64,000 nt of DNA from contig NZ_KI912107.1 of NCBI RefSeq assembly GCF_000517085.1, positions 5,515,980 to 5,579,979 on the forward strand. The letters are read 5' to 3'. Origin of the DNA: Saccharicrinis fermentans DSM 9555 = JCM 21142 (lineage in GTDB: Bacteria; Bacteroidota; Bacteroidia; Bacteroidales; Marinilabiliaceae). Within the stretch, counting starts at the first letter, position 1; each line of letters begins with the position of its first letter. Made by a program: the position numbers and the translations under genes. The notes under the pieces were generated by a model, which had not been told where the DNA came from, ran no database searches, and saw nothing but the letters and a program-made list of their open reading frames with translations. This document shows positions 1-64,000 of the stretch, piece after piece.

Positions 1-870
1 CTAATTCTGATAACAGCCTTGCTGTTTCATTCTTGTGAGAAAGACTTGATGGATGAGGTGAATGAGGGTAACTGGAATAATGAACGTAATATTTTAGGTA
101 TCAACTTAAATAAGCAGATTGGAGAGGCTGTTATTAAAAGAACAGCAGATGAAGCAACAATAAATATTACAGTTAATGCAGTTGATTTAGATCTTTCGGC
201 AATTGCTATTACAGACCTTACTTTGTCTTATGACGCCACGGCAAATACATCTGTTGGTGAAAAATTGGATTTTGATAATCCAGAAAATAAAGCTTCAATT
301 ACGGTGACTTCAAAGAAAGGAGAAACACTTATTTGGGATGTTTTTATTGAACCTTTTGTGAATGAACTGGAAGGATCATGGTCCATTTCGAGTTTCTATT
401 TTATGTGGGATGATGGATTTGGTTGGGGAAATGCAGGAGAGGATGAGGTAGCTGCCTTATTGCCCGCATCAGCGTCCGGACTTGATGATGTGATTACTTT
501 TGGCGAGGTGAAAGGTGCTGATAGTGATGGTAGAGTGTTCGGCGACTATGAGCGTACAACAGGTGATGATGGGGCTGTAGCTTCGTTTGTTTATGAATCA
601 ACAGGGGTTGATTGGAGTAGCTTGTTTGGTCAGTTGCCAGTAGGAACTGGGCAGTGGGTATTAAATAAAGATAATTCAATAACCATTACCGTTGATGATA
701 AATCTTATACCACTAGCATATTTCAGAAGGAGGATGAATCAACTCTTAAAATTCCATTAAATACAGGTGCCCAAGAGCTTGATAAGATAAATTGGGACAA
801 TTATTATGGTGATCATTCAAATAAATTTATTGCTGGTACTGCGTTGTATTATACTTTAATGAGATTGTAA
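1..870 (+). CDS. Surface lipoprotein of a polysaccharide utilisation locus, 5' truncated
   Basis: The reading frame is open from base 1, so the true start lies upstream of the window. The first visible residues are hydrophobic and end in FHSC with the Cys at base 34, which looks like the end of a lipoprotein signal peptide. The following ~90 residues (from about base 88 to 360) resemble the short beta-rich repeats of the DUF5018/Ig-like type seen in Bacteroidota glycan-binding lipoproteins; the rest (to residue ~290) is not recognised. It lies just upstream of glycoside hydrolases on the same strand, so a role as a SusE/F-like surface glycan-binding protein is plausible. That role is inference from context; family assignment is weak. 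Confidence 0.6.
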   Translation, partial: LILITALLFHSCEKDLMDEVNEGNWNNERNILGINLNKQIGEAVIKRTADEATINITVNAVDLDLSAIAITDLTLSYDATANTSVGEKLDFDNPENKASITVTSKKGETLIWDVFIEPFVNELEGSWSISSFYFMWDDGFGWGNAGEDEVAALLPASASGLDDVITFGEVKGADSDGRVFGDYERTTGDDGAVASFVYESTGVDWSSLFGQLPVGTGQWVLNKDNSITITVDDKSYTTSIFQKEDESTLKIPLNTGAQELDKINWDNYYGDHSNKFIAGTALYYTLMRL

Positions 871-960
871 ATAGACGTAAGGTTTTGATGTTCTATATTC
901 AATAAGTTAGTTATAAAAAAAGAGTTAAGGCTTACTTTAATAAAAATAAGATAATGATGG

Positions 961-1065
961 AACGCGCTATGATTGTGTAATTAACTCCGCTGATCTTTTA
1001 TTCACAGCAGGGGATGATTAATTCTGGCGAGTTCCATATGGCCTTTGAAAAATAAATTTAAACAC
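961..1065 (+). promoter_or_regulatory. Conserved leader element, copy A (upstream of GH-A lipoprotein)
   Basis: This is one of four related leaders in the window. It holds AACGCGCTATG (961-971), a variable region with a possible GCTG/CAGC hairpin, ACAGCAGG, then ATGATTAATTCTGGCGAGTT and CCATATG, and finishes in AAATTTAAACAC immediately before the start codon at 1066. A 13-residue reading frame (MINSGEFHMAFEK, 1014-1055) lies inside it. The first block can pair with GGCGAGTT (1026-1033) apart from one G-A mismatch. Function is unknown; because it ends at the start codon, control of translation or mRNA stability is the simplest guess. Confidence 0.7.
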
Positions 1066-2589
1066 ATGAAAAAAGTTTTAATTTTTATAGGATTACTTTC
1101 TTTGGTGCTTTCTGTTTCTGCTTGTGATAGTGAAGATAGAGGTGTTCCAGAAAATGTAATGAAGAATAGGGTAATAAATATTACTTCAGAAGTAATATCC
1201 ACTGATTATGTGGGTAATGGAGCTCAGTGGGGAGGCTATGAATCAACACAGGATTGGATAGGTTCGGAAACGTTGAGTGATGAAGATTGGAATACGCTCT
1301 ATCAGCGAATAGATTTTATGCGTCCACCTTTTCTAAGGATAATGGTGAATGCATCGTCTTATATCAGCGAGGGTGTTTATAATGAAACGGCTAATTCTAG
1401 CTCTTTGTTTAAGATGTTAGACTATGCACAAAGCCGTGATATAGAAATTGCATACGGAGAGTGGGGACATCACTACAGCAACAATAACTTGCAGGATATA
1501 GATCTTGATTGGATTTCTCAATCAGTTAAGTTTTTAAATTTTTTGGTAAATGAAAAAGGTTACTCCTGTATTAAAACAGTGAATATCATTAATGAGCCCA
1601 ATGGAGAATGGTCCAGTGCAAAAGGTGATTATACGGCATGGAAAAATGCCCAAAGTGCTTATTTGGCTGAAATGGATAAGTATAGCGGGCTTTCTGCGGT
1701 TCAACTGATGGGACCTGATATTGCTATCTTTAACAGTGTGAGTGGAATAGACTGGATAACCAATGCTCATCATGATTTTGATGAATCGATTGGATTGTAT
1801 GATATTCACGTTTATCCCAAGCAGTTGATTGTGAGGAATGGTGATTATACAGAGATGCTCAAAGCTTATAGGGATGTTGTGCCAAATGAAAAGAAAATAG
1901 TGTTAAGTGAGATTGGTTTTAAATATGATGAGGTTGATTATGAACTAAAAGAAGCCAATGATAGAGCCATAGCAAATGATCCATATGCTGGAGATGATTC
2001 TAATATGATGATTTATGAGTCATTTTATGGTACGGATATGGCTGATGCTATTATGCAGTCGATGTTAGCTGGTTTTTCAGGTGGCTTGGTGTGGGATATG
2101 GATGATGCGATGTATGTTAGTCCCGATGGAAACAATTATAATGTGGATAAAATGAAACGTTGGGGATTCTGGAATATACTAGGAGAAGAACATGTAGGGG
2201 ATGCAGCAGATGAGGAGATACGTCCGTTTTTTTATCCGGTTTCCTTATTGTGTAGGTACTTTCCTGCTGGTACCACCATTTACAATGTGGAATTTGCCAA
2301 TAAAAAGGGTGTGCGTGCCGTGATGGGCGAAAAGGATGGAAAATATACCATCGCCATTGTGAATTCACACTATGTCGATTACGAAGTAGAGTTGAAGTCG
2401 GACTTTTTACCCAAAGTTACTCTCAATAAATACTGTTATGAAGTAGAAGAAGGACAGGCGTTTATTGGAGTTGTAGATGCCGATGGATTTGCTGTCCCAG
2501 TAGAGGAAAACGTGGTAATTGATTTTTCAAAAGGACTTGATATGACCTTGAAAGGAGAATCTTTTATACTATATACCAATATGGAATAA
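1066..2589 (+). CDS. Clan GH-A (cellulase-like) glycoside hydrolase, lipoprotein
   Basis: A secreted lipoprotein of 507 residues. The start at 1066 gives a signal peptide ending in SVSAC; an in-frame TTG at 1045 lies inside the leader element and is unlikely. The catalytic domain has the clan GH-A pattern: the putative acid/base Glu177 in IINEPNG and the putative nucleophile Glu282 in VLSEIGF, about 105 residues apart. A small C-terminal beta domain follows from about residue 410, as in GH5/GH30/GH39-like enzymes. I cannot assign a numbered family. It is paralogous to the product of 4823-6340 (shared GNG(A/V)QW, GEWG, NEPNG and GTDMADA/GVDMADA segments). With GH130 and an esterase beside it, an endo-acting beta-mannanase or related activity is inferred, not shown. 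Confidence 0.8.
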   Translation: MKKVLIFIGLLSLVLSVSACDSEDRGVPENVMKNRVINITSEVISTDYVGNGAQWGGYESTQDWIGSETLSDEDWNTLYQRIDFMRPPFLRIMVNASSYISEGVYNETANSSSLFKMLDYAQSRDIEIAYGEWGHHYSNNNLQDIDLDWISQSVKFLNFLVNEKGYSCIKTVNIINEPNGEWSSAKGDYTAWKNAQSAYLAEMDKYSGLSAVQLMGPDIAIFNSVSGIDWITNAHHDFDESIGLYDIHVYPKQLIVRNGDYTEMLKAYRDVVPNEKKIVLSEIGFKYDEVDYELKEANDRAIANDPYAGDDSNMMIYESFYGTDMADAIMQSMLAGFSGGLVWDMDDAMYVSPDGNNYNVDKMKRWGFWNILGEEHVGDAADEEIRPFFYPVSLLCRYFPAGTTIYNVEFANKKGVRAVMGEKDGKYTIAIVNSHYVDYEVELKSDFLPKVTLNKYCYEVEEGQAFIGVVDADGFAVPVEENVVIDFSKGLDMTLKGESFILYTNME

Positions 2590-2736
2590 GTATGCTTTTA
2601 GAGAGCTGCAAGTCGGTAAGAATTAAAAGAAAATAATCAAATGAGACGAATCAAGAGAAATACCTTGTACAAAAATGTTATGTATTCAGGTAAGTTTTAT
2701 TGGGTCGTTGAAAAATTAATGAAGTAGAATATTTAA

Positions 2737-2819
2737 AACGCGCCACGATAGAGTATTTCTCACACAGGAGCATGACTAATTTTGGCGAGTTTTATGCAAC
2801 AATTGAAAATTATAAACGC
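2737..2819 (+). promoter_or_regulatory. Conserved leader element, copy B (upstream of GH130)
   Basis: Same element as the copy before the GH-A gene: AACGCGCCACG (2737-2747), a short GAG-TATTT-CTC hairpin, ACACAGG (2762-2768), then ATGACTAATTTTGGCGAGTT. In this copy the internal reading frame has no stop and runs in frame into the GH130 gene, which would add MTNFGEFYATIENYKR to the enzyme. Because the homologous sequence elsewhere is a leader, those 16 residues are more likely leader than protein. Confidence 0.65.
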
Positions 2820-3833
2820 ATGAAATTAATAAAACATCCAGACAACCCTATATTAAAACCACATGCTACTAATTATTGGGAAAATTTAGTGGTCTGTAAT
2901 CCGGGGGTATGGTACGAAAATGGTAAATTCACGATGCTATATCGGGCAGCGGGTGATGATGAACAACATTTTATTAGAATGGGAACTGCGATAAGTACCG
3001 ATGGTGTGCATTTTGAAAGGGTATCGGATGAGCCAGCTTTTGGTCCAAGTATTGATGGTCCTGATCAAGGTGGGGTAGAAGATCCTAGAATTGTGAAGTT
3101 TGGTGATGAATTTTATGTGACTTATGCCTATCGACCCCATTATCCCGGCCAATATTGGAAATTTGCACATGATGTAATTCTTTTACCGGAATCTAATGCG
3201 TATTCTCCGGCGGTAATCAAGGAAAATATTGCTAACTCAGGTTTAGCCGTAACCAAAGATTTTATAAACTGGCGCCGTTTGGGCCGTATTACTGAAACAA
3301 ATCTGGATGATAGAGATGTTATCTTGTTCCCGGAAAAGATTCATGGTAAGTTTGCCATGCTTCATCGTCCGAAGCAATGGGTGGGTGAAGCATATGGATG
3401 TGATAAGCCAGCTGTTTGGATTCGGTTTTCTGATGATTTAATGGTCTGGAATGAACCGAGTAAATTGTTGTTGGCAGGTAAAGATGGAACATGGGAGGAA
3501 AAGATTGGAGGTAGTACCCCACCGCTAAAAACAGATGATGGTTGGTTGCTTCTTTATCATGGAGTTGAGAATGGTGGAGAAGGTTTTTACCGTGTAGGAG
3601 TAGCCTTATTGGATATAGATGATCCAACAAAGGTAATTGCTCGTGCCAGCGAATGGATCATGGAACCAGAGTATGAATATGAAACAAATGGGTTTTATCA
3701 GGGCTGTGTTTTTCCAACCGGTAATGTGATTGTTGACGATACTTTATATGTGTATTATGGAGCCGCTGATAAATACGTTGGATTGGCCACATGTAAAGTT
3801 TCTGATATTTTAGCATTTGTAAAAGGAATATAA
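2820..3833 (+). CDS. GH130 family beta-mannoside phosphorylase/hydrolase
   Basis: A cytoplasmic-type five-bladed beta-propeller enzyme of 337 residues without a signal peptide. GH130 hallmarks are visible: HPDNPIL at the N-terminus, NPGVWYENGKF, GGVEDPRI with the probable catalytic Asp88, GSTPPLKTDDGWLLLYHG, and YGAADKYVGLA near the C-terminus. GH130 members phosphorolyse or hydrolyse beta-1,4- or beta-1,2-linked mannosides; the exact linkage cannot be read from sequence alone. I start it at 2820 (MKLIKHP), 16 codons inside a longer frame, because the extra codons belong to the conserved leader. The next gene (esterase) starts 18 nt downstream, so the two are probably cotranscribed. Confidence 0.88.
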   Translation: MKLIKHPDNPILKPHATNYWENLVVCNPGVWYENGKFTMLYRAAGDDEQHFIRMGTAISTDGVHFERVSDEPAFGPSIDGPDQGGVEDPRIVKFGDEFYVTYAYRPHYPGQYWKFAHDVILLPESNAYSPAVIKENIANSGLAVTKDFINWRRLGRITETNLDDRDVILFPEKIHGKFAMLHRPKQWVGEAYGCDKPAVWIRFSDDLMVWNEPSKLLLAGKDGTWEEKIGGSTPPLKTDDGWLLLYHGVENGGEGFYRVGVALLDIDDPTKVIARASEWIMEPEYEYETNGFYQGCVFPTGNVIVDDTLYVYYGAADKYVGLATCKVSDILAFVKGI

Positions 3834-3851
3834 AACGAATGTAACTGAATT

Positions 3852-4682
3852 ATGAAAAAGAGAATAGTAGTTTTTATTTCGATAATTTTATTGAGCGTTC
3901 ATATGTTTTCACAAGACCAAAATTTTCATATTTATTTGTGTCTGGGGCAATCTAATATGCAGGGTTCAGCCACTGTTGAAGCCCAAGATAAAGTTGTGAT
4001 GCCACGGTTTAAAATGATGGCCACCACGGATTGTTCAGAGAAAGGGAGAAAAGTTGGACAGTGGTATCAAGCTGTGCCTCCATTAAGCCAATGTTGGGCA
4101 GGTCTTTCTCCGGCTGACTATTTTGGAAGAACGATGGCGGCTTGTACTCCAGATAGTATTACTGTGGGAGTGATTAATGTAGCCATCGGGGGCTCAGATA
4201 TTCGTTTGTTTAATAAGGATTTGTACAAAGCATATACAAATACTTACCCTGAGCAATGGTTTGCAGATCAGATAAATGCCTATGGAGGAAACCCATATGA
4301 GCGCTTGGTCAAAATGGCTAAAAAAGCGCAGAGGACTGGTGTGATTAAAGGAATATTGTTGCATCAAGGCGAGACCAATGAACGAGATTCCAATTGGCCT
4401 TTGTATGTCAAGGCTGTTTATGAAAATTTACTGCACGATCTGTCTTTAAGTGCCGACGATGTGCCATTGCTGGCAGGAGAGGTGGTTCATGCCGATCAGG
4501 GAGGTAAGTGTTCTAGTATGAATTATATTATTAATACCTTGCCATTTTATGTGCCAACAGCATTTGTTATTTCATCCAGCGGTTGCAGTGTAAGAGAGGA
4601 TAACGTGCACTTTAATTCAGCTGGAGTGAGAAAGTTAGGGAGGAGATATGCGGTGGAAATGCTTTCTATTCTGGGATATTAA
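3852..4682 (+). CDS. SASA-domain (CE6-like) acetylesterase, secreted
   Basis: A 276-residue protein with an N-terminal signal peptide (hydrophobic to about residue 20, ending near MFSQD). It has the SGNH-type SASA/DUF303 pattern: GQSNMQG with nucleophile Ser34, HQGETNERD around residue 174, and the Asp250-x-x-His253 pair in EDNVHFNSAG. The family includes acetylxylan esterases and sialate O-acetylesterases. Placed between GH130 and a GH-A lipoprotein it most likely removes O-acetyl groups from the polysaccharide attacked by this locus (inference). It follows the GH130 gene by 18 nt. Confidence 0.82.
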   Translation: MKKRIVVFISIILLSVHMFSQDQNFHIYLCLGQSNMQGSATVEAQDKVVMPRFKMMATTDCSEKGRKVGQWYQAVPPLSQCWAGLSPADYFGRTMAACTPDSITVGVINVAIGGSDIRLFNKDLYKAYTNTYPEQWFADQINAYGGNPYERLVKMAKKAQRTGVIKGILLHQGETNERDSNWPLYVKAVYENLLHDLSLSADDVPLLAGEVVHADQGGKCSSMNYIINTLPFYVPTAFVISSSGCSVREDNVHFNSAGVRKLGRRYAVEMLSILGY

Positions 4683-4822
4683 AAGAATAGGATGGGGTGT
4701 TATCTATAATTAATTGGCAGAGAATGATCATCACATGAATCCACATGGGTGGAGCAAATTATTAGGTACTTGAATGATTGTAATTTGTACTGGTTTATGA
4801 TGGTTTGGTTAAAAATAGACAT

Positions 4823-6340
4823 ATGAAGAATATATTATTGATTATCATTGGAACAATTATGTTATTGTCTTGTCAGCGGGATGATACTGAGCAGATTAGA
4901 ATTAAAACCAAAGAACTCATCAGTACTCATTTTATGGGTAATGGGGTTCAGTGGTCAGCATATCCACATGGTGATACTGAGAATGGAGAGTGGGGTAAAT
5001 TAATGACTTCTGAGAAATGGGAGATGAACTTTAAAAGGTTGGATTATATGAAGCCTAAACTTTTTAGAGTGCTGGATCAGGCTAATTGGCGATATATGGT
5101 CGGTTTCGATTCAGATGGTGAGCCTATTTTGGATTTTCATACCCCTGAAGTAAAAGCCGTAGAGAAAATATTGTCCTATGCTCAAAAAAATAATATTACC
5201 GTTTTGTTTGGAGAGTGGGGAACGCCCTATAAAATGCATGATTTAGATGCAGGTAATAGCGATAAATTTAAGGGCGCTAACGATCCTAAGTGGATTCGCA
5301 GTATAGTTGCATATCTTGACTATCTGATTGTAAAAAAAGGATATACCTGTATCAAGTATTATAATCTGGTAAATGAACCCAATGGTGATTGGGCAAGTAC
5401 CAAAGGTGATTTTGAGGAATGGGCTGAAGGCGTGAGAATGTTAACGGCTGCTTTAAGAGAGAAAGGCTTGGATAAATATATTTCTGTTGCCGGACCAGAT
5501 GCCGTGACGCGTTACGATAATCCAAATTCAACTTATAGCGGAGCAGGCTGGGTAAGGGAAACAGCTAAACAGCTGGATGAGATGGTTGGTATTTATGAAG
5601 TGCACGACTATACGGAATACGATTTGGTTAGAAGTGGAGGCTTTAAAAAATACCATGGAGACATTGCTCAATTAATGGCACATACGAATAAGCAAATCAT
5701 TTTTGGAGAGCTTGGTTTTAGTAGGAATGGGGTTGAAAATCAAGAGAGAGCAAGCCGTGATCTCTACGCCTGTGAGGATAGTCAATTTGATGTGTTCAAA
5801 TTTAGTTATGGTGTAGATATGGCTGATGCTGTTATTCAAAGTATGAATGCCGGTTATTCTGGTGCTGCGGCTTGGGCATTGGATGATGCAATGCATACAT
5901 GTGGTGATCTGGGCAATAAAAATGAATTGAAACGGTGGGGTATGTGGAATAGCTTGGGTACCGAACTCTGTCAGAATCCAGCTGATGAAAATATGCGTCC
6001 TTGGTTTTATAGCTGGTCTTTATTGTGTCGTTATTTCCCTAGTGGTTGCAGTGTTGTTAAAACCGATTCTACCGGAATAGAAGGCCTTAGGCTTACTGCG
6101 GGTGTTTATAATGATGATATTACTGTTGCTATTGTAAATAATTCGGGGGTAGACAATACGATTTCTTTGAATATACCAACTCATAAACAGCTTAAGAAAT
6201 TCTTGTATTTTGATGGAGATAGGGCAGTTGATGTCAATCGTTTTCCAATTCCTGTAGAGGAAAAAATAGATGCGAAACATTCCATTGAGTTGACAATGCC
6301 TGCCAGTAGTTTTGTTATTTTGACCTCTCTGGATTATTAG
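4823..6340 (+). CDS. Clan GH-A glycoside hydrolase, lipoprotein (paralogue)
   Basis: A 505-residue lipoprotein; the ATG at 4823 gives a signal peptide ending in LLSC, and an upstream in-frame TTG at 4805 is less likely. The putative acid/base is Glu185 in LVNEPNG and the nucleophile Glu296 in IIFGELGF. It shares its whole layout with the enzyme at 1066-2589, including a C-terminal beta domain, so the two arose by duplication; an insertion around residues 75-130 of this copy is the clearest difference. A different chain-length or side-chain preference is a reasonable inference. The 140-nt spacer before it lacks the complete conserved leader seen before the first paralogue. Confidence 0.8.
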   Translation: MKNILLIIIGTIMLLSCQRDDTEQIRIKTKELISTHFMGNGVQWSAYPHGDTENGEWGKLMTSEKWEMNFKRLDYMKPKLFRVLDQANWRYMVGFDSDGEPILDFHTPEVKAVEKILSYAQKNNITVLFGEWGTPYKMHDLDAGNSDKFKGANDPKWIRSIVAYLDYLIVKKGYTCIKYYNLVNEPNGDWASTKGDFEEWAEGVRMLTAALREKGLDKYISVAGPDAVTRYDNPNSTYSGAGWVRETAKQLDEMVGIYEVHDYTEYDLVRSGGFKKYHGDIAQLMAHTNKQIIFGELGFSRNGVENQERASRDLYACEDSQFDVFKFSYGVDMADAVIQSMNAGYSGAAAWALDDAMHTCGDLGNKNELKRWGMWNSLGTELCQNPADENMRPWFYSWSLLCRYFPSGCSVVKTDSTGIEGLRLTAGVYNDDITVAIVNNSGVDNTISLNIPTHKQLKKFLYFDGDRAVDVNRFPIPVEEKIDAKHSIELTMPASSFVILTSLDY

Positions 6341-6431
6341 TTGGTAAAGTAAATTGTTTTGATTTTTGTTTTAGAAAAATTGTTACACTATTGCTTTTAG
6401 GAGCTTTGTTTTTTTTATATGATATTATATA

Positions 6432-8069
6432 ATGATGAATATTAGTACAATAGATATTACTATCCTGGTGCTTTTTATGGTGGGTATAGTATGGTGGGCT
6501 TTAAAAAATGGGAAGAGTTCCGATTCTACTTCCTATTTTCTGGCAGGAAGGAATATGACATGGCCGGTGGTGGGACTGTCTTTATTTGCGGCAAGTGTTT
6601 CAAGTTCTACCCTAATGGGGCATTCGGGAGAAGGGTTTATTACCGGAATAGCTGTCTTTAATTATAACTGGATATCTGTTTTAGTTATGGTGTTTTTTGC
6701 GCTATTCTTTTTACCTTTTTATATTAAATCGGGAATTTTCACAATGCCAGAGTTTCTGGAGAAGCGTTTTGATAAACGGTCGAGGTATTATTTTTCTTTT
6801 ATTACTATTTTTGGTAATGTGTTTTTGGATGCTGCTGCTACCTTATATACTGGCGCTTTAATCATTAAATTAATATTTCCTGAAGTTGATTTGTTTTGGA
6901 TTATAGTCATCATGGCTCTGGTAGCTGGTAGTTACACCATTGTTGGAGGATTGTCTTCAGCCATCAATGCCGATATGATTCAAGCCACTATTTTAATAAT
7001 AGGTTCAGGTGTTCTTTATTTTTTTGCACTCAATGAAATAGGGGGCTGGGAAGAACTTTATAATAAATTTGGCGATGGAGTATGGTTAAAGCTCACCAGA
7101 CCCATTGATGATCCAACAGTTCCCTGGTTAGGTATGTGGTTAGGTATTCCTATTCTGGGATTTTACTTCTGGGCCAATAACCAAGTCATGGTGCAGCGTG
7201 TGTTATCTGCCAAGTCTATAGATCATGGTAGAAAAGGAGTGTTGTTTGTTGGTTTCTTGTATTTGTTTACTTTATTTATTTTTATCTTACCCGGATTGAT
7301 AGGGAGAGGTATTCATTTGTTTGGTGTTGAAAATCTTCCTGCTGAAATTATTGATGGAAGCACATTGAAGTCAACGTTTGGGATAAATACCGATCAGGTG
7401 TATCCTAGATTGATTGTTCATTTATTGCCTATAGGGTTAATTGGACTCATTCTGGCAGCTATGATTTCAGCTTTGACATCTACATTAAGTGCTACACTGA
7501 GCTCCGTGTCTACTTTGTTTACAATGGATTTTTATCAACGATGGGATAAAAATGCTGATGGTAAGAAGTTGGTAAAGGTGGGAAGGATTACTTCGATTGT
7601 TGTATTGCTTATTGCTATTATGTGGGCTCCTTTTATCGCGAAATTTGATTCTTTAGTGTCTTACTATCAGGAGGTGGTATCTTATTTGGCTCCCCCAATT
7701 GTTGGTACTTTCTTTTTGGGGTTGTTTTGGAAACGCTCTAATGAATATGGTGCGCTTTGGGGATTGATTTCAGGGATAATAGTTGCTGCATTTCTTATGA
7801 TTTCAAAATATGTGTTGGGTATTGATATTCCATATCATTTCTTACTAATAGCTCCAGTGGTAATGATGTTTAGTATGAGTGTTAATGTGATAGTTAGTTT
7901 GTTGACTGTTCTACCAGATGCCGAAAAAGTGGCTCAAAATACTTGGACTGTCAAAATATGGCATGAAGAAACAGCGGAACTAAAGGGTGTTGTGTGGTAC
8001 AAAAATTTCAGGGTACTATCTGTAATTTTGGTTGTATGCTGTTTTGTGATGTATTTTATGTTTAAATAG
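6432..8069 (+). CDS. Sodium:solute symporter (SSS family), probably sugar-specific
   Basis: A 545-residue polytopic inner-membrane protein with about 13 to 14 hydrophobic segments and the SSS/SGLT fold signatures: FLAGRNMTWPVVGLSLFAAS in the first repeat, SYTIVGGLSSA, FWANNQVMVQRVLSAK and LIGLILAAMISALTSTLS. SSS members couple sodium entry to uptake of sugars or related solutes. As the last gene of the mannan-type locus it most likely imports the mono- or disaccharide released by the lipoprotein hydrolases, which GH130 then processes in the cytoplasm. Start is ATG-ATG at 6432; the second ATG is equally possible. A terminator follows at 8092. Confidence 0.88.
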   Translation: MMNISTIDITILVLFMVGIVWWALKNGKSSDSTSYFLAGRNMTWPVVGLSLFAASVSSSTLMGHSGEGFITGIAVFNYNWISVLVMVFFALFFLPFYIKSGIFTMPEFLEKRFDKRSRYYFSFITIFGNVFLDAAATLYTGALIIKLIFPEVDLFWIIVIMALVAGSYTIVGGLSSAINADMIQATILIIGSGVLYFFALNEIGGWEELYNKFGDGVWLKLTRPIDDPTVPWLGMWLGIPILGFYFWANNQVMVQRVLSAKSIDHGRKGVLFVGFLYLFTLFIFILPGLIGRGIHLFGVENLPAEIIDGSTLKSTFGINTDQVYPRLIVHLLPIGLIGLILAAMISALTSTLSATLSSVSTLFTMDFYQRWDKNADGKKLVKVGRITSIVVLLIAIMWAPFIAKFDSLVSYYQEVVSYLAPPIVGTFFLGLFWKRSNEYGALWGLISGIIVAAFLMISKYVLGIDIPYHFLLIAPVVMMFSMSVNVIVSLLTVLPDAEKVAQNTWTVKIWHEETAELKGVVWYKNFRVLSVILVVCCFVMYFMFK

Positions 8070-8091
8070 TGAATTTATGTTCCGATTTAGG

Positions 8092-8126
8092 AAAGAGGAT
8101 GCGCTCGTAGTATCCTCTTTTTTATT
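8092..8126 (+). terminator. Rho-independent terminator after symporter gene
   Basis: AAAGAGGAT (8092-8100) and ATCCTCTTT (8112-8120) form a perfect 9-bp stem with an 11-nt loop, followed by a T-rich run. It closes the polysaccharide locus. Confidence 0.8.
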
Positions 8127-8294
8127 TTAGTGTGCCAAAGATGTTTTAGACTTTCGAATTAGATTTTCTAATGTATTTGCGATTTTATATTTATGTTTGG
8201 CTAATTGTGCATAATAATCATGCTTATTTCTGTTGTGATTTCGCTTAAATTCTTACATTTATTTTTTTTATGACAAGGGAAATAATATTGGCAT

Positions 8295-8648
8295 ATGGGA
8301 ACATTAAAAATAAAAAATTTATTGGTTCGTAGTAATGTGGGGTTTGAGCCGCATATTCGTGATTATCAGCAGGACTTGCTGGTGACTATCTCTATTTGTT
8401 ATAACAGTTTGTTAGAGGAGGGGAGTGACGATCCCAAGGATGCCATAGATTTAAACCTCATGGTGAAGGAGATTATGGGACGGGCAGAGTCAGGGCATTT
8501 TAATTTAATAGAGGCTTTTACCCGTATGATTTTGGACACTGTTTTGGAGGAAGGAAGAGTCGATAGGGCCGAGGTTGAGGTGAAAAAAGTAAAGTCGATT
8601 CAGTTCTCCGGAGAATTGTCTTTTAGCTTGTCGGGTACTAATGGGTAA
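8295..8648 (+). CDS. folB: Dihydroneopterin aldolase-like protein (FolB/FolX family)
   Basis: A 117-residue protein matching FolB in length and pattern: an N-terminal KIKNLLVRSNVGFEPHIRDYQQ resembling the substrate-binding strand, DLNLMVKEIMG in the middle, and GHFNLIEAFTRMILDTVL corresponding to the conserved LVE helix that carries the pterin-binding Glu. FolB converts dihydroneopterin to 6-hydroxymethyl-dihydropterin in folate synthesis. The C-terminal segment, where FolB normally has a K-P pair, reads KKVKSIQFSGE, so the related epimerase FolX or a divergent paralogue cannot be excluded. It sits 6 nt upstream of a kinase gene, an unusual partner. Confidence 0.68.
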   Translation: MGTLKIKNLLVRSNVGFEPHIRDYQQDLLVTISICYNSLLEEGSDDPKDAIDLNLMVKEIMGRAESGHFNLIEAFTRMILDTVLEEGRVDRAEVEVKKVKSIQFSGELSFSLSGTNG

Positions 8649-8654
8649 TGGGAT

Positions 8655-10730
8655 ATGAGGAGCTTTTTGAAATATGGATTTGTTTTTTTATTGGTACTGG
8701 CTTCCCCGTTAAAAGCCGAGGAAACAGTTCTTAATCAACTTCATCGAAAACTTAAAAATGCCTCTTTACCCGAGAAGGTGGAGGTGTACAATCAGCTTTC
8801 AGCCTATTATATTTCTTCGGATGCCGAAAAAGCGATTAAATACGCCAATCAGGCGCTCAAAATTGCTCATTCATTAAATGACTTACCTGGAAAAGCGAGG
8901 GCTTATGGTAATTTGGGAATGGGGTATTATTTCCTGAGTGATTACGATAATCTACGTGAGTATTATAAAAGATCATTGACGGCCTATGATTCTTTGGGTG
9001 ATCAGAGAGGTATCACAGATCTAGCTACTAAATTTTATCGATTGGACAATTCACAGAAGTCCTTGGATAACTACAAAAATTCCTTGCTCCTGTATCTAAA
9101 TGAAAATGATGTAAAAAAAATTATAGCCACCTATAAGAATATGGGTGATGTACATAAGAGTATGGGAGATTACCAAATAGCATTGGAAAATTATTTGAAA
9201 GCGCTGGATTATATTGGTGAGCAAAAGAAAGGCTATGAACTGGAAAAGACTGCCTTGTGGGAGAGTATTGGATATATATGGTTTAATGAGGAAGCGTATG
9301 ATAAAGCATTGAGGTATTATACTTTGTTACATGATGAGTATATGAAAAGGGGGGATACATTGAGCATTGCCTCTGCTTCGAATAATTTGGCAGGTGTATA
9401 TTATCGTAAAGATCAGTTAAATAAGTCCAAAGATGTTTATCGGCAGGCTTTGGATTTACAAATAAAAATGAATGATCATTTGGGAGCTTCTATCTCGCTG
9501 CTTAACCTGGCTCGTATTTATAGTAAACTCAATGATCATCCAGAGGCTATCTTGCTTCATAAAAAGAGTATTGCCCTGGCCAAGGTGATTGGTAGCCGGG
9601 ATGTTCAACAGGATAACTATAGAATGTTAGCCATTATTTATAGTAAAAAAGGGGATTTTAAACTGGCCTATAAATATCAGGTTTTGTATTCTAATACTTC
9701 GGGTGTGTTAGCCAGAGCACAGAATGTAGATCAATACATAAGAACCTTGATGGTAAATGATATTGAAAAAGAAAAAAGAGAGAATGAAGTACTGGAGGCA
9801 CGAAATGAAAATTATCGTTTAAGGTTAGAAAAAGAAAACCTGTCTGCCTGGCGGCTTTCTTTTGGTTTTACCATTCTCGTGGTTTTGATACTGGTCTTTG
9901 TTATTTATTATCGTTATTATTTGAAACGCGAGGAAAATAAGAATCTGGAGACAAAAGTGAAGGAGGCGCTTAAAAAGCAAGAGGAACAACAGCAAATTAT
10001 AGTGCATCAGGCGAGTCTTTCTTCTCTGGGTGAATTGGCCGCAGGTATTGCTCATGAAATCAATCAACCCATTCAAAATATATCCCTGTCTGCTGAAGGG
10101 ATACAGTTTGAACTAATGGAGACAACGCCCGATCATGCTTTTGTAAAGAAGTCGGTTGGTGAGATATTTGAAGATATTGTCCGAGTACGTGAAATAGTAG
10201 ATCATATACGTATTTTTTCCAGCGGACAAAAGGAGACAGTGTACGAGTGGTTTTCGGTTTCTGAATGTGTGAATGCTGCCATATCGATGATACGGCGTCA
10301 GTACCAGAACCACAATATAGATTTGCAGCTTCAATTAAGTCATGAGGTACCCGATTTGATGGGTAACCCGCATAAAGTGGAACAGGTGATTCATAACCTG
10401 CTGTCCAATGCCAGAGATGCTGTGGATGAACGAGAACGAAAGAATCCTGACTTTAAAAAGCAAATAGTGATTGAAACGGGTTATGAAGCAAACGAAGTGT
10501 TTATTAAAGTCAGGGATAATGGAGCAGGCATTCCGCATGATAAACAAACCGATATTTTTCTCCCTTTTGTCACTAGTAAGCAGTTGGGAAAGGGAACCGG
10601 ACTTGGTTTGTCTATCTCGTATAGTCTAGTAAAAGAAATGAATGGACGTATAGAAGTACAAAGCCGAGTGATGGATGGAACGATCATGAAAGTTATTTTT
10701 CCTGTGGATAAGAAGAATATAAATCAATAG
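8655..10730 (+). CDS. TPR-containing sensor histidine kinase
   Basis: A 691-residue membrane kinase. Residues 1-22 form a signal peptide, so the sensor part is periplasmic: about ten TPR-like helical repeats from residue 35 to 370. One membrane helix follows near 398-420, then a coiled coil. The cytoplasmic part has the H-box AAGIAHEINQPIQNIS with phosphorylatable His467, N-box NLLSNARDAV, G1 box DNGAGIP and G2 box GKGTGLGLSI. The H-box style and the adjacent sigma-54 regulator gene suggest an NtrB/DctB-like pair. The signal sensed is unknown. It begins 6 nt after the FolB-like gene, so it may share its transcript. Confidence 0.88.
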   Translation: MRSFLKYGFVFLLVLASPLKAEETVLNQLHRKLKNASLPEKVEVYNQLSAYYISSDAEKAIKYANQALKIAHSLNDLPGKARAYGNLGMGYYFLSDYDNLREYYKRSLTAYDSLGDQRGITDLATKFYRLDNSQKSLDNYKNSLLLYLNENDVKKIIATYKNMGDVHKSMGDYQIALENYLKALDYIGEQKKGYELEKTALWESIGYIWFNEEAYDKALRYYTLLHDEYMKRGDTLSIASASNNLAGVYYRKDQLNKSKDVYRQALDLQIKMNDHLGASISLLNLARIYSKLNDHPEAILLHKKSIALAKVIGSRDVQQDNYRMLAIIYSKKGDFKLAYKYQVLYSNTSGVLARAQNVDQYIRTLMVNDIEKEKRENEVLEARNENYRLRLEKENLSAWRLSFGFTILVVLILVFVIYYRYYLKREENKNLETKVKEALKKQEEQQQIIVHQASLSSLGELAAGIAHEINQPIQNISLSAEGIQFELMETTPDHAFVKKSVGEIFEDIVRVREIVDHIRIFSSGQKETVYEWFSVSECVNAAISMIRRQYQNHNIDLQLQLSHEVPDLMGNPHKVEQVIHNLLSNARDAVDERERKNPDFKKQIVIETGYEANEVFIKVRDNGAGIPHDKQTDIFLPFVTSKQLGKGTGLGLSISYSLVKEMNGRIEVQSRVMDGTIMKVIFPVDKKNINQ

Positions 10731-10849
10731 GATAATTATTTGATTGGGTGGAGTTGTTTTTGTGCAATGAATGGTATTTTATTGTTATGGCTTATTCGTC
10801 GGTAAATTGTGTTTATATCATATAATGTGATTATTGAAAGAAGCAGCAG

Positions 10850-10866
10850 ACAAATCGATGATTTGT
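10850..10866. promoter_or_regulatory. Inverted repeat upstream of sigma-54 activator gene
   Basis: ACAAATC-GAT-GATTTGT is a perfect 7-bp inverted repeat centred about 30 bp before the start codon at 10889. It could be an operator, possibly for autoregulation; nothing in the sequence proves binding. Confidence 0.35.
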
Positions 10867-10888
10867 TGTTATAAAGTATAAATATATA

Positions 10889-12268
10889 ATGAGTAACTTG
10901 AAAATATTGATTCTGGATGATGAAGTTCGTATCACCGAAAAATTAAAATATCATCTGGATAAGAGAAGTTTTGAGGTGTATACCGCCAATACACCCAACG
11001 AGGGTTTTGCTTTGCTGGAAAAGGAGAAGCCGGGCATACTGATTCTGGATGTGATACTTCCGGGTATGAATGGGTTGGACGTGTTGAAAAAGGTGAAGGA
11101 GGATTATCCGAGTATAGAGGTGATCATGATAAGTGGTTATGGTGATATGGATATGGTAATTGAAGCCATGCGTAAAGGTGCTTCAGACTTTATAAGAAAA
11201 CCTTTTCAGGTAATGGATATTCAGGTAGCTGTGGAGCGAACAGGTAAATTTATTGCCCTTCAGAAGAAGCTGGAGCGTGCAGAAGATATAGGATCGCTTG
11301 TCTCGCGTGAATTGGAAGGGATGATTGAAAAGGACTTTATTGGTGAGAGTGATGCCATTAAAAGAGTTATAAAAATAGCGCTTAAAACGGCCAAAGATAA
11401 AGATGTAAACGTGCTGGTGACAGGTGAGAACGGAACTGGAAAGGAAATCATCTCGCGTATTATACATTATGCCAGTCCCCGCAGTGAGCAAGTGTTTGCC
11501 CCGGTGAATAGTTCGGCCATCCCTGCCACATTGCTTGAGAGTGAATTTTTTGGTCATGTAAAAGGGGCTTTTACAGATGCCCGCGATGATAAAAAAGGAT
11601 ATTTTGAACTGGCTAATAATGGTACTTTGTTCTTAGACGAGATCGCCGACATGCCTTTTTCCTTGCAAGCCAAGCTTTTGAGAGCCATCGAAGAAAACAA
11701 AGTGAAGCGGGTAGGAGGGAACAAGGAGATGCCGGTGGATGTACGTATTATCTCGGCTACCAATAAAAATATTGAGCAGCTGATTGAGGAGGGTAAGTTT
11801 CGTATTGATTTGTATCATCGTATCAATACCATAGAGATTAATATTCCTCCTTTACGGCAAAGACCCGAGGATATTGAGCCGTTGTTAAACCATTTTGTGG
11901 ACTCGTTTGCGCGCAAAAAAAATATGGAAGCACCCGGAATAAGTGGTGATTTAATTAAGAAATTACAAGGATATTATTTTCCGGGTAATGTACGGGAATT
12001 GCGTAATATGGTAGAGCGGGCTTTGATCTTATTGGAGGGTAATGAGCTATTGCCTGGAGATTTCCCCTTAAAAGGGGATGCCCAAAAGGAGAGTATGTAT
12101 TTTGATACCTTGGATCTGGAGCGTAATGAACAGCAGCTTATTGTGGAAGCACTTAGACGTTGCCAAATGAACCAGACACAAGCTGCTGATCTACTCTGTA
12201 TTTCAAGGGATGCACTTAAGCGTAAAATAAAAAAGTTTGGGATAGAGATTGGAAAAACCATCGTGTAA
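10889..12268 (+). CDS. Sigma-54-dependent response regulator (NtrC family)
   Basis: A 459-residue three-domain regulator. The receiver domain (1-120) has the phospho-acceptor Asp54 in ILDVILPG and a conserved Lys in IRKPF. The AAA+ domain has Walker A GENGTGKE at about 179, the sigma-54 contact loop at about 226, Walker B TLFLDEIADMP, and an arginine-finger region RIDLYHR. The C-terminus is a Fis-type helix-turn-helix (MNQTQAADLLCISRDALKRK). The contact loop reads GAFTDA instead of GAFTGA; the essential Thr is retained. It follows the TPR kinase gene by 158 nt and is its likely partner. Targets are unknown. Confidence 0.92.
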   Translation: MSNLKILILDDEVRITEKLKYHLDKRSFEVYTANTPNEGFALLEKEKPGILILDVILPGMNGLDVLKKVKEDYPSIEVIMISGYGDMDMVIEAMRKGASDFIRKPFQVMDIQVAVERTGKFIALQKKLERAEDIGSLVSRELEGMIEKDFIGESDAIKRVIKIALKTAKDKDVNVLVTGENGTGKEIISRIIHYASPRSEQVFAPVNSSAIPATLLESEFFGHVKGAFTDARDDKKGYFELANNGTLFLDEIADMPFSLQAKLLRAIEENKVKRVGGNKEMPVDVRIISATNKNIEQLIEEGKFRIDLYHRINTIEINIPPLRQRPEDIEPLLNHFVDSFARKKNMEAPGISGDLIKKLQGYYFPGNVRELRNMVERALILLEGNELLPGDFPLKGDAQKESMYFDTLDLERNEQQLIVEALRRCQMNQTQAADLLCISRDALKRKIKKFGIEIGKTIV

Positions 12269-12332
12269 GGTGTCTTTTTAATGGTTTAATTCGACTCCTA
12301 TTTCACTGTGTGAAGGTCTGATGCATAAAGAC

Positions 12333-13292
12333 CTATTCTCCCAAGATCAAACTCCCCGCTTTTTGTTGTTCGATTAGTTTTCTGACATATAGGTTTTTAG
12401 TAACCTGGCGACCTAAGTTAAGCAAATCAATCTCAATGGATAGTTCCTGCGACTGGACTGTTTCTGTTTGCGGTAGTGCGGGTATTGCTACTTTGCCCTT
12501 GTCGTCTGTTTTTACGTGATCATTGACCAAGTAGCCACCAGAATACTTGAAATGCACAGGACAGTTGCTCACTGTTCGTTCATCTCCATCATATACAACA
12601 AAAAAATTAGATGGATCCAAGTTGTTTAGGTCAGATACAATTTCAAAGCTATTGATCATTTTGTTGATTTGAACTGTCGCCTCTGAGGCCAAATCGAGCT
12701 GTTTCCCATTGATATCGGTGGAGGTAGATTCATTCATATAACCACTCAATGCATCCAGCGTTTGGGCAAAATGTTCAATGGCCGAAATGTGTCTGCCTTC
12801 GTCTCGTAGTTCCAGTCCTTTTAGATACTTTTCAGTAGCCAGCTTAAAAGCTTTTTTCTTTCGTAGTTCTTTTGTTTCCTTGTATTTTTGTTTAGAAAGG
12901 CGGTACATCAAATATACGTTTGAAAGGTCTTCCCAGTCATCCACATATTCGTAGCCCTCCAAGTATTCGGAGGAGGTGGACTTGATTCTATTTTGTAAAT
13001 ACTCATGAACTCCCTGTTTGTCTTCCACCTGATAAAATAGGGCTTCTGCTTTAATTGTTGAATTGATCTGGCTGGATATATCCGCTAAAGCTCTTTCCTT
13101 TGCTTTGTCCTCATATAACATGGGAGCTCCTATTTTGGGTGTTATTCCAATGCCAAAATAGTAATCCGGATCAGTGGGACGCTCTTTTAACCAGGCAGGT
13201 TTTGATTCTTCTAATAGTGCTGCTTGTTTTTTGGTGGAAGCGCACGCAGAAAGTAAAATTGTTATGGCAATGAGTGTAAATATTTTTTGCAT
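12333..13292 (-). CDS. LPP20-family lipoprotein
   Basis: A 319-residue protein with a lipoprotein signal peptide ending LLSACAS. Residues 30-160 resemble the LPP20 domain (PAWLKERPTDPDYYFGIG, then KAKERALADISSQINSTIKAE), found in envelope lipoproteins of many Gram-negative bacteria and of uncertain role. The remainder is helical, then beta-rich. The gene is 11 nt downstream of another lipoprotein gene, so both probably belong to one transcript and act in the envelope. Some LPP20-related proteins influence outer-membrane organisation; nothing more specific can be read here. A short inverted repeat (AGGTCT/AGACCT, 12314-12334) lies between this gene and the convergent regulator gene. Confidence 0.75.
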   Translation of the reverse strand: MQKIFTLIAITILLSACASTKKQAALLEESKPAWLKERPTDPDYYFGIGITPKIGAPMLYEDKAKERALADISSQINSTIKAEALFYQVEDKQGVHEYLQNRIKSTSSEYLEGYEYVDDWEDLSNVYLMYRLSKQKYKETKELRKKKAFKLATEKYLKGLELRDEGRHISAIEHFAQTLDALSGYMNESTSTDINGKQLDLASEATVQINKMINSFEIVSDLNNLDPSNFFVVYDGDERTVSNCPVHFKYSGGYLVNDHVKTDDKGKVAIPALPQTETVQSQELSIEIDLLNLGRQVTKNLYVRKLIEQQKAGSLILGE

Positions 13293-13303
13293 ACGATCTT
13301 ATT

Positions 13304-14692
13304 TTAGTTCTCTGGCTGATAATTTTTAATTTCTTGGGTGATTTGTGCCACACAGTTATTCATTAGGGTGTTCTCTAATTGAGTCAGTGTTTTAGCAGTT
13401 CTGTTACCTTCGAAGAGTTGACGTAGTTTATTTACGCTCGAAGCATCATCGTATACCTTATCGGCAGCATTGCTTTTGGTTTGGTATTTCCAGGTGCCGG
13501 GAACAATCTTTTTATAATCACCCTCGAAATAAGCGTAGTGAATAATATCTTTTTCTTCTTTGTTAAAGGCGTTTGAAATGATAATTTCATCCCTATCTCT
13601 TCTTTTCATAGAATAAGATACCGTTAAATTAGCTTTGCGTTCAAGATAGTATTCGTAATACTTTACTTTGTCGTATACTGTTCTTGTTTTTTTCTGCTGG
13701 GTAGTTTTGTCCATATAAGTCTCTGTTCGCTTGAGGTACCCCTTTTTTTCTGTTTTCACTAACCGTCCATTATCCTTTGTGTATTTCTGAATACTCGCTT
13801 CAAACAAGGCCTTGGAATCTGGTATGGTAATTTCATTTTCCACCCCTTTCGTTCTGTCTAACATAAAAGCTTTTAGCTTAGCCGTATTGCTTTGGGATGA
13901 GGTGACACTGGCGCCAACCACTTCGTAAAGAGGTGACTGGATATCTGTTATTCCCTTGATTATTTTGTTGTTTAACTGACTGGCGATGGTTTGGTAAGCG
14001 GATAGATTTGTGCTTACCGCAGATATGTAAATAGTTACTTTTGCCTGTTTTAAAGAATAATTCATGAGTTCCAGGCTGTTTTCGTAGGTTTTTACATGAT
14101 CTGTAATTGTTTTAAAGGTAAAGTAAGCTGATCGATACATATTATTATTCAACTGCTCATTTGCAGTACGATAGATAGGTTCATATTTTGCGACTATCCA
14201 TTGACTCTTGGCATCTTTATAATTGTTATTAATTGTAAGAATCTCGGCGAGTAGTTTTTCTGAATTGGTAAATTGATCTAGTTGAAGGGCTTTGATGGCT
14301 TCTCCATAAATCTGATTCAGATAAGTATCTTCCACTTCTCTGTAATAATTTTTCTCTTCTTCAGGAAATATAAGCTTAATACCCACTCCTTGTATCTTTT
14401 TTAAATAATCTTCTGCCGAACGGTAGGCATAAACAGCTTCTTTGGCACTTCCGTTTTGGTATAGTGATTTGAAGTTTTCTATTTTGTCGTCCAATACCAA
14501 TTGGCCTGTACGTTTAAGACCTAATTTTGCATCAATATTATTGATGTTTTTTTGTAATGAATTAAAATAGTTGTTTGCTGCGTCAGAATAAAGACCGGAG
14601 TTTTCCAGTAGACTGGCTTTTTTCACATATCGTTTACTGGCACAGGCGCATAAAATAAAAATGAGCGAAATAAGAAGTATTAGATGCTTCAT
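13304..14692 (-). CDS. Envelope lipoprotein with TPR-like repeats, function unknown
   Basis: I place the start at 14692 (MKHLILLIS), 18 codons inside a longer frame, because this gives a clean lipoprotein signal peptide ending CACAS. The mature protein (about 440 residues) begins with helical repeats in which Tyr and Ala recur with TPR-like spacing (LLENSGLYSDAANNYFNSL and similar), then a beta-rich C-terminal half with many Lys/Thr (KYYEYYLERKANLTVSYS). No family recognised with confidence. It lies just upstream of the LPP20-type lipoprotein, and both are rich in the same repeat style, so a joint envelope role is likely. Confidence 0.7.
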   Translation of the reverse strand: MKHLILLISLIFILCACASKRYVKKASLLENSGLYSDAANNYFNSLQKNINNIDAKLGLKRTGQLVLDDKIENFKSLYQNGSAKEAVYAYRSAEDYLKKIQGVGIKLIFPEEEKNYYREVEDTYLNQIYGEAIKALQLDQFTNSEKLLAEILTINNNYKDAKSQWIVAKYEPIYRTANEQLNNNMYRSAYFTFKTITDHVKTYENSLELMNYSLKQAKVTIYISAVSTNLSAYQTIASQLNNKIIKGITDIQSPLYEVVGASVTSSQSNTAKLKAFMLDRTKGVENEITIPDSKALFEASIQKYTKDNGRLVKTEKKGYLKRTETYMDKTTQQKKTRTVYDKVKYYEYYLERKANLTVSYSMKRRDRDEIIISNAFNKEEKDIIHYAYFEGDYKKIVPGTWKYQTKSNAADKVYDDASSVNKLRQLFEGNRTAKTLTQLENTLMNNCVAQITQEIKNYQPEN

Positions 14693-14752
14693 GTAAAAAT
14701 CGTTTATAGAATTAGTGATTATCTTATTGTTGTTGGGTTTTTTCACCTGTTT

Positions 14753-15850
14753 TTACTTCATCATTTCGATAAAGTTACCTTCTGTGGTTAAAAAATGTTT
14801 CATTAAGTGTGCAGTCAAGCAAGAGTGAACGGGAATAATTCCCAATATATCACCTGGTTGTATGTGTGCAAAGATTTTTTTGTTTGCCGAGATTACACCA
14901 TGTTCTTGTGATAAAGATTTGACTTCACCTATAATATCGTGTGTGTCCCATTCTAAAGCATGGTTTATTTTAACCACTTTTCCATAGGATATATTACCAT
15001 TGGGTAATTGAATATATTCTTTAGATAGGTGTATCGCTCCTGCGTGTACTACTATTTCGTTTCTCTGTGGGTGTGTGGCCAAAACGGGTGCAGCCATGCA
15101 TACCGCTACATCGTTCATCGAGCAACTGCCTATTTGAACTTGGGTGTAATCGTAAAAGACAAAGTTACCTGGTCTGTACTCATTGATACCATAAAAATCA
15201 TTATAAATGGAACAACTGGGCGTGTCGCCCCATGAAAGTTCCATTAAGGGGAATTCTTTTCTTAAAAATGTTTTGAGGGCAAGCATCTTCTCCAATGCCG
15301 GATCAACAACTTTTTTTATTTGCGCCATGTTGCGTGCATGATAAGTGTTGCCCGCATGGGTTAAAAAGCCAATAAAAATTAGTTTTTTTGTGTCCTTTAA
15401 ATGAGCTAATATTTTTTTTAATGTAATAAAGTCTTCGGCATCAATGCCTGTGCGGTTATAGCCTGTGTCTGCTTTAATGAATACGCCCACCGGATTTTCT
15501 AAGTGATCTTCTAAAGCTTGTATGCTGGCTACATCTTCTATCAGAATATTCAAATTGATGGTAGCTGCCAGTTGGTTTATTGCTGCTGTATGAATGGGGG
15601 TGCAGGTTAATGCTACTGTGATATCCTTCCAACCGTGTTGCGCAAAGTAATGCGCCATTTTAAAGGAGGATACTGTGATTCGTTCTACGCCTGCATCGCG
15701 AAACCATTGGCCAATTTTTGCGGATTGATGGGTTTTGAAATGTGGTCTGAAATCTCCTTGCCACCCTCTTATGCGCGCCGCCATTTTTGTGATGTTGGCT
15801 TTGCATATGGAAGTGTTTAGCAGTAAAGAAGGTTCTGCAATTGGGTGCAT
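14753..15850 (-). CDS. PLP-dependent D-threonine aldolase/D-serine dehydratase-like enzyme
   Basis: A 365-residue fold-type III PLP enzyme related to alanine racemase N-terminal domains. The PLP-binding Lys lies in RPHFKTHQS near residue 40, within an N-terminal TIM barrel; residues FIKADTGYNRTGI and WGDTPSC mark further cofactor contacts. The C-terminal beta domain carries the metal-site-like HSCLTAHL. The family (DSD1/D-threonine aldolase) cleaves or dehydrates D-3-hydroxy amino acids such as D-threonine or D-serine. I start it at 15850 (MHPIAEPSL) instead of the upstream in-frame codon at 15883 because the homologous N-terminus begins there. The gene ends 61 nt before the lipoprotein gene downstream. 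Confidence 0.85.
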   Translation of the reverse strand: MHPIAEPSLLLNTSICKANITKMAARIRGWQGDFRPHFKTHQSAKIGQWFRDAGVERITVSSFKMAHYFAQHGWKDITVALTCTPIHTAAINQLAATINLNILIEDVASIQALEDHLENPVGVFIKADTGYNRTGIDAEDFITLKKILAHLKDTKKLIFIGFLTHAGNTYHARNMAQIKKVVDPALEKMLALKTFLRKEFPLMELSWGDTPSCSIYNDFYGINEYRPGNFVFYDYTQVQIGSCSMNDVAVCMAAPVLATHPQRNEIVVHAGAIHLSKEYIQLPNGNISYGKVVKINHALEWDTHDIIGEVKSLSQEHGVISANKKIFAHIQPGDILGIIPVHSCLTAHLMKHFLTTEGNFIEMMK

Positions 15851-16074
15851 ATTTTTTTGTATTTGTTGCCCAAATATAAGCAACCCGCCTTAATCTTACA
15901 AAGATTATGGTGTTCATCCCATAAAGCTAGTTGTTATCTTGATGAAAAATATAACATAACCATTGTTTTGTACTAGTAACTTATTGGCTATGTACATTTC
16001 TGTAGAACCTATATTTTGTTTGTCAATGTTTATTACGAAATATATTTTGTACTACTAGGGTGATTGACGAAACC

Positions 16075-16128
16075 CGAAAAATGCATTAAAAAATCGATTA
16101 CGTATTAAAATGGCTACCCATCAAGTGA
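16075..16128 (+). repeat. Dispersed intergenic repeat, copy 1
   Basis: Starts with CGAAAAATGCATT and matches the segment at 58718-58771 at about 43 of 54 positions without gaps (counted by eye). A shorter third match (AACCCGRAAAATGCATT, 16 of 17) lies at 60906. All three are between genes. It is part of the 400-nt interval 15851-16254, which otherwise contains only the inverted repeat just downstream. Confidence 0.6.
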
Positions 16129-16145
16129 TCAACTAATTTGTTTCG

Positions 16146-16173
16146 ATACTCCATAGTGGGTACTATGGAGTAT
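16146..16173. repeat. Perfect 12-bp inverted repeat
   Basis: ATACTCCATAGT (16146-16157) and ACTATGGAGTAT (16162-16173) flank a GGGT loop. An outer pair, ATCAAG (about 16120) and CTTGAT (about 16185), could extend the structure. It lies between the end of a decayed receptor locus and the D-amino-acid enzyme gene. It is followed on the plus strand by only four T, so it is a weak terminator candidate; it could also be part of the dispersed repeat unit beside it. Confidence 0.6.
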
Positions 16174-16254
16174 TTTAACAAGTGCTTGATTGAATTGTAC
16201 TTTAAATAGTTATGATGAAGTTATTGCATCATTCGGGTTTAATGTCAAGTAAAG

Positions 16255-16883
16255 TTATTCATCCTCATGTTCAATCTCTATTTCGATGAAATATTGGTTC
16301 TCATTTCTTGCTTCGTCGATACAGTATATACCTAGATGGTAATGTCCTTCTGCGATTTCTTCCTGTTCACTATCATGAGTGATTGTTTCCGGAATTATAA
16401 TGTCCTGATGATGGGTTTTGAAGCATTGGCACCTATGTCCATTGCATTTACCCCGGGTAATCTCTCTATGGATTTAATGAAGGTACCTGTCTGGTTTTGT
16501 GCAACAAAGCGGGCATTGATCACTTCGTTTTTTTTAGATTTACGGGTGTTTATGCCGTTGCCAATCACAGAGACTTCATCCATTAAGCGGTTATCAGCTT
16601 TTAGCATTACCGTAAGGACAGCATCCTGGGTTGCGATGAAAGAAGTGTCTTTGGTATGATAACCTATAAACGAGAAGGAAATATTCGTATTTCCCTCTGT
16701 TACATTAAGTCTAAACTTGCCATTTATGTCTGTTATTTCGCATAGGTGGGTGTAATGTACATGGCATCCTGGTAAAGGAACCCCATGTTCATCATATACG
16801 AATCCTGTAACAGTATACATCTGTGCTTTGCCGGACCATGCATAGCAGGTACACAACAAGCACATCAAAATGTACTTTCTCAC
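16255..16883 (-). pseudogene. TonB-dependent receptor remnant fused by deletion to a DUF4625-like 3' end
   Basis: Reading from 16883, the first 162 codons code for a signal peptide (ending SGKAQ), a CarboxypepD_reg-like domain (VTGFVYDEHGVPLPGCHV) and the start of a TonB-receptor plug (SIERLPGVNAMDIGANASKPIIR). The frame stops at 16395, where an intact receptor would continue for 500 residues or more. Directly downstream, in another frame, comes ITHDSEQEEIAEGHYHLGIY followed by CIDEARNE and a stop at 16255, resembling the C-terminal end of a DUF4625 protein. DUF4625 genes often neighbour such receptors, so one deletion removing most of the receptor and the start of the neighbour explains this. 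Certainly not a working receptor. Confidence 0.75.
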
Positions 16884-16899
16884 AAAATTATTTGCTTAA

Positions 16900-16935
16900 A
16901 ATAAATAAAAACCGCCATCTGAATTTGGATGGGCA
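16900..16935 (-). terminator. Possible terminator upstream of the receptor remnant
   Basis: On the minus strand CCATC-CAAATTCA-GATGG forms a short hairpin (16915-16932) followed by a T-rich run. It would end a transcript coming from 17131 and separate it from the receptor remnant. The stem is only 5 bp, so this is weak. Confidence 0.35.
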
Positions 16936-17038
16936 GAAAACCAATAGAAAAATTACTTTATTGAGTCGTAGAGTGGCGGGCCTCGGAGTTTTATCATCCG
17001 AAGATTTGTACAGTAAACAGATTCCTGTATCTCTTTTC

Positions 17039-17131
17039 TTACACGGTCAATATAAGCATAGGCTGATAAATGTTGGGAAACACAAATACCAGAGCAATCA
17101 ATAATGCTATATAAACTTTAATTTTCTTCAT
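17039..17131 (-). pseudogene. Signal-peptide-like short frame, possibly a broken small gene
   Basis: Thirty codons starting MKKIKVYIALLIALVFVF, a good secretory signal sequence, ending at a stop at 17039. A different frame then stays open for another ~40 codons (YIDRVRKEIQESVYCTN and on), so one frameshift may have split a small secreted protein of about 60-65 residues. It lies upstream of the receptor remnant on the same strand and fits a decaying locus. The rest of the 469-nt interval 16884-17352 shows nothing recognisable apart from T-rich DNA. Confidence 0.3.
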
Positions 17132-17352
17132 CTTGAGGCAAAAACATAATGAGTAAACATGTGTCCACCTAAAAAGTTTTTTTTTATTATTTTTTAATGT
17201 TTGGGATGATAAGTGCATTTAGTAAGACTGTGGTTGGGTAACAGTATGGTTGACGCTGTTTGCTTTTTTTTTAATTGTTTTAAACAATTCTTTTTCCAAA
17301 ACCTTCCTATAAAATCATAACTTTATATTTCGATACAAATACAACATACAAG

Positions 17353-18516
17353 ATGATTCTTAAGGATTTTATTATTGTTGGAGGCGGTATTGCCGGCCTC
17401 TCGGCCATCAAGGCCATAAGAGAACAAAACCAGTCAGCCTCTATATTATGGATAAGTGATGAGGACAGGTTGCCTTATAAAAGAACAAAAATAAATAAGC
17501 ATATAGCAGTTGGCTTTTCTCGGGATGAGTTTGCATTGGTGGAGCATGATTGGCTTCTTACTCATCATGTTGAACTTTTGTTTGATCGGGTGATTGGTAT
17601 TGAGACAGCTAAGCATGAACTTTCGTTTAAGCACAGAGGTAATCTGCAATATCACAAATTGATTGTAGCTATAGGTAATAAACCAAGGCCGTTATCAATA
17701 AATGGGTTGTCTCAGGATATGGTATTTAATGTACATAATGCACGGCAGGTAGAGAATATCATTCGTTCCACATCTTCGTCACGAACCTATATGGTTGTAG
17801 GTGCTGGTGTGGAAGGTGTTGAGACCGCAGATCAATTGGTGCAGAAAGGTAAGAAAGTGATATTGGTTGATCGAAACTCCATGGTTCTTCAACGCTTTTT
17901 TACGCCCAAGTATGCCGCACTCTTGCAGGATACTATTCAAAAGGCAGGCATTCAGTTGTTATTAGATGTACATGACATAGATGGTAGTTTAGGTGAAAGT
18001 GTTATTCAAATGAATGGGCAACAGTATGATGTAGACACTGTTATTTCTACCATTGGATATACGCCTAATATTGAATTAGCTGCTGCATCCAATATACAGT
18101 GCAATGTAGGAATAAGGGTGGATGAATACATGCAAACATCTGCAGAAGATGTGTTTGCAGCTGGCGATGTAGCAGAGCATCCTTCCGGAGAGATTACTTG
18201 TTTGTGGCACGCTGCTGAATATCAAGGCCGGGTGGCCGGAATGAACGCTTGCGGAATAAAAACAAAATTGGAGCTAAAACCATTTCGTATGAAAACAGAA
18301 GTTTTTGGCGATTATTATCTGGCTGTCCTGCCCTCAAAAAGTAGTTTGGAATGGGTAGAGGAGGAGAAAGACGATATAGTACGTGATATGTATTTTGACC
18401 AAGGAAAGCTTGAGGCTGTTTTAATGAAGAACGATGGTTCCCGGTCAAAGATTTATCAAACGGCACTCATGGAGAAATGGACCAGAGAAAGAATCAATAG
18501 AGAACTGCCGTTGTGA
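17353..18516 (+). CDS. FAD/NAD(P)-dependent oxidoreductase, rubredoxin/nitrite-reductase-reductase type
   Basis: A 387-residue flavoprotein. The N-terminal FAD dinucleotide fold is IVGGGIAGLSA (residues 7-17), the NAD(P) fold is VVGAGVEGVETADQL at about 152, and the second FAD motif is VFAAGDVAEH near 262. This arrangement matches the pyridine nucleotide-disulphide reductase family without a redox disulphide, like rubredoxin:NAD reductases and the FAD part of NirB. Such enzymes pass electrons from NAD(P)H to a small iron-sulphur or haem protein. No partner lies next to it: arginine deiminase follows after 77 nt. The physiological acceptor is unknown. Confidence 0.82.
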   Translation: MILKDFIIVGGGIAGLSAIKAIREQNQSASILWISDEDRLPYKRTKINKHIAVGFSRDEFALVEHDWLLTHHVELLFDRVIGIETAKHELSFKHRGNLQYHKLIVAIGNKPRPLSINGLSQDMVFNVHNARQVENIIRSTSSSRTYMVVGAGVEGVETADQLVQKGKKVILVDRNSMVLQRFFTPKYAALLQDTIQKAGIQLLLDVHDIDGSLGESVIQMNGQQYDVDTVISTIGYTPNIELAAASNIQCNVGIRVDEYMQTSAEDVFAAGDVAEHPSGEITCLWHAAEYQGRVAGMNACGIKTKLELKPFRMKTEVFGDYYLAVLPSKSSLEWVEEEKDDIVRDMYFDQGKLEAVLMKNDGSRSKIYQTALMEKWTRERINRELPL

Positions 18517-18593
18517 TGGGGTGCATAATGTCATCTTTTTGTTATGATATTATCCTTATTTTCGCAGGTGATCCAAATAAATGAATTGAATAT

Positions 18594-19856
18594 ATGGCCG
18601 AAGCTATTCATACCGGAGTTTATTCCGAGATAGGAGAAATAGAAGGTGTAATACTACATACGCCAGGGAGTGAAGTGGAAAATATGACTCCCGGAAACGC
18701 CGAGAGAGCATTATACAGCGATATTTTGAATTTGTCAGTTGCTGAAGAAGAGTATAGACAACTAAGTCAGGTGTTGGAAAAGATTACCCATACATTTCAA
18801 GTAAAAGACTTACTGACCGAAATATTGAATATTGATGAAGTGAGGGAGGCTTTAGTGCATAAGATATGTAAAAGGGAGAATGCAAAATTATTGAAGGAAA
18901 AACTGTTGGCCTTAAAACCTAGTGAATTGGCACGCCAGATTATCGAAGGTGTTCCTCTTCATAAAAATACCTTGACAAGCTTTTTGTCGGACGAGAGAAA
19001 TGCCCTGCGCCCCTTACATAATTTCTTTTTTACACGTGATGCATCCATGACTGTATATGATAAGGTGTTAATAGGAAAGATGGCCACCAAGGTTAGGGAG
19101 AGAGAAGCCTTGGTAATGGAGACTATTTTTAATCACTCGTCTAAACTGAAAAGCAATACCGTAAATCCAAGTAAGTCAAAGCATCATAAGCATGAGATAT
19201 CCATTGAAGGTGGTGATATCTTAGTGGCGAGGGAAGATATTTTAATTGTTGGTACGGGGGTGAGAACGAGTACCCAAGGGGTTGATTATATTATACGTCA
19301 GCTACAAAAGAATAAGGGAAAGCATAGTGTTGTGGTACAACAATTACCTTCTACACCAGAAAGCTTTATTCATTTGGATATGGTGTTTACCTTGCTCGAC
19401 AGAGATATGTGCATGGTTTACGATCCTATTATTATGCAGCCCAATAAATACCAAACCATACTTATTTCTATTGAAGATGGGCATGTAAAGAATATTGAAA
19501 AACAAACCAACTTGGTGCAATGTCTGAATGGGCTGGGAATGCCTTTAAAACCTCTTTATTGTGGTGGGCGAAAAGATCTATGGATCCAGGAGCGTGAGCA
19601 ATGGCATAGCGGAGCTAATTTTTTTGCCGTTGGTCCGGGTAAGGTGATTGGATACGACCGTAATGTTTATACAATGGAGGAGATGAATAACAATGGTTTT
19701 GAAATTATTCCTGCCTTGGATGTTATAGACAATAAAATTAGTCTAAATGATTATGAAAAATATGTGATTACCATCAGTGGGTCTGAATTGGCCCGTGGTG
19801 GAGGTGGTGCACGTTGTATGACTATGCCCTTTAAAAGAAAAAGGGTTGATTACTAA
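18594..19856 (+). CDS. arcA: Arginine deiminase
   Basis: A 420-residue cytoplasmic enzyme that converts arginine to citrulline and ammonia. Guanidino-group-modifying enzyme motifs are present: VILHTPGSEVENMTPGN at the N-terminus, NFFFTRDASM around residue 144, EGGDILV around 205, HLDMVFTLLD around 260, and the C-terminal nucleophile Cys408 in GGGARCMTMPFKR. Length is typical of the family. The usual arc partners (ornithine carbamoyltransferase, carbamate kinase, antiporter) are not adjacent, so the enzyme may serve acid tolerance or nitrogen supply instead of a complete ADI pathway from this locus; partners may lie elsewhere. Confidence 0.93.
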   Translation: MAEAIHTGVYSEIGEIEGVILHTPGSEVENMTPGNAERALYSDILNLSVAEEEYRQLSQVLEKITHTFQVKDLLTEILNIDEVREALVHKICKRENAKLLKEKLLALKPSELARQIIEGVPLHKNTLTSFLSDERNALRPLHNFFFTRDASMTVYDKVLIGKMATKVREREALVMETIFNHSSKLKSNTVNPSKSKHHKHEISIEGGDILVAREDILIVGTGVRTSTQGVDYIIRQLQKNKGKHSVVVQQLPSTPESFIHLDMVFTLLDRDMCMVYDPIIMQPNKYQTILISIEDGHVKNIEKQTNLVQCLNGLGMPLKPLYCGGRKDLWIQEREQWHSGANFFAVGPGKVIGYDRNVYTMEEMNNNGFEIIPALDVIDNKISLNDYEKYVITISGSELARGGGGARCMTMPFKRKRVDY

Positions 19857-19969
19857 GTTGAGGTTTGTGCATGTGCAGCGAATCGGTCTTGCCTAAGCCT
19901 GCATCTATTTCTCGAATAGCTTTGTTGGGGATCTGCTTTTATTTGTTTTTAAAATTCAAGATGGGTTCC

Positions 19970-20341
19970 TTATTTTTTAACCCATGCCAAGGCTGCATTA
20001 AAAGTGCTAAATGCTTTATGATGCATGTCGGCGTGTGTTTCTTCAAAAAGAAGTAATACTATTACATTGGGGGCATCCAAAACAACAGCCAGTTTAATGT
20101 GTTCAAAGACGGTTATGTTGTCTTTGTAGAATTCAACAATCTTCTGCAGTTCATCAATTGTTGCATTGTTTTTGCAATGAGTAAAGTCGGTGACAATTCC
20201 CTTGAGTCCGGAGTGAACTATGCCATTCTTTATGTCTGATTTCCATGCGTCGATCACGTCTTGCATAACTACGCTGCCACTAAATGATCTGATTAAAATG
20301 GAATCGTTTTCTAAGCATGTATGTTTAACTGAAAATGACAT
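19970..20341 (-). CDS. SpoIIAA/STAS-like small protein, function unknown
   Basis: A 123-residue soluble protein with alternating beta strands and helices (ILIRSFSGSVVMQDVIDAWK, then GIVTDFTHC and LAVVLDAPN), which resembles the SpoIIAA-like/STAS-like fold found in many marine bacteria. Members are thought to bind small ligands or partner proteins but have no general function. It stands alone: arginine deiminase converges from one side and the ahpC promoter region diverges on the other. Start at 20341 is the only sensible ATG. Confidence 0.5.
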   Translation of the reverse strand: MSFSVKHTCLENDSILIRSFSGSVVMQDVIDAWKSDIKNGIVHSGLKGIVTDFTHCKNNATIDELQKIVEFYKDNITVFEHIKLAVVLDAPNVIVLLLFEETHADMHHKAFSTFNAALAWVKK

Positions 20342-20635
20342 ATATATTAGCTTTTTATCATTGATACTTATAAATGTAATTAATCATATTGTGAAGTGAG
20401 GTGTTAAAATGAAATAATACACTGAACTGCTGATATGAAAGACGAGCATGCCGTAAGGGATGATGAAGCTCTATAATGAATATTATCACTTTCTTTAATA
20501 AGCGCATCGATGATGGTTGTATATGTTAACAAATATTGCATTTTTTTTTAGCTTAAATAGTGGATGGGTGGTAGGTGTATGTGTTTGATATTGTGCGATA
20601 ATAGATTTTTACTATAGGTTAATAGAAACAATTGA

Positions 20636-20667
20636 TTTGATTGATATAGGTGCTAGTACTACTTTTG
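20636..20667 (+). promoter_or_regulatory. Bacteroidota-type promoter of ahpC
   Basis: TTTG (20636-20639), a 20-nt spacer and TACTTTTG (20660-20667) match the Bacteroidota consensus TTTG-N19/20-TAnnTTTG exactly. Transcription would start near 20673, giving a leader of about 40 nt to ahpC. The rest of the 374-nt interval 20342-20715 shows no gene; an OxyR site could lie upstream but I cannot define one. Confidence 0.7.
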
Positions 20668-20715
20668 ATATCAGAAAATAAGATAACAATTATTCAAACA
20701 TTAAAACTTAATATT

Positions 20716-21279
20716 ATGTCACAAATTGGAAAAGAAATTGTAGATTTTGAAGTGCAAGCATTTGTAAACAATGGTTTCGAAACTGTTAAAAAAGAAGATT
20801 TAAAAGGTAAATGGTCTGTATTCTTCTTTTATCCTGCCGACTTTACCTTTGTTTGTCCTACAGAATTAGAAGATTTGGCCAATAAATACGATGAGTTTAA
20901 AGCAGCAAATTGTGAAATTTACTCGGTATCTACCGATACGCATTTTGTTCACAAAGCATGGCATGACACATCTGATACCATTAAGAAAATTAAATACCCA
21001 ATGCTTGCTGATCCAACAGGCGTACTTGCCAGAGGATTTGATGTAATGATTGAAGATGCAGGCTTAGCGGAGCGTGGTACTTTTATTGTTAATCCACAAG
21101 GTGAAATTGTTGCCTATGAGGTAGTAGCCGGAAATGTGGGACGGAATGCCGATGAGTTATTACGTCGTTTACAAGCACTTCAGTTTGTAGCAGAGCATCC
21201 AGCAGAGGTTTGTCCTGCTAAATGGGAAAAGGGCAGCGAAACATTGCAGCCAAGTATTGATTTAGTAGGTAAAATTTAA
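20716..21279 (+). CDS. ahpC: Alkyl hydroperoxide reductase subunit C (peroxiredoxin)
   Basis: A 187-residue typical 2-Cys peroxiredoxin that reduces hydrogen peroxide and organic hydroperoxides. The peroxidatic Cys47 is in DFTFVCPTE and the resolving Cys166 in EVCPAKWEKG, positions almost identical to the enterobacterial enzyme. I choose the ATG at 20716 (MSQIGKEI); a frame beginning at 20650 would include the promoter. ahpF follows 83 nt downstream with a hairpin between, so the two form the standard operon, with AhpF reducing AhpC. Confidence 0.97.
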   Translation: MSQIGKEIVDFEVQAFVNNGFETVKKEDLKGKWSVFFFYPADFTFVCPTELEDLANKYDEFKAANCEIYSVSTDTHFVHKAWHDTSDTIKKIKYPMLADPTGVLARGFDVMIEDAGLAERGTFIVNPQGEIVAYEVVAGNVGRNADELLRRLQALQFVAEHPAEVCPAKWEKGSETLQPSIDLVGKI

Positions 21280-21296
21280 GACCTAAGCAATAAGAT

Positions 21297-21326
21297 TGTC
21301 CCAGGAGCATAAGTGCTTTTGGGACA
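21297..21326 (+). terminator. Intercistronic hairpin between ahpC and ahpF
   Basis: TGTCCCA (21297-21303) pairs with TGGGACA (21320-21326), with an inner AGCA/TGCT pair. The following sequence is not a clear T-run, so it is more likely a partial terminator or an mRNA-stabilising structure that keeps AhpC in excess over AhpF. Confidence 0.45.
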
Positions 21327-21362
21327 CTAATTTATAAGAAACAGCATTAACCCATACACGAT

Positions 21363-22922
21363 ATGTTAGAACAAGCTTTAAAAGATCAGGTAAAAAACTT
21401 ATTTGCCGATCTTAAGAACGATTATATATTTAAAATAGTCTCTCATCCATCCCATCCCAATAGGGATGAGTTAATTACTTTGCTTCAGGAAGTTTCTTCC
21501 TGTTCTGATAAAGTAAGTTATACATTGGAAGATGGTGAAGGACTGGCTTTTACTTTGGTGAAAAATGGAATAGACTCATCTATTGTTTTTAGGGCAGTGC
21601 CTACGGGGCATGAGTTTACCTCTTTGCTTTTGGCGGTTCTTAATATGGACGGTATTGGAAAGAACTTGCCAGATGATGTGATCGCTGGCAGAATAAAGGG
21701 CATTCATGGAACGCATGAGGTGAAGAGTTATATCTCATTGAGTTGTACGAATTGTCCCGATGTGGTACAAGCATTGAATGTTATTTCGATGTTAAATCCA
21801 CAGATTCGCCACGAAATAATTGATGGAGCGATGTATCAGGCAGAGGTCGATGCGTTGAACGTGCAGGCTGTTCCTTCTGTTTTTGTGGATGGAATTCAGC
21901 TTCATGTGGGAAGGTCCTCTCTGGGAGAGTTATTGGGAAAACTAGAAGAAAAGGCAGGTACCGTGAACAAGGATGTATCTGTAAGTGAAAAAAAATATGA
22001 TGTTGTGGTAGTAGGGGGTGGACCAGCAGGGGTGTCTTCTGCGGTTTATTCTGCTCGCAAAGGATTTTCGGTAGCTATCGTAGCAGAGAAGGTTGGAGGA
22101 CAGGTTACTGAAACCGTTTCCATTGAGAATATGATATCTATTCCTCAGACAACGGGGAGTAAATTGGCAGCAGATTTAAAACAGCATTTAAGTGATTATC
22201 CTATTGATGTGTTGGAAAACAGAAGAGTAGAAAAAGTTAACCTAGTAAATGGCATCAAAGAAATTAGTACCTCATTGGGTGAAAAACTAAGTACGCCGGC
22301 AATGATTATTGCAACAGGAGCCAGTTGGAGAAAGCTGGGAGTGCCGGGCGAAAGTGACTATATTGGTGCAGGGGTGGCCTTTTGTACGCATTGTGATGGG
22401 CCTTTTTACAAGGGTAAAAGAACGGTTGTGATAGGTGGAGGTAATTCTGGTCTGGAAGCGGCCATTGATCTTGCATCCATCGCTTCGGAAGTTACAGTGC
22501 TTGAGTTTATGGATGAAATAAAGGGTGATAAAGTTCTCCAAGACAAGTTGTCTACCTACTCCAATGTAAAAGTCATTACCAATGCAGAAACACTTAGTGT
22601 TGATGGAGATGGGAAGAAAGTAACCGCGTTAAAATTCAAAGATCGAATAAGTGGCAAGGTTGAAACCATTGCTACGGATGGAATATTTGTTCAAATTGGT
22701 TTGAAGGCCAACAGTGGTGTTTTTGCTGAAGTGGTTGAAACAAACCGGGCAGGGGAGATCATGATAGACCAGCATTGTAGGACGGATAAGCCGGGTATTT
22801 ATGCGGCAGGAGATGTGTCTGTGGTTCCTTTTAAGCAAATCGTAATTGCTATGGGAGAGGGTGCTAAGGCTGCTCTGTCGGCATTTGACGATCAGATAAA
22901 GGGCTTGCAACTGGCTAACTAG
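21363..22922 (+). CDS. ahpF: Alkyl hydroperoxide reductase subunit F
   Basis: A 519-residue flavoprotein disulphide reductase that transfers electrons from NADH to AhpC. It has the AhpF-specific N-terminal double thioredoxin-fold domain with Cys128-Thr-Asn-Cys131, a linker, then a thioredoxin-reductase-like part: FAD motif VVGGGPAGVSSAVY at about 214, redox-active Cys341-Thr-His-Cys344 in AFCTHCDG, NAD motif VVIGGGNSGLEAAIDL, and a C-terminal FAD motif GIYAAGDVS. Length is normal. It is downstream of ahpC in the same transcript. Confidence 0.97.
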   Translation: MLEQALKDQVKNLFADLKNDYIFKIVSHPSHPNRDELITLLQEVSSCSDKVSYTLEDGEGLAFTLVKNGIDSSIVFRAVPTGHEFTSLLLAVLNMDGIGKNLPDDVIAGRIKGIHGTHEVKSYISLSCTNCPDVVQALNVISMLNPQIRHEIIDGAMYQAEVDALNVQAVPSVFVDGIQLHVGRSSLGELLGKLEEKAGTVNKDVSVSEKKYDVVVVGGGPAGVSSAVYSARKGFSVAIVAEKVGGQVTETVSIENMISIPQTTGSKLAADLKQHLSDYPIDVLENRRVEKVNLVNGIKEISTSLGEKLSTPAMIIATGASWRKLGVPGESDYIGAGVAFCTHCDGPFYKGKRTVVIGGGNSGLEAAIDLASIASEVTVLEFMDEIKGDKVLQDKLSTYSNVKVITNAETLSVDGDGKKVTALKFKDRISGKVETIATDGIFVQIGLKANSGVFAEVVETNRAGEIMIDQHCRTDKPGIYAAGDVSVVPFKQIVIAMGEGAKAALSAFDDQIKGLQLAN

Positions 22923-23019
22923 TCTTAGAAGCTTTCTTATCAAAAACAGAAAAAACAGTTGTTTTCTTGCAGCCACTAACTAGGTCAGCAGGTATAAGAT
23001 GCTTGGCTCACATTTACTG

Positions 23020-23532
23020 CTATTCATTAATTGGTACTCCTCGGGTCGTGAAAGAAAGACCTTGCTGACCATATGTTGAAATCATAACAGCCTCATAGAG
23101 TGGCGGATTTTTATCGTTTTCCATGGCCCATTCAAAGACAAAGTTTGCGCCGGAACCACCTTCCTCGTCTTCCTCGTCTATTACTATTTCGATGGTTTCA
23201 AGCGGACTTACATAGATGGGGTGTTTAATATATTGCCGAATATTTTCTCCAACCGTATTAAAATAATCGGCCTTAAAAATATACACAGTGTCGCTTAAGG
23301 ATACATTGCGGATGCTGATAGTAGTGGTAAGGTCAAAGGTTCTGTGTTCATGCACATGATAAATATGAGAATATACCGGTAGGTAGGTTTTTCCGCGGTA
23401 GTAGTTGCTGAAATCCTTATCCGTAAGCTCTTTGGATTTCCAGCTTACTTGCTTGATGTTGTGTTGTTTGCTCTCTTGTTCGCAGGCGTATAGTACACAT
23501 ATAATCAGTAGAAGTTCTATCGTTTTTCTCAT
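23020..23532 (-). CDS. DUF3124 lipoprotein
   Basis: About 170 residues. I start at 23532 (MRKTIELLLI); an upstream in-frame start at 23547 is possible. The signal peptide ends in LYACEQ, giving a lipoprotein. The mature part shows DUF3124 features: TYLPVYSHIYH, LTTTISIRNVSLSDTVYI, YFNTVGENIRQYI, PLETIEIVIDEEDEEGGSGA and EAVMISTYGQQGLSF. Members are small periplasmic proteins of unknown function. It is read toward ahpF and away from era. Confidence 0.72.
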   Translation of the reverse strand: MRKTIELLLIICVLYACEQESKQHNIKQVSWKSKELTDKDFSNYYRGKTYLPVYSHIYHVHEHRTFDLTTTISIRNVSLSDTVYIFKADYFNTVGENIRQYIKHPIYVSPLETIEIVIDEEDEEGGSGANFVFEWAMENDKNPPLYEAVMISTYGQQGLSFTTRGVPINE

Positions 23533-23615
23533 TTGAACAAGATACATTACTTAATTGCAAAATTCAAAATATCATGGGGCAAATAAAAGAAAGATAAGGT
23601 ATTGTTATATACTTT

Positions 23616-23646
23616 TTTGCCAAGCCAACCATTCCTCGTATCTTCG
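23616..23646 (+). promoter_or_regulatory. Bacteroidota-type promoter of era
   Basis: TTTG (23616-23619), a 19-nt spacer and TATCTTCG (23639-23646) match the TTTG...TAnnTTTG consensus with one mismatch. It lies 20 nt before the era start codon. Confidence 0.55.
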
Positions 23647-23666
23647 TCACAAATAATAAAGAGTAA

Positions 23667-24551
23667 ATGAAGCACAAAGCAGGATTTGTAAATATTGTAG
23701 GAAACCCAAATGTGGGTAAGTCTACATTAACCAATAAGTTGGTAGGCGAACGTTTGTCTATTATCACATCAAAAGCTCAGACCACGCGCCATCGTATTTT
23801 GGGCATTGTCAATGAGGAAAATTATCAGATTGTATTTTCTGACACTCCCGGTGTCTTAAAACCCAATTACAAGTTGCAGGAGTCTATGCTTCGCTTTTCT
23901 AAAACAGCACTACAGGACGCGGATGTTATTATTTATATGACCGATGTGGTTGAAAAGATGGACAAGAACAGCGACTTTTTGAACAGTGTGAGAAAAACGG
24001 ATTCGCCGGTTATTTTGGTGATTAATAAGATTGACGAATCGAACCCAGAGCAGCTGGATGGATTGGTGTCTAAGTGGAAAGAAGAGTTGCCCAAGGCTGA
24101 AATTTTTCCCATGTCGGCCTTGCGTGGTTTCAATACTGACAATTTAATGAAGCGAATCAAGGAGCTTTTGCCCGAATGTGATCCTTATTACGATAAGGAT
24201 GCTTTGACAGATAAGCCCACACGTTTTTTTGTTTCAGAAATAATACGTGAAAAGATATTATTGTATTACCAAAAGGAAATTCCTTATTCTGTTGAAATAG
24301 AGGTGGAGGAATTTAAGGAAGGCCCTCAGAGAGTCGATATCAGAGCTATTATTCATGTGGCACGCGATTCGCAAAAAGGAATTATTATTGGACACCAGGG
24401 AAATGCCTTGAAAAAAACAGGTACAGAAGCAAGAAAAGACATCGAGAAGTTTCTCGATAAAAAAGTGTTTTTACAGCTTTATGTGAAAGTGAATAAGGAC
24501 TGGCGTGATAAGGATAATTCATTGCGTAATTTTGGTTACGAACAAAAGTAA
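23667..24551 (+). CDS. era: GTPase Era
   Basis: A 294-residue GTPase required for 30S subunit assembly; it binds the 3' end of 16S rRNA. G1 is GNPNVGKST (residues 12-20), G2 TTRH, G3 DTPGV, G4 NKID, and the C-terminal KH domain includes the loop IIIGHQGNALKKTGTEARKD. Length is normal. The gene is followed after 139 nt by der, a second ribosome-assembly GTPase with its own probable promoter. Confidence 0.97.
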   Translation: MKHKAGFVNIVGNPNVGKSTLTNKLVGERLSIITSKAQTTRHRILGIVNEENYQIVFSDTPGVLKPNYKLQESMLRFSKTALQDADVIIYMTDVVEKMDKNSDFLNSVRKTDSPVILVINKIDESNPEQLDGLVSKWKEELPKAEIFPMSALRGFNTDNLMKRIKELLPECDPYYDKDALTDKPTRFFVSEIIREKILLYYQKEIPYSVEIEVEEFKEGPQRVDIRAIIHVARDSQKGIIIGHQGNALKKTGTEARKDIEKFLDKKVFLQLYVKVNKDWRDKDNSLRNFGYEQK

Positions 24552-24642
24552 TTGTGGGGCTTTTATCATGGTAACAAATGCTTGTAAATAAAATAACACT
24601 GTGTTTCTTAGTTATCTATGTGTCATGGTGTAAAATTATAAC

Positions 24643-24650
24643 TATCTTTG
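24643..24650 (+). promoter_or_regulatory. Probable -7 element of der promoter
   Basis: TATCTTTG fits the TAnnTTTG element of Bacteroidota promoters and lies 40 nt before the der start. I see no good TTTG at the expected upstream spacing. Confidence 0.4.
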
Positions 24651-24690
24651 CACGCTTTTTAAATTTGGAATATCATAAAACGGGAGTAAA

Positions 24691-25995
24691 ATGGGAAATA
24701 TTGCAGCCATCGTAGGACGACCAAACGTAGGTAAATCAACGCTTTTTAACAGGCTTACAGAAACACGTCAAGCCATTGTCAATGAGGAAAGCGGCGTTAC
24801 GCGCGACCGTATTTACGGTAAATGTATATGGAATGGACTGGAGTTTTCGGTAGTTGATACCGGAGGCTACGCCGTGGGTTCTGATGATATTTTTGAGGAA
24901 GAGATTCGAAAGCAAGTCATCATTGCCATTGAAGAGGCCGATGTGATTTTGTTTATGCTGGATGTAACCACCGGAATTACCGATTACGACGAAATGGTGG
25001 CTGATATCCTGCGACGTAGTGACAAAAAAGTATTGATGGTTGCCAATAAGGTGGATAATCCTGAGAGATTGGCTGAGGCCAGTTATTTTTATGCTTTGGG
25101 GCTGGAAGAGATGTTTCCTATTTCATCGATTAATGGCTCTGGTACGGGTGAGTTGTTGGACCGACTGGTGGATATTTTTCCTAGTGCAGAGAGTGTTGAG
25201 CAGTTGGATATACCTCGTTTTGCTATTGTAGGTAGACCCAATGCGGGAAAATCTTCCATTGTGAATGCCTTTATTGGGCAAGATAGAAATATAGTAACAC
25301 CTATCTCCGGAACCACCAGAGATTCTATCTATACGCGTTACAATAAATTTGGTCATGATTTTTATTTGGTAGATACTGCCGGTGTACGTAAAAAGACAAA
25401 GGTACACGAAGATTTGGAATTCTATAGTGTGATGCGGGCAATTAGGGCCATCGAGAATTCGGATGTTTGTTTGCTTATGATTGATGCTACCAGAGGTGTA
25501 GAAAGTCAGGATCAGAAGATATTTCAGCTGATTCAAAAAAATAAGAAGGGTATTGTGATATTAATCAATAAGTGGGATTTGGTGGAAAAAGATACCATGA
25601 CCACAAAGAAATATGAGGAAGATGTCAGACGTAAGTTTGCCCCTTTTGTTGATTTTCCTATCATTTTTACATCTGTGATTACCAAACAGCGTATTCATAA
25701 AGCTTTGGAAATGGCTGTTTCTGTGTATGAAAATAAAACACGCAAAATACCTACCTCTAAGTTGAACGAGGCCATGCAGCAAGTAGTGAGTGATAATCCA
25801 CCGCCTTCCACCAAAGGAAAATATATTAAAATCAAATATATTATGCAGTTGCCAACCAATACTCCGGCTTTTGCTTTTTTCTGCAACTTGCCTCAATATG
25901 TTCGTGATCCGTATAAACGCTTCCTTGAAAATAAAATTCGAGATATGTGGGATTTCTCAGGTGTACCGATACAGGTTTTTATGCGTAAAAAATAA
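24691..25995 (+). CDS. der: GTPase Der (EngA)
   Basis: A 434-residue GTPase with two tandem G domains, used in 50S ribosomal subunit maturation. The first G1 is GRPNVGKST (residues 9-17) with DTGGY and NKVD; the second is GRPNAGKSS with DTAGVRKK and NKWDL. The C-terminal KH-like domain ([20 protein letters not shown]) is present. Length and order are typical. It lies between era and a desaturase gene, all on the plus strand. Confidence 0.97.
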
Positions 25996-26136
25996 TTGAT
26001 ATAAAACATCTTGAAATGAGGAGTGGGCCTGGTGTCTACTCCTTTTTTTATGCCTATGGCAGAGAAACATCTGCGTATCTCACAACTTATTGGGAGCATT
26101 GCTTGTTATACTTTTATTAGAATAATTTTTTACAGT

Positions 26137-27165
26137 ATGAAAGATCAACAACACAAAAACGAAAACTCACTACCCGCATGGATTGAGATCATTAAAAAGT
26201 ATAACAAACCCAAACTATCTAAAAGTATTTTCCAGTTGGTAACATCGGTTGTTCCATATTTAGCACTCTGGGTGCTGATGGTTTATAGTTTAAGTATTTC
26301 TTATTGGTTAACATTGGGCTTGTCCATTATTGCTTCCGGATTTTTAATTCGCACCTTTATTGTTTTTCATGATTGTGTTCATGGTGCTTTCTTCCGTAAG
26401 AAAAAACACAACGAAATTGTTGGCGTCATGTTAGGTATATTTACCTTTACTCCATTTCATAGATGGCGTAACGATCATCTAATTCACCATAATACAGTGG
26501 GTAATCTGGATAAAAGAGGTATTGGTGATGTCCTTACCTTAACGGTTGACGAATATTTGAATCGCTCAAAATGGGGCAGATTTCGATATCGTGTTTATCG
26601 TCACCCTGTCTTTTTATTTGGTATTGCACCTCTATTGCACTTTACATTGGGTTTTAGATTAACTCTAAAGAGACTCAAAAAAGGTATTAACCGAAAAATT
26701 CATTTTACGAATATTGCTATTGTTTTACTTGTATTGGGTATGATTTGGTTGATAGGATGGAAGGCATTTTTATTGATACAACTACCTATTTTGTTTATTG
26801 CTACCAGTCATGGTATTTGGTTGTTTTATGTGCAACATCAGTTCGAAGATGTAATCTGGGCAGAAAAAGAAAAGTGGGATTATAAAACCATGGCCCTCGA
26901 AGGTTCGTCTTATTTTAAATTGCCTATTCTATTGCAATGGTTCACCGGTAATATTGGATTTCATCATATTCATCATTTGTCTCCCATTATTCCTAATTAT
27001 AATTTGCCCAAATGCCATAAAGAAAACGATTTGTTTAGGCAGATTAAGCCCATTACTTTTTTTACGGCTTTAAAGTCATTGAACCTTCGTTTGTGGGATG
27101 AGGAAAGACAGAGATTGATCAATTTCAGAGAATTAAAAATGATTAAGAAGACCGCATACAGTTAG
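26137..27165 (+). CDS. Membrane fatty acid desaturase
   Basis: A 342-residue integral membrane di-iron desaturase. The three histidine clusters are visible: HDCVHG near residue 78, HLIHHN near 114, and FHHIHHLSP near 275; four hydrophobic segments lie between them. Spacing fits the acyl-lipid (delta-5/delta-12-type) desaturases, which introduce double bonds into membrane fatty acids using O2, often in response to cold. I choose the ATG at 26137 (MKDQQHKNEN); the longer frame from 26023 lacks homologous character. It is followed 59 nt later by a hemerythrin-domain gene. Confidence 0.87.
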   Translation: MKDQQHKNENSLPAWIEIIKKYNKPKLSKSIFQLVTSVVPYLALWVLMVYSLSISYWLTLGLSIIASGFLIRTFIVFHDCVHGAFFRKKKHNEIVGVMLGIFTFTPFHRWRNDHLIHHNTVGNLDKRGIGDVLTLTVDEYLNRSKWGRFRYRVYRHPVFLFGIAPLLHFTLGFRLTLKRLKKGINRKIHFTNIAIVLLVLGMIWLIGWKAFLLIQLPILFIATSHGIWLFYVQHQFEDVIWAEKEKWDYKTMALEGSSYFKLPILLQWFTGNIGFHHIHHLSPIIPNYNLPKCHKENDLFRQIKPITFFTALKSLNLRLWDEERQRLINFRELKMIKKTAYS

Positions 27166-27224
27166 TGGGCTTCTTATTTGGAAAGGTTTTAAATTAGCAT
27201 TAGCTTTGTTCAAAAAATGATGCT

Positions 27225-27956
27225 ATGCTTATAACTGCTGATATGAAAATGGCTGATTTAATCCACCAGGATTTTCAGCTATTGGCTTTTGTTCAAAGAA
27301 TTGGTATTCCCTTAGGTTTTCGTGAGAAAACCATCAAAGAGGTATGTGAAGAGCATGAGGTGGATGTGGACTTTTTTGTGCAGTTGGCCAATGCTTTTCA
27401 TGACACCGATTATTTTCCGAAAGAGAAACTTCTACAGTTTAAACCCGAATGGTTGGTTAACTATCTTCGTAGAACACATCATAACTATCTCGAGCAAAAA
27501 ATTCCTGAAATACAAGTTAAAATTACTGAGCTGGAGGCTGATCTGAAAGGAACGGCCGAAAGTTATGAGCTCATAAGAAATTTTATTACAGAATATATTC
27601 GCGAGTTCAGTATACATATTGAACTGGAAGAAAAAATGGTCTTCCCTTTTGTTCTCGAGCTGGCAAAAAGCATTGAACAAAATAAGCTAACCGATAACTA
27701 TAAGAAATATTTTTTGAATTATAGCATCGGAAAATACTTGGAAGAACATAATGATATTGAAGAGAAACTTTTCGATTTAAAGAATATTCTTATAAAGTAC
27801 CTTCCTCCTCCAACTGACAATTGTAAATATAATGCCTTGCTTTTCGATATCTTTAGGTTAGAGCAAGATTTAAAAGATCATTCTAAACTGGAAGAAAAAA
27901 TATTAATACCCAGGGTGAGAAAAATGGAAGAGGAACTTAATAATATTAACGAATAG
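27225..27956 (+). CDS. Hemerythrin-domain protein (RIC/YtfE-like)
   Basis: A 243-residue soluble protein. The N-terminal ~70 residues (MADLIHQDFQLLAFVQRIGI and following) resemble the ScdA/DUF1858-type cap, and the rest is a hemerythrin four-helix bundle whose iron ligands are suggested by HHNYLEQ (about 84), FSIHIELEEKMVFP (about 130), EEHNDIEE and DHSKLEEKILIPRV. RIC proteins repair iron-sulphur clusters after nitric oxide or oxidative damage; other hemerythrins sense O2. The Cys residues usual in the RIC N-terminus are missing, so repair activity is uncertain. The next gene, a LuxR-type regulator, starts 3 nt after its stop, suggesting that the two proteins work together. Confidence 0.78.
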   Translation: MLITADMKMADLIHQDFQLLAFVQRIGIPLGFREKTIKEVCEEHEVDVDFFVQLANAFHDTDYFPKEKLLQFKPEWLVNYLRRTHHNYLEQKIPEIQVKITELEADLKGTAESYELIRNFITEYIREFSIHIELEEKMVFPFVLELAKSIEQNKLTDNYKKYFLNYSIGKYLEEHNDIEEKLFDLKNILIKYLPPPTDNCKYNALLFDIFRLEQDLKDHSKLEEKILIPRVRKMEEELNNINE

Positions 27957-27959
27957 GGC

Positions 27960-28538
27960 ATGGTTAGAATACTCGTGGCAGAACCGTCCTATCTGGTTAG
28001 AAAAGGATTGTCAACTATCCTTCATGAATTAAAAGCGGTCACAAAAATTGAAGAAACACAAAATTTGGATGAGCTGCATGAGCTTTTACAGTCCTCGGCA
28101 CCTCATATTTTATTGATTAATACGACTATCAGTAGTTTGGTAGGTGCTGACGCCTTGATTAAGAAATGTGCACCGGACGCTCGTGTTATATCTATTTTCA
28201 ACTCCCCTTTACCTGATGATGGTAACGAAACAACTTTGTCGGTATTTGATTCAAAACCCATTCTGTTGAATAAATTGCGTAGCCAGGTTAAAGCGGTTCA
28301 ACACAATGTTACGCAGCAGGATAATTCGGAGGAATTAAGTGAGCGGGAAAAAGATGTGCTGCAAAAGGTAGCATTGGGTAAAACCAATAAAGAAGTGGCC
28401 AATGAGTTGTTTATTAGTACGCACACCGTCATCTCCCATCGTAAAAATATTACCCGTAAATTAGGTATTAAAACAGTATCGGGTTTAACGGTTTATGCTA
28501 TTTTAAATAAACTGATACAGTTGGAGGATATTTCTTAG
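27960..28538 (+). CDS. LuxR/NarL-type regulator with a degenerate receiver
   Basis: A 192-residue regulator. Residues 1-120 look like a receiver domain, but the phospho-acceptor position is Asn54 (HILLINTTIS) and the N-terminal acidic pair is reduced to Glu8-Pro9 (VAEPSYLVRKG), so normal phosphorylation is unlikely. The C-terminal 65 residues form a LuxR helix-turn-helix: LSEREKDVLQKVALGKTNKE, then FISTHTVISHRKNITRKLGI. The gene starts 3 nt after the hemerythrin gene; regulation by contact with that protein is an attractive inference. DNA targets are unknown. Confidence 0.85.
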   Translation: MVRILVAEPSYLVRKGLSTILHELKAVTKIEETQNLDELHELLQSSAPHILLINTTISSLVGADALIKKCAPDARVISIFNSPLPDDGNETTLSVFDSKPILLNKLRSQVKAVQHNVTQQDNSEELSEREKDVLQKVALGKTNKEVANELFISTHTVISHRKNITRKLGIKTVSGLTVYAILNKLIQLEDIS

Positions 28539-28693
28539 CTTGTGGTTGAAGAGACAGATCACGGAATTATAATTGGTGAAGCAGGGATCTTTGATTCAAT
28601 TGATAACTTATATAATTGATCAGAAATATTGGGGGCATGAATATGGGAAAGAGATTTTGAAAAACGATTTCCCATAAATTCCTGATGACACCA

Positions 28694-28740
28694 CACAAGC
28701 ACAACCATAGTACAGTAAATGTGGTGGGGTTGTACTTGTG
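28694..28740. repeat. Interrupted inverted repeat between convergent genes
   Basis: CACAAG-C-ACAACC (28694-28706) pairs with GGTTGT-A-CTTGTG (28728-28740), one mismatch, around a ~21-nt loop. It lies between convergent genes ending at 28538 and 28775. There is no T-run on either side, so it is a weak terminator candidate. Confidence 0.4.
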
Positions 28741-28774
28741 CGGAGATATGTTTTTCCAGTGTTTTTTTAACAAG

Positions 28775-31700
28775 TCATTCGTAAATGGGAAAGCGAACGT
28801 AAAAGGTACTACCCTTATCAACTTGGGTTTCGAACCAAATATCTCCTTGTGAGTTTTTAACAATGTTTTTAACAATGGCCAAGCCAAGTCCCATGCCAGA
28901 TGATTTGGTGGTGAAATTGGGAATGAATAACTTTTCCTGTGCTACTTCCGATATACCTTTTCCATTGTCTTTTATTTGGATGATGATTGTCCTTTCATCT
29001 TGCTTTAAATTTACATGAATTACTCCTTTTCTTTTGGAGGGAATGGATTGTATAGCGTTTTGCAGGAGGTTATTGAAAACGCTGATTAATTGTTCCCCGT
29101 CAGCATAAATATAGTATTCCTCGATTCCATTTTTGTCTACCCATATATTTACTTCCTTAGATTTATCGAATAGTGTTACGCATTGCATAAGAACTTCCAC
29201 TACATTTATCCGTTTGCGTTTGGCAATAGGCATCTTTGCAAAATTGGAGAACTCTGATGCGATGGATGATAATTTATCAATTTGGTCAATTAATGTTGAA
29301 GAAACACGTTTTAGTTTTTCATCAAAGCTTGCATCGTTGTTTCTTCTGGCCATTTCCAGGTATTGGATGCTCAATTTCATGGGTGTTAGTGGGTTTTTGA
29401 TTTCATGAGCTATTTGTCGAGCCATCTCACGCCATGCAGATTCTCGTTCTGATTTGGCTAACTTTTCAGCACTGGCAGCCATCTCATCCACCATGCAATT
29501 GTATTGTTTCACCAATTGTCCAATCTCATCGTTCCCTTTGTATTCAATTTTCTCATTTTTGCCTCCTAGCTTTAATTGGCTTAGTTTACTCTGAACCACT
29601 AGTAGGGGGTGGGTAATTCTTCGAGAAACCACCACCGTTAAAGCAATAACTACGATTAAAAAGATTAGGTAGAAGTTCACGATGGCCATGACCAGTGCAG
29701 ATACTTCTTCTCGTAACTCACTTGTTCCAACAAAGTAGGGCATGTTTAGGTAGGCTAATAGATGGTTATTCATATTATAAAGTGGAACATAGGCCGATAA
29801 ATATTCCAACTTACCAATTGACTCTCTATGTATGTATTCTAGCTCTCCATTTTTACTTAGCTCAATAAAGCCACGACTGTTCATCAGGTGGCCTGATAAG
29901 CCCTTGTCGAACAGTTCGGGACGCGAGGTAGCCATGAGTCTGCCCTCGGTATTATATAAATTAATATCGGTATAAAACACCGTTGAAAATTTCATGAGCA
30001 AGCTTGTGAGGTATTCTTCCATATCGGGAGTAAGCTCTTTTTCAGAACCAATTTTGTGTTCGAGCTCCATAAGCACCGATTTGGTTTTTTCTGAGAGCAT
30101 TTGATTATTCTTGATCTCAAATCGCCTGATAGTTTGCCACACTGATCCTCCTGCTACCACAACCAGGAGGGCAAGCATGAGTCCAATAAATGCAATTTGA
30201 ATTCTTTCTTGGACCGAAAAAATATAGATAAAACGTTCGCGACGAGCGCGCGTCGCAATAATGAGTAGGGCTCCAAAAATGAAAAATGATATAAAAAAGA
30301 TCGAGAAAGCAACCAAAATCATGGATAGTCCAACTTTGGGCATGGATAGCACCACACATACATTCTCAGCCGGATGAAAGGTCATGTGGGAATAGTCCTC
30401 GTAGTAATAGACTTCAAAATCTTTTTGCGAATTCGTTATTCGTTCCAAATGTATGGGGTAGGCAAAATCGCCACTCTGTTTAGCTAGAAGGCCATCTATA
30501 TATTTTCCGTAGGAGTAATTAACCAAAGGTTCTCTTAATTTGGATTCTCGTTCGGAGAGCAATAGTTCGGGATATCCAGGGCCTTCGTAGAAAGGCTTGG
30601 AAACCAGCTCTATATACATGCTTGTTTCTGTTTGTGGGTTACCTTTATTGACACGGAAGATTCCAAAATAGGTTATTACTCCGGCGTTATTTTTTAAAAA
30701 GTAAAAATGTTGGCTTCCCATCACTTGCGTTCCTTTTTCCCTCAATAGCCTGTCAAAATAAGCGTAGCAATTGTATGTATTGTCATCGTTGATTAATTTT
30801 AAATCACCTCCCGGCCAGCATGGTATTACTTGTAAGTCATATCTTTTTAGATATCTGAGTAAATAGGTTTTTTCGATGTATTTCTTTAGTTTCTCAACAT
30901 TGATAGTTGGTTTGCATAACTCCGAAACAATAATTGAATCATGCTGTATTAAATCTTCAGCTTCTTTTAGTAGTAGTTCCGTTAAGGGGTCTTCTTCCTG
31001 TAATAATTTAAAGGACAGATTTTCTACCAGCAACTTTCTTTCTTGTCGTTCCTTGTGAATGTTATGATAGTAAAAGGTGTAAACGGCATAAAAGGCAAAC
31101 ACAAATACAAACCAGATAAAAGTGTTGTAGGCATGGTAGCTTTTTCGGCGGGTAACCCAAACCAGCATGAAGTATATTACCATAAATACAAGGACCGACA
31201 AAAGATATAATACTTCAAACCGCAGTGAAGCAGCCAATAGCATGGAAGTTACGATAATCCAGGATAGGTGTTTCTTACTTAATTGGGGCAGGAAGACCTT
31301 GATTGTTTTTTCCATCACCAACACCACGGACAGCCATAGTAGGCTAATTACAAATAATCGTGCCGCATCCAAGCTGCCTATGTCTGTGATCCTGAATAAA
31401 ATAGGGGCAGAAGCGGAATGAGAAACTAGTTGTGTGACAATGTTATTTTGAATATGCCAGAAAAGAAAACAGAATAACATGGAAATGGCCACCAATATAT
31501 ATTTTTTTAGTCTGGAGGAGGGGAGTTTCTCCAGTAATTGAGGAGGGTTTACATATTTATAGAAAATAAAAGATTCGCAAAAAATAAGTAGGGCTAACAC
31601 CAACATGCTACCCATATTGGGAAAAATATCGGATGCGCCAAAATAGAGTGGAGAAAATAGAGTGGTTTTATAAACGATTCCTGGCCAAAAGTATTTGATA

Positions 31701-32458
31701 TGTAGGTAATAGAATGCCCCACTGCTTAGCAAACTAATTAAAAAGACCATATTATTTCGGACACAGCAATCTTGTTTTTTTATGTTGAGTATAACTATCT
31801 GAACGTACATTAGAAGTGTGATAAACATAAATATAACGGCCCAGTTGGCATAGGTGGGGTCAGAGGTTTCACACTCTTGTGCAGTAAACAGATAGTTGCC
31901 ATCTATATCTTTTACTTTTACACCCTTGGCTTTTTTGTTTACTACCACTTGATGACATAGAACCAATGGTAGACTGATGGCGTATTCGTCTTTTAAAAAA
32001 GCATTGTTAAAGGGGTATTCTGTTTTAATGCTGACCAAAGTAAATATGTCCCATTCTGAAAAGGGTATACGTTTGATAATATACCAGGTGTTTGTTAGTT
32101 TAACTACTCGGCGGCTTAATAAGGAAATACTCTCTTCTTGGTAGGGAAGTACCTGGTTTGTCCAGGCTTTTAAGGAATCGTTTTTGTATACTAATATCTC
32201 AACGCCCTGAGGTTTCATGTTCTCTGTGGAGTCAACTGCTATCCATTCCTGGCCCGGCCTTAACTTCTCGGTAAATCGTTCGGCAAACACCTCTGCTTCT
32301 TTGCTTTTTTGGTGCAGGGAATTTTGAAAACGAATAGCGTTAAAAGAATGATGGTTATAGCTATGGTATGCCCATGAAAATAGTGCCACCAACAATAATG
32401 AAACAACAAAAAATATGTATTGCCAATTGTAATTTGAATATTTTTTTAGCCTTTGCAT
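28775..32458 (-). CDS. Large multi-pass sensor histidine kinase (NtrY-like)
   Basis: A 1227-residue membrane kinase. The first ~480 residues contain an N-terminal anchor and a cluster of about eight hydrophobic helices, followed by an extracytoplasmic region (about 490-740), another pair of helices flanking a second sensory region (about 760-925), a HAMP linker (SRRITHPLLVVQSKL), and the transmitter. The H-box is MARQIAHEIKNPLTPMKLS with His1018; N-box NLLQNAIQS, G1 IKDNGKGI and G2 SSGMGLGLAIVKN are intact. The H-box resembles NtrY kinases. No response regulator is adjacent. It follows rlmH after only 13 nt on the same strand, an arrangement with no obvious functional reason. Confidence 0.88.
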   Translation of the reverse strand: MQRLKKYSNYNWQYIFFVVSLLLVALFSWAYHSYNHHSFNAIRFQNSLHQKSKEAEVFAERFTEKLRPGQEWIAVDSTENMKPQGVEILVYKNDSLKAWTNQVLPYQEESISLLSRRVVKLTNTWYIIKRIPFSEWDIFTLVSIKTEYPFNNAFLKDEYAISLPLVLCHQVVVNKKAKGVKVKDIDGNYLFTAQECETSDPTYANWAVIFMFITLLMYVQIVILNIKKQDCCVRNNMVFLISLLSSGAFYYLHIKYFWPGIVYKTTLFSPLYFGASDIFPNMGSMLVLALLIFCESFIFYKYVNPPQLLEKLPSSRLKKYILVAISMLFCFLFWHIQNNIVTQLVSHSASAPILFRITDIGSLDAARLFVISLLWLSVVLVMEKTIKVFLPQLSKKHLSWIIVTSMLLAASLRFEVLYLLSVLVFMVIYFMLVWVTRRKSYHAYNTFIWFVFVFAFYAVYTFYYHNIHKERQERKLLVENLSFKLLQEEDPLTELLLKEAEDLIQHDSIIVSELCKPTINVEKLKKYIEKTYLLRYLKRYDLQVIPCWPGGDLKLINDDNTYNCYAYFDRLLREKGTQVMGSQHFYFLKNNAGVITYFGIFRVNKGNPQTETSMYIELVSKPFYEGPGYPELLLSERESKLREPLVNYSYGKYIDGLLAKQSGDFAYPIHLERITNSQKDFEVYYYEDYSHMTFHPAENVCVVLSMPKVGLSMILVAFSIFFISFFIFGALLIIATRARRERFIYIFSVQERIQIAFIGLMLALLVVVAGGSVWQTIRRFEIKNNQMLSEKTKSVLMELEHKIGSEKELTPDMEEYLTSLLMKFSTVFYTDINLYNTEGRLMATSRPELFDKGLSGHLMNSRGFIELSKNGELEYIHRESIGKLEYLSAYVPLYNMNNHLLAYLNMPYFVGTSELREEVSALVMAIVNFYLIFLIVVIALTVVVSRRITHPLLVVQSKLSQLKLGGKNEKIEYKGNDEIGQLVKQYNCMVDEMAASAEKLAKSERESAWREMARQIAHEIKNPLTPMKLSIQYLEMARRNNDASFDEKLKRVSSTLIDQIDKLSSIASEFSNFAKMPIAKRKRINVVEVLMQCVTLFDKSKEVNIWVDKNGIEEYYIYADGEQLISVFNNLLQNAIQSIPSKRKGVIHVNLKQDERTIIIQIKDNGKGISEVAQEKLFIPNFTTKSSGMGLGLAIVKNIVKNSQGDIWFETQVDKGSTFYVRFPIYE

Positions 32459-32471
32459 GAAGCCATCCGTT

Positions 32472-32945
32472 TTAGTCGTGATGATAGGGTTGGTTTTTTA
32501 AAATAGTCATTGCCCGGTATATTTGTTCAGCAAAAATCAGGCGCACCATCTGATGTGAGAATGTCATTTTTGATAAAGATACTTTCCCGTTTGCCTTATG
32601 ATAAACATTATTTGAAAAACCATATGGACCGCCAATGACAAAGACCAGCCTTTTTAGTCCACGTAACAACTTTTGTTCCATAAAACTCGCAAATTCTCTC
32701 GAAGAGAAAATTTTTCCTCCTTCATCCAGGAGTATCATTTCGTCACCTGGCTGAATCTGTTGAAGAATTAACTCTCCTTCTTTATTTTTTTGCTGTTCTT
32801 CGGTCATGTTTTTGGTATTCTTCAAATCTGGTATTACCTTCATCTCAAAAGGTATATAATGAATAAGACGATCCAAATATTTCTTGATTCCTGTGTTTAA
32901 GTATGACTCATCGGTCTTACCTATTAAAACTAATATTATTTTCAT
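32472..32945 (-). CDS. rlmH: 23S rRNA pseudouridine1915 N3-methyltransferase RlmH
   Basis: A 157-residue SPOUT methyltransferase. I start it at 32945 (MKIILVLIGKT); 16 upstream codons in frame are not part of the family. Conserved features are LLDEGGKIFSSREFASF, FVIGGPYGFS (the SAM-binding knot), and the C-terminal LSKMTFSHQMVRLIFAEQIY RAMTI-type ending, here followed by LKNQPYHHD. It methylates pseudouridine 1915 in helix 69 of 23S rRNA. A large kinase gene follows closely on the same strand. Confidence 0.96.
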   Translation of the reverse strand: MKIILVLIGKTDESYLNTGIKKYLDRLIHYIPFEMKVIPDLKNTKNMTEEQQKNKEGELILQQIQPGDEMILLDEGGKIFSSREFASFMEQKLLRGLKRLVFVIGGPYGFSNNVYHKANGKVSLSKMTFSHQMVRLIFAEQIYRAMTILKNQPYHHD

Positions 32946-33053
32946 GCGTATACCTTGTATATTTTCAAGAATGTAAAAATAACACAAAAACAATCATACT
33001 AAATGGTTTAATATTTGTAATTGTTTATTTTTGTGTAACCAAAAGTTGAACTA

Positions 33054-33461
33054 ATGAATATTCAAAGATCAACATCCATCAGCGGAAAAATTGTTGTCGC
33101 GTTATTTTTGATGCTATCAACAGCCGGTCATGCGCAATTTCCTAGCGCAATAGTCCAAGCTACCAATGCTGCTGATGCCGATGAATTATCGAAATACTTC
33201 AACAGTAAAATAGAGCTGGTTTTACCCGAAAAAACAGGCGTATGTAGTGATGCGCAGGCAAAACTAGTATTGAATGAATTTTTTAAGAAAAACCCAGTGA
33301 CAAGTTTTCGAGTGATTCATCAGGGTATTAGAGAGAGTTCATCCTTTGCTATTGGAAAATATCAAAGTGGTAGTACCAATTATAGGTTCTATTTTTTAAC
33401 CAAAAATAAGGACTCAAAAACCTATATTCACCAATTAAGAATTGAACGACAAGATGATTAA
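33054..33461 (+). CDS. DUF4783 protein, secreted
   Basis: A 135-residue protein with an N-terminal signal peptide ending near GHAQFP. The mature part matches DUF4783: AADADELSKYFNSKIELVLP, then SDAQAKLVLNEFFKKNP and YRFYFLTKNKDSKTYIHQLR. It has a small alpha+beta fold resembling NTF2/SnoaL-like domains; function is unknown. Its last codons overlap the start of nadC by 8 nt, an arrangement that recurs in Bacteroidota as far as I know. Confidence 0.82.
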   Translation: MNIQRSTSISGKIVVALFLMLSTAGHAQFPSAIVQATNAADADELSKYFNSKIELVLPEKTGVCSDAQAKLVLNEFFKKNPVTSFRVIHQGIRESSSFAIGKYQSGSTNYRFYFLTKNKDSKTYIHQLRIERQDD

Positions 33462-34299
33462 AGAAGAGGTGCTTAATGGCATTATAGATAAGGCTATCCG
33501 AGAGGATGTAGGGGATGGAGATCACTCCTCACAAGCATGTATTCCTAAAACGGCTTTAGGTAAAGCTCAACTGCTGGTGAAAGAGGAGGGGATCATAGCA
33601 GGAGTGGATATAGCACAAAAGGTGTTTAGAAAATTCGACCCTAATATGGCTATTGAGGTGTTTGTTACAGATGGTGCAGTTGTAAAACCCGGAGATATTG
33701 TTTTTAAGATAGAAGGAAAAGTGCTTGATATCCTTAAAGCTGAAAGACTGGTTCTGAATATTATGCAGCGTATGAGTGGTATTGCCACACGTACAAATAT
33801 TTACGTACAGAAATTGGCAGGTCTAAAAACAAAAGTACTGGACACCAGAAAAACAACACCCGGATTGAGAGAGTTAGAGAAGCTGGCTGTTAAAATAGGA
33901 GGTGGTGTAAACCATCGAATGGGTTTGTTCGATATGATTATGTTGAAGGATAACCATATTGACTATGCTGGCGGAATAGAAAAAGCCATTGGAGCAGTGC
34001 ATCAATATCTAAAAGAAAAAGGCAAGGATTTAAAAATTGAAGTGGAGGTGAGAGATTTTGCAGAACTGGAAGAGGTAATGCGTGTGGGCGGAATTCATCG
34101 TATCATGCTGGATAATTTTAGCCCCCAAGATACACAAAAGGCAGTGGAACTCATCAATGGTAAGTTTGAAACAGAATCATCAGGTGGTATAACCCTCGAT
34201 ACACTTAGAAGTTATGCTGAGTGTGGTGTTGATTTTATTTCAGTAGGTGCCCTTACGCATCACATAAAAAGTTTAGATTTAAGTTTAAAAGCACTATAG
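33454..34299 (+). CDS. nadC: Nicotinate-nucleotide pyrophosphorylase (quinolinate phosphoribosyltransferase)
   Basis: A 281-residue enzyme of de novo NAD synthesis that makes nicotinate mononucleotide from quinolinate and PRPP. Conserved segments are REDVGDGDHSS, ERLVLNIMQRMSGIATRT, KVLDTRKTTPGLRELEKLAV, GGGVNHRMGLFDMIMLKDNHI, and the C-terminal ESSGGI and DFISVGALTH. I use the ATG at 33454 (MIKEEVLNGI), which overlaps the DUF4783 stop by 8 nt; a TTG at 33442 in frame is less likely. nadA and nadB are not next to it. Confidence 0.95.
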   Translation: MIKEEVLNGIIDKAIREDVGDGDHSSQACIPKTALGKAQLLVKEEGIIAGVDIAQKVFRKFDPNMAIEVFVTDGAVVKPGDIVFKIEGKVLDILKAERLVLNIMQRMSGIATRTNIYVQKLAGLKTKVLDTRKTTPGLRELEKLAVKIGGGVNHRMGLFDMIMLKDNHIDYAGGIEKAIGAVHQYLKEKGKDLKIEVEVRDFAELEEVMRVGGIHRIMLDNFSPQDTQKAVELINGKFETESSGGITLDTLRSYAECGVDFISVGALTHHIKSLDLSLKAL

Positions 34300-34380
34300 A
34301 TTTGGTAGACGAGTGTTCGCAAGGACTTGTATCTGATGTATATTGCACACAATAAAATTAACGCAAACTATTAAGTTCTA

Positions 34381-35430
34381 ATGCGATATTTGGTTTTTAT
34401 TTTTTTGCTGACTCTCATATTCAATGGGTGTAAGTCTACCAGCAATCCTAAGGAGACGCAACAGACACATGTGATTGCTTTTTATAACTTGGAGAATCTT
34501 TTTGATACCATCGATGATCGTGGCATTTTTGATGAGGAGTTTACCCCTGGTGGTTCAAAGGCATGGAACACCCAACGTTATCGTTCAAAATTAAATAATT
34601 TAAGTAAGGTCATTGCCGACCTGGGCGCCGATCAAGGTATGGATGGACCTAGTCTGATTGGTGTGAGCGAAGTGGAAAATAGGACTGTTTTGGAGGATTT
34701 AATTCATACGGATCATTTAAAAGATAAGGGGTATGCTATCGTGCATTTTGATTCTCCGGATAAAAGAGGAATTGATGTTGGATTGCTTTATAAGGCTAGT
34801 GCATTTTCCTTGTCCACAGCAAAAATATATCCTTTATTTATCCGAGATAATGAAAGTGGAGAGAGGCTCTATACCCGAGATCAATTGCTTGTGACGGGTA
34901 AATTGAACGGTGATCGGATGCATATTATTGTTAATCATTGGCCCAGTAGATATGGTGGACAGGAAAGAAGTATAGCTTCACGAAAGGCTGCTGCTCTGCT
35001 GAACAGACATATCATAGACTCGCTGCTCTTGCAGGATGTGCATGCGAAGATCATAACCATGGGCGACTTAAATGATAACCCAACGGATGTGTCTGTTAGT
35101 ATTCACCTGGATGCACATGTAACTAAAAAAACACTGAATCAACAGGCTCTGTATAATCCCTTGGCTAAGAATTTTATTCAAGGTAATGGAACACTGTATT
35201 ATAAAGGCACATGGAACTTATTTGATCAGTTGGTTATCTCACAAGGATTTCTAAACCCCACCCATGGGTATGAATTCGACTCGGTATATATTTATCATAA
35301 ACCTTATCTGATTCAAAAAGAGGGTGATTATAAAGGTTATCTATTGCGTACTTACGGAGGAAGCCAGTATTTGAACGGTTATAGTGACCATTTGCCTGTT
35401 TATATGGTGCTGTCTTCGGTTAAAGATTAA
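34381..35430 (+). CDS. Endonuclease/exonuclease/phosphatase-family lipoprotein
   Basis: A 349-residue protein with a lipoprotein signal peptide ending FNGCKS. The EEP fold is marked by FYNLENLFDT (metal-binding Asn/Glu), IGVSEVENRTVLEDL, RGIDVGLLYKAS, IIVNHWPSRYGG, MGDLNDNPTD and YSDHLPVYMVL. Such exported proteins act as nucleases or phosphodiesterases and may scavenge phosphate from extracellular DNA. It stands alone between nadC and the convergent cobalamin transporter operon. Confidence 0.87.
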   Translation: MRYLVFIFLLTLIFNGCKSTSNPKETQQTHVIAFYNLENLFDTIDDRGIFDEEFTPGGSKAWNTQRYRSKLNNLSKVIADLGADQGMDGPSLIGVSEVENRTVLEDLIHTDHLKDKGYAIVHFDSPDKRGIDVGLLYKASAFSLSTAKIYPLFIRDNESGERLYTRDQLLVTGKLNGDRMHIIVNHWPSRYGGQERSIASRKAAALLNRHIIDSLLLQDVHAKIITMGDLNDNPTDVSVSIHLDAHVTKKTLNQQALYNPLAKNFIQGNGTLYYKGTWNLFDQLVISQGFLNPTHGYEFDSVYIYHKPYLIQKEGDYKGYLLRTYGGSQYLNGYSDHLPVYMVLSSVKD

Positions 35431-35533
35431 GATCTTTTTTTGTATCACTATCAGAATGTCATTTGCTTCGGCCTAGAGTAATTATGATTTTAAAAGATTA
35501 TTGTGCCTACTTTTGACCTTATTCTTTTGGAAA

Positions 35534-36559
35534 TTACTTATTTTTTTTGCCTTGTTCTGTGATGGCATTTAGTAATTCTTCTATTGAGTGATGTTTGCCT
35601 AAAGGTTGATCCTTGAAATATAAACTATAATAAGGGTTGTGGTCTGAGTTCACCATTACTTTCCATTCGCACTTATCAATGACAGGTTCAAAACCAATAC
35701 GGTATAATGCTCTGCTGACCCAGGTGCTGGCTACTCCTGTACCAACGATTGAGATAGGCTTTCGTTGAATATTATGGTATAAAAAACTGCCTGTTATATT
35801 ATCAAATTCAATGCCTTCACGTTCAAAAAAACACTTGAAGTCATTTGATAGAACCAGGTCTTCCGGTATTCCTTCCTGTAGGGTTCTACCTTGTGCCAGG
35901 AGCCAAATTTTGTCGGCTATCTGCAAAGCCATCTCTAGGTCATGCGTTGATAAAAGGATGCCTCTGTTTTTATTTCTAGATAGGCGACGTAGTAATTGCA
36001 TGATTTCAATTTTAGCAGGCAAGTCTAAAAATGCGGTAGGTTCATCCAGTATAATAAAGGGTGTTTCTTGTACCAGTGCTTTGGCTATCATTGCTTTTTG
36101 TCGTTCACCATCACTCATTTTGTCAATGGGTTTCTGGGCATAACCATTGAGTCCCACTTCCTCAATGGCATGAAGAACCAGTTCTACGTCTTTCTTCATG
36201 AGTTTACCAAAGAATCCGGTATAAGGTGTTCTTCCCAATGCTACGAGTTCAAAAACAGTTAGGTTTTGTACATCTAGTCTGTCAGTTAGTACAACGCTAA
36301 CTCTTTTGGCACGGTGCGCTTCGCTCAGGGTTTCTATTTTATCCTGACCGTACCAAACCTGGCCATACAGAGGTTTTAAGAAGCCGGATAATGTTTTTAT
36401 CAGAGTGGATTTGCCAGCTCCATTGGGTCCCAAGAGACAAATGAACTGTCCAGCTTTAATGCTTACTTGAATATTTTGATGTAAAGGTTCGCCATGCTTA
36501 TCGTAACCCACGGCCAGATTTTCGGTAGCTAAAAACATATTTTGTGGCATATCCTTCAT
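35534..36559 (-). CDS. btuD: Cobalamin/siderophore-type ABC transporter ATPase with C-terminal extension
   Basis: A 341-residue ATPase: Walker A GPNGAGKST (about residue 44), signature MSDGERQK in place of LSGGQ, Walker B FIILDEPTAFLDL and switch His in LLSTHDLEM. This is the FecE/BtuD type. About 85 extra residues follow the ATPase domain (from about 256), including ISIVGTGVASTWVSRALYRI; that tail is unlike the plain FecE length. The gene starts 1 nt after the permease stop, as the third gene of a btuF-btuC-btuD order under a cobalamin riboswitch, so vitamin B12 or cobinamide uptake is inferred. The start could also be one of the later Met codons. Confidence 0.85.
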   Translation of the reverse strand: MKDMPQNMFLATENLAVGYDKHGEPLHQNIQVSIKAGQFICLLGPNGAGKSTLIKTLSGFLKPLYGQVWYGQDKIETLSEAHRAKRVSVVLTDRLDVQNLTVFELVALGRTPYTGFFGKLMKKDVELVLHAIEEVGLNGYAQKPIDKMSDGERQKAMIAKALVQETPFIILDEPTAFLDLPAKIEIMQLLRRLSRNKNRGILLSTHDLEMALQIADKIWLLAQGRTLQEGIPEDLVLSNDFKCFFEREGIEFDNITGSFLYHNIQRKPISIVGTGVASTWVSRALYRIGFEPVIDKCEWKVMVNSDHNPYYSLYFKDQPLGKHHSIEELLNAITEQGKKNK

Positions 36560-36560
36560 G

Positions 36561-37607
36561 TTATTGTATTAAACTGCGTCGTTTTAGAATTACGTAAACC
36601 ACAATAGGTGCCCCAATCAGAGAGGTCACTGCATTGATAGGCAAAGTGCCATCTAGGCCAGGAAGGCGGGCTATTAAATGACATAATAATGCCAGAACAC
36701 CACCAAATAAAATAACGCCGGGAATTAAGATGGAGTGATCGGCAGTTTTAAATATTCCTTTGCATAGGTGAGGAACAGCCAAACCTAAAAAAGCAACTGG
36801 TCCACAGAATGCAGTAACCGTTGCAGTGAGTAAACCTGTAACGATTAAAATGCTGAATCTGGATCTTTTAATGTTTAAGCCTAGATTAGCTGCATAATTT
36901 TCGCCAAGTAATAATACGTTCAGGGGTTTAATTAAGAATAATGATCCAATTAAGCCCACAAGGACCATTGGTATAAAGATAACATGCTTTTCCCAGGAAA
37001 GGTTATTGAATGACCCCAATCCCCATATCACAAAAGCCTGAACATCCTCTTTGCTGCTGATGAATTGTAGGAGGCCTACGATGGCACTGGAAGCATAGCC
37101 AACCATGATACCAACGATTAATAACATGGCGTTATTTTTTAGCTTTCGGGCCAGAAACAGAACCATAAACAATACCCAAAAGGCACCGGCAAAGGCAGCT
37201 CCGGTAATGGTAAGCGAGCCAAACCACCCCAGACTGGAAAGTGAGATTCCCTTGAGAGCTTCCAGAAGTAGCACGACTATAGCAACACCTAGTCCTGCAC
37301 CAGAGCTGATGCCTAATATGGAGGGGCCTGCCAGTGGATTTCTAAATAAGGTTTGCATTTGAAGTCCTCCTGCCGCCAAACCTGCACCTGCCAGCAAGGC
37401 AGTAATTGCAGTGGGAAAACGGGATTTAAGCAGGATGTTTTGCCAAATTTCGTTATCGATAGGAAAGCCCAACATCCATTTTACTACGGTTTGAAATGGG
37501 ATATAAACCGATCCCAGAGAGATGTTAAGAATAAACAACCCAATTAGCAATATGGTCAACACCAAAAATGCATAATGTTTTCTCCCTTTTGCGTGTTTAT
37601 ATTGCAT
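36561..37607 (-). CDS. btuC: Cobalamin/siderophore-type ABC transporter permease
   Basis: A 348-residue inner-membrane protein of the FecCD/BtuC family with about ten hydrophobic helices. Diagnostic segments are LRFPTAITALLAGAGLAAGG-like (here SRFPTAITALLAGAGLAAGG), NPLAGPSILGISSGA, ENYAANLGLN, and FCGPVAFLGLAVPHLCK with the coupling region. It sits between the binding-protein gene (6 nt upstream) and the ATPase gene (1 nt downstream). Confidence 0.93.
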   Translation of the reverse strand: MQYKHAKGRKHYAFLVLTILLIGLFILNISLGSVYIPFQTVVKWMLGFPIDNEIWQNILLKSRFPTAITALLAGAGLAAGGLQMQTLFRNPLAGPSILGISSGAGLGVAIVVLLLEALKGISLSSLGWFGSLTITGAAFAGAFWVLFMVLFLARKLKNNAMLLIVGIMVGYASSAIVGLLQFISSKEDVQAFVIWGLGSFNNLSWEKHVIFIPMVLVGLIGSLFLIKPLNVLLLGENYAANLGLNIKRSRFSILIVTGLLTATVTAFCGPVAFLGLAVPHLCKGIFKTADHSILIPGVILFGGVLALLCHLIARLPGLDGTLPINAVTSLIGAPIVVYVILKRRSLIQ

Positions 37608-37613
37608 ACTGGA

Positions 37614-38753
37614 TTATTCTTTTGATAATTTTTTATAATATACCAATTTGTGATCCTGCATAAGTGTAGGGTGAAATAACTTTACCAGATCAGATAAGAC
37701 AACATCCGGTTCCAGTAAGCCCTTTTCGTATAACATCGAATGATTTGTATTAGAAAAGACTATGTTTTTATCTTTGAAGGCTTTGAAATCGGCATAGCGA
37801 CTGTCTTCATTCTTCAGCAGTGAATAGCTATACTCCTCTTCATAATTAACAGTGATGGACCAGTAATCGCATTGTCCGGCAGCTTCATATACAGTTTCAA
37901 AGTCATAGCTATGCGAACCGGTTCCATGTCTATCCTTAAAAACATAATGAACGCCAGCATCATTTAAAAAGTTGGCATTATAGCTCTCAGCAGCCGCTGT
38001 ATACCAAACACCTTGGTACACTTTGCCTAGAAATACACTGGGTTTGTTCTTTGAACTGGTGGCGATGGTCTTTACCTTATGGTACCGTTGTGCAATTTCA
38101 TTTACTTTTACAATAGCTTCCTCTTCCTTATTAAAAAAGGCCGCCACATATACCAACCACTCCACTCTTCCCAAGGGTGTATTTTCAAGGTAGCTGCTGT
38201 TGGTGGTGATTTTAATGCCTGCACTCCGTATGGGGTCATAAAAATCTTCTTTAAAAGGAGATACCATCATCATATCGGGGTTTAGGGCTAGCAGTAATTC
38301 TAAGTCAGGGGCAAAGGCAGTTCCTATATTGCGTATATTACCTTCTTTTAAACCTTGTTTTACTTTTGGATTACTTACATACTGAGGTTCCGCCATGCCA
38401 ACCAGTTGATCCAAAACTTGAAGTTCATTGGCATAGCATATCTGGGTAGAGGCTACTGAAATCCATTTCTCCACCGGTATTTTGATGGCAGAAGGGTGAT
38501 CTTTTAAGAATTGTTCATTGTCGGATAGCAATGTAATGAGGGGTTCAGCATTGTCGTCCCAAGGATGACGTACCTCTATTTTTTTATGATCTTTAAAGTA
38601 TTTGATGGAAAAACGGTTGGCATACTTGGGCTGATAGATGGTGTCAGCCTTTAGTTTGTCCTGACCGATTTTTTTACTGCTTTGCTTTTGGTTACAGGCC
38701 ATCAGTGCTAGTACAAGCACCACTAACCATCCATTTTTTTTTACTGTCATCAC
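37614..38753 (-). CDS. btuF: ABC transporter periplasmic binding lipoprotein (BtuF/FepB type)
   Basis: A 379-residue lipoprotein with a signal peptide ending ALMACNQ. The TroA/BtuF fold is suggested by VEKWISVASTQICYANELQV, QVLDQLVGMAEPQYVSNP, LLALNPDMMMVSPFKED and NTPLGRVEWLVYVAAFFNKE. It is the first gene of a three-gene transporter operon and is directly preceded by a cobalamin riboswitch, so its ligand is most likely a corrinoid; an iron-chelate role is the alternative for this family. The first or second Met may be the start. Confidence 0.87.
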   Translation of the reverse strand: MMTVKKNGWLVVLVLALMACNQKQSSKKIGQDKLKADTIYQPKYANRFSIKYFKDHKKIEVRHPWDDNAEPLITLLSDNEQFLKDHPSAIKIPVEKWISVASTQICYANELQVLDQLVGMAEPQYVSNPKVKQGLKEGNIRNIGTAFAPDLELLLALNPDMMMVSPFKEDFYDPIRSAGIKITTNSSYLENTPLGRVEWLVYVAAFFNKEEEAIVKVNEIAQRYHKVKTIATSSKNKPSVFLGKVYQGVWYTAAAESYNANFLNDAGVHYVFKDRHGTGSHSYDFETVYEAAGQCDYWSITVNYEEEYSYSLLKNEDSRYADFKAFKDKNIVFSNTNHSMLYEKGLLEPDVVLSDLVKLFHPTLMQDHKLVYYKKLSKE

Positions 38754-38796
38754 TTTAATTTCCCGAAAGTTAAACGATTATTTATAATTATTTTTG

Positions 38797-38945
38797 TGGC
38801 AGGTTTTCCGACTTTCTTTTGGAGCATCTTCCCATCTGCCTATTGGCAGACAGTGATGGAACGCTCACCCATAGTCTGGGCAGAATACGGCTGCGGGCAC
38901 AGTTCCTGACTCCCTCCTAAACTGAAGCTTACAGGATTCCCTTTT
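38797..38945 (-). ncRNA. Cobalamin (AdoCbl) riboswitch
   Basis: Read on the minus strand, the element starts with GGGAATCCTGT, contains CTGTGCCCGCAGCCGTA (the conserved core that usually reads like CTGCCCCCGCAACTGTA), a TCTGCC-AATA-GGCAGA hairpin, and ends with the B12 box AGTCGGAAAACCTGCC (38798-38813). It lies 44 nt before the btuF-like gene and should shut the operon down when cobalamin is plentiful. Order and spacing of blocks fit the known class; I could not fold it. Confidence 0.9.
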
Positions 38946-39053
38946 ATAATGCTATGTGCAATACCACACTACCTCCATTTTGTGCTGTAGTCACTATATA
39001 ATAGTAACAATGCTTCAAATAGATGGTGGCAAAAATACATTAAAAAAACACAC

Positions 39054-39088
39054 AAAAAAAGGGTCGCCACCTTTGGTAACGACCCCTT
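39054..39088 (-). terminator. Rho-independent terminator of the Cse60-like gene
   Basis: On the minus strand GGGTCGTTACC-AAA-GGTGGCGACCC (39061-39085) makes an 11-bp stem including two G-U pairs, followed by a run of seven T. Confidence 0.85.
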
Positions 39089-39107
39089 ATATTTTGGTGG
39101 GCAAAAA

Positions 39108-39302
39108 TTATTTCTCGATATACACAAGTAAAGCCGAGTAGGTATTCACTTCCTGACTTGAGTGTGCAGAATATTTTATATCAACAACATTGTCCGGTCC
39201 AACATTATTATCATCAATAAAGTCGTTGATTTGCAAATCAATGGCCTTATCAAAATCATCTACTCCGGTGTATTGAAAGTGTTTTGTTTTAATCTTGCTC
39301 AT
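39108..39302 (-). CDS. Cse60-like small protein
   Basis: A 64-residue protein: TGVDDFDKAIDLQINDFIDD followed by VVDIKYSAHSSQEVNTYSALLVYIE. This matches the pattern of the small Cse60 family (first named from a Bacillus sporulation gene), whose members occur widely in bacteria that do not sporulate and have no known function. It has its own terminator directly downstream, which supports it as a real gene despite its size. Confidence 0.65.
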   Translation of the reverse strand: MSKIKTKHFQYTGVDDFDKAIDLQINDFIDDNNVGPDNVVDIKYSAHSSQEVNTYSALLVYIEK

Positions 39303-39476
39303 AATTCTATTTTTTTTACTAGTTTTTAAATGCTTATGATTGATACGAGCAGAGTGCTAATTTGATTCAAAATTGTTGTATAAAGTTTATTTGGTTTTAT
39401 GGATTAAAGATATTGTTGGATGGATTGCTCTTTTCTTATGAGTATTGGGATGTTTTAATGGAGAAAGGAGTTCGAG

Positions 39477-40508
39477 CTATTGCGCCTCCATCCATGAAGA
39501 GAACTCTTGAAACTCCTGGTTGTTTTCTGACATCCACAATAATACATCCTGGTTAAAACGGCAGCCACTGATGTAATAGCTAAAAGCTTCATCTAACTCA
39601 TTTCTGTGTAATTTAGAAAAGAAGTTGACATAAAAATCCCACCAGAACCCGTCTTTATCAACAGCTGATTCTTCCAGTACTTTGAAGAGAGTTGTGCTGT
39701 TGCTAACGAATTTATTTAATAGTTTATTTTTAACTTTTGATTTTGCATGGTCTTCCGAAAAATCAGATGGTTGAATCATGCTTACAGCTAATTCTGCATT
39801 GGCAAACTCGCCATAATTAAATCCGGCTTTAATCAGTTGAATATCTCGTTGTCCTTTCACACGAACGCCTTGGTTCCATAATGATTCCAGCATGTCATAG
39901 GCCGTAGAGCTACGGTCGCTGTCTTGTTCCAGTAGTAAAAAATAATACAAAGGCAGCATGCTCTGTACACGTTCTCCCATATCGAACATGGTATATGCCA
40001 ATAAAAGGTGGCTGCTGGCGTGTGCTGGGTATATCTCAATGGCAGAGATGGTATGCTCCATTGCTTCTTCCATCTGGTGATTGTTAAAGCAGGATAATGC
40101 TAGGTTGTAGTGTAAAAGGTAGTTGGATGGGTGCTTTTTTAGGGCTTCGCGATAGATCTTTCTGGCTTTTTTCGTTCTGCCCAGATTCTCCCATGCTGAG
40201 GCATTGATTAAATAAGCATCTTTGCTATATTCACCATCTTTCTTTAGTAGTTTGCTGCTGTAAATTGCGGCTGATTCATAGTCTTGCAATGTTAGATAAG
40301 TGGCCGCTATCTGGTAACAAACCAACTCGGAGTTACGGTTCATCTGATAGGCCTGTTTATACCAGGACAGCGCATTTTCGTATTTGCCGTTGTGATAGTC
40401 TGTCATACCTCTGGATACGATGGTTTCAAAATCAGAATTTTGGGCACCTGCCAATGAAGGAGCCAGCCACATACATAGCAATATCGTAATGATTAATTTA
40501 GCATTCAT
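39477..40508 (-). CDS. TPR-repeat protein, secreted
   Basis: A 343-residue protein. The start at 40508 (MNAKLIITILL) gives a clean signal peptide ending SLAGAQN; 19 upstream in-frame codons are not needed. About five TPR repeats follow between residues 25 and 190 (GMTDYHNGKYENALSWYKQA, AIYSSKLLKKDGEYSKDAYL and others), then a helical C-terminal region. TPR proteins of this kind act as periplasmic scaffolds; no partner is evident. Neighbouring genes are the Cse60-like gene and the DUF4837 locus, all on the minus strand. Confidence 0.75.
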   Translation of the reverse strand: MNAKLIITILLCMWLAPSLAGAQNSDFETIVSRGMTDYHNGKYENALSWYKQAYQMNRNSELVCYQIAATYLTLQDYESAAIYSSKLLKKDGEYSKDAYLINASAWENLGRTKKARKIYREALKKHPSNYLLHYNLALSCFNNHQMEEAMEHTISAIEIYPAHASSHLLLAYTMFDMGERVQSMLPLYYFLLLEQDSDRSSTAYDMLESLWNQGVRVKGQRDIQLIKAGFNYGEFANAELAVSMIQPSDFSEDHAKSKVKNKLLNKFVSNSTTLFKVLEESAVDKDGFWWDFYVNFFSKLHRNELDEAFSYYISGCRFNQDVLLWMSENNQEFQEFSSWMEAQ

Positions 40509-40710
40509 AAGTTTAAAAATTAGCAAAAGCCTCATTGCTGATGCCTTGGCTTTTACTGAGAACAATAAATGTTGTTGTGCCTTGGCATGTTGATTGATTT
40601 TCTATATGATAACAACCAAAGAGTATTCCGCTGGGTTATTCTTAAAAAAGGTGAAATTACATAGAAAAATTTAACTGAGCTCATTAAATATGTCCAGACT
40701 GTCATATTTA

Positions 40711-41711
40711 TTAAATTTTAACAGAGCGTAATATGGACTCCATCTGTCTTACATAGTGTGCTTTATTTTGTTTTTGTGGTGCGTAGATAAAGCCGTCAAT
40801 CATTAATAACCTGTCATGGGCCTTATCTCTTATAAAATAGTTAACAAATGGTCCTCCCATAAAGAAACCCTCGACCTTCCATAAACCACGGATTTCTGTG
40901 ATGTTCATATTGTTGATTTGTTTGTTTTTGGCCATAACCGGAAGCCTTTTTTCAGTTTGCATATAACTTAATTCTGATGGTCCGGGAATAAATGCCTTAC
41001 CTATAGAATCACGGAGATAAACTAAGTATTCATTATTGATGGAAGATAAATTTTTTATATTAAAAGATTGTATCACAATGTGGGTGGATGTAGCCAGTCG
41101 ATCAAATGTGAACCAACAAAAGTCTGCGGTATCTTTCATTAATTTAAAACCTTTGGGCAGAGCCATGTTTATTCCGTACTTCTTGTGTATATAATGACTT
41201 AATTTTTGATCTGCGCCTTTCTGGTTTGCCAATTGCATGGTTTTGATGTCACCTTCATATAAGAAATTGAAAATGCGAGTGCGATGCTCTTCAAATGCGG
41301 TGCTAAATGAAGCAATATTGGGTATGTCGATTTCGATGAGCTGTTGATGTGTTGCCCAAACGTTTTTTTTGTAACGTATATTGGTATTTTTGATTTTTTT
41401 TGCCGTATGATAATGATGTTTCGGTAGGCCTTAAAATGGCCTTCGAAATCATTGGGTTTTATATTGGATAGCTTAAAGGTAGCTTCAGGTTGTGGTATGC
41501 AAGGAAATTCTTCGTTGGCAAAGTCAGCAATCATCTTTTTTACTTGAGAATGTTGCAGCTGGGTGTCCATAACTACCAAAAGTTCACCCGGTGCTCCAAT
41601 GGATCGGCTTTTAATGGAGCCTCCATGAGGTTGGCAAGCTGATGCGAAATAGAATAAGATGAGGATGAGGCTATTATGGTGGGAGAATGAACGTGTTTTG
41701 TGAATATTCAT
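40711..41711 (-). pseudogene. DUF4837 lipoprotein gene with a frameshift in an A8 tract
   Basis: Two frames together make one DUF4837 protein. The first (from 41711) has a lipoprotein signal peptide ending ASACQ, then GAPGELLVVMDTQ, IPQPEATFKLSNI and YRNIIIIRQ. It then leaves the family pattern at a run of eight A on the coding strand (41394-41401). The second frame resumes as RYKKNVWATHQQLIEIDIPN and continues with PGPSELSYMQTEKRLP, EIRGLWKVEGFFMGGPFVNY and LLMIDGFIYAPQ, ending at 40711. One more A would restore a 333-residue protein. It may be a real mutation, a sequencing or assembly error, or a slippage site. Confidence 0.85.
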
Positions 41712-41726
41712 GGTGTTTTTTTTAGG

Positions 41727-41760
41727 TTAAAAATCTGCCTCGAAAGGGAAAACGAGGCAG
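41727..41760 (-). terminator. Rho-independent terminator after tonB
   Basis: On the minus strand CTGCCTCG (41760-41753) pairs perfectly with CGAGGCAG (41742-41735) around a 10-nt loop, followed by ATTTTT. It separates tonB from the DUF4837 gene. Confidence 0.8.
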
Positions 41761-41830
41761 TTATATCTAAGAATGTAATTTTTGCTTGTTAAAGGTTTTA
41801 CTTGCAAGCCACTATATTATTAACATATGA

Positions 41831-42511
41831 TTATTGCAAGGCAAACTTGATGGGTACCTGATAAGATACAGGTACCGGACGGTTTCCTTGTCTGCCGGGC
41901 TCCCAATCTGGCATCATGGATACTACCCGTATTGCTTCTTTGTCTAGCGAGGGATCTACGCCTCTGAGTAAGCTTACTTTTTCTACCCGTCCTGTTTTGC
42001 TGATGACAAAATTTAGGTAAACAGTTCCTTGAATGCCATTCTCGGCTGCAATAACGGGATATCGGATTGATGAAGCCAGAAAAGATCTTAATGCAGCCTC
42101 TCCTCCCGGATATTCAGGTTTGTCGGCCAATGCAAAAAATTGAATGGGTTCTTGATCTTCTTCCTCTTCACCCATCTCCTCCAGGGTTATGGCCAAATCT
42201 TCCAGTGATTCTGAATTAATTTCCAATTCATCTTCCGGAAGGTCGTAATCATCTTCAACGATCAGCAATTCTTCCAACACAATTTGTTTGGGTTTGGGCT
42301 GTTCTACCTCTGGTTCAGGTTCCCTAATAATAGGAATCATCTCTTCTTCGTCGACCATAATGGAATTATCGGCTAGTTCGCCGGGATTTTGCCGAATGCT
42401 TTTCCATTCAAATGCAACTAACGAAGCGCCTAAAGCCACTACAAAACCTATTTGCAAAAACATAAAACGTTTTTGTTCTAGGTCGGCTTTTTTAGTTTTT
42501 TTAACTTCCAT
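41831..42511 (-). CDS. tonB: Energy transducer TonB
   Basis: A 226-residue protein: a short cytoplasmic N-terminus, one membrane anchor (FLQIGFVVALGASLVAFEW, about residues 18-36), an acidic and proline-containing periplasmic spacer (30-130; EPEPEVEQPKPKQ), and a C-terminal TonB domain with YPGGEAALRSFLASSIRYP, GIQGTVYLNFVISKTGRVEK and MPDWEPGRQGNRPVPVSYQV. It links the proton-motive force (through ExbBD) to TonB-dependent outer-membrane receptors. exbBD are not adjacent. A terminator follows directly. Confidence 0.93.
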   Translation of the reverse strand: MEVKKTKKADLEQKRFMFLQIGFVVALGASLVAFEWKSIRQNPGELADNSIMVDEEEMIPIIREPEPEVEQPKPKQIVLEELLIVEDDYDLPEDELEINSESLEDLAITLEEMGEEEEDQEPIQFFALADKPEYPGGEAALRSFLASSIRYPVIAAENGIQGTVYLNFVISKTGRVEKVSLLRGVDPSLDKEAIRVVSMMPDWEPGRQGNRPVPVSYQVPIKFALQ

Positions 42512-43074
42512 AATTAAGCTTTTTAGTGGTTGTGTAACTGAAATAGTCAGCTACACCATTATTTAACCAAGCCCTATGCCGAAAATTATAATGTATATTG
42601 GTTTGTTTTGTATGTTCTTGTACTACAGTGTGGTATGGCTATTTTGTGTAGTTTTGTATTATGAGGGATGGTGGTGTAAAAACGCCCACATGGGCGCAAA
42701 GACCCATTTTGTGTTAGGCATTTTTAATATAGCTTTTTGTGCTGTATGGGTGTGGATGAATTTATTGGAAGTGTGTTAATATCTTGTAATATAGTGTGAT
42801 GTGTTTAATTTATGAAGGTGCTTAGTGGTGCTTTCTTTATAGTAAGAGCTTTCTAAGCTGTACGAATGCGCAAGGGTTTACATTTTTTCTTAGTTTTGCA
42901 GCCCATAAATTACTTTTATGAGCAGTTTGAGTGTACATATGTCTTTGTTATTGAACGATTGTTTTTTAGAAGGATTTTCTTTCTTGGATACTTTACGTTC
43001 AAATAGCCGATTTCATTTTTCTTGCCCTAAGAGGTGTACATCATACATTTGAAACTATAAACTTAAATTACCTA
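42512..43074. other. 563-nt intergenic region between tonB and hydrogenase
   Basis: The two flanking genes diverge. I see a possible -7 element TAGTTTTG (42891-42898) for the hydrogenase gene, which would leave an mRNA leader of about 170 nt, and a GCCCACATGGGC palindrome near 42691. A 67-codon hydrophobic frame at 42576-42779 has no recognisable homology and is not called. Confidence 0.4.
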
Positions 43075-44520
43075 ATGACCTATTTTAACAACGCAATTCA
43101 AACTAAAAGAGAACTACAAACTACCTTAATCAAACTATTAAAGGAAGATCGTTTGATTGAAAAAATAGATCGTATCCCCTTGGAAATGCGTCCAAAGTCG
43201 AAGACTCCTATTCGCTGTTGTGTGCATAAGGATCGGGCTGTCATCAAATATAAGTCCATGGCTATCATGGGCTTTTGTACTGAAGATGAGGAGGATGAAC
43301 TTACTCCTTTGAGCGAATATGCGCAAAAGGCATTGGATAGAACGGGAATACCTGAGGAACATCTGACAGTGATCGATGAAGCCTGTAGCTCATGTGTTCA
43401 GGTGAATTACACGGTTAGCAATCTTTGTCAAGGTTGTGCAGGTAGAGCTTGTCAGGTAAACTGCCCCAAAGATGCTATCAGGGTTGTGAATGGTAAAGCC
43501 ATGATTGATAATCAAAAGTGTGTCAATTGTGGATTGTGTCAAAAGGCTTGCCCTTTTCATGCGATTGCTTACCTTCCCGTGCCCTGTGAAGAGGCATGTC
43601 CGGTAAAAGCTATTAAGAAGAACGAAGAAGGTATTGAAGTCATTGATATGGATAAGTGCATCTATTGTGGTAAATGTATGACCGCCTGTCCTTTCGGAGC
43701 TGTAATGGAAAAGTCCCAGATTATCCAGTTGGCTAAGGTGTTGAAAAGTCATGAGGAGGCAGTGGCTATGGTTGCACCCGCTATATTAGGACAGTTTAAA
43801 GCCAGTCCAGAACAAATAATGGGAGCTCTTAAAGCCATTGGTTTTACCCACGTCATGGAGGTGGCTGAGGGTGCTGATATCACCGCGAAAAATGAGACGG
43901 AGGAGTGGATAGAGACTGTCCAAAAAAAGGACCCCTTTCTTACGTCTTCGTGCTGTCCGGCACATACGCTTTTAAGTCAGAAGCATTTGAAAGAGTTACA
44001 ACCATATGTGTCACATACCAAATCACCCATGCTTTATGCAGCTGAACTGGCCGAAAAAAAATTCCCCAAGGCCAAGCGTGTCTTTATTGGACCTTGTTTA
44101 GCAAAAAGACATGAGGCCAGCCAGTCTGGGCAAATCGATTTTGTATTGACTTTTGAGGAGCTGAATTCATTCTTTACGGCCTATGAAATAGATTTTGCCA
44201 CCGCAGAAAATGTGGCTCTTATGTCGAGTATATCGGCCGAGGCAAGAGGGTTTGCCATAAGTGGAGGAGTGGCTGAGGCCATTAAGCATAGCATCCCCAA
44301 TGGATATGCTTTTCAGGAGTTTTTGGTGGATGGATTGAATCAGAAAAATATTAAATTGCTTAGCGCCTTTAGTAAAAAGGCTCCTGATTATAATTTTATT
44401 GAAGTGATGGGATGTGAAGGAGGTTGTATCAATGGACCGGGAAGTATAACGGCTTATAAAACCGGAACGGCCTTGCTTAAAAAGGCTATTAAAGCACAAG
44501 AAGGAGCAACAAAAGCATAA
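43075..44520 (+). CDS. Monomeric [FeFe]-hydrogenase, probably group B
   Basis: A 481-residue soluble iron-sulphur enzyme. The N-terminal half has several Cys clusters for [4Fe-4S] centres: CSSC, CQGCAGRACQVNCP, CVNCGLCQKACP and CIYCGKCMTACP. The H-cluster domain has L1 TSSCCPAH (Thr290; Cys293/294), L2 IGPCLAKRHEA near 338, and L3 VMGCEGGCINGPG near 445, which supply the four Cys ligands. The L1 sequence differs from the TSC(S/C)PGW of prototypical group A enzymes and fits group B, whose physiological role (hydrogen production, uptake or sensing) is poorly known. The maturases HydE, HydF and HydG are not in this window. A terminator follows. Confidence 0.87.
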   Translation: MTYFNNAIQTKRELQTTLIKLLKEDRLIEKIDRIPLEMRPKSKTPIRCCVHKDRAVIKYKSMAIMGFCTEDEEDELTPLSEYAQKALDRTGIPEEHLTVIDEACSSCVQVNYTVSNLCQGCAGRACQVNCPKDAIRVVNGKAMIDNQKCVNCGLCQKACPFHAIAYLPVPCEEACPVKAIKKNEEGIEVIDMDKCIYCGKCMTACPFGAVMEKSQIIQLAKVLKSHEEAVAMVAPAILGQFKASPEQIMGALKAIGFTHVMEVAEGADITAKNETEEWIETVQKKDPFLTSSCCPAHTLLSQKHLKELQPYVSHTKSPMLYAAELAEKKFPKAKRVFIGPCLAKRHEASQSGQIDFVLTFEELNSFFTAYEIDFATAENVALMSSISAEARGFAISGGVAEAIKHSIPNGYAFQEFLVDGLNQKNIKLLSAFSKKAPDYNFIEVMGCEGGCINGPGSITAYKTGTALLKKAIKAQEGATKA

Positions 44521-44539
44521 GGAAATAGTTTTTTATAGG

Positions 44540-44574
44540 CCTGGAATGTATCGGAGTATACATTCCAGGTTTTT
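44540..44574 (+). terminator. Rho-independent terminator after hydrogenase gene
   Basis: CCTGGAATGTAT (44540-44551) pairs perfectly with ATACATTCCAGG (44558-44569) around a 6-nt loop, followed by five T. Confidence 0.88.
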
Positions 44575-44721
44575 AGATCCTTATTTTATTTGGCTGATGT
44601 TTATGTCTAAAATATTACAAAATCAATAGGTTATATTTATTGCTTATGGTTACATAGTGTGTGTTTTCAATAATTTTAATACTTTTAATGTTATATTTCG
44701 GGAGGATTAATTAAAGTTCGT

Positions 44722-45528
44722 ATGGTAAAGAGACTATTCTTAAACGATAAAGTTATTTTAGTACTGATTATATTGAATTCTGTATTGTTATTTATAGGAG
44801 CATATTTTACATCCCCGCATGACAAATATATATTTGCAATAATTGATAATTCAATTACCACATTATTTATTTTTGAGTTGTTTTTTAAATGTCAAGCATA
44901 TGGATTCAGTACATATTTTAAATCTAATTGGAATAAGCTCGATTTTGTATTGGTAATGCTTTCATTGCCTGCCTTAATAACTTTTATTTTTAATGTAAAT
45001 TTAGTAGACTTTAGTTTCTTTTTGGTATTTAGGATATTACGTACATTTAAGACATTTAGATTTCTGAAGTTTATTCCTAATATTGGCGAATTAGTAGCAG
45101 GTGTACAACGTGCTTTAAAAGCATCTGTTTTTGTACTCTTAGGTTTCTCTATTTATATTTTTATGATAGGGATATTGTCATTTTATCTTTTTCAAAATAG
45201 CAGTTCTGAATATTTTAGGAATCCTATGGTTGCACTTTATTCAACGTTTAAGATATTTACTATTGAAGGATGGTTTGAAATCCCAGAACAAATAATAATT
45301 GGGTATTCTGAAATCGCTACATTCTGCACCTACCTTTATTTTATATTTGTTGTTTTAACAGGTGGGATTTTTGGGCTGTCAATTGTGAATTCGATATTTG
45401 TAGACTCGATGGTTAGTGACAATAATAATGAACTAGAAAATAAGGTTGATAAGTTAGATTCTAAATTAACCGAATTGCTTACCAAAATAGATAAATATGA
45501 AACTCGAGAAGATCCTAGACAACGTTAA
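44722..45528 (+). CDS. Voltage-gated-type ion channel, six-helix (NaChBac-like superfamily)
   Basis: A 268-residue membrane protein with the six-helix voltage-gated channel layout. S1-S3 occupy about residues 10-95; S4 is LVFRILRTFKTFRFLKFIP with four to five regularly spaced positive charges (about 98-116); S5, a pore loop FKIFTIEGWFEIP with Thr180-Ile-Glu182-Gly-Trp184, and S6 follow. The pore sequence resembles the T-x-E-x-W filter of bacterial sodium channels. The last ~40 residues form a predicted coiled coil (NELENKVDKLDSKLTELLTK), as in tetrameric bacterial channels. The next gene overlaps its end by 32 nt, so the two are translationally linked. Base composition is more A+T-rich than the flanking genes, suggesting acquisition. 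Confidence 0.82.
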   Translation: MVKRLFLNDKVILVLIILNSVLLFIGAYFTSPHDKYIFAIIDNSITTLFIFELFFKCQAYGFSTYFKSNWNKLDFVLVMLSLPALITFIFNVNLVDFSFFLVFRILRTFKTFRFLKFIPNIGELVAGVQRALKASVFVLLGFSIYIFMIGILSFYLFQNSSSEYFRNPMVALYSTFKIFTIEGWFEIPEQIIIGYSEIATFCTYLYFIFVVLTGGIFGLSIVNSIFVDSMVSDNNNELENKVDKLDSKLTELLTKIDKYETREDPRQR

Positions 45529-47350
45529 TTCGCTTGAAAAAAATTCATTTTTAAAAATTATTGATAATATAAAATCTAGCAACCCCAAAAATAGCAAGGA
45601 GATAGATAAAATATTATCAGAGAGTAATAATAATTTAAAAGGTGTTGATAGTATTAATATAGCTAAAGTCTTTGACTTAGTAAAAGATGAGTTTGCTGCG
45701 ACGGTTAAAGCTGAATTTGTTAATACTACCTCACAGTTAGATATATTAATCGATATATTAATAAAGGATGGAAATAATGTTTTAAAACAAGATTGGCTTG
45801 CTAGACTTTATGAAAAGGAGTTGGTAAATATTAAAAGAAGAACCAAAGCATTAAAGGCACAACTGGAGTCGGATAAGTCAGATATTGATGACGTCCGTAA
45901 ACGTGATTACCAAATATATAAAGCATGCGTAGAAACTGCTTATACGAATGATCGTGATCATAATTTGGATTCAAAAATTACAGATGATGAGTTATCCATA
46001 TTATTAACTTTAACTAAGCAGTTAGAACTATCGCAAGAGGAAGTGAAATTAATTAATTATTTGATAATTCCTCCCGAAAAATCGGATATTGATCATGTTA
46101 CAACATTTCTTAAGAATATAGGAGTTGTATTTTATTCTAAAAAGAACAACCTTATTTATGTTGCTGATGAAGTTGTGAAAATCTTACGAAAAATGCGGCA
46201 TAAAGAAATTGCAGACAAGTACTTCCGCCGTGTATTAAAAACATTGAAGGAATCTCAAATAAATCTAATTTGCAGAAAGCATAATATAGATGTTAGAGAG
46301 TTAGATTATGAATTAAAAATTAAGCAAATTATTAAAGAGGGGATTTCATTTACTAATTTACTTAAAAATGGAATACATAAAGAGGGAACTAACTTAACAG
46401 ATAGGAAAAAACTAATCAATGACATTTGGAGTAACGGTTTACGAATCTCGTCGAGTCTTAAAGGTGTGACTCTTGATGAGAAAATTGAAAATATTATACA
46501 GTATTTTAACGAAATAGAACATGATGAGAAAGTCGGGATTTCGGTTGAAGGTTATGAGAAGCTACTTTTGGAATTAAATGAGGAGTTAAAGTCTTTTAAG
46601 AGTTTGGTGCTTAGGGAGTTTGAGATGCCTGAAGAAACTGTTCTAAATAGTGGTACGCTTTTAGATTTTAATATTAAACCTCGTGATATACTTGATATTT
46701 TACCTGTGGATGATTTGAAATATTTTATTGCTGTAAAAGAATTGAAATCACGTGGAGATTTGGTGCTAAATATTTTAGATGCCTACAAAGATGCTGAGAA
46801 TTTATTGATTGAAAATTATGTGGCAATCGGATTTAGAAATTTGAATCAATTAAAGGAGAATGGAATACTGATTAAGGAAAGTGAACTTGGTTTGAAATTT
46901 GAGTGTGTGACTCAAAAGATATTTGAACAACTGGGATTTAATGTGGATGAGGCTTTGAAGAAAAAACTAAATACCTCAAAGAACAAAATAGACCTTGTGT
47001 TAAACTTAGGAAATAATAGTATTATTATAATTGAATGCAAAACAGTTAAGGAAAGTGGATATAATAAATTTAGTTCTGTCTCAAGACAGATAAAATCCTA
47101 CGTTGAGTTGGCAAAAAAGGAAGGTTATAATGTTGTAAAATCTTTACTTGTAGCACCTGATTTTAGCGATGATTTCGTGAACGATTGTGATTTGGAATTT
47201 GAAATTAATTTGTCTTTAATATCCGCAGGTTCTTTAGTGAATATTCTGGATGGATTTAGGGAATCAAAACATAAGCAATTTCCATATCAGCTTTTAATGA
47301 AGGATGTTTTAATTAAAGAGGATCGGATTTTAAAGGCAATAAAAAAATAA
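45497..47350 (+). CDS. Large helical protein with C-terminal PD-(D/E)XK nuclease-like domain
   Basis: A 617-residue soluble, Lys/Asp/Ile-rich protein. Residues 1-450 are mostly helical and unrecognised; a stretch at about 160-190 (DDELSILLTLTKQLELSQEE) looks faintly TerB-like. The C-terminal region carries a PD-(D/E)XK pattern: Glu in KFECVTQKIFEQLGF, Asp499 in NKIDLVLNLG, then Glu513-Cys-Lys515 in IIIIECKTVKE, and a following helix with Gln (SRQIKSYVEL). This is the fold of many restriction and defence nucleases. It starts inside the ion-channel gene, and the pair ends at a strong terminator, so they form a closed two-gene unit. I do not recognise this pair as a described system. Confidence 0.7.
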   Translation: MKLEKILDNVNSLEKNSFLKIIDNIKSSNPKNSKEIDKILSESNNNLKGVDSINIAKVFDLVKDEFAATVKAEFVNTTSQLDILIDILIKDGNNVLKQDWLARLYEKELVNIKRRTKALKAQLESDKSDIDDVRKRDYQIYKACVETAYTNDRDHNLDSKITDDELSILLTLTKQLELSQEEVKLINYLIIPPEKSDIDHVTTFLKNIGVVFYSKKNNLIYVADEVVKILRKMRHKEIADKYFRRVLKTLKESQINLICRKHNIDVRELDYELKIKQIIKEGISFTNLLKNGIHKEGTNLTDRKKLINDIWSNGLRISSSLKGVTLDEKIENIIQYFNEIEHDEKVGISVEGYEKLLLELNEELKSFKSLVLREFEMPEETVLNSGTLLDFNIKPRDILDILPVDDLKYFIAVKELKSRGDLVLNILDAYKDAENLLIENYVAIGFRNLNQLKENGILIKESELGLKFECVTQKIFEQLGFNVDEALKKKLNTSKNKIDLVLNLGNNSIIIIECKTVKESGYNKFSSVSRQIKSYVELAKKEGYNVVKSLLVAPDFSDDFVNDCDLEFEINLSLISAGSLVNILDGFRESKHKQFPYQLLMKDVLIKEDRILKAIKK

Positions 47351-47382
47351 CTGGCAAGAATTATTCTCTTAGGAGTTTTATT

Positions 47383-47427
47383 TTACACTACCCTTATATT
47401 GGAAGATATAAGGGTAGTGTAATTTTT
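47383..47427 (+). terminator. Strong bidirectional terminator after channel-nuclease pair
   Basis: TTACACTACCCTTATAT (47383-47399) pairs perfectly with ATATAAGGGTAGTGTAA (47406-47422) around a 6-nt loop, followed by TTTTT. On the other strand it could also end the convergent pepD transcript. Confidence 0.88.
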
Positions 47428-47492
47428 GAGCTACCTACAAATTGAGCGTGTTTCATTACAATATTTCGTTTGTAGGTTTTTAAACTACAAAA

Positions 47493-48953
47493 TTATTTTG
47501 TGGGTATATTTTTCAGTGTTTCTACCAGAAAGTGCCAGAATTTTTCTACCGTTTCTATGTTTACTTTTTCATCCGGCGAGTGAGGGGAGCGGATGGTAGG
47601 TCCAAAGGAAATCATATCCCAATTGGGGTAAGCAGCACCCAGTATTCCACATTCCAGGCCTGCATGAATACCTTTTATTGCGGGTGTCTTTCCATATTCT
47701 TTATGATATACCTCTTTCATTACCGTTAGGATTTCCGATTGGGGATTGGGTTTCCATCCGGGATATTGACCACTAAATTCCACTTGGGCACCAGCTAATC
47801 TAAAAAGACTTTCCAGTGTTGACTCTACGTCTTCTTTGGCCGAGTCTACAGAGCCTCGGATAAGACACATAACACTTATTTTTTTGTCTTCTGATTTTAC
47901 AATGGCAAGATTTAGGGACGTCTCCACAAGTCCTTTCATGCTATCGCTCATGCGGATCACACCATTGGGGCATGCTTGTATGGCATTGACCAGGTCGTCT
48001 TGAGAAAGTTCGTCTATTAGACTGCTTGGCATTTCACATTTTTCTGCCATTAGAGAAAGACTTGGCTCCGTGGCAGCTAATTCGTTTTGGTATATTTTTG
48101 CAAACTCTTCTATGGTTTCGGTAAATTCAATGACATTATTGGAGGGTACGGTAACAATAGCAAAGGCTTCGCGGGGTATTGCATTGCGTAAACTACCTCC
48201 ATCAATAGATGATAAGCGAACGCCGTAAGCAGCAATGACTTCTTTTAGCAGGCGAAACATTAGTTTATTGGCATTTCCCCGTCCTAAAACAATGTCCATT
48301 CCTGAATGTCCACCTTTCAGACCGGTCAGTGATATTTTAAAAGCTACGGTGTTGGTGTTTGTCTCAACTTCTTTATAATCGAAGGTCATGTTGGCATTGG
48401 AACCTCCGGCGCAACCTACATAAAGTTCTCCTTCGTCTTCTGAATCCATATTGAGTAATATGTCGGCAGCTAATAATCCTGGTTTAAGACCGAAGGCTCC
48501 TGTCATACCTGTTTCTTCGTCGATGGTAAACAGCGCTTCAATAGGACCGTGTTGTATTTTTTTGGATTGTAGTACGGTCATGGCAGCCGCCACACCAATA
48601 CCATTATCGGCACCCAGCGTAGTTCCATTGGCTGTTACCCAACCATCTTCAATGTGTGTTTCAATAGGATCTTTTTCAAAATCGTGAACCTTATCGCTAT
48701 TTTTTTGAGGAACCATATCGATATGTCCCTGTAAAACTACAGTTTTTCGGTTTTCCATTCCTGGGGTGGCTGGCTTTTTTATAATAACATTACCAATGTC
48801 ATCAACGAGGGTTTCTAAACCAAGATTTTTGCCGAATTCAACAATGTAGTCGGCTGCTTTTTTTTCTTTTTTGCTGGGACGTGGAATTTGTGTTAAGGCA
48901 TAAAAATTCTCCCATAAGGATACGGGCTCTAATTTTGATATTTCGTTGTTCAT
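47493..48953 (-). CDS. pepD: Aminoacyl-histidine dipeptidase (cytosol non-specific dipeptidase)
   Basis: A 486-residue cytoplasmic M20 metallopeptidase that cleaves Xaa-His and other dipeptides. Metal-binding motifs are visible: VVLQGHIDMVP (about residue 75), TTLGADNGIGVAAAM, FTIDEETGMTGAFGL with the general-base Glu, LNMDSEDEGELYVGCAGG, and the C-terminal HAGLECGILG and RSPHSPDE. A lid domain lies between about 205 and 385. Length is typical of PepD. The 200-nt spacer upstream contains GATAGT/ACTATC and repeated TAGCTAAAA but no clear operator. Confidence 0.95.
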   Translation of the reverse strand: MNNEISKLEPVSLWENFYALTQIPRPSKKEKKAADYIVEFGKNLGLETLVDDIGNVIIKKPATPGMENRKTVVLQGHIDMVPQKNSDKVHDFEKDPIETHIEDGWVTANGTTLGADNGIGVAAAMTVLQSKKIQHGPIEALFTIDEETGMTGAFGLKPGLLAADILLNMDSEDEGELYVGCAGGSNANMTFDYKEVETNTNTVAFKISLTGLKGGHSGMDIVLGRGNANKLMFRLLKEVIAAYGVRLSSIDGGSLRNAIPREAFAIVTVPSNNVIEFTETIEEFAKIYQNELAATEPSLSLMAEKCEMPSSLIDELSQDDLVNAIQACPNGVIRMSDSMKGLVETSLNLAIVKSEDKKISVMCLIRGSVDSAKEDVESTLESLFRLAGAQVEFSGQYPGWKPNPQSEILTVMKEVYHKEYGKTPAIKGIHAGLECGILGAAYPNWDMISFGPTIRSPHSPDEKVNIETVEKFWHFLVETLKNIPTK

Positions 48954-49154
48954 GAAAGTTTTTTTTAAGATAAATACAGGGCGTCATTGGCGTTCCTGTT
49001 TTTATAAATTAATTTTTAGCTAAAATAGCTAAAATGTAATGGATAGTATGTGATAACTATCAGGCATCTTGACTGTAAATTATTTTTATTGTGGTTAAGT
49101 GGTGCGTTTTTTAATATCCTTCAACCCATTGCTTAAATGTATTTGCAATATAAA

Positions 49155-50264
49155 TTATTGTTGTTTACTTACCGACAATAGAGCACCAGTTTTAGGACAG
49201 ATTTCAATGACGACACTTTCCTTGCTGAGAACAGAAGGGGGCATGGAGATCACTTGACCATATTGGGCTAGTTTAACCTTTTTTGAGGCGATTGTTGTGT
49301 TTTTATCTACGATGGTAATTGTGGCAGGAGCAGGAAGATTATAGAACAGTCCATTTGGTGCGGGGTCTTTGGAACGTTCCGAGGAGTTGTTTTTCAACAC
49401 TTTCATTTTCTCCACATCCATTTTGAAATAAATGGGAGTACCAGTAATGTCCATGGCATCCACTAGTCCTTTTTGTTGATTGAAACGACACAGGACATGG
49501 TTGGTATAGCTACTTAATGGATCAGGTGTTAGTTCAAAACTTCGGGTCAGAGATACTGTAATTGTTTTGCCTGCAAAAAGTGAGACAAAATCTTTTTCTT
49601 GTTTCTCAATTTCTTTTAAGATTGTGTTATATGCCTCTCCGTCAGGAGGTAGGTTTTCTAACTCGCCAGAAAGCAAATTGGTTCGTGTACTGCGTAAGCG
49701 ATACACCATGTTGGCAGCTTCTTGCGCCATGGCTGCCGATGATGTTTTGTAAAGTAACTCCTCGTTTAACGCTACATTGTCAAAGTCAATTTCATCTAGG
49801 CTCAGTATAGGGTGTTGCTCTTTTGGGGGGAGCTGTGTGGAAAAGGGTAAGCTTGTATTGATGCCAGCCAAGATGCCTTCGGGAGTTAAAGTGAGCATTT
49901 GTGCCGAAGTGTTACCCTTTGTGAAAATACTAAACCTTTTGTCTTCATCCGCTTTTCCTGAAGTATGTATGTGTACTCCTTTGATAACCCATTCTTCACT
50001 ATCTTCTGTTATTACATTGCTAAGATTTAAATAGCGTTGTGAGTATCTATAGTATGGACCTGCCTTTTTAATTGTTTTTTCCATTTCAATATCCACACGA
50101 ATGCTTGTTTTAGGTAGCATATAGGTGAGAGATTGCGTGGTGGCATCCACTACCTGACTGGTGGGTTTTACATCAACCAGAGTGCTTTCTTTTTTTTGCG
50201 CAAGTATGGAGGAGGAGATCAAGAGTGCCCCCGCCATTAAAGTATAATATCTTTTAATTTTCAT
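49155..50264 (-). CDS. DUF4831 family secreted protein
   Basis: A 369-residue protein with a signal peptide ending ILAQKKE. The mature protein matches DUF4831: SLTYMLPKTSIRVDIEMEKT, GPYYRYSQRYLNLSNVITED, WVIKGVHIHTSGKADEDKRF, and a middle region VYRLRSTRTNLLSGELENLP with KTITVSLTRSFELTPDP. The family is common in Bacteroidota and has no known function; the beta-rich mature part suggests an envelope role. Unusually, it carries the conserved leader element also found before three glycoside hydrolase genes in this window. Confidence 0.82.
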   Translation of the reverse strand: MKIKRYYTLMAGALLISSSILAQKKESTLVDVKPTSQVVDATTQSLTYMLPKTSIRVDIEMEKTIKKAGPYYRYSQRYLNLSNVITEDSEEWVIKGVHIHTSGKADEDKRFSIFTKGNTSAQMLTLTPEGILAGINTSLPFSTQLPPKEQHPILSLDEIDFDNVALNEELLYKTSSAAMAQEAANMVYRLRSTRTNLLSGELENLPPDGEAYNTILKEIEKQEKDFVSLFAGKTITVSLTRSFELTPDPLSSYTNHVLCRFNQQKGLVDAMDITGTPIYFKMDVEKMKVLKNNSSERSKDPAPNGLFYNLPAPATITIVDKNTTIASKKVKLAQYGQVISMPPSVLSKESVVIEICPKTGALLSVSKQQ

Positions 50265-50350
50265 ATGTTTATAATTTGTTTCTTAATGGTCATATGGAAC
50301 TCGCCGTGATAATCATTCACCTGTGTGAGAGATCACTCTCATGGCTCGTT
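50265..50350 (-). promoter_or_regulatory. Conserved leader element, copy D (upstream of DUF4831 gene)
   Basis: On the minus strand: AACGAGCCATG (50350-50340), a perfect GAGAG-TGAT-CTCTC hairpin, ACACAGG, then ATGATTATCACGGCGAGTTC with CCATATGACCATT, ending in ATAAACAT at the start codon (50264). In this copy a frame from GTG 50320 reads through HGEFHMTIKKQ and ends with a TGA that overlaps the DUF4831 ATG as ATGA, an arrangement that allows translational coupling. Confidence 0.7.
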
Positions 50351-50392
50351 TCACCATACACATATATTCAATATTTTTTATTTCCCCTGTAT

Positions 50393-51910
50393 TCAATTTA
50401 AACTTTTAAACGCATTCCCTAGGTTCCTTATTATGTCAGAGGCTATTAAAGATTCTTTTGATTCCTGAAGTAAGGCTTTGTCTCCAGCTTTTCCATGTAA
50501 GTATACAGCTAAGGTGGCAGCTTTATCAGGGGGGTAATTTTGTGCAAGCAAAGCAAGAATTATACCAGTTAATACATCTCCACTTCCGGCAGTTGCCATA
50601 CCAGGATTACCAGTGGTATTAAAGTAGCATCTGCCATCGGGCATGCAGGTGACGGTATAGGCTCCTTTTAAAACTGTGATGACTTGGTATTGTTGACAGA
50701 AGTCTTTTAGTATCTTTAATCTGTGCATGTCATTTTTCCAAGAGCCTGCCAAGCGTTCAAATTCTTTTGGGTGTGGAGTTAAGATGGTTTGTTGAGGCAG
50801 TTTATTAAGCAAGTGTTTGTTTTCGCTCAATATATTCAACCCGTCTGCATCGACTACCAGGCTGTGATGTTCTATTTTGCTGAGCATATTTTCAAATGCC
50901 ACTACCGAATTTTTCTTTTTGTTTAGTCCAGGGCCAATGGCAATGGCATTAAATCCATTTAGTTCAGGGAACTCTGTGAAGATCATCTCTGAGCGGTCGA
51001 TACTTGCCATAGCTTCGGGTACACTGGATTGAATTATGTTGTAGCCCCAATGCGGAACGTGCACTGTTAGCAGGCCAACTCCTGCCTTAAGGCAGCCTTT
51101 GGAGGCTAATATTGCGGCTCCCATTTTGCCATAACACCCTGCAATTAAGAGGGCGTGACCATAGTTTCCTTTATGGCTATGTTGGAGGCGGTGTTTGTAA
51201 ATAGAAGTGATATAATCTTTCTCCACCAACACATGTGTTTCTTTTTGTTCTTCAATGTATTCTGCTAACAAGCCAATGTCCAACACATGCCAATGTCCAA
51301 CAAATTGGCTGTTTTCTGGCAGGAGAAAAGATAGTTTAGGAGTTTGAAAAGTTAAAGTGATATCTGCTTTTATTATGGCAGGAGAACCGGCATAGGACTC
51401 GTCATATTCGGCCATAAGGCCTGAAGGGATATCGATGGATATTACTTTGTTGGGTAGTTCATTTATTTTTTCAATCACTAATTTGGCCAATCCTTCAACG
51501 GGACGATTTAAGCCAGATCCAAAAATAGCGTCAATAATAATAGCATCCGGTTCTATTTGATTGAAATCTATATCCTCCAAAAAATCTATTTGACTGAGGC
51601 AGGCCGCATCTGTTTTTTTTAGGTGTTTGTAATTCAGTTTCGCATCTTTGCTTAACTTATCGGAAAAGTGAATCAGAAAAGCTTTTTTATTATAAGGAAA
51701 AGGATCGAGCATGCGTGTGATTGCCAAACCATCTCCACCGTTGTTTCCCGTTCCACAAAAAATATAATAGGAGGAGGCATCTATGTTTGAGATAATCCAA
51801 TCCATACATTTTTGTGCAGCACGTTCCATCAAATCAATGGAGGCTATGGGTTCGTGATCTATGGTAAATTGGTCGAGTTCCCTTGTTTGTTTTGGGGTTA
51901 ATATCTTCAC
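50393..51910 (-). CDS. nnr: Bifunctional NAD(P)H-hydrate repair enzyme
   Basis: A 505-residue fusion that repairs damaged NAD(P)HX. The N-terminal YjeF_N domain (1-215) is the epimerase: GTGNNGGDGLAITRML binds the nucleotide, and SIDIPSGL and ADITLTFQTPK follow. The C-terminal ribokinase-like domain (about 225-505) is the ADP/ATP-dependent dehydratase: NYGHALLIAGCYGKMGAAIL, IGPGLNKK, DADGLNIL, LTPHPKEFERL and GSGDVLTGIILALLAQNYPP. Length and fusion order are typical. Confidence 0.94.
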   Translation of the reverse strand: MKILTPKQTRELDQFTIDHEPIASIDLMERAAQKCMDWIISNIDASSYYIFCGTGNNGGDGLAITRMLDPFPYNKKAFLIHFSDKLSKDAKLNYKHLKKTDAACLSQIDFLEDIDFNQIEPDAIIIDAIFGSGLNRPVEGLAKLVIEKINELPNKVISIDIPSGLMAEYDESYAGSPAIIKADITLTFQTPKLSFLLPENSQFVGHWHVLDIGLLAEYIEEQKETHVLVEKDYITSIYKHRLQHSHKGNYGHALLIAGCYGKMGAAILASKGCLKAGVGLLTVHVPHWGYNIIQSSVPEAMASIDRSEMIFTEFPELNGFNAIAIGPGLNKKKNSVVAFENMLSKIEHHSLVVDADGLNILSENKHLLNKLPQQTILTPHPKEFERLAGSWKNDMHRLKILKDFCQQYQVITVLKGAYTVTCMPDGRCYFNTTGNPGMATAGSGDVLTGIILALLAQNYPPDKAATLAVYLHGKAGDKALLQESKESLIASDIIRNLGNAFKSLN

Positions 51911-52095
51911 TTTTGTTATGATTTTTGTTAATACCCTATAATTTACAATCGATTAAAATAACAGTTAAATATTTCTAACATGACAAAAAGTACTATATTC
52001 ATGCCCTGTTTTTTCTACATTTGTAGCTAGTTACAAATATAGGTAAGAAAAATGTTTGAACATAAACAATATATAATTATTAGAACTATAAAAAT

Positions 52096-53631
52096 ATGAG
52101 CAAGGTAGATAAAGGATTTTTCGGACATCCGATGGGTTTGTCCACGCTTTTTGCCACAGAATTCTGGGAGCGTTTTAGTTACTATGGTATGAGAGGCTTT
52201 TTTGTACTCTTTTTAACCGCAGAATTAGCCAGTGGTGGATTTGGTCTGGATAAGATTGAGGCGTATTCAATATATGGCCTATTTACATCTCTGGTATATT
52301 TAACGCCCATCATAGGTGGTATTCTTGCCGATAAACTTTGGGGGCAGCGTTTCTCCATGTATGTGGGGGCACTCATGATGTCCTTGGGGCAGTTTGGTAT
52401 GGCCTTTGGATCTTATTACGGTAAAGTGACGCATACAGGTGAGCTCCTTCATCTTCAACAGTTCTCTCTTTATGCAGGACTTGGATTGATGATTTTAGGG
52501 AATGGTTTTTTTAAGCCTGTTATTTCTACTATGGTAGGAAAGCTTTATCCAGAAGGAGATAATGACCGTGACAACGGCTTTACCATCTTTTATATGGGTA
52601 TCAACTTAGGAGCATTGATTACTAACTTTATTGGTGGTACACTGGCCGAAAAAATTGGTTGGCATTGGGGATTCGTAGCCGCTGGTATTGGAATGATTGC
52701 CTCTACGATATGGTTTTTTCTAAGAGAAACCAGCGTTAAGCAACGTGGTACAAACTATAGTGTAGGTCTTTGTCCTAATGATGATGGGAATATTAAGGAA
52801 AAATTAAATAAAGCTGACTGGGGTAGAATTGTTCTTTATACTTTGGGTATATCGGCTTTAATGCTTGTACTTGTACAGGGTATTATTGTGTTGCCTGCGC
52901 TTATAACAAACTCCATTGCCATAGGGGCAGGTGTGATTGGTTTAGCTTATTTGGCAATTACGATATTTAAAGGTACCAAAGGAAAAACAGAGTGGAGTAG
53001 AGTTGGCGTGATTTTGGTTCTTGCTTTCTTTAACCTTGCTTTCTGGTCAGGCTTTGAACAGGCAGGTACCTCATTTAATACCTTTGCCAAAGAGGCTACC
53101 GATCGGGTCTTATTTGATTGGGAAATTCCTGCTTCATGGTTTCAATCGGTAAATGCTTTGTTCATAGTTGTTTTGGCACCTTTTTTTACAGTTATATGGA
53201 CGAAGCTTTCGGAAAAGAAAAGAAATCCGCGTACACCCAATAAATTCGGTTTTTCGCTTGTGTTTTTATCTGTAGGTTTTTTAATTGCTGGTATAGCTAA
53301 TGATAATGCCGATGTAGCCAATGGTATTTTGGTAAGTCCGCTTTGGTTGGTGTTGATTTATTTAATGCACACCATAGGTGAGCTTTGTATGTCACCGGTT
53401 GGTTTGTCGATGATTACCAAGCTTTCTCCTCCTAAAATTACTTCAATTATGATGGGAGCATGGTTTGCTTCTATTGCTTTGGGTAATTATCTGGCGGCGG
53501 CTATGACTGCTATCTCGAAAGCACTAGGCTTTCCTACATTTTATTTTATAGCTACCTATGCAATTGTTTTGGCGGGTGTTGCTTTCTTATTGGCGCCTGT
53601 GCTTAATAAAATGATGAAAGGAATTCATTAA
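52096..53631 (+). CDS. POT-family proton:peptide symporter
   Basis: A 511-residue MFS transporter for di- and tripeptides with about 14 membrane helices. The ExxER proton-coupling motif is FWERFSYYGMRG (about residue 24), with ADKLWGQRF after helix 2 and the PTR2 signature FYMGINLGALITNF; later helices hold FWSGFEQAGTS and GELCMSPVGLSMITKLSP. A strong terminator follows. It is paralogous to the product of 58983-60692 but lacks the long hydrophilic insert of that copy. The preceding gene diverges. Confidence 0.92.
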   Translation: MSKVDKGFFGHPMGLSTLFATEFWERFSYYGMRGFFVLFLTAELASGGFGLDKIEAYSIYGLFTSLVYLTPIIGGILADKLWGQRFSMYVGALMMSLGQFGMAFGSYYGKVTHTGELLHLQQFSLYAGLGLMILGNGFFKPVISTMVGKLYPEGDNDRDNGFTIFYMGINLGALITNFIGGTLAEKIGWHWGFVAAGIGMIASTIWFFLRETSVKQRGTNYSVGLCPNDDGNIKEKLNKADWGRIVLYTLGISALMLVLVQGIIVLPALITNSIAIGAGVIGLAYLAITIFKGTKGKTEWSRVGVILVLAFFNLAFWSGFEQAGTSFNTFAKEATDRVLFDWEIPASWFQSVNALFIVVLAPFFTVIWTKLSEKKRNPRTPNKFGFSLVFLSVGFLIAGIANDNADVANGILVSPLWLVLIYLMHTIGELCMSPVGLSMITKLSPPKITSIMMGAWFASIALGNYLAAAMTAISKALGFPTFYFIATYAIVLAGVAFLLAPVLNKMMKGIH

Positions 53632-53653
53632 TTATTTTATTTGATAATAATAC

Positions 53654-53687
53654 AAAGCCCACTGATCATTGTTAGTGGGCTTTTTTT
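53654..53687 (+). terminator. Rho-independent terminator after POT transporter
   Basis: AAAGCCCACT (53654-53663) and AGTGGGCTTT (53674-53683) form a perfect stem with a 10-nt loop, followed by T residues. Confidence 0.88.
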
Positions 53688-53873
53688 ATGGACTTGATTT
53701 TTTGTGGACGAGCTAAGGAATTGTTTTTTATGTTCGTATAGAGGTGTCCTTGAACCGAGAGCTTTGTAATAGTGTTTTTTATTATTACACGTGTAAAAGC
53801 CTAATGATTGTTGGATAGTAATAAAAAGAAAGCATCCATTGAGGATATTTCTGCTCGTATAATACTTAGGTAG

Positions 53874-55472
53874 CTATAGTGCTCCGATGTAGTTACTAAG
53901 ACTTTCCTCATGTGTCAGTCCTATTTTTTTCCGGATGCGGTAACGCGAGGTATGAACACTTTGTACCGATATGTTGAGTATTTTGGCCATTTCTGTACTG
54001 TCGAAATTTAGTTTGATTAATGCACAATGTTTTTGTTCGGTAGGTGTAATGTCAGGATGCTTTTCTCTTAAATGTTTGTAAAAATTGTCATTAACTTTAA
54101 TAAATCGCATATTAAATTCTTCCCACAGATTTTGATTTCCTTTGATGAATTTATTGCGTAAAGAAGGGTATTTGTTTGGGGCTGTTTCTTTGATGATGTG
54201 TAGTAATTCGTTTAAAGCCTGTTCTTTGTCTATGAGTTGTAAGGCATACGTTGTTAGTTCTTTACTTTTTACTTCCAGTACAGCATTGTTTTTTTCTTTT
54301 TCTAGCTGTTGCTGTAAGTCGAGTTTTTTTAATCGATTTTTGACTTTTATAAGTATGGTTGCTGTAATACCGAATAGTAACAACAAAACAAATGATATGG
54401 AAAGGATAAGCTGAATTTTGTTTTTTTGCTTGATTTCATTGTTTTGTTGTAGTATGGTCTTTTCTTTTTCAATTAAAGCTTCTTTGTATTTGTTTTTTAT
54501 TTCGAAAAGTTGACTGTTTTGTTGACTTTTTGCGTTAAACAGACTGTCGGATATCATGTTGCCCTCTTGTAATAAAGAATAGGCGAGTCTGGGTTTGTTT
54601 TGTGTCAGATGGATAGCTGCCAATTTTTTTAGTACCTGTGGTTTGTATTCTAGATATGCTTTTTTCTTTTTTATTGTTTGGTAACTTTGAGAGTAATAAA
54701 ATGATGCGCTATCTGGTTTGTTTTGTTTTTGTTTTAAATCACCTAAAAATGAGCAGGTGACAATTTGGTAGTTGGCATCATTATCCACAAAATACTTATT
54801 GGCCTTGTTTAATAAGGGTTCAGCGATGGACAGTTGTCCTTTTCGTAGATAGATGGATCCCATCTCGGCGATTACGAAGGGTTGGAAACTGGTCGGATTG
54901 AGTAAATGACAGGAATCCAGATAGCTTAATGCTAAGTCATATTCGTGGTTGTTGCTGTATACGGTGGCTAAACTAAAATAGCTTTGTATGGCTTGACTAT
55001 GTTGTTTGTGCTTGCTGATATTGCTGTGTTTGCTGTTTTGGATGGACCATTGAAGGTGTTTGATGGCCATGCTGTCCTTGTTAAATATATTATAAAGAAT
55101 TCCTAAGTTTCGATGGATATGTATCTGGCTTATGTTATCTCGTGTATTTTCAGCCATCAGTAAGGCATCCCATAATTTATCGAATGATTCGTTATAATTG
55201 CCTCTGAAACGATAGATATCGGTGATGGCAATTAGGCACTGAATGGCGTTGGCTGTATCTTTTGTATTGCGTAAATGTGCTAATTTTTGGTGTAGTTTAT
55301 ATAGCTTTTCTTCTGTGTTAGCTTCTGTGTTTGTATTAAGCATGTTGGTAGAAGAATTTAATGAACTATTCGCATTTGTTGATGTTTGATTTTCCTTTGA
55401 ATAGCTGTGGAAAAATATAGAACCTAAATAAAAGGTAATGATGATAATATGTAAACGCTTGATATGATTCAT
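53874..55472 (-). CDS. TPR-LuxR membrane regulator
   Basis: A 532-residue protein. A signal peptide or N-terminal anchor (1-22) is followed by about seven TPR repeats (55-330), one membrane helix (IQLILSISFVLLLLFGITAT, about 355-375), a coiled coil, and a C-terminal LuxR/GerE helix-turn-helix (PTEQKHCALIKLNFDSTEMA, then ILNISVQSVHTSRYRIRKKI). This layout, TPRs outside and a DNA-binding domain inside, is common in Bacteroidota and acts as a one-component membrane regulator. It diverges from the GH3 gene (288 nt apart), so that enzyme may be a target; this is inference. Confidence 0.85.
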   Translation of the reverse strand: MNHIKRLHIIIITFYLGSIFFHSYSKENQTSTNANSSLNSSTNMLNTNTEANTEEKLYKLHQKLAHLRNTKDTANAIQCLIAITDIYRFRGNYNESFDKLWDALLMAENTRDNISQIHIHRNLGILYNIFNKDSMAIKHLQWSIQNSKHSNISKHKQHSQAIQSYFSLATVYSNNHEYDLALSYLDSCHLLNPTSFQPFVIAEMGSIYLRKGQLSIAEPLLNKANKYFVDNDANYQIVTCSFLGDLKQKQNKPDSASFYYSQSYQTIKKKKAYLEYKPQVLKKLAAIHLTQNKPRLAYSLLQEGNMISDSLFNAKSQQNSQLFEIKNKYKEALIEKEKTILQQNNEIKQKNKIQLILSISFVLLLLFGITATILIKVKNRLKKLDLQQQLEKEKNNAVLEVKSKELTTYALQLIDKEQALNELLHIIKETAPNKYPSLRNKFIKGNQNLWEEFNMRFIKVNDNFYKHLREKHPDITPTEQKHCALIKLNFDSTEMAKILNISVQSVHTSRYRIRKKIGLTHEESLSNYIGAL

Positions 55473-55683
55473 AATACAAAGTTAAAGATAATTTTATAGG
55501 GACAGATTATTATTGGTGTAGATTAAACAAATGTCTAGTTTAAAATTAGTGTTGATGAGTGAATGGATAGGGGTATTTGTGTTTAGAATATTGTTTGAAT
55601 AGTGAAATGTAATGAATTCTTAGCTTTCTATTTGCATTTTTGCTGCATAGGTTTTGAGTTGGTAAAATAATTAAATTATATGA

Positions 55684-55760
55684 AACGAGCCATGGGAAAC
55701 AGGTAGAGGGATGATTAATTTTGGCGAGTTCCATATGACCATTGAAAGATAAATTTAAAC
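55684..55760 (+). promoter_or_regulatory. Conserved leader element, copy C (upstream of GH3)
   Basis: AACGAGCCATG (55684-55694), ACAGG, then ATGATTAATTTTGGCGAGTT and CCATATGACCATT, ending in AAATTTAAAC at the start codon (55761). The internal frame MINFGEFHMTIER (55711-55752) ends 8 nt before the GH3 start. AACGAGCC can pair with GGCGAGTT (55723-55730) leaving two tandem G-A mismatches. It shows the shortest spacer of the four copies. Confidence 0.7.
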
Positions 55761-57947
55761 ATGAAAAGAGTATTATTATTCGCATTTGTAATCTGTTGTT
55801 TTTGTTTGGGTTACGGGCAGCAGGTAGATTTTTCCTTTGAAAATGATGCATTGCCATTGGAAGAAAGAGTAGATATACTGGTTTCTCAGATGACTACGGA
55901 AGAGAAAATTGGTCAGTTACTGAATGGGGCTCCTGCTATTCCTAGGTTAAATATACCGGATTACGATTGGTGGAACGAGGCTTTGCATGGAGTGGCTCGT
56001 AATGGAAAAGCAACGGTGTTTCCGCAAGGAATTGCTCTAGGTGCCACTTTTGATCCTGAATTGGCCTATAGAGTGGCTTCCGCTATTTCTACCGAGGCCA
56101 GAGCTAAATACAGTGTTTCGCAGCGTATGGGAAATCATAGTAAATATACAGGCTTAACTTTTTGGACCCCCAATGTTAATATTTTTAGGGATCCACGCTG
56201 GGGAAGAGGACAGGAGACTTATGGAGAAGATCCCTTTTTGATGGCCCAAATAGGGGTGTCTTTTGTAAAAGGACTACAAGGGAATCATCCTGTGTATTTA
56301 AAGACTGCAGCCTGTGCCAAGCATTATGCTGTACATTCAGGTCCAGAAGAATTCAGGCATACCTTTAATGCAGAACCTACGCAGCAGGATTTATATGAGA
56401 CTTATTTTCCTGCCTTTGAAGCCTTGGTAAAAGACGCTAAGGTAGAAGGTGTAATGGGGGCATATAATGCTGTTTTGGGTGAGCCAGCATGTGCCAATTC
56501 CTTTTTGTTAAAGGATGTGTTAAGGGAGCAATGGAAATTTGATGGTTATATCACGTCCGATTGTGGTGCCATTGGTGGTATCGCATGGAAACAGAAATAT
56601 GTTAAGTCGGCACCTGAGGCGGCTGCAGTGGCCTTAAAAGCCGGAGTTAACTTAAATTGTGGGAGTACTTACCAATATTTAAATGAAGCTTTAAAATTGG
56701 GCTTGGTAACCGAGGATCTAATTCATGAGCGTACTAAGCAATTGTTTAAAACGCGTTTTCGCCTGGGTATCGTAGGTAACCCTGGTGATAATCTGTATGC
56801 TAAAATCGGACCCGACAAGATTCATTGTGCGGAGCATGTGGCCTTGGCCCGTGAGGTGGCGCAGAAATCAATTGTGCTGCTAAAGAATAAAGACAATACA
56901 CTGCCTCTGTCTACAGATATTAAAGTGCCTTATGTAACGGGGCCATTTGCCAATTCTGGAGATATGTTAATGGGAAGTTATTATGGCATTAGTCCTAATT
57001 TAGTGACTGTTCTAGAGGGTGTTGCAGATGCTGTTTCTTTAGGAACTTCATTGAATTACAGAAGTGGGGCATTGCCTTTTCATAAAAATATTAACCCCAA
57101 AAATTGGGCGCCTAATGTTGCAAAAGAGTCGGATGTAACCATTTGTGTTGTTGGACTAACAGCCGATTTTGAAGGAGAAGAAGTAGATGCTATTGCTTCT
57201 GGTGCCATCGGTGATAAAGTGGATTTGCGATTGCCCCAAAATCAAATTGATTACGTTAAACAAATTGCCGATGTTAAAAAAGGCCCTTTGGTGCTGTTAA
57301 TTGCAAGCGGAAGTCCTGTTTCCTTAGAAGGTATTGAGGAGTATTGTGACGCGATTTTGCAAGTATGGTATCCGGGTGAGCAGGGAGGCAATGCTATTGC
57401 AGATGTCTTGTTTGGTAAGGTGTCTCCATCCGGACATCTTCCGCTAACTTTTCCAGTGAATGTGAATCAATTACCACCTTATGAGGATTACTCCATGAAG
57501 GGAAGGACCTATAAATACATGACGCAAGAGCCCATGTTTCCATTTGGCTTTGGCTTGACCTATTCAAAAACAAAATTGAGTGGATTGGTGCTGGAATCTA
57601 ATAAAATAAAGAAATCGGAGAATCTTATTCTTAGTGTTGAAGTAAGCAATGCTGGTGATTATGATATAGATGAGGTAGTGCAATTGTATGTTTGCCCTCT
57701 AGATACTACTGGGGGACTGCCTTTAAAGAGCCTAAAGGCGTTTAAAAGAATTGCTTTGCGCAAAGGAACGCATCAACAGATTTCTTTTAATGTTTCAGCA
57801 GATCAACTAAAAGTGGTAAATGAAAAAGGAGAAAAAATATGGAAAAAAGGACGTTATAAAGTAGTTGTAGGTAATGCATCACCAGGGGAGCTGAGTGTGA
57901 AATTAGGTGCTGCAGTTCCACAGGAAGCATTTGTTGAGTTAAGGTAG
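55761..57947 (+). CDS. GH3 beta-glycosidase (beta-xylosidase/beta-glucosidase type)
   Basis: A 728-residue secreted enzyme with a signal peptide ending LGYGQQ. GH3 domains in order: N-terminal TIM barrel (30-330) with RWGRGQETYGEDPFL, KHYAVHSGPE and the nucleophile Asp267 in ITSDCGAI; the alpha/beta sandwich (370-590) with VVGLTADFEGEE; and a C-terminal fibronectin-III-like domain (about 610-728). The KHYAVHSGPE and PTQQDLYETYFPAFE segments are most like beta-xylosidases, but beta-glucosidase is possible. It stands alone, away from the polysaccharide locus at the start of the window, yet carries the same leader element as two genes there. Confidence 0.9.
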   Translation: MKRVLLFAFVICCFCLGYGQQVDFSFENDALPLEERVDILVSQMTTEEKIGQLLNGAPAIPRLNIPDYDWWNEALHGVARNGKATVFPQGIALGATFDPELAYRVASAISTEARAKYSVSQRMGNHSKYTGLTFWTPNVNIFRDPRWGRGQETYGEDPFLMAQIGVSFVKGLQGNHPVYLKTAACAKHYAVHSGPEEFRHTFNAEPTQQDLYETYFPAFEALVKDAKVEGVMGAYNAVLGEPACANSFLLKDVLREQWKFDGYITSDCGAIGGIAWKQKYVKSAPEAAAVALKAGVNLNCGSTYQYLNEALKLGLVTEDLIHERTKQLFKTRFRLGIVGNPGDNLYAKIGPDKIHCAEHVALAREVAQKSIVLLKNKDNTLPLSTDIKVPYVTGPFANSGDMLMGSYYGISPNLVTVLEGVADAVSLGTSLNYRSGALPFHKNINPKNWAPNVAKESDVTICVVGLTADFEGEEVDAIASGAIGDKVDLRLPQNQIDYVKQIADVKKGPLVLLIASGSPVSLEGIEEYCDAILQVWYPGEQGGNAIADVLFGKVSPSGHLPLTFPVNVNQLPPYEDYSMKGRTYKYMTQEPMFPFGFGLTYSKTKLSGLVLESNKIKKSENLILSVEVSNAGDYDIDEVVQLYVCPLDTTGGLPLKSLKAFKRIALRKGTHQQISFNVSADQLKVVNEKGEKIWKKGRYKVVVGNASPGELSVKLGAAVPQEAFVELR

Positions 57948-58049
57948 GTGTCCTATTCTTTGTGTTATCGATGCACAGAAGTGAATCAGTTTGCTTTTCT
58001 GGTGTGTCGTACACAAAAAATCCTAGGTAATTGTTCCCCAATAAAAAAG

Positions 58050-58085
58050 AAAACTCTCGGTTATTACAACTGAGAGTTTTTCGTA
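58050..58085. terminator. Bidirectional terminator between GH3 and HU genes
   Basis: AAAACTCTCGGTT (58050-58062) and AACTGAGAGTTTT (58068-58080) pair with one G-U, 5-nt loop, with T-rich flanks on both strands. It lies between two convergent genes. Confidence 0.85.
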
Positions 58086-58109
58086 TTTTCAGATAGTGTA
58101 AGCTTTTTC

Positions 58110-58382
58110 TTAGTTAACTGCTTCGTCTAAAGCTTTACCTGGTTTAAACTTTGCAACGTTCTTAGCTGCTATTTGGATTTCTTTTCCGGTTTGAGGATTT
58201 CTTCCTGTACGAGCTGCACGTTTGCTGATAGAAAAAGTTCCAAATCCTATTAATTGAACGCTCTCCCCTTTAGCCAAAGCATTTTTAATAGCTTCTGTTG
58301 TTGCATTTAATGCTTTTTCCGAATCTGTTTTAGACAAGCCACTTTCTGATGCGATTGCATTTACGAATTCTTGTTTATTCAT
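58110..58382 (-). CDS. hup: HU-family DNA-binding protein
   Basis: A 90-residue histone-like protein that bends and compacts DNA. It has the full HU pattern: MNKQEFVNAIASESGLSKTD at the N-terminus, VQLIGFGTFSISKRAARTGR and NPQTGKEIQIAAKNVAKFKP in the arm region, with a Pro-containing arm tip. It is a standalone gene with the shared terminator downstream. Confidence 0.96.
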   Translation of the reverse strand: MNKQEFVNAIASESGLSKTDSEKALNATTEAIKNALAKGESVQLIGFGTFSISKRAARTGRNPQTGKEIQIAAKNVAKFKPGKALDEAVN

Positions 58383-58717
58383 TTTTATTGTATTTGATTG
58401 AGTTAAATTATCAGCGCAATATAACGGTTATTTTCTTTCGATTGACCGAAAAAATTGATTTTGAAGTTCTTTTTCGCTATCAAAAAGAAATTATTTTAAT
58501 GGTGAAGTAAAGCAAGTATATATGGTGTACTGTTATATATGACAGATAATCAATATGATTATAAAGGTAGTTTGTATGGGTGTTTTTTGATTATCAATGG
58601 TTTTTTTGGGGGGATTTTTATACAAATAAAATGATACTGTAACTTAGCTAATATGAAAAAAATAAAGCCATTTTATAGTTTTTTAGACAGATCACCTTCT
58701 CTGATATTCTTTTAAGT

Positions 58718-58771
58718 CGAAAAATGCATTTGAAAATCTATTATACATTAAAATTGCTGACCATCCAGTCA
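58718..58771 (+). repeat. Dispersed intergenic repeat, copy 2
   Basis: Starts with CGAAAAATGCATT and matches 16075-16128 at about 43 of 54 positions. A CATACTGGAG-like stretch follows at 58794, resembling the stem after copy 1, but no perfect hairpin forms here. It lies in the 600-nt gene-free interval 58383-58982, in which I see nothing else recognisable. Confidence 0.6.
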
Positions 58772-58982
58772 CTTGTTTACATGTTTGTCTGCATACTGGA
58801 GCATGTGAGGTTGAAGCAGGAATGGAGTTGACTGCAAAAAATCATTAGGACTTATCAATTAAAGTTTTATTTTCGTCGTTGAGAAGATATAATACTGACA
58901 GATGGTTATTGTATTTAGAGATTTTTTCTGGAAATTTAGACGATAATACAACAGTTAACTATACACTTAAAAACGAATAAAT

Positions 58983-60692
58983 ATGTCCAAACAAAAGCAT
59001 CCAAAGGGATTGATGATCCTGTTTTTTACCGAAATGTGGGAGCGTTTTGGTTATTATCTAATGTTAGGGATCTTCAGTCTTTATATGATTGAACCCACCA
59101 CGTCTAATTTTGCAGGGTTAGGATTCACCAATATGCAAGCGGCCGATATTTATGGAACGTATTTGGCTTTGGTTTACTTAACACCATTTTTCGGTGGTTT
59201 AATAGCTGATCGCTTGTTGGGTTATCGAAAATCCATATTAATAGGGGGCGTGTTGATGGCCGCGGGTTATATTGGTTTGGCCATTCCCGATTCAATGGGT
59301 ATTTTTTATATTTCGCTGTTACTCATTATTTTAGGTAATGGTATGTTTAAACCCAATGTATCTGTATTGTTGGGTAAATTATATGAAAAACCTGCGTATG
59401 AAGCCTTAAAGGATTCGGGATATAATATCTTTTATATGGGTATCAATATAGGAGCCTTTGTGTGTAACTTTGTGGCGGCATATCTACGCATCAGCTATGG
59501 TTGGGGATGGGCTTTTGCTGCCGCTGGTGTAGGAATGTTAGTGGGAGTTGTGTGGTTTTTGATAGGCTTGTCGCGTGTGCCAGAAATCAAAGAGGCAGAT
59601 ACGATTTCTCCTAAACGTCCTGGAGATGTTTCCATGAGTCGTTTGTTTACTGTATTGTTTTTACCTGCATTTGCTGCCGCTGCCATAGGGTGGTTTATAC
59701 CAGGAACCATGTTCGGTGCTGATTCTACCGATGCTTTTATCTTTTTCTGTATTCCTGTATTAATTTTCTTTTTTACAACTTGGAAAACGGCAGATAAAAA
59801 GACCGAGCGGGAGCCTATTGCTGCCTTACTGGCTGTTTTTGGTGTGGTTATAATTTTTTGGGCGGTATTTCACCAAAATGGATCGGCCTTGACTTATTGG
59901 GCAAAAAATAATACTTCGCGTGAAGTTTCAGGGATAACGCAAAGTGTAATCAGCACCATTGCAAAAACAGAAGACGTATCTACTTTGCCGCGTAAAATAA
60001 AATTACAAGGACCTCATGGGGAGGATCTGGGAACCAAGGAAGGGCCCAATACTTATTTTGATAACTATACCAAGGAGCTTCCTAAAGGAAATTTGGAAGG
60101 TAAGCCCGGTGATTTAACCGATGAGGAGTGGGCATCATTATCGGAAGCCCAAAAAGCAGAAGGTGGTAAATTGAATTTGTGGCCTACGGAGTTGCAGGCC
60201 TCTATTAATCCTGGATTTGTCGTTTTTCTTACGCCGCTTGTGGTGGGTGTTTTTGCCTGGTTGCGTCGTCGTAAGAAAGAGCCCACAACACCTGGGAAAA
60301 TAGCATGGGGCATGTTGATATCTGCTGTATCCTGGTTGGTAATGGTTGTAGCTGCTATTTCTTCGCAAAATGGGTTAGATAAGGCATCCGTAGCCTGGTT
60401 GTTTGGAGTTTATGGTGTGATTACCATTGGAGAGCTTTGCTTGAGTCCCATGGGACTTTCCTTGGTTAGTAAACTCGCGCCTAAGCGTATTGCCGCATTG
60501 ATGATGGGAGGCTGGTTTCTTAGTACTGCCATTGGTAATAAGCTTTCTGGTGTTCTTTCTGGTTTATGGGATCTATTCGAAAAAAAATCCTATTTCTTTT
60601 TAACAAATGCATTGTTGACTGCAGGTGCTTTCTTGATTATCTTATTTTTGATGCCTTGGTTAAGAAGGGTATATAATCAATATGTGGATTGA
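58983..60692 (+). CDS. POT-family proton:peptide symporter with hydrophilic insert
   Basis: A 569-residue peptide transporter. The ExxER motif is EMWERFGYYLMLG near residue 18, ADRLLGYRKSI follows helix 2, and the PTR2 signature FYMGINIGAFVCNF is near 160; late helices carry GELCLSPMGLSLVSKLAP. Between two membrane helices lies a polar insert of about 100 residues (roughly 315-415, including PRKIKLQGPHGEDLG) absent from the paralogue at 52096-53631. The insert probably faces the periplasm or cytoplasm as an extra domain; its role is unknown. Confidence 0.9.
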   Translation: MSKQKHPKGLMILFFTEMWERFGYYLMLGIFSLYMIEPTTSNFAGLGFTNMQAADIYGTYLALVYLTPFFGGLIADRLLGYRKSILIGGVLMAAGYIGLAIPDSMGIFYISLLLIILGNGMFKPNVSVLLGKLYEKPAYEALKDSGYNIFYMGINIGAFVCNFVAAYLRISYGWGWAFAAAGVGMLVGVVWFLIGLSRVPEIKEADTISPKRPGDVSMSRLFTVLFLPAFAAAAIGWFIPGTMFGADSTDAFIFFCIPVLIFFFTTWKTADKKTEREPIAALLAVFGVVIIFWAVFHQNGSALTYWAKNNTSREVSGITQSVISTIAKTEDVSTLPRKIKLQGPHGEDLGTKEGPNTYFDNYTKELPKGNLEGKPGDLTDEEWASLSEAQKAEGGKLNLWPTELQASINPGFVVFLTPLVVGVFAWLRRRKKEPTTPGKIAWGMLISAVSWLVMVVAAISSQNGLDKASVAWLFGVYGVITIGELCLSPMGLSLVSKLAPKRIAALMMGGWFLSTAIGNKLSGVLSGLWDLFEKKSYFFLTNALLTAGAFLIILFLMPWLRRVYNQYVD

Positions 60693-60905
60693 TCTAGCAA
60701 AGGGCTGATATCTATTGTGAGTGGACATTTATAATAGGCATGACTGGAGCAAGTGGTTGGCTATGCGTGTTGACGCTTGTGTTTCCGCTGCGAATGGGTG
60801 GTTTGAAATATATTATAGACACAGAAGAATAAAACGTTCGGTGCTGTTGGTATCGGACGTTTTTTATGGATAATATGTAAAATGTAGCAAGATTATTTTT
60901 CATTA

Positions 60906-60963
60906 AACCCGGAAAATGCATTTTTAATTTTTATAACGAAGCCCTAATGTATCACCCCGGGTT
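60906..60963. repeat. Repeat fragment with flanking AACCCGG/CCGGGTT inverted repeat
   Basis: AACCCGGAAAATGCATT (60906-60922) matches the start of the dispersed repeat at 16071 with one mismatch. CCGGGTT (60957-60963) is the exact inverted copy of AACCCGG, so the segment is bounded by 7-bp inverted repeats just before the marC start at 60976. Confidence 0.5.
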
Positions 60964-60975
60964 AAAAAGTATCTC

Positions 60976-61608
60976 ATGAACGAATTAATTACTTTTGGTT
61001 TATTGTCATTTACCTCTTTTTTTACCCTGATTAATCCCTTGGGATCGATGCCTGTTTTTTTGACTATGACAGCTGATTTAGAGCAGCAACATCGTGTGAA
61101 AACAGCAAAAAAGGCGACTGTTGTGGCATTTTTTACCATTGTTGCTTTTGCTTTCTCCGGACAATTATTGTTTAAATTTTTTGGTATTTCGGTCAATAGT
61201 TTTCGTATTGTAGGAGGAGCTATTTTTTTTGTGATGGGTATGGATATGTTACAGGCGCGTCTTGGAAAAGTAAAAATAAAAGAGTCTGAAATCAAAACCT
61301 ATGTCAATGACATATCAGTTACCCCATTGGCGATTCCAATGATATGTGGTCCGGGAGCTATTACCAATGCCATTGTTTTAATGGAAGATGCGGATAATAT
61401 TAGCATGAAGTTAATGCTGATCTTCACCCTCTTATTGGTGATGTTACTTACCTATCTTATTTATTATAGTTCTTCACGTATTATTAAGTTTTTAGGAGAA
61501 ACGGGAAATAATGTAATGATGCGTTTGATGGGTTTGATTGTGATGGTGATTGCTGTGGAATTCTTTTTTAGTGGATTAAAGCCTATTATTTTAGATATGA
61601 TGAAGTAG
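60976..61608 (+). CDS. MarC-family integral membrane protein
   Basis: A 210-residue protein with six hydrophobic helices. Family features are the N-terminal FFTLINPLGSMPVFLTMT, then GAIFFVMGMDMLQARLG, ISVTPLAIPMICGPGAITNA and the C-terminal RLMGLIVMVIAVEFFFSGL. MarC proteins were once linked to antibiotic resistance but have no proven transport role. A strong terminator follows and the neighbouring alaS converges. Confidence 0.92.
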   Translation: MNELITFGLLSFTSFFTLINPLGSMPVFLTMTADLEQQHRVKTAKKATVVAFFTIVAFAFSGQLLFKFFGISVNSFRIVGGAIFFVMGMDMLQARLGKVKIKESEIKTYVNDISVTPLAIPMICGPGAITNAIVLMEDADNISMKLMLIFTLLLVMLLTYLIYYSSSRIIKFLGETGNNVMMRLMGLIVMVIAVEFFFSGLKPIILDMMK

Positions 61609-61625
61609 TGTGTTGCGACGATATA

Positions 61626-61675
61626 AAAGAGGCTCCAGTGTCAATATTTATTTGATACTGGAGCCTCTTTTTATG
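61626..61675. terminator. Bidirectional terminator between marC and alaS
   Basis: AAAGAGGCTCCAGT (61626-61639) pairs perfectly with ACTGGAGCCTCTTT (61657-61670); an inner GTCAA/TTGAT pairing lengthens the stem to about 19 bp. A T-run follows on the plus strand and an A/T-rich stretch allows use by alaS. Confidence 0.9.
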
Positions 61676-61713
61676 TGTCATAATAGATGAAGGATTACCC
61701 AATCATATAGGAG

Positions 61714-64000
61714 CTATTGTAACTTTTCTGTGACAAAGGCTTTGGCTCTTTCGATGGCAGAATCTAGACCAGCAGGATTTTTACCTCCAGCAGTTGCAAA
61801 GAAAGACTGGCCACCACCACCACCTTGTATTTCCTTGGCACAATCACGTATGACTTCCACGGCGTTAAGCTTCCCTGATTGTGCAAGTTGATCTGAGGTG
61901 ATAACACTTAATTGGGGCTTGTTATTGACGTTGGCCCCCAATACAGCCACAAATTCGTTCATTTCCTTTTTAAGTTGAAAAGCCAAATCTTTTAATTTGT
62001 CGCCTAATACGGGATCTACGGTTGCTGTTATTATTTTTATACCATTTATATCGATGGCACTGTCTACCAGGTCGCGTTTCTTCATGTTAATAAAGTTTCT
62101 TTTTATACCATCCAGATCTTTACTTAACTTGGAGTTGTCGGCCATTAGTGATTCTATATTTTTTTGTAGGTTGCCAGATGATTTAAACATATCCTGAATA
62201 GCCAGCAATAGGTTGTGCTGTGTCATAATCATCTCTTCGGCCTTTACACCGGTAACCGCTTCGATTCGTCTGATGCCTGAAGCAATAGATGCCTCGCTGA
62301 TAATTTTAAAGAAGCCGATTTCACCCGTATGTTTAACATGTGTGCCTCCACAGAGCTCAATGGAATCGCCAAACTTAATGGCTCGAACAACATCGCCGTA
62401 TTTTTCGCCAAAAAGCATCATCGCACCAAGATCTTGGGCTTTAGCAACGGGGATGTCGCGCATTTCTTCCAAGGCGAAATTTTTACGTATTCTTTGGTTA
62501 ACCAGCTTTTCAACTTTCTCTATTTCTTCGCGGGTCATTTTTTGAAAGTGCGCAAAGTCGAAACGTAAGTAATCAGGATGAACCAGTGATCCTTTTTGTT
62601 CCACATGCGTACCTAGTATTTCTTTTAGCGCTTGGTGTAAGAGGTGTGTGCTTGTATGGTTGTTGGCAATGTTCTGACGTTTATCCCTGTTAACAACAGC
62701 TTTAAAGTCGCTTTTTAAATCTTTGGGTAGTTTTTTTGCTAGGTGAACAATTAGGTTGTTTTCCTTTTTGGTATCGATAATTTCTATTTTCTCGGTGCCA
62801 TTATCTATATAACCGGTATCACCTACCTGCCCACCGCTTTCTGCATAAAAGGGCGTAATGTTAAAAACCAATTGGTACAAGGATTTATTTTTGACTGTAA
62901 TCTTGCGGTATTTTACAATTGTTAAATCAGTTTCCAGGTAGTCGTAACCAATAAATTCTTCCACATCATCTTCCATTAAAAGAACCCAATCTTCCGTTTC
63001 TATGGCAGTAGCACTTCTGGCCCGATTTTTCTGTGCTTCCATTTCCTTTTCAAATTCACGGCGGTTGATCACCAGATCGTTTTCTTTTAGTATCAGTTCT
63101 GTTAAATCCAATGGAAATCCATAAGTATCATATAGTTCAAATGCAACTTTACCATCCACTACTTTGTAATTACCATCTTTGGTTTGTTGGATGATTTTAT
63201 CTAACATAGAAATTCCTGTGGCCAAAGTTCGTAGAAATGACTCCTCTTCCTCTTTAATAACTTTGGTTATCAGTTCTTGTTGTTTTTTTAATTCAGGATA
63301 GGCATCACCCATGGAATTCATGAGAGCAGGTAGTAATTTGTACATGAACGACTGGCGTTGTCCTAGGAAAGTATATCCATAACGAACAGCCCTACGCAAT
63401 ATACGACGAATCACGTAACCAGCCTTATTGTTGGAGGGTAACTGTCCGTCGGTAATAGAAAAGGAGATTGTTCTGATATGGTCGGCAATGACGCGCATGG
63501 CAATATCCGTATCTTCCTTTTTTCCATAAGGTGTATTTGTTATGTTGGCTATCTCGTTAATGATAGGCACGAATACATCGGTGTCGTAGTTTGATTTTTT
63601 ATTTTGAATAACGCGACAGAGGCGTTCAAAACCCATTCCTGTATCTACGTGTTTGGCTGGGAGTGCTTCCAGACTGCCATCTGCTTTTCTATTGTACTGT
63701 ATAAACACCAAGTTCCATACTTCTATCACCTCAGGGTGATCTGCATTTACCAATTGGGCTCCGGGTACTTTTTTTCGTTCCTCTTCGCTTCGTAAGTCAA
63801 CATGTATCTCCGAGCATGGTCCACAGGGCCCCATCTCACCCATCTCCCAAAAGTTGTCTTTACGGTTCCCGTTGATGATTCGGTCCTCAGGTAGGTGCTG
63901 TTTCCAATGGTTAAAAGCCTCCATATCTTTATCCAGTGCCATATCTTTGTCACCCTCAAATACCGAAGCATATAAAATATTCTTGTCAATTTTAAGAATT
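61714..64000 (-). CDS. alaS: Alanine--tRNA ligase, 5' truncated by the window
   Basis: The frame is open to the window edge (ILKIDKNILYASVFEGDKDM precedes the first internal Met), so the N-terminal part of the catalytic domain is missing. Visible parts: the end of the class II aminoacylation core (NFWEMGEMGPCGPCSEIHVD), the tRNA-recognition helices, the editing domain with HTSTHLLHQAL and CGGTHVKHTGEIG (zinc ligands), and the C-Ala domain with GGGGGQSFFATAGGKNPAG. About 760 residues are present out of some 870. It charges tRNA-Ala and removes mischarged serine or glycine. Confidence 0.97.
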   Translation of the reverse strand, partial: ILKIDKNILYASVFEGDKDMALDKDMEAFNHWKQHLPEDRIINGNRKDNFWEMGEMGPCGPCSEIHVDLRSEEERKKVPGAQLVNADHPEVIEVWNLVFIQYNRKADGSLEALPAKHVDTGMGFERLCRVIQNKKSNYDTDVFVPIINEIANITNTPYGKKEDTDIAMRVIADHIRTISFSITDGQLPSNNKAGYVIRRILRRAVRYGYTFLGQRQSFMYKLLPALMNSMGDAYPELKKQQELITKVIKEEEESFLRTLATGISMLDKIIQQTKDGNYKVVDGKVAFELYDTYGFPLDLTELILKENDLVINRREFEKEMEAQKNRARSATAIETEDWVLLMEDDVEEFIGYDYLETDLTIVKYRKITVKNKSLYQLVFNITPFYAESGGQVGDTGYIDNGTEKIEIIDTKKENNLIVHLAKKLPKDLKSDFKAVVNRDKRQNIANNHTSTHLLHQALKEILGTHVEQKGSLVHPDYLRFDFAHFQKMTREEIEKVEKLVNQRIRKNFALEEMRDIPVAKAQDLGAMMLFGEKYGDVVRAIKFGDSIELCGGTHVKHTGEIGFFKIISEASIASGIRRIEAVTGVKAEEMIMTQHNLLLAIQDMFKSSGNLQKNIESLMADNSKLSKDLDGIKRNFINMKKRDLVDSAIDINGIKIITATVDPVLGDKLKDLAFQLKKEMNEFVAVLGANVNNKPQLSVITSDQLAQSGKLNAVEVIRDCAKEIQGGGGGQSFFATAGGKNPAGLDSAIERAKAFVTEKLQ

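Follow-up and report, generated by a model that had tools for sequence, protein, structure and literature searches.

Several described systems come close to the element reported here. MITEs, ERIC and the Rickettsia palindromic elements are small non-coding repeats that proliferate, as it does, and they can join transcripts or genes. REP and REPIN sequences with RAYT are, like it, short, hairpin-forming, high-copy, non-autonomous and mostly intergenic, and they lie in tandem or in clusters. With the ends of IS200/IS605, the source of the palindrome-associated elements (PATEs), it has in common hairpins, a short constant flank on the 5' side of the left end, an internal stretch that pairs with an end and the absence of terminal inverted repeats; with riboswitches and other RNA leaders it shares a covarying fold that precedes the start codon and takes it in. 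In the available part of PMC6006769, a GT(A/G)G tag adjoins the hairpin foot of REP sequences, and the guides of IS200/IS605 sit 5' of the hairpin foot. The available part of PMC4679880 describes TAACTGA heptamers in Beggiatoaceae, Cyanobacteria and some Bacteroidetes, arranged in tandem just upstream of the starts of unrelated genes.

The repeat unit and its fold

We analysed a 64-kb stretch of DNA, here called the window, in which a preliminary description had reported four segments sharing blocks of sequence in a fixed order and orientation. All four are present at the reported positions and on the reported strands, with the blocks in the order given. GGCGAGTT, which had been placed 36-41 nt before the start codon, indeed begins 40, 36, 38 and 41 nt upstream of it (1026 to 1066, 2784 to 2820, 55723 to 55761 and, on the minus strand, 50305 to 50264). 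The window contains six occurrences where 0.75 are expected, and none of 100 shuffles reaches six; four occurrences are the copies and the other two lie at 39805-39812 and 49660-49667 on the minus strand. The only exact matches to GGCGAGTTNNATRYR in the window are again the four copies, among 15 hits with up to two mismatches (6.2 expected, at most 11). A covariance model scores the four copies at E values of 3e-13 to 9e-18. The copies, the genes that they start and a fifth, decayed copy are as follows.

961-1069, plus strand: copy 1, a long hairpin-I variant (74.8 bits, E 3.2e-13), left flank ATGG, ending in the start codon of a 507-aa gene at 1066
961-968, plus strand: 5' strand of the hairpin I foot of copy 1, AACGCGCT
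1026-1033, plus strand: 3' strand of the hairpin I foot of copy 1, GGCGAGTT
1035-1040, plus strand: internal 6-mer CATATG of copy 1, pairing with the right end with one mismatch
1063-1068, plus strand: right end CACATG of copy 1, the start codon being the ATG at 1066-1068
1066-2589, plus strand: the 507-aa gene that copy 1 starts, without a Pfam hit at 1e-5
2638-2725, plus strand: fifth copy, decayed, in tandem upstream of copy 2 (model span including flanks)
2737-2823, plus strand: copy 2, left flank TTAA, ending in the GH130 start codon at 2820; internal TATGC pairs with right-end GCATG
2820-3833, plus strand: gene started by copy 2, GH130 (PF04041)
49155-50264, minus strand: gene started by copy 4, DUF4831 (PF16115)
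50261-50350, minus strand: copy 4, left flank GTGA, ending in the DUF4831 start codon at 50264
55684-55764, plus strand: copy 3, with a shortened hairpin I and a weak hairpin II, left flank ATGA, ending in the GH3 start codon at 55761
55761-57947, plus strand: gene started by copy 3, GH3 (PF00933/PF01915)

The decayed copy scores 28.8 bits (E 0.0014) with model R2 and 41.1 bits (E 2.2e-5) with the broader model R3. The window also holds a 17-base tandem repeat of 2.1 copies at 51268-51302, inside the ORF 50393-51910 (NAD(P)H-hydrate dehydratase/epimerase).

The unit is about 90 nt long, non-coding and made of two hairpins, its boundaries being read from tandem arrays in which the end of one unit runs into the start of the next. 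Its parts follow in the order AACGAGCC, an internal hairpin, ACACAGG, ATGATTA, GGCGAGTT, C, CATNTG, an A/T-rich stretch and CANATGA. Hairpin I has the foot AACGAG...CGAGTT, encloses the internal hairpin and closes with AAC/GTT, a GA/GA step and GCC/GGC. Hairpin II forms between the internal 6-mer, in most copies CATNTG, and the right end of the unit, in most copies CANATG followed by A. Terminal inverted repeats are absent by eye, the ends AACGAG and CANATGA not being complementary.

The pairs of hairpin II covary. In 54 sequences 309 of 324 cells are paired, a number that 500 strand shuffles do not reach (maximum 293), and the variable pair is A-U in 27, C-G in 11 and G-C in 11. The internal 6-mer covaries with the right end. 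An arrangement in which it pairs with the 5' (left) flank was rejected, as these two do not covary (243 of 324 cells paired, shuffled mean 243.6). For the internal hairpin, the 7-bp class (25 sequences) has 136 of 175 cells paired against at most 128 in shuffles, and the 6-bp class (29 sequences) has 142 of 170, which is not above shuffles (mean 140.5, maximum 145). Over the whole structure, three of five covariation measures beat all 500 shuffles in the narrower alignment A2 (54 of the 64 de-replicated copies, ten having been left out by eye); the other two are unexceptional, being reached by 89 and 73 of 500 shuffles. Hairpin I is invariant in A2 because the copies were found by that very pattern. 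Across subfamilies, in an alignment of 60 sequences fitted to the model (as were alignments A3, A4, A6, A7 and A8), 11 of the 15 pairs change on both sides, the covariation score is 0.281 against 0.117 shuffled (0 of 500 shuffles) and every measure exceeds all 500 shuffles. In diverged subfamilies GCC/GGC of hairpin I becomes GCA/TGC, often in a longer stem, and a C-G pair of the foot becomes U-A, while hairpin II is formed by CATCCG/CGGATG, CATTCG/CGAATG or AATACG/CGTATT.

When two diverged copies (L316 and L310) were folded freely, both hairpins were recovered. As RNA, copies 1, 2 and 4 of the window fold better than shuffled sequences, at z -2.5 to -3.0, and copy 3 does not (z 0.5); the best fold of copy 4, for which the sequence folded stopped within the start codon, lacks hairpin II. 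Under DNA parameters z is -1.3 for copy 4 and -3.7 and -2.6 for the two diverged copies.

Three further observations concern the interior of the unit. Small palindromes, for example CCCGATAGCTATCGGG, are inserted in some elements after the CAT of the internal 6-mer (L059, L066, L070, L071 (G062) and others in G022, G041 and G015), and by eye some of the interrupted elements keep leftover bases still able to pair with the right end. A short upstream ORF (MKRAM...) is present in copies; by eye a conserved peptide is not supported, because the length of the unit shifts the frame between copies. TAATTTTG, which we take to be the consensus of the Bacteroidetes -7 promoter box, lies by eye inside the unit in some copies only.

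Start codons, flanks and empty sites

A gapped exact pattern finds the element at 64 places in the 5.98-Mb genome to which the window belongs, and the reversed pattern at none. A covariance model built from 54 diverse copies raises the number to at least 150, every candidate scored having passed. We examined 150 contexts in this genome, which are 155 matches in the retrieved loci minus context duplicates (the equality with the model count is coincidental) and which come from loci chosen because they contained matches. Of the 150 copies, 108 finish on the ATG that opens an ORF of 60 aa or longer, and the offset is identical in 105 of these. The antisense control, taken on the opposite strand from the left end away from the unit, gave two of 150, and as a background 1092 of 5468 other ATGA sites in the same loci open such an ORF. 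The remaining 42 copies include inner units of tandem arrays and ends such as CATATAA or CATACGA. Among copies from other genomes, 21 of 35 end at an ORF of at least 60 aa.

The left flank is NTGA in 116 of the 150 copies and ATGA in 103; in the window it is ATGG, TTAA, ATGA and GTGA, hence ATGA in one of the four intact copies. The NTGA count fits a fixed short target 3' of which the element inserts and which is kept as the left flank. Duplication of a 4-base target is unsupported by the comparison of flanks, in which two of the 47 copies with a non-ATGA left flank match the right end, the left copy being free to decay. A short target duplication is possible, either of GA/TGA or of ATGA followed by decay of the left copy.

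The exact pattern is present in 36 of 119 genomes, this one included, and 33 of the 36 belong to one family. The reversed control pattern matches 16 of the 119 once or twice each, so that one or two pattern matches in a genome are in themselves no evidence. Model R2 detects the element in nine of 15 chosen genomes, with for example 99 copies in G020, 93 in G025 and 30 in G014. A genome of the same genus (G001) has five copies by this model, and copy number within one genus thus ranges from 5 to at least 150. In samples of Bacteroidota searched with stricter filters, five of 148 genomes (R2) and ten of 296 (R3) carry it, our own genome being in both. Relatives of the element are scattered patchily across Bacteroidota. 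By the DUF4831 protein the nearest named relatives are Marinilabiliaceae such as Labilibacter. There was no match in sequenced phages or plasmids, and one viral contig matched for each of two element patterns.

At eight genes (ksgA, comB, mgsA, aroA, P-II, ROK, pepT and PfpI) the relatives printed start at an ATG that matches the terminal ATG of the element. The names ksgA, mgsA, comB, aroA and pepT were assigned from Pfam hits and sequence. Relatives were inspected by sequence for 14 of 17 ksgA, two of five close mgsA, five of five comB and one of two P-II loci, and all 17 ksgA relatives were retrieved and then checked by the model. The orthologue search took nine of 14 gene segments against two relatives: aroA, P-II, ROK, pepT and PfpI yielded orthologues, leuB, pgsA and rimK had no match in these two relatives, and the response-regulator segment gave short matches only. 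The model finds a copy in one of 43 relatives' loci (37 for the eight genes and six for the DUF4831 gene of the window). This single positive among the 37 belongs to G007, which has two mgsA genes and carries a decayed copy at the second; L212 gave another two hits, both with E values above 0.5, and by eye the aroA locus of G004 keeps an element-like tail. At comB the flanking ATGA contains the stop of a long upstream reading frame, and both genes can therefore be kept.

Copies inside genes, which the preliminary description held to speak against its reading, occur in part, in that two copies of a relative (G009) lie within transposase-like, RAYT-like reading frames. Joining the flanks of one of them restores the LTF-QV frame of its homologues, and it is from this one G009 insertion that the exact junction is read. 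These in-gene copies have the right end CAGAAGA with CTTCTG or CCTCTG as its partner; pairing is therefore kept where no start codon is served.

A probable mobile repeat and the alternatives

Given the insertion polymorphism, the tandem arrays and 17 identical cores, we consider the element a mobile repeat that uses starts as landing sites. It is short, and it is probably non-autonomous, lands after (A)TGA, usually at a start codon, and rebuilds that codon with its own ATGA end. The old start would stay stranded upstream, replaced by the ATGA end of the repeat together with its A/T-rich tail. Because the end of the repeat takes the place of the start, insertions would be nearly silent and would accumulate, and start codons of the ATGA type would be the preferred surviving sites since the end of the element restores them. 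Tandem arrays would form because the right end is again an ATGA site where new copies land. Since the search for a mobiliser gave no linked enzyme, it is from the anatomy that we infer movement through a folded single strand, in which the internal 6-mer would recognise the end by pairing. Once landed, the element would be transcribed as the 5' leader of the gene, and its fold appears to be still under some selection.

A rival reading is a vertically kept cis-regulatory RNA leader, riboswitch-like or bound by a protein, that would control the translation of a regulon through the start codon held in hairpin II. Strict orientation, fixed spacing to the start codon and a covarying structure that takes in the start codon all speak for such a leader. 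The substitution data bear on it as well. At C-G pairs, substitutions that yield a G-U wobble are more frequent than those that yield A-C, 96 to 36 (107 clusters), and unpaired positions show no such wobble-favouring bias. On terminal branches of a tree pair-breaking G-to-A changes are depleted (34 of 901 against 67 of 986 at unpaired positions, p = 0.004), which counts for a leader as well as for the mobile repeat; C-to-T changes, by which a G-U pair remains, show no depletion (64 of 900 versus 47 of 776, p = 0.43). This pattern favours selection on the folded sense strand, which may be RNA or single-strand DNA, and what the constraint acts on could be the lineages that spread instead of the expression of genes.

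Gene function had suggested a leader at the outset. Three of the four window genes looked carbohydrate-like in the preliminary description (GH-A, GH130 and GH3); Pfam confirms GH130 and GH3, and the 507-aa gene assigned to GH-A has no hit at the threshold used. In the family at large, the 108 ORFs at copy ends match 127 Pfam families (25 listed), the commonest being SusD-like (6), sulfatase (4), GH43 (3) and GH2 (3), down to singles, all of them raw counts. Glycan enzymes and secreted proteins are common by eye, and an excess of glycan genes over the genome background is possible. Basic-metabolism genes are present too: copy ends include isopropylmalate dehydrogenase, EPSP synthase, RimK, 2-phosphosulfolactate phosphatase, alkaline phosphatase, rRNA adenine dimethylase, P-II, ROK and DJ-1/PfpI proteins. 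The genes downstream of the element are functionally mixed. What stands of the proposed cis-acting element is hence a structured, orientation-specific family that mostly ends at start codons; the coordination of carbohydrate genes is not supported by the 127 families, of which the commonest has six members, the four window copies being a small sample. Against a conserved leader there is, besides this lack of a common theme, the presence of the element at some and not other orthologous starts within the genus, together with the identical cores, the tandem arrays and the copies inside another gene. Furthermore, copies of relatives whose right ends lack ATG (CAGAAGA, CGTATTA) still pair. We regard a vertically kept leader as unlikely.

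The element could instead be a REP sequence moved by a RAYT of the same genome (TnpA-REP, a single-strand Y1 nuclease). Hairpin anatomy, high copy number and intergenic placement agree with this, as does the occurrence of RAYT-like genes or their relics in the genome and its family. No mobilising enzyme and no longer, gene-bearing or autonomous version was found in the loci retrieved. Y1-type genes (PF01797) occur in 57 of 71 genomes and do not track the element, since G014, G022 (76% complete) and G023 (a single pattern match) carry pattern matches without a PF01797 hit. We scanned 53 loci, mostly retrieved for their Y1-transposase hits and forming part of all PF01797 hits, and found the element at E 0.001 or better in three (L092, L086 and L137). 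L086 is a relic in the element-rich genome of the window itself, and in L092 the copies lie within the RAYT gene instead of on either side of it. Neither a linked tnpA nor a TnpA-encoding copy with the same ends was seen in these 53 loci. The palindromes beside the RAYT-like genes examined (L140, L142, L144 and L151, the last cut by its contig end) are of the CCGCTACCGCACG... type and not the element, and a RAYT of this genome is accordingly an improbable mover.

Two other repeats were noted in this connection. The RAYT-like genes of L140, L142, L144, L151 and L152 are flanked by palindromes of the CCGCTACCGCACG...CACGTGTGG type, which are perhaps the atypical REPs of Bacteroidetes RAYTs described in the available part of PMC6006769. 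Our own genome contains another dispersed repeat, about 113 bases long, which immediately precedes a truncated RAYT-like gene (L085, 1792-1904) and is met again beside or near element copies in L007, L015, L020, L032, L033 and L051.

The 53-base core of window copy 4 is identical at 17 places in the genome. A third alternative is that repeats exchanged sequence by homologous recombination or gene conversion and so spread with no transposition-like insertion. One near-identical pair (L007 and L032) has common surroundings, five others share upstream sequence above 60% that resembles a further unit's tail, and a subfamily in G009 is carried within a longer repeat. We hold this route to be very improbable, however, since only that one pair among the 17 has downstream likeness above 60% and copies sit precisely at the starts of unrelated genes whose relatives are empty. 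The G009 subfamily has both sides alike in L056, L088, L090, L091, L093 and L094, which suggests hitch-hiking.

If the element does insert after ATGA and rebuild the start codon, a repeat can spread densely in a compact genome with its genes unbroken, which would account for a large class of leaders in part of the Bacteroidota and would point to a mobilising activity still to be found. Leader surveys in these bacteria could otherwise take the element for a regulon. Bacteroidota rarely use Shine-Dalgarno sites, and the insertions would be natural replicated experiments on the effects of leaders on translation. A regulatory role after insertion is possible. Tentatively, the element might act as a portable 5' leader, with the ATG inside one of its hairpins, that puts very many unrelated genes of one genome under one structured initiation signal, kept by the host and perhaps serving global control.

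Comparison with known systems

The TAACTGA heptamers are 7-base direct repeats of a different sequence and unit which, in the available part of PMC4679880, do not supply the start codon. We found no description of the element in the literature searched. Unlike REP sequences it has no GT(A/G)G or CGTC-type tag; its foot is AACGAG...CGAGTT and its left flank mostly TGA, it is anchored at start codons and supplies the ATG, and the RAYT-like genes seen here keep company with other palindromes. In contrast to IS200/IS605, the single internal 6-mer sits on the 3' side of the hairpin, and its pairing partner is the right end.

Integron attC sites were also compared. The R boxes, for which we assume the consensus RYYYAAC and GTTRRRY, do not fit by eye, since the element has TGAAAC and GTTCCAT; the likeness is limited to AAC/GTT and an unpaired GA/GA spacer. 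Riboswitches differ from the element, which is without an Rfam match or a shared gene function and whose insertion varies between related species. At gathering level the sole Rfam match in the window is a cobalamin riboswitch elsewhere (RF00174, 38781-38983, minus strand; 59.1 bits, gathering 31.5), and relaxed scans gave only sub-gathering hits outside the element, in line with the preliminary description, which did not recognise a described riboswitch or leader in it.

Collectively, REP sequences, IS200/IS605 derivatives, MITEs, attC sites and riboswitches each fail or leave open at least one of the features tested, and to our knowledge none of these kinds includes a rebuilt start codon. Compared with MITEs, ERIC and the Rickettsia palindromic elements, this element differs in lacking terminal inverted repeats, and it is a start codon that it rebuilds, rather than a frame that it disrupts or extends.
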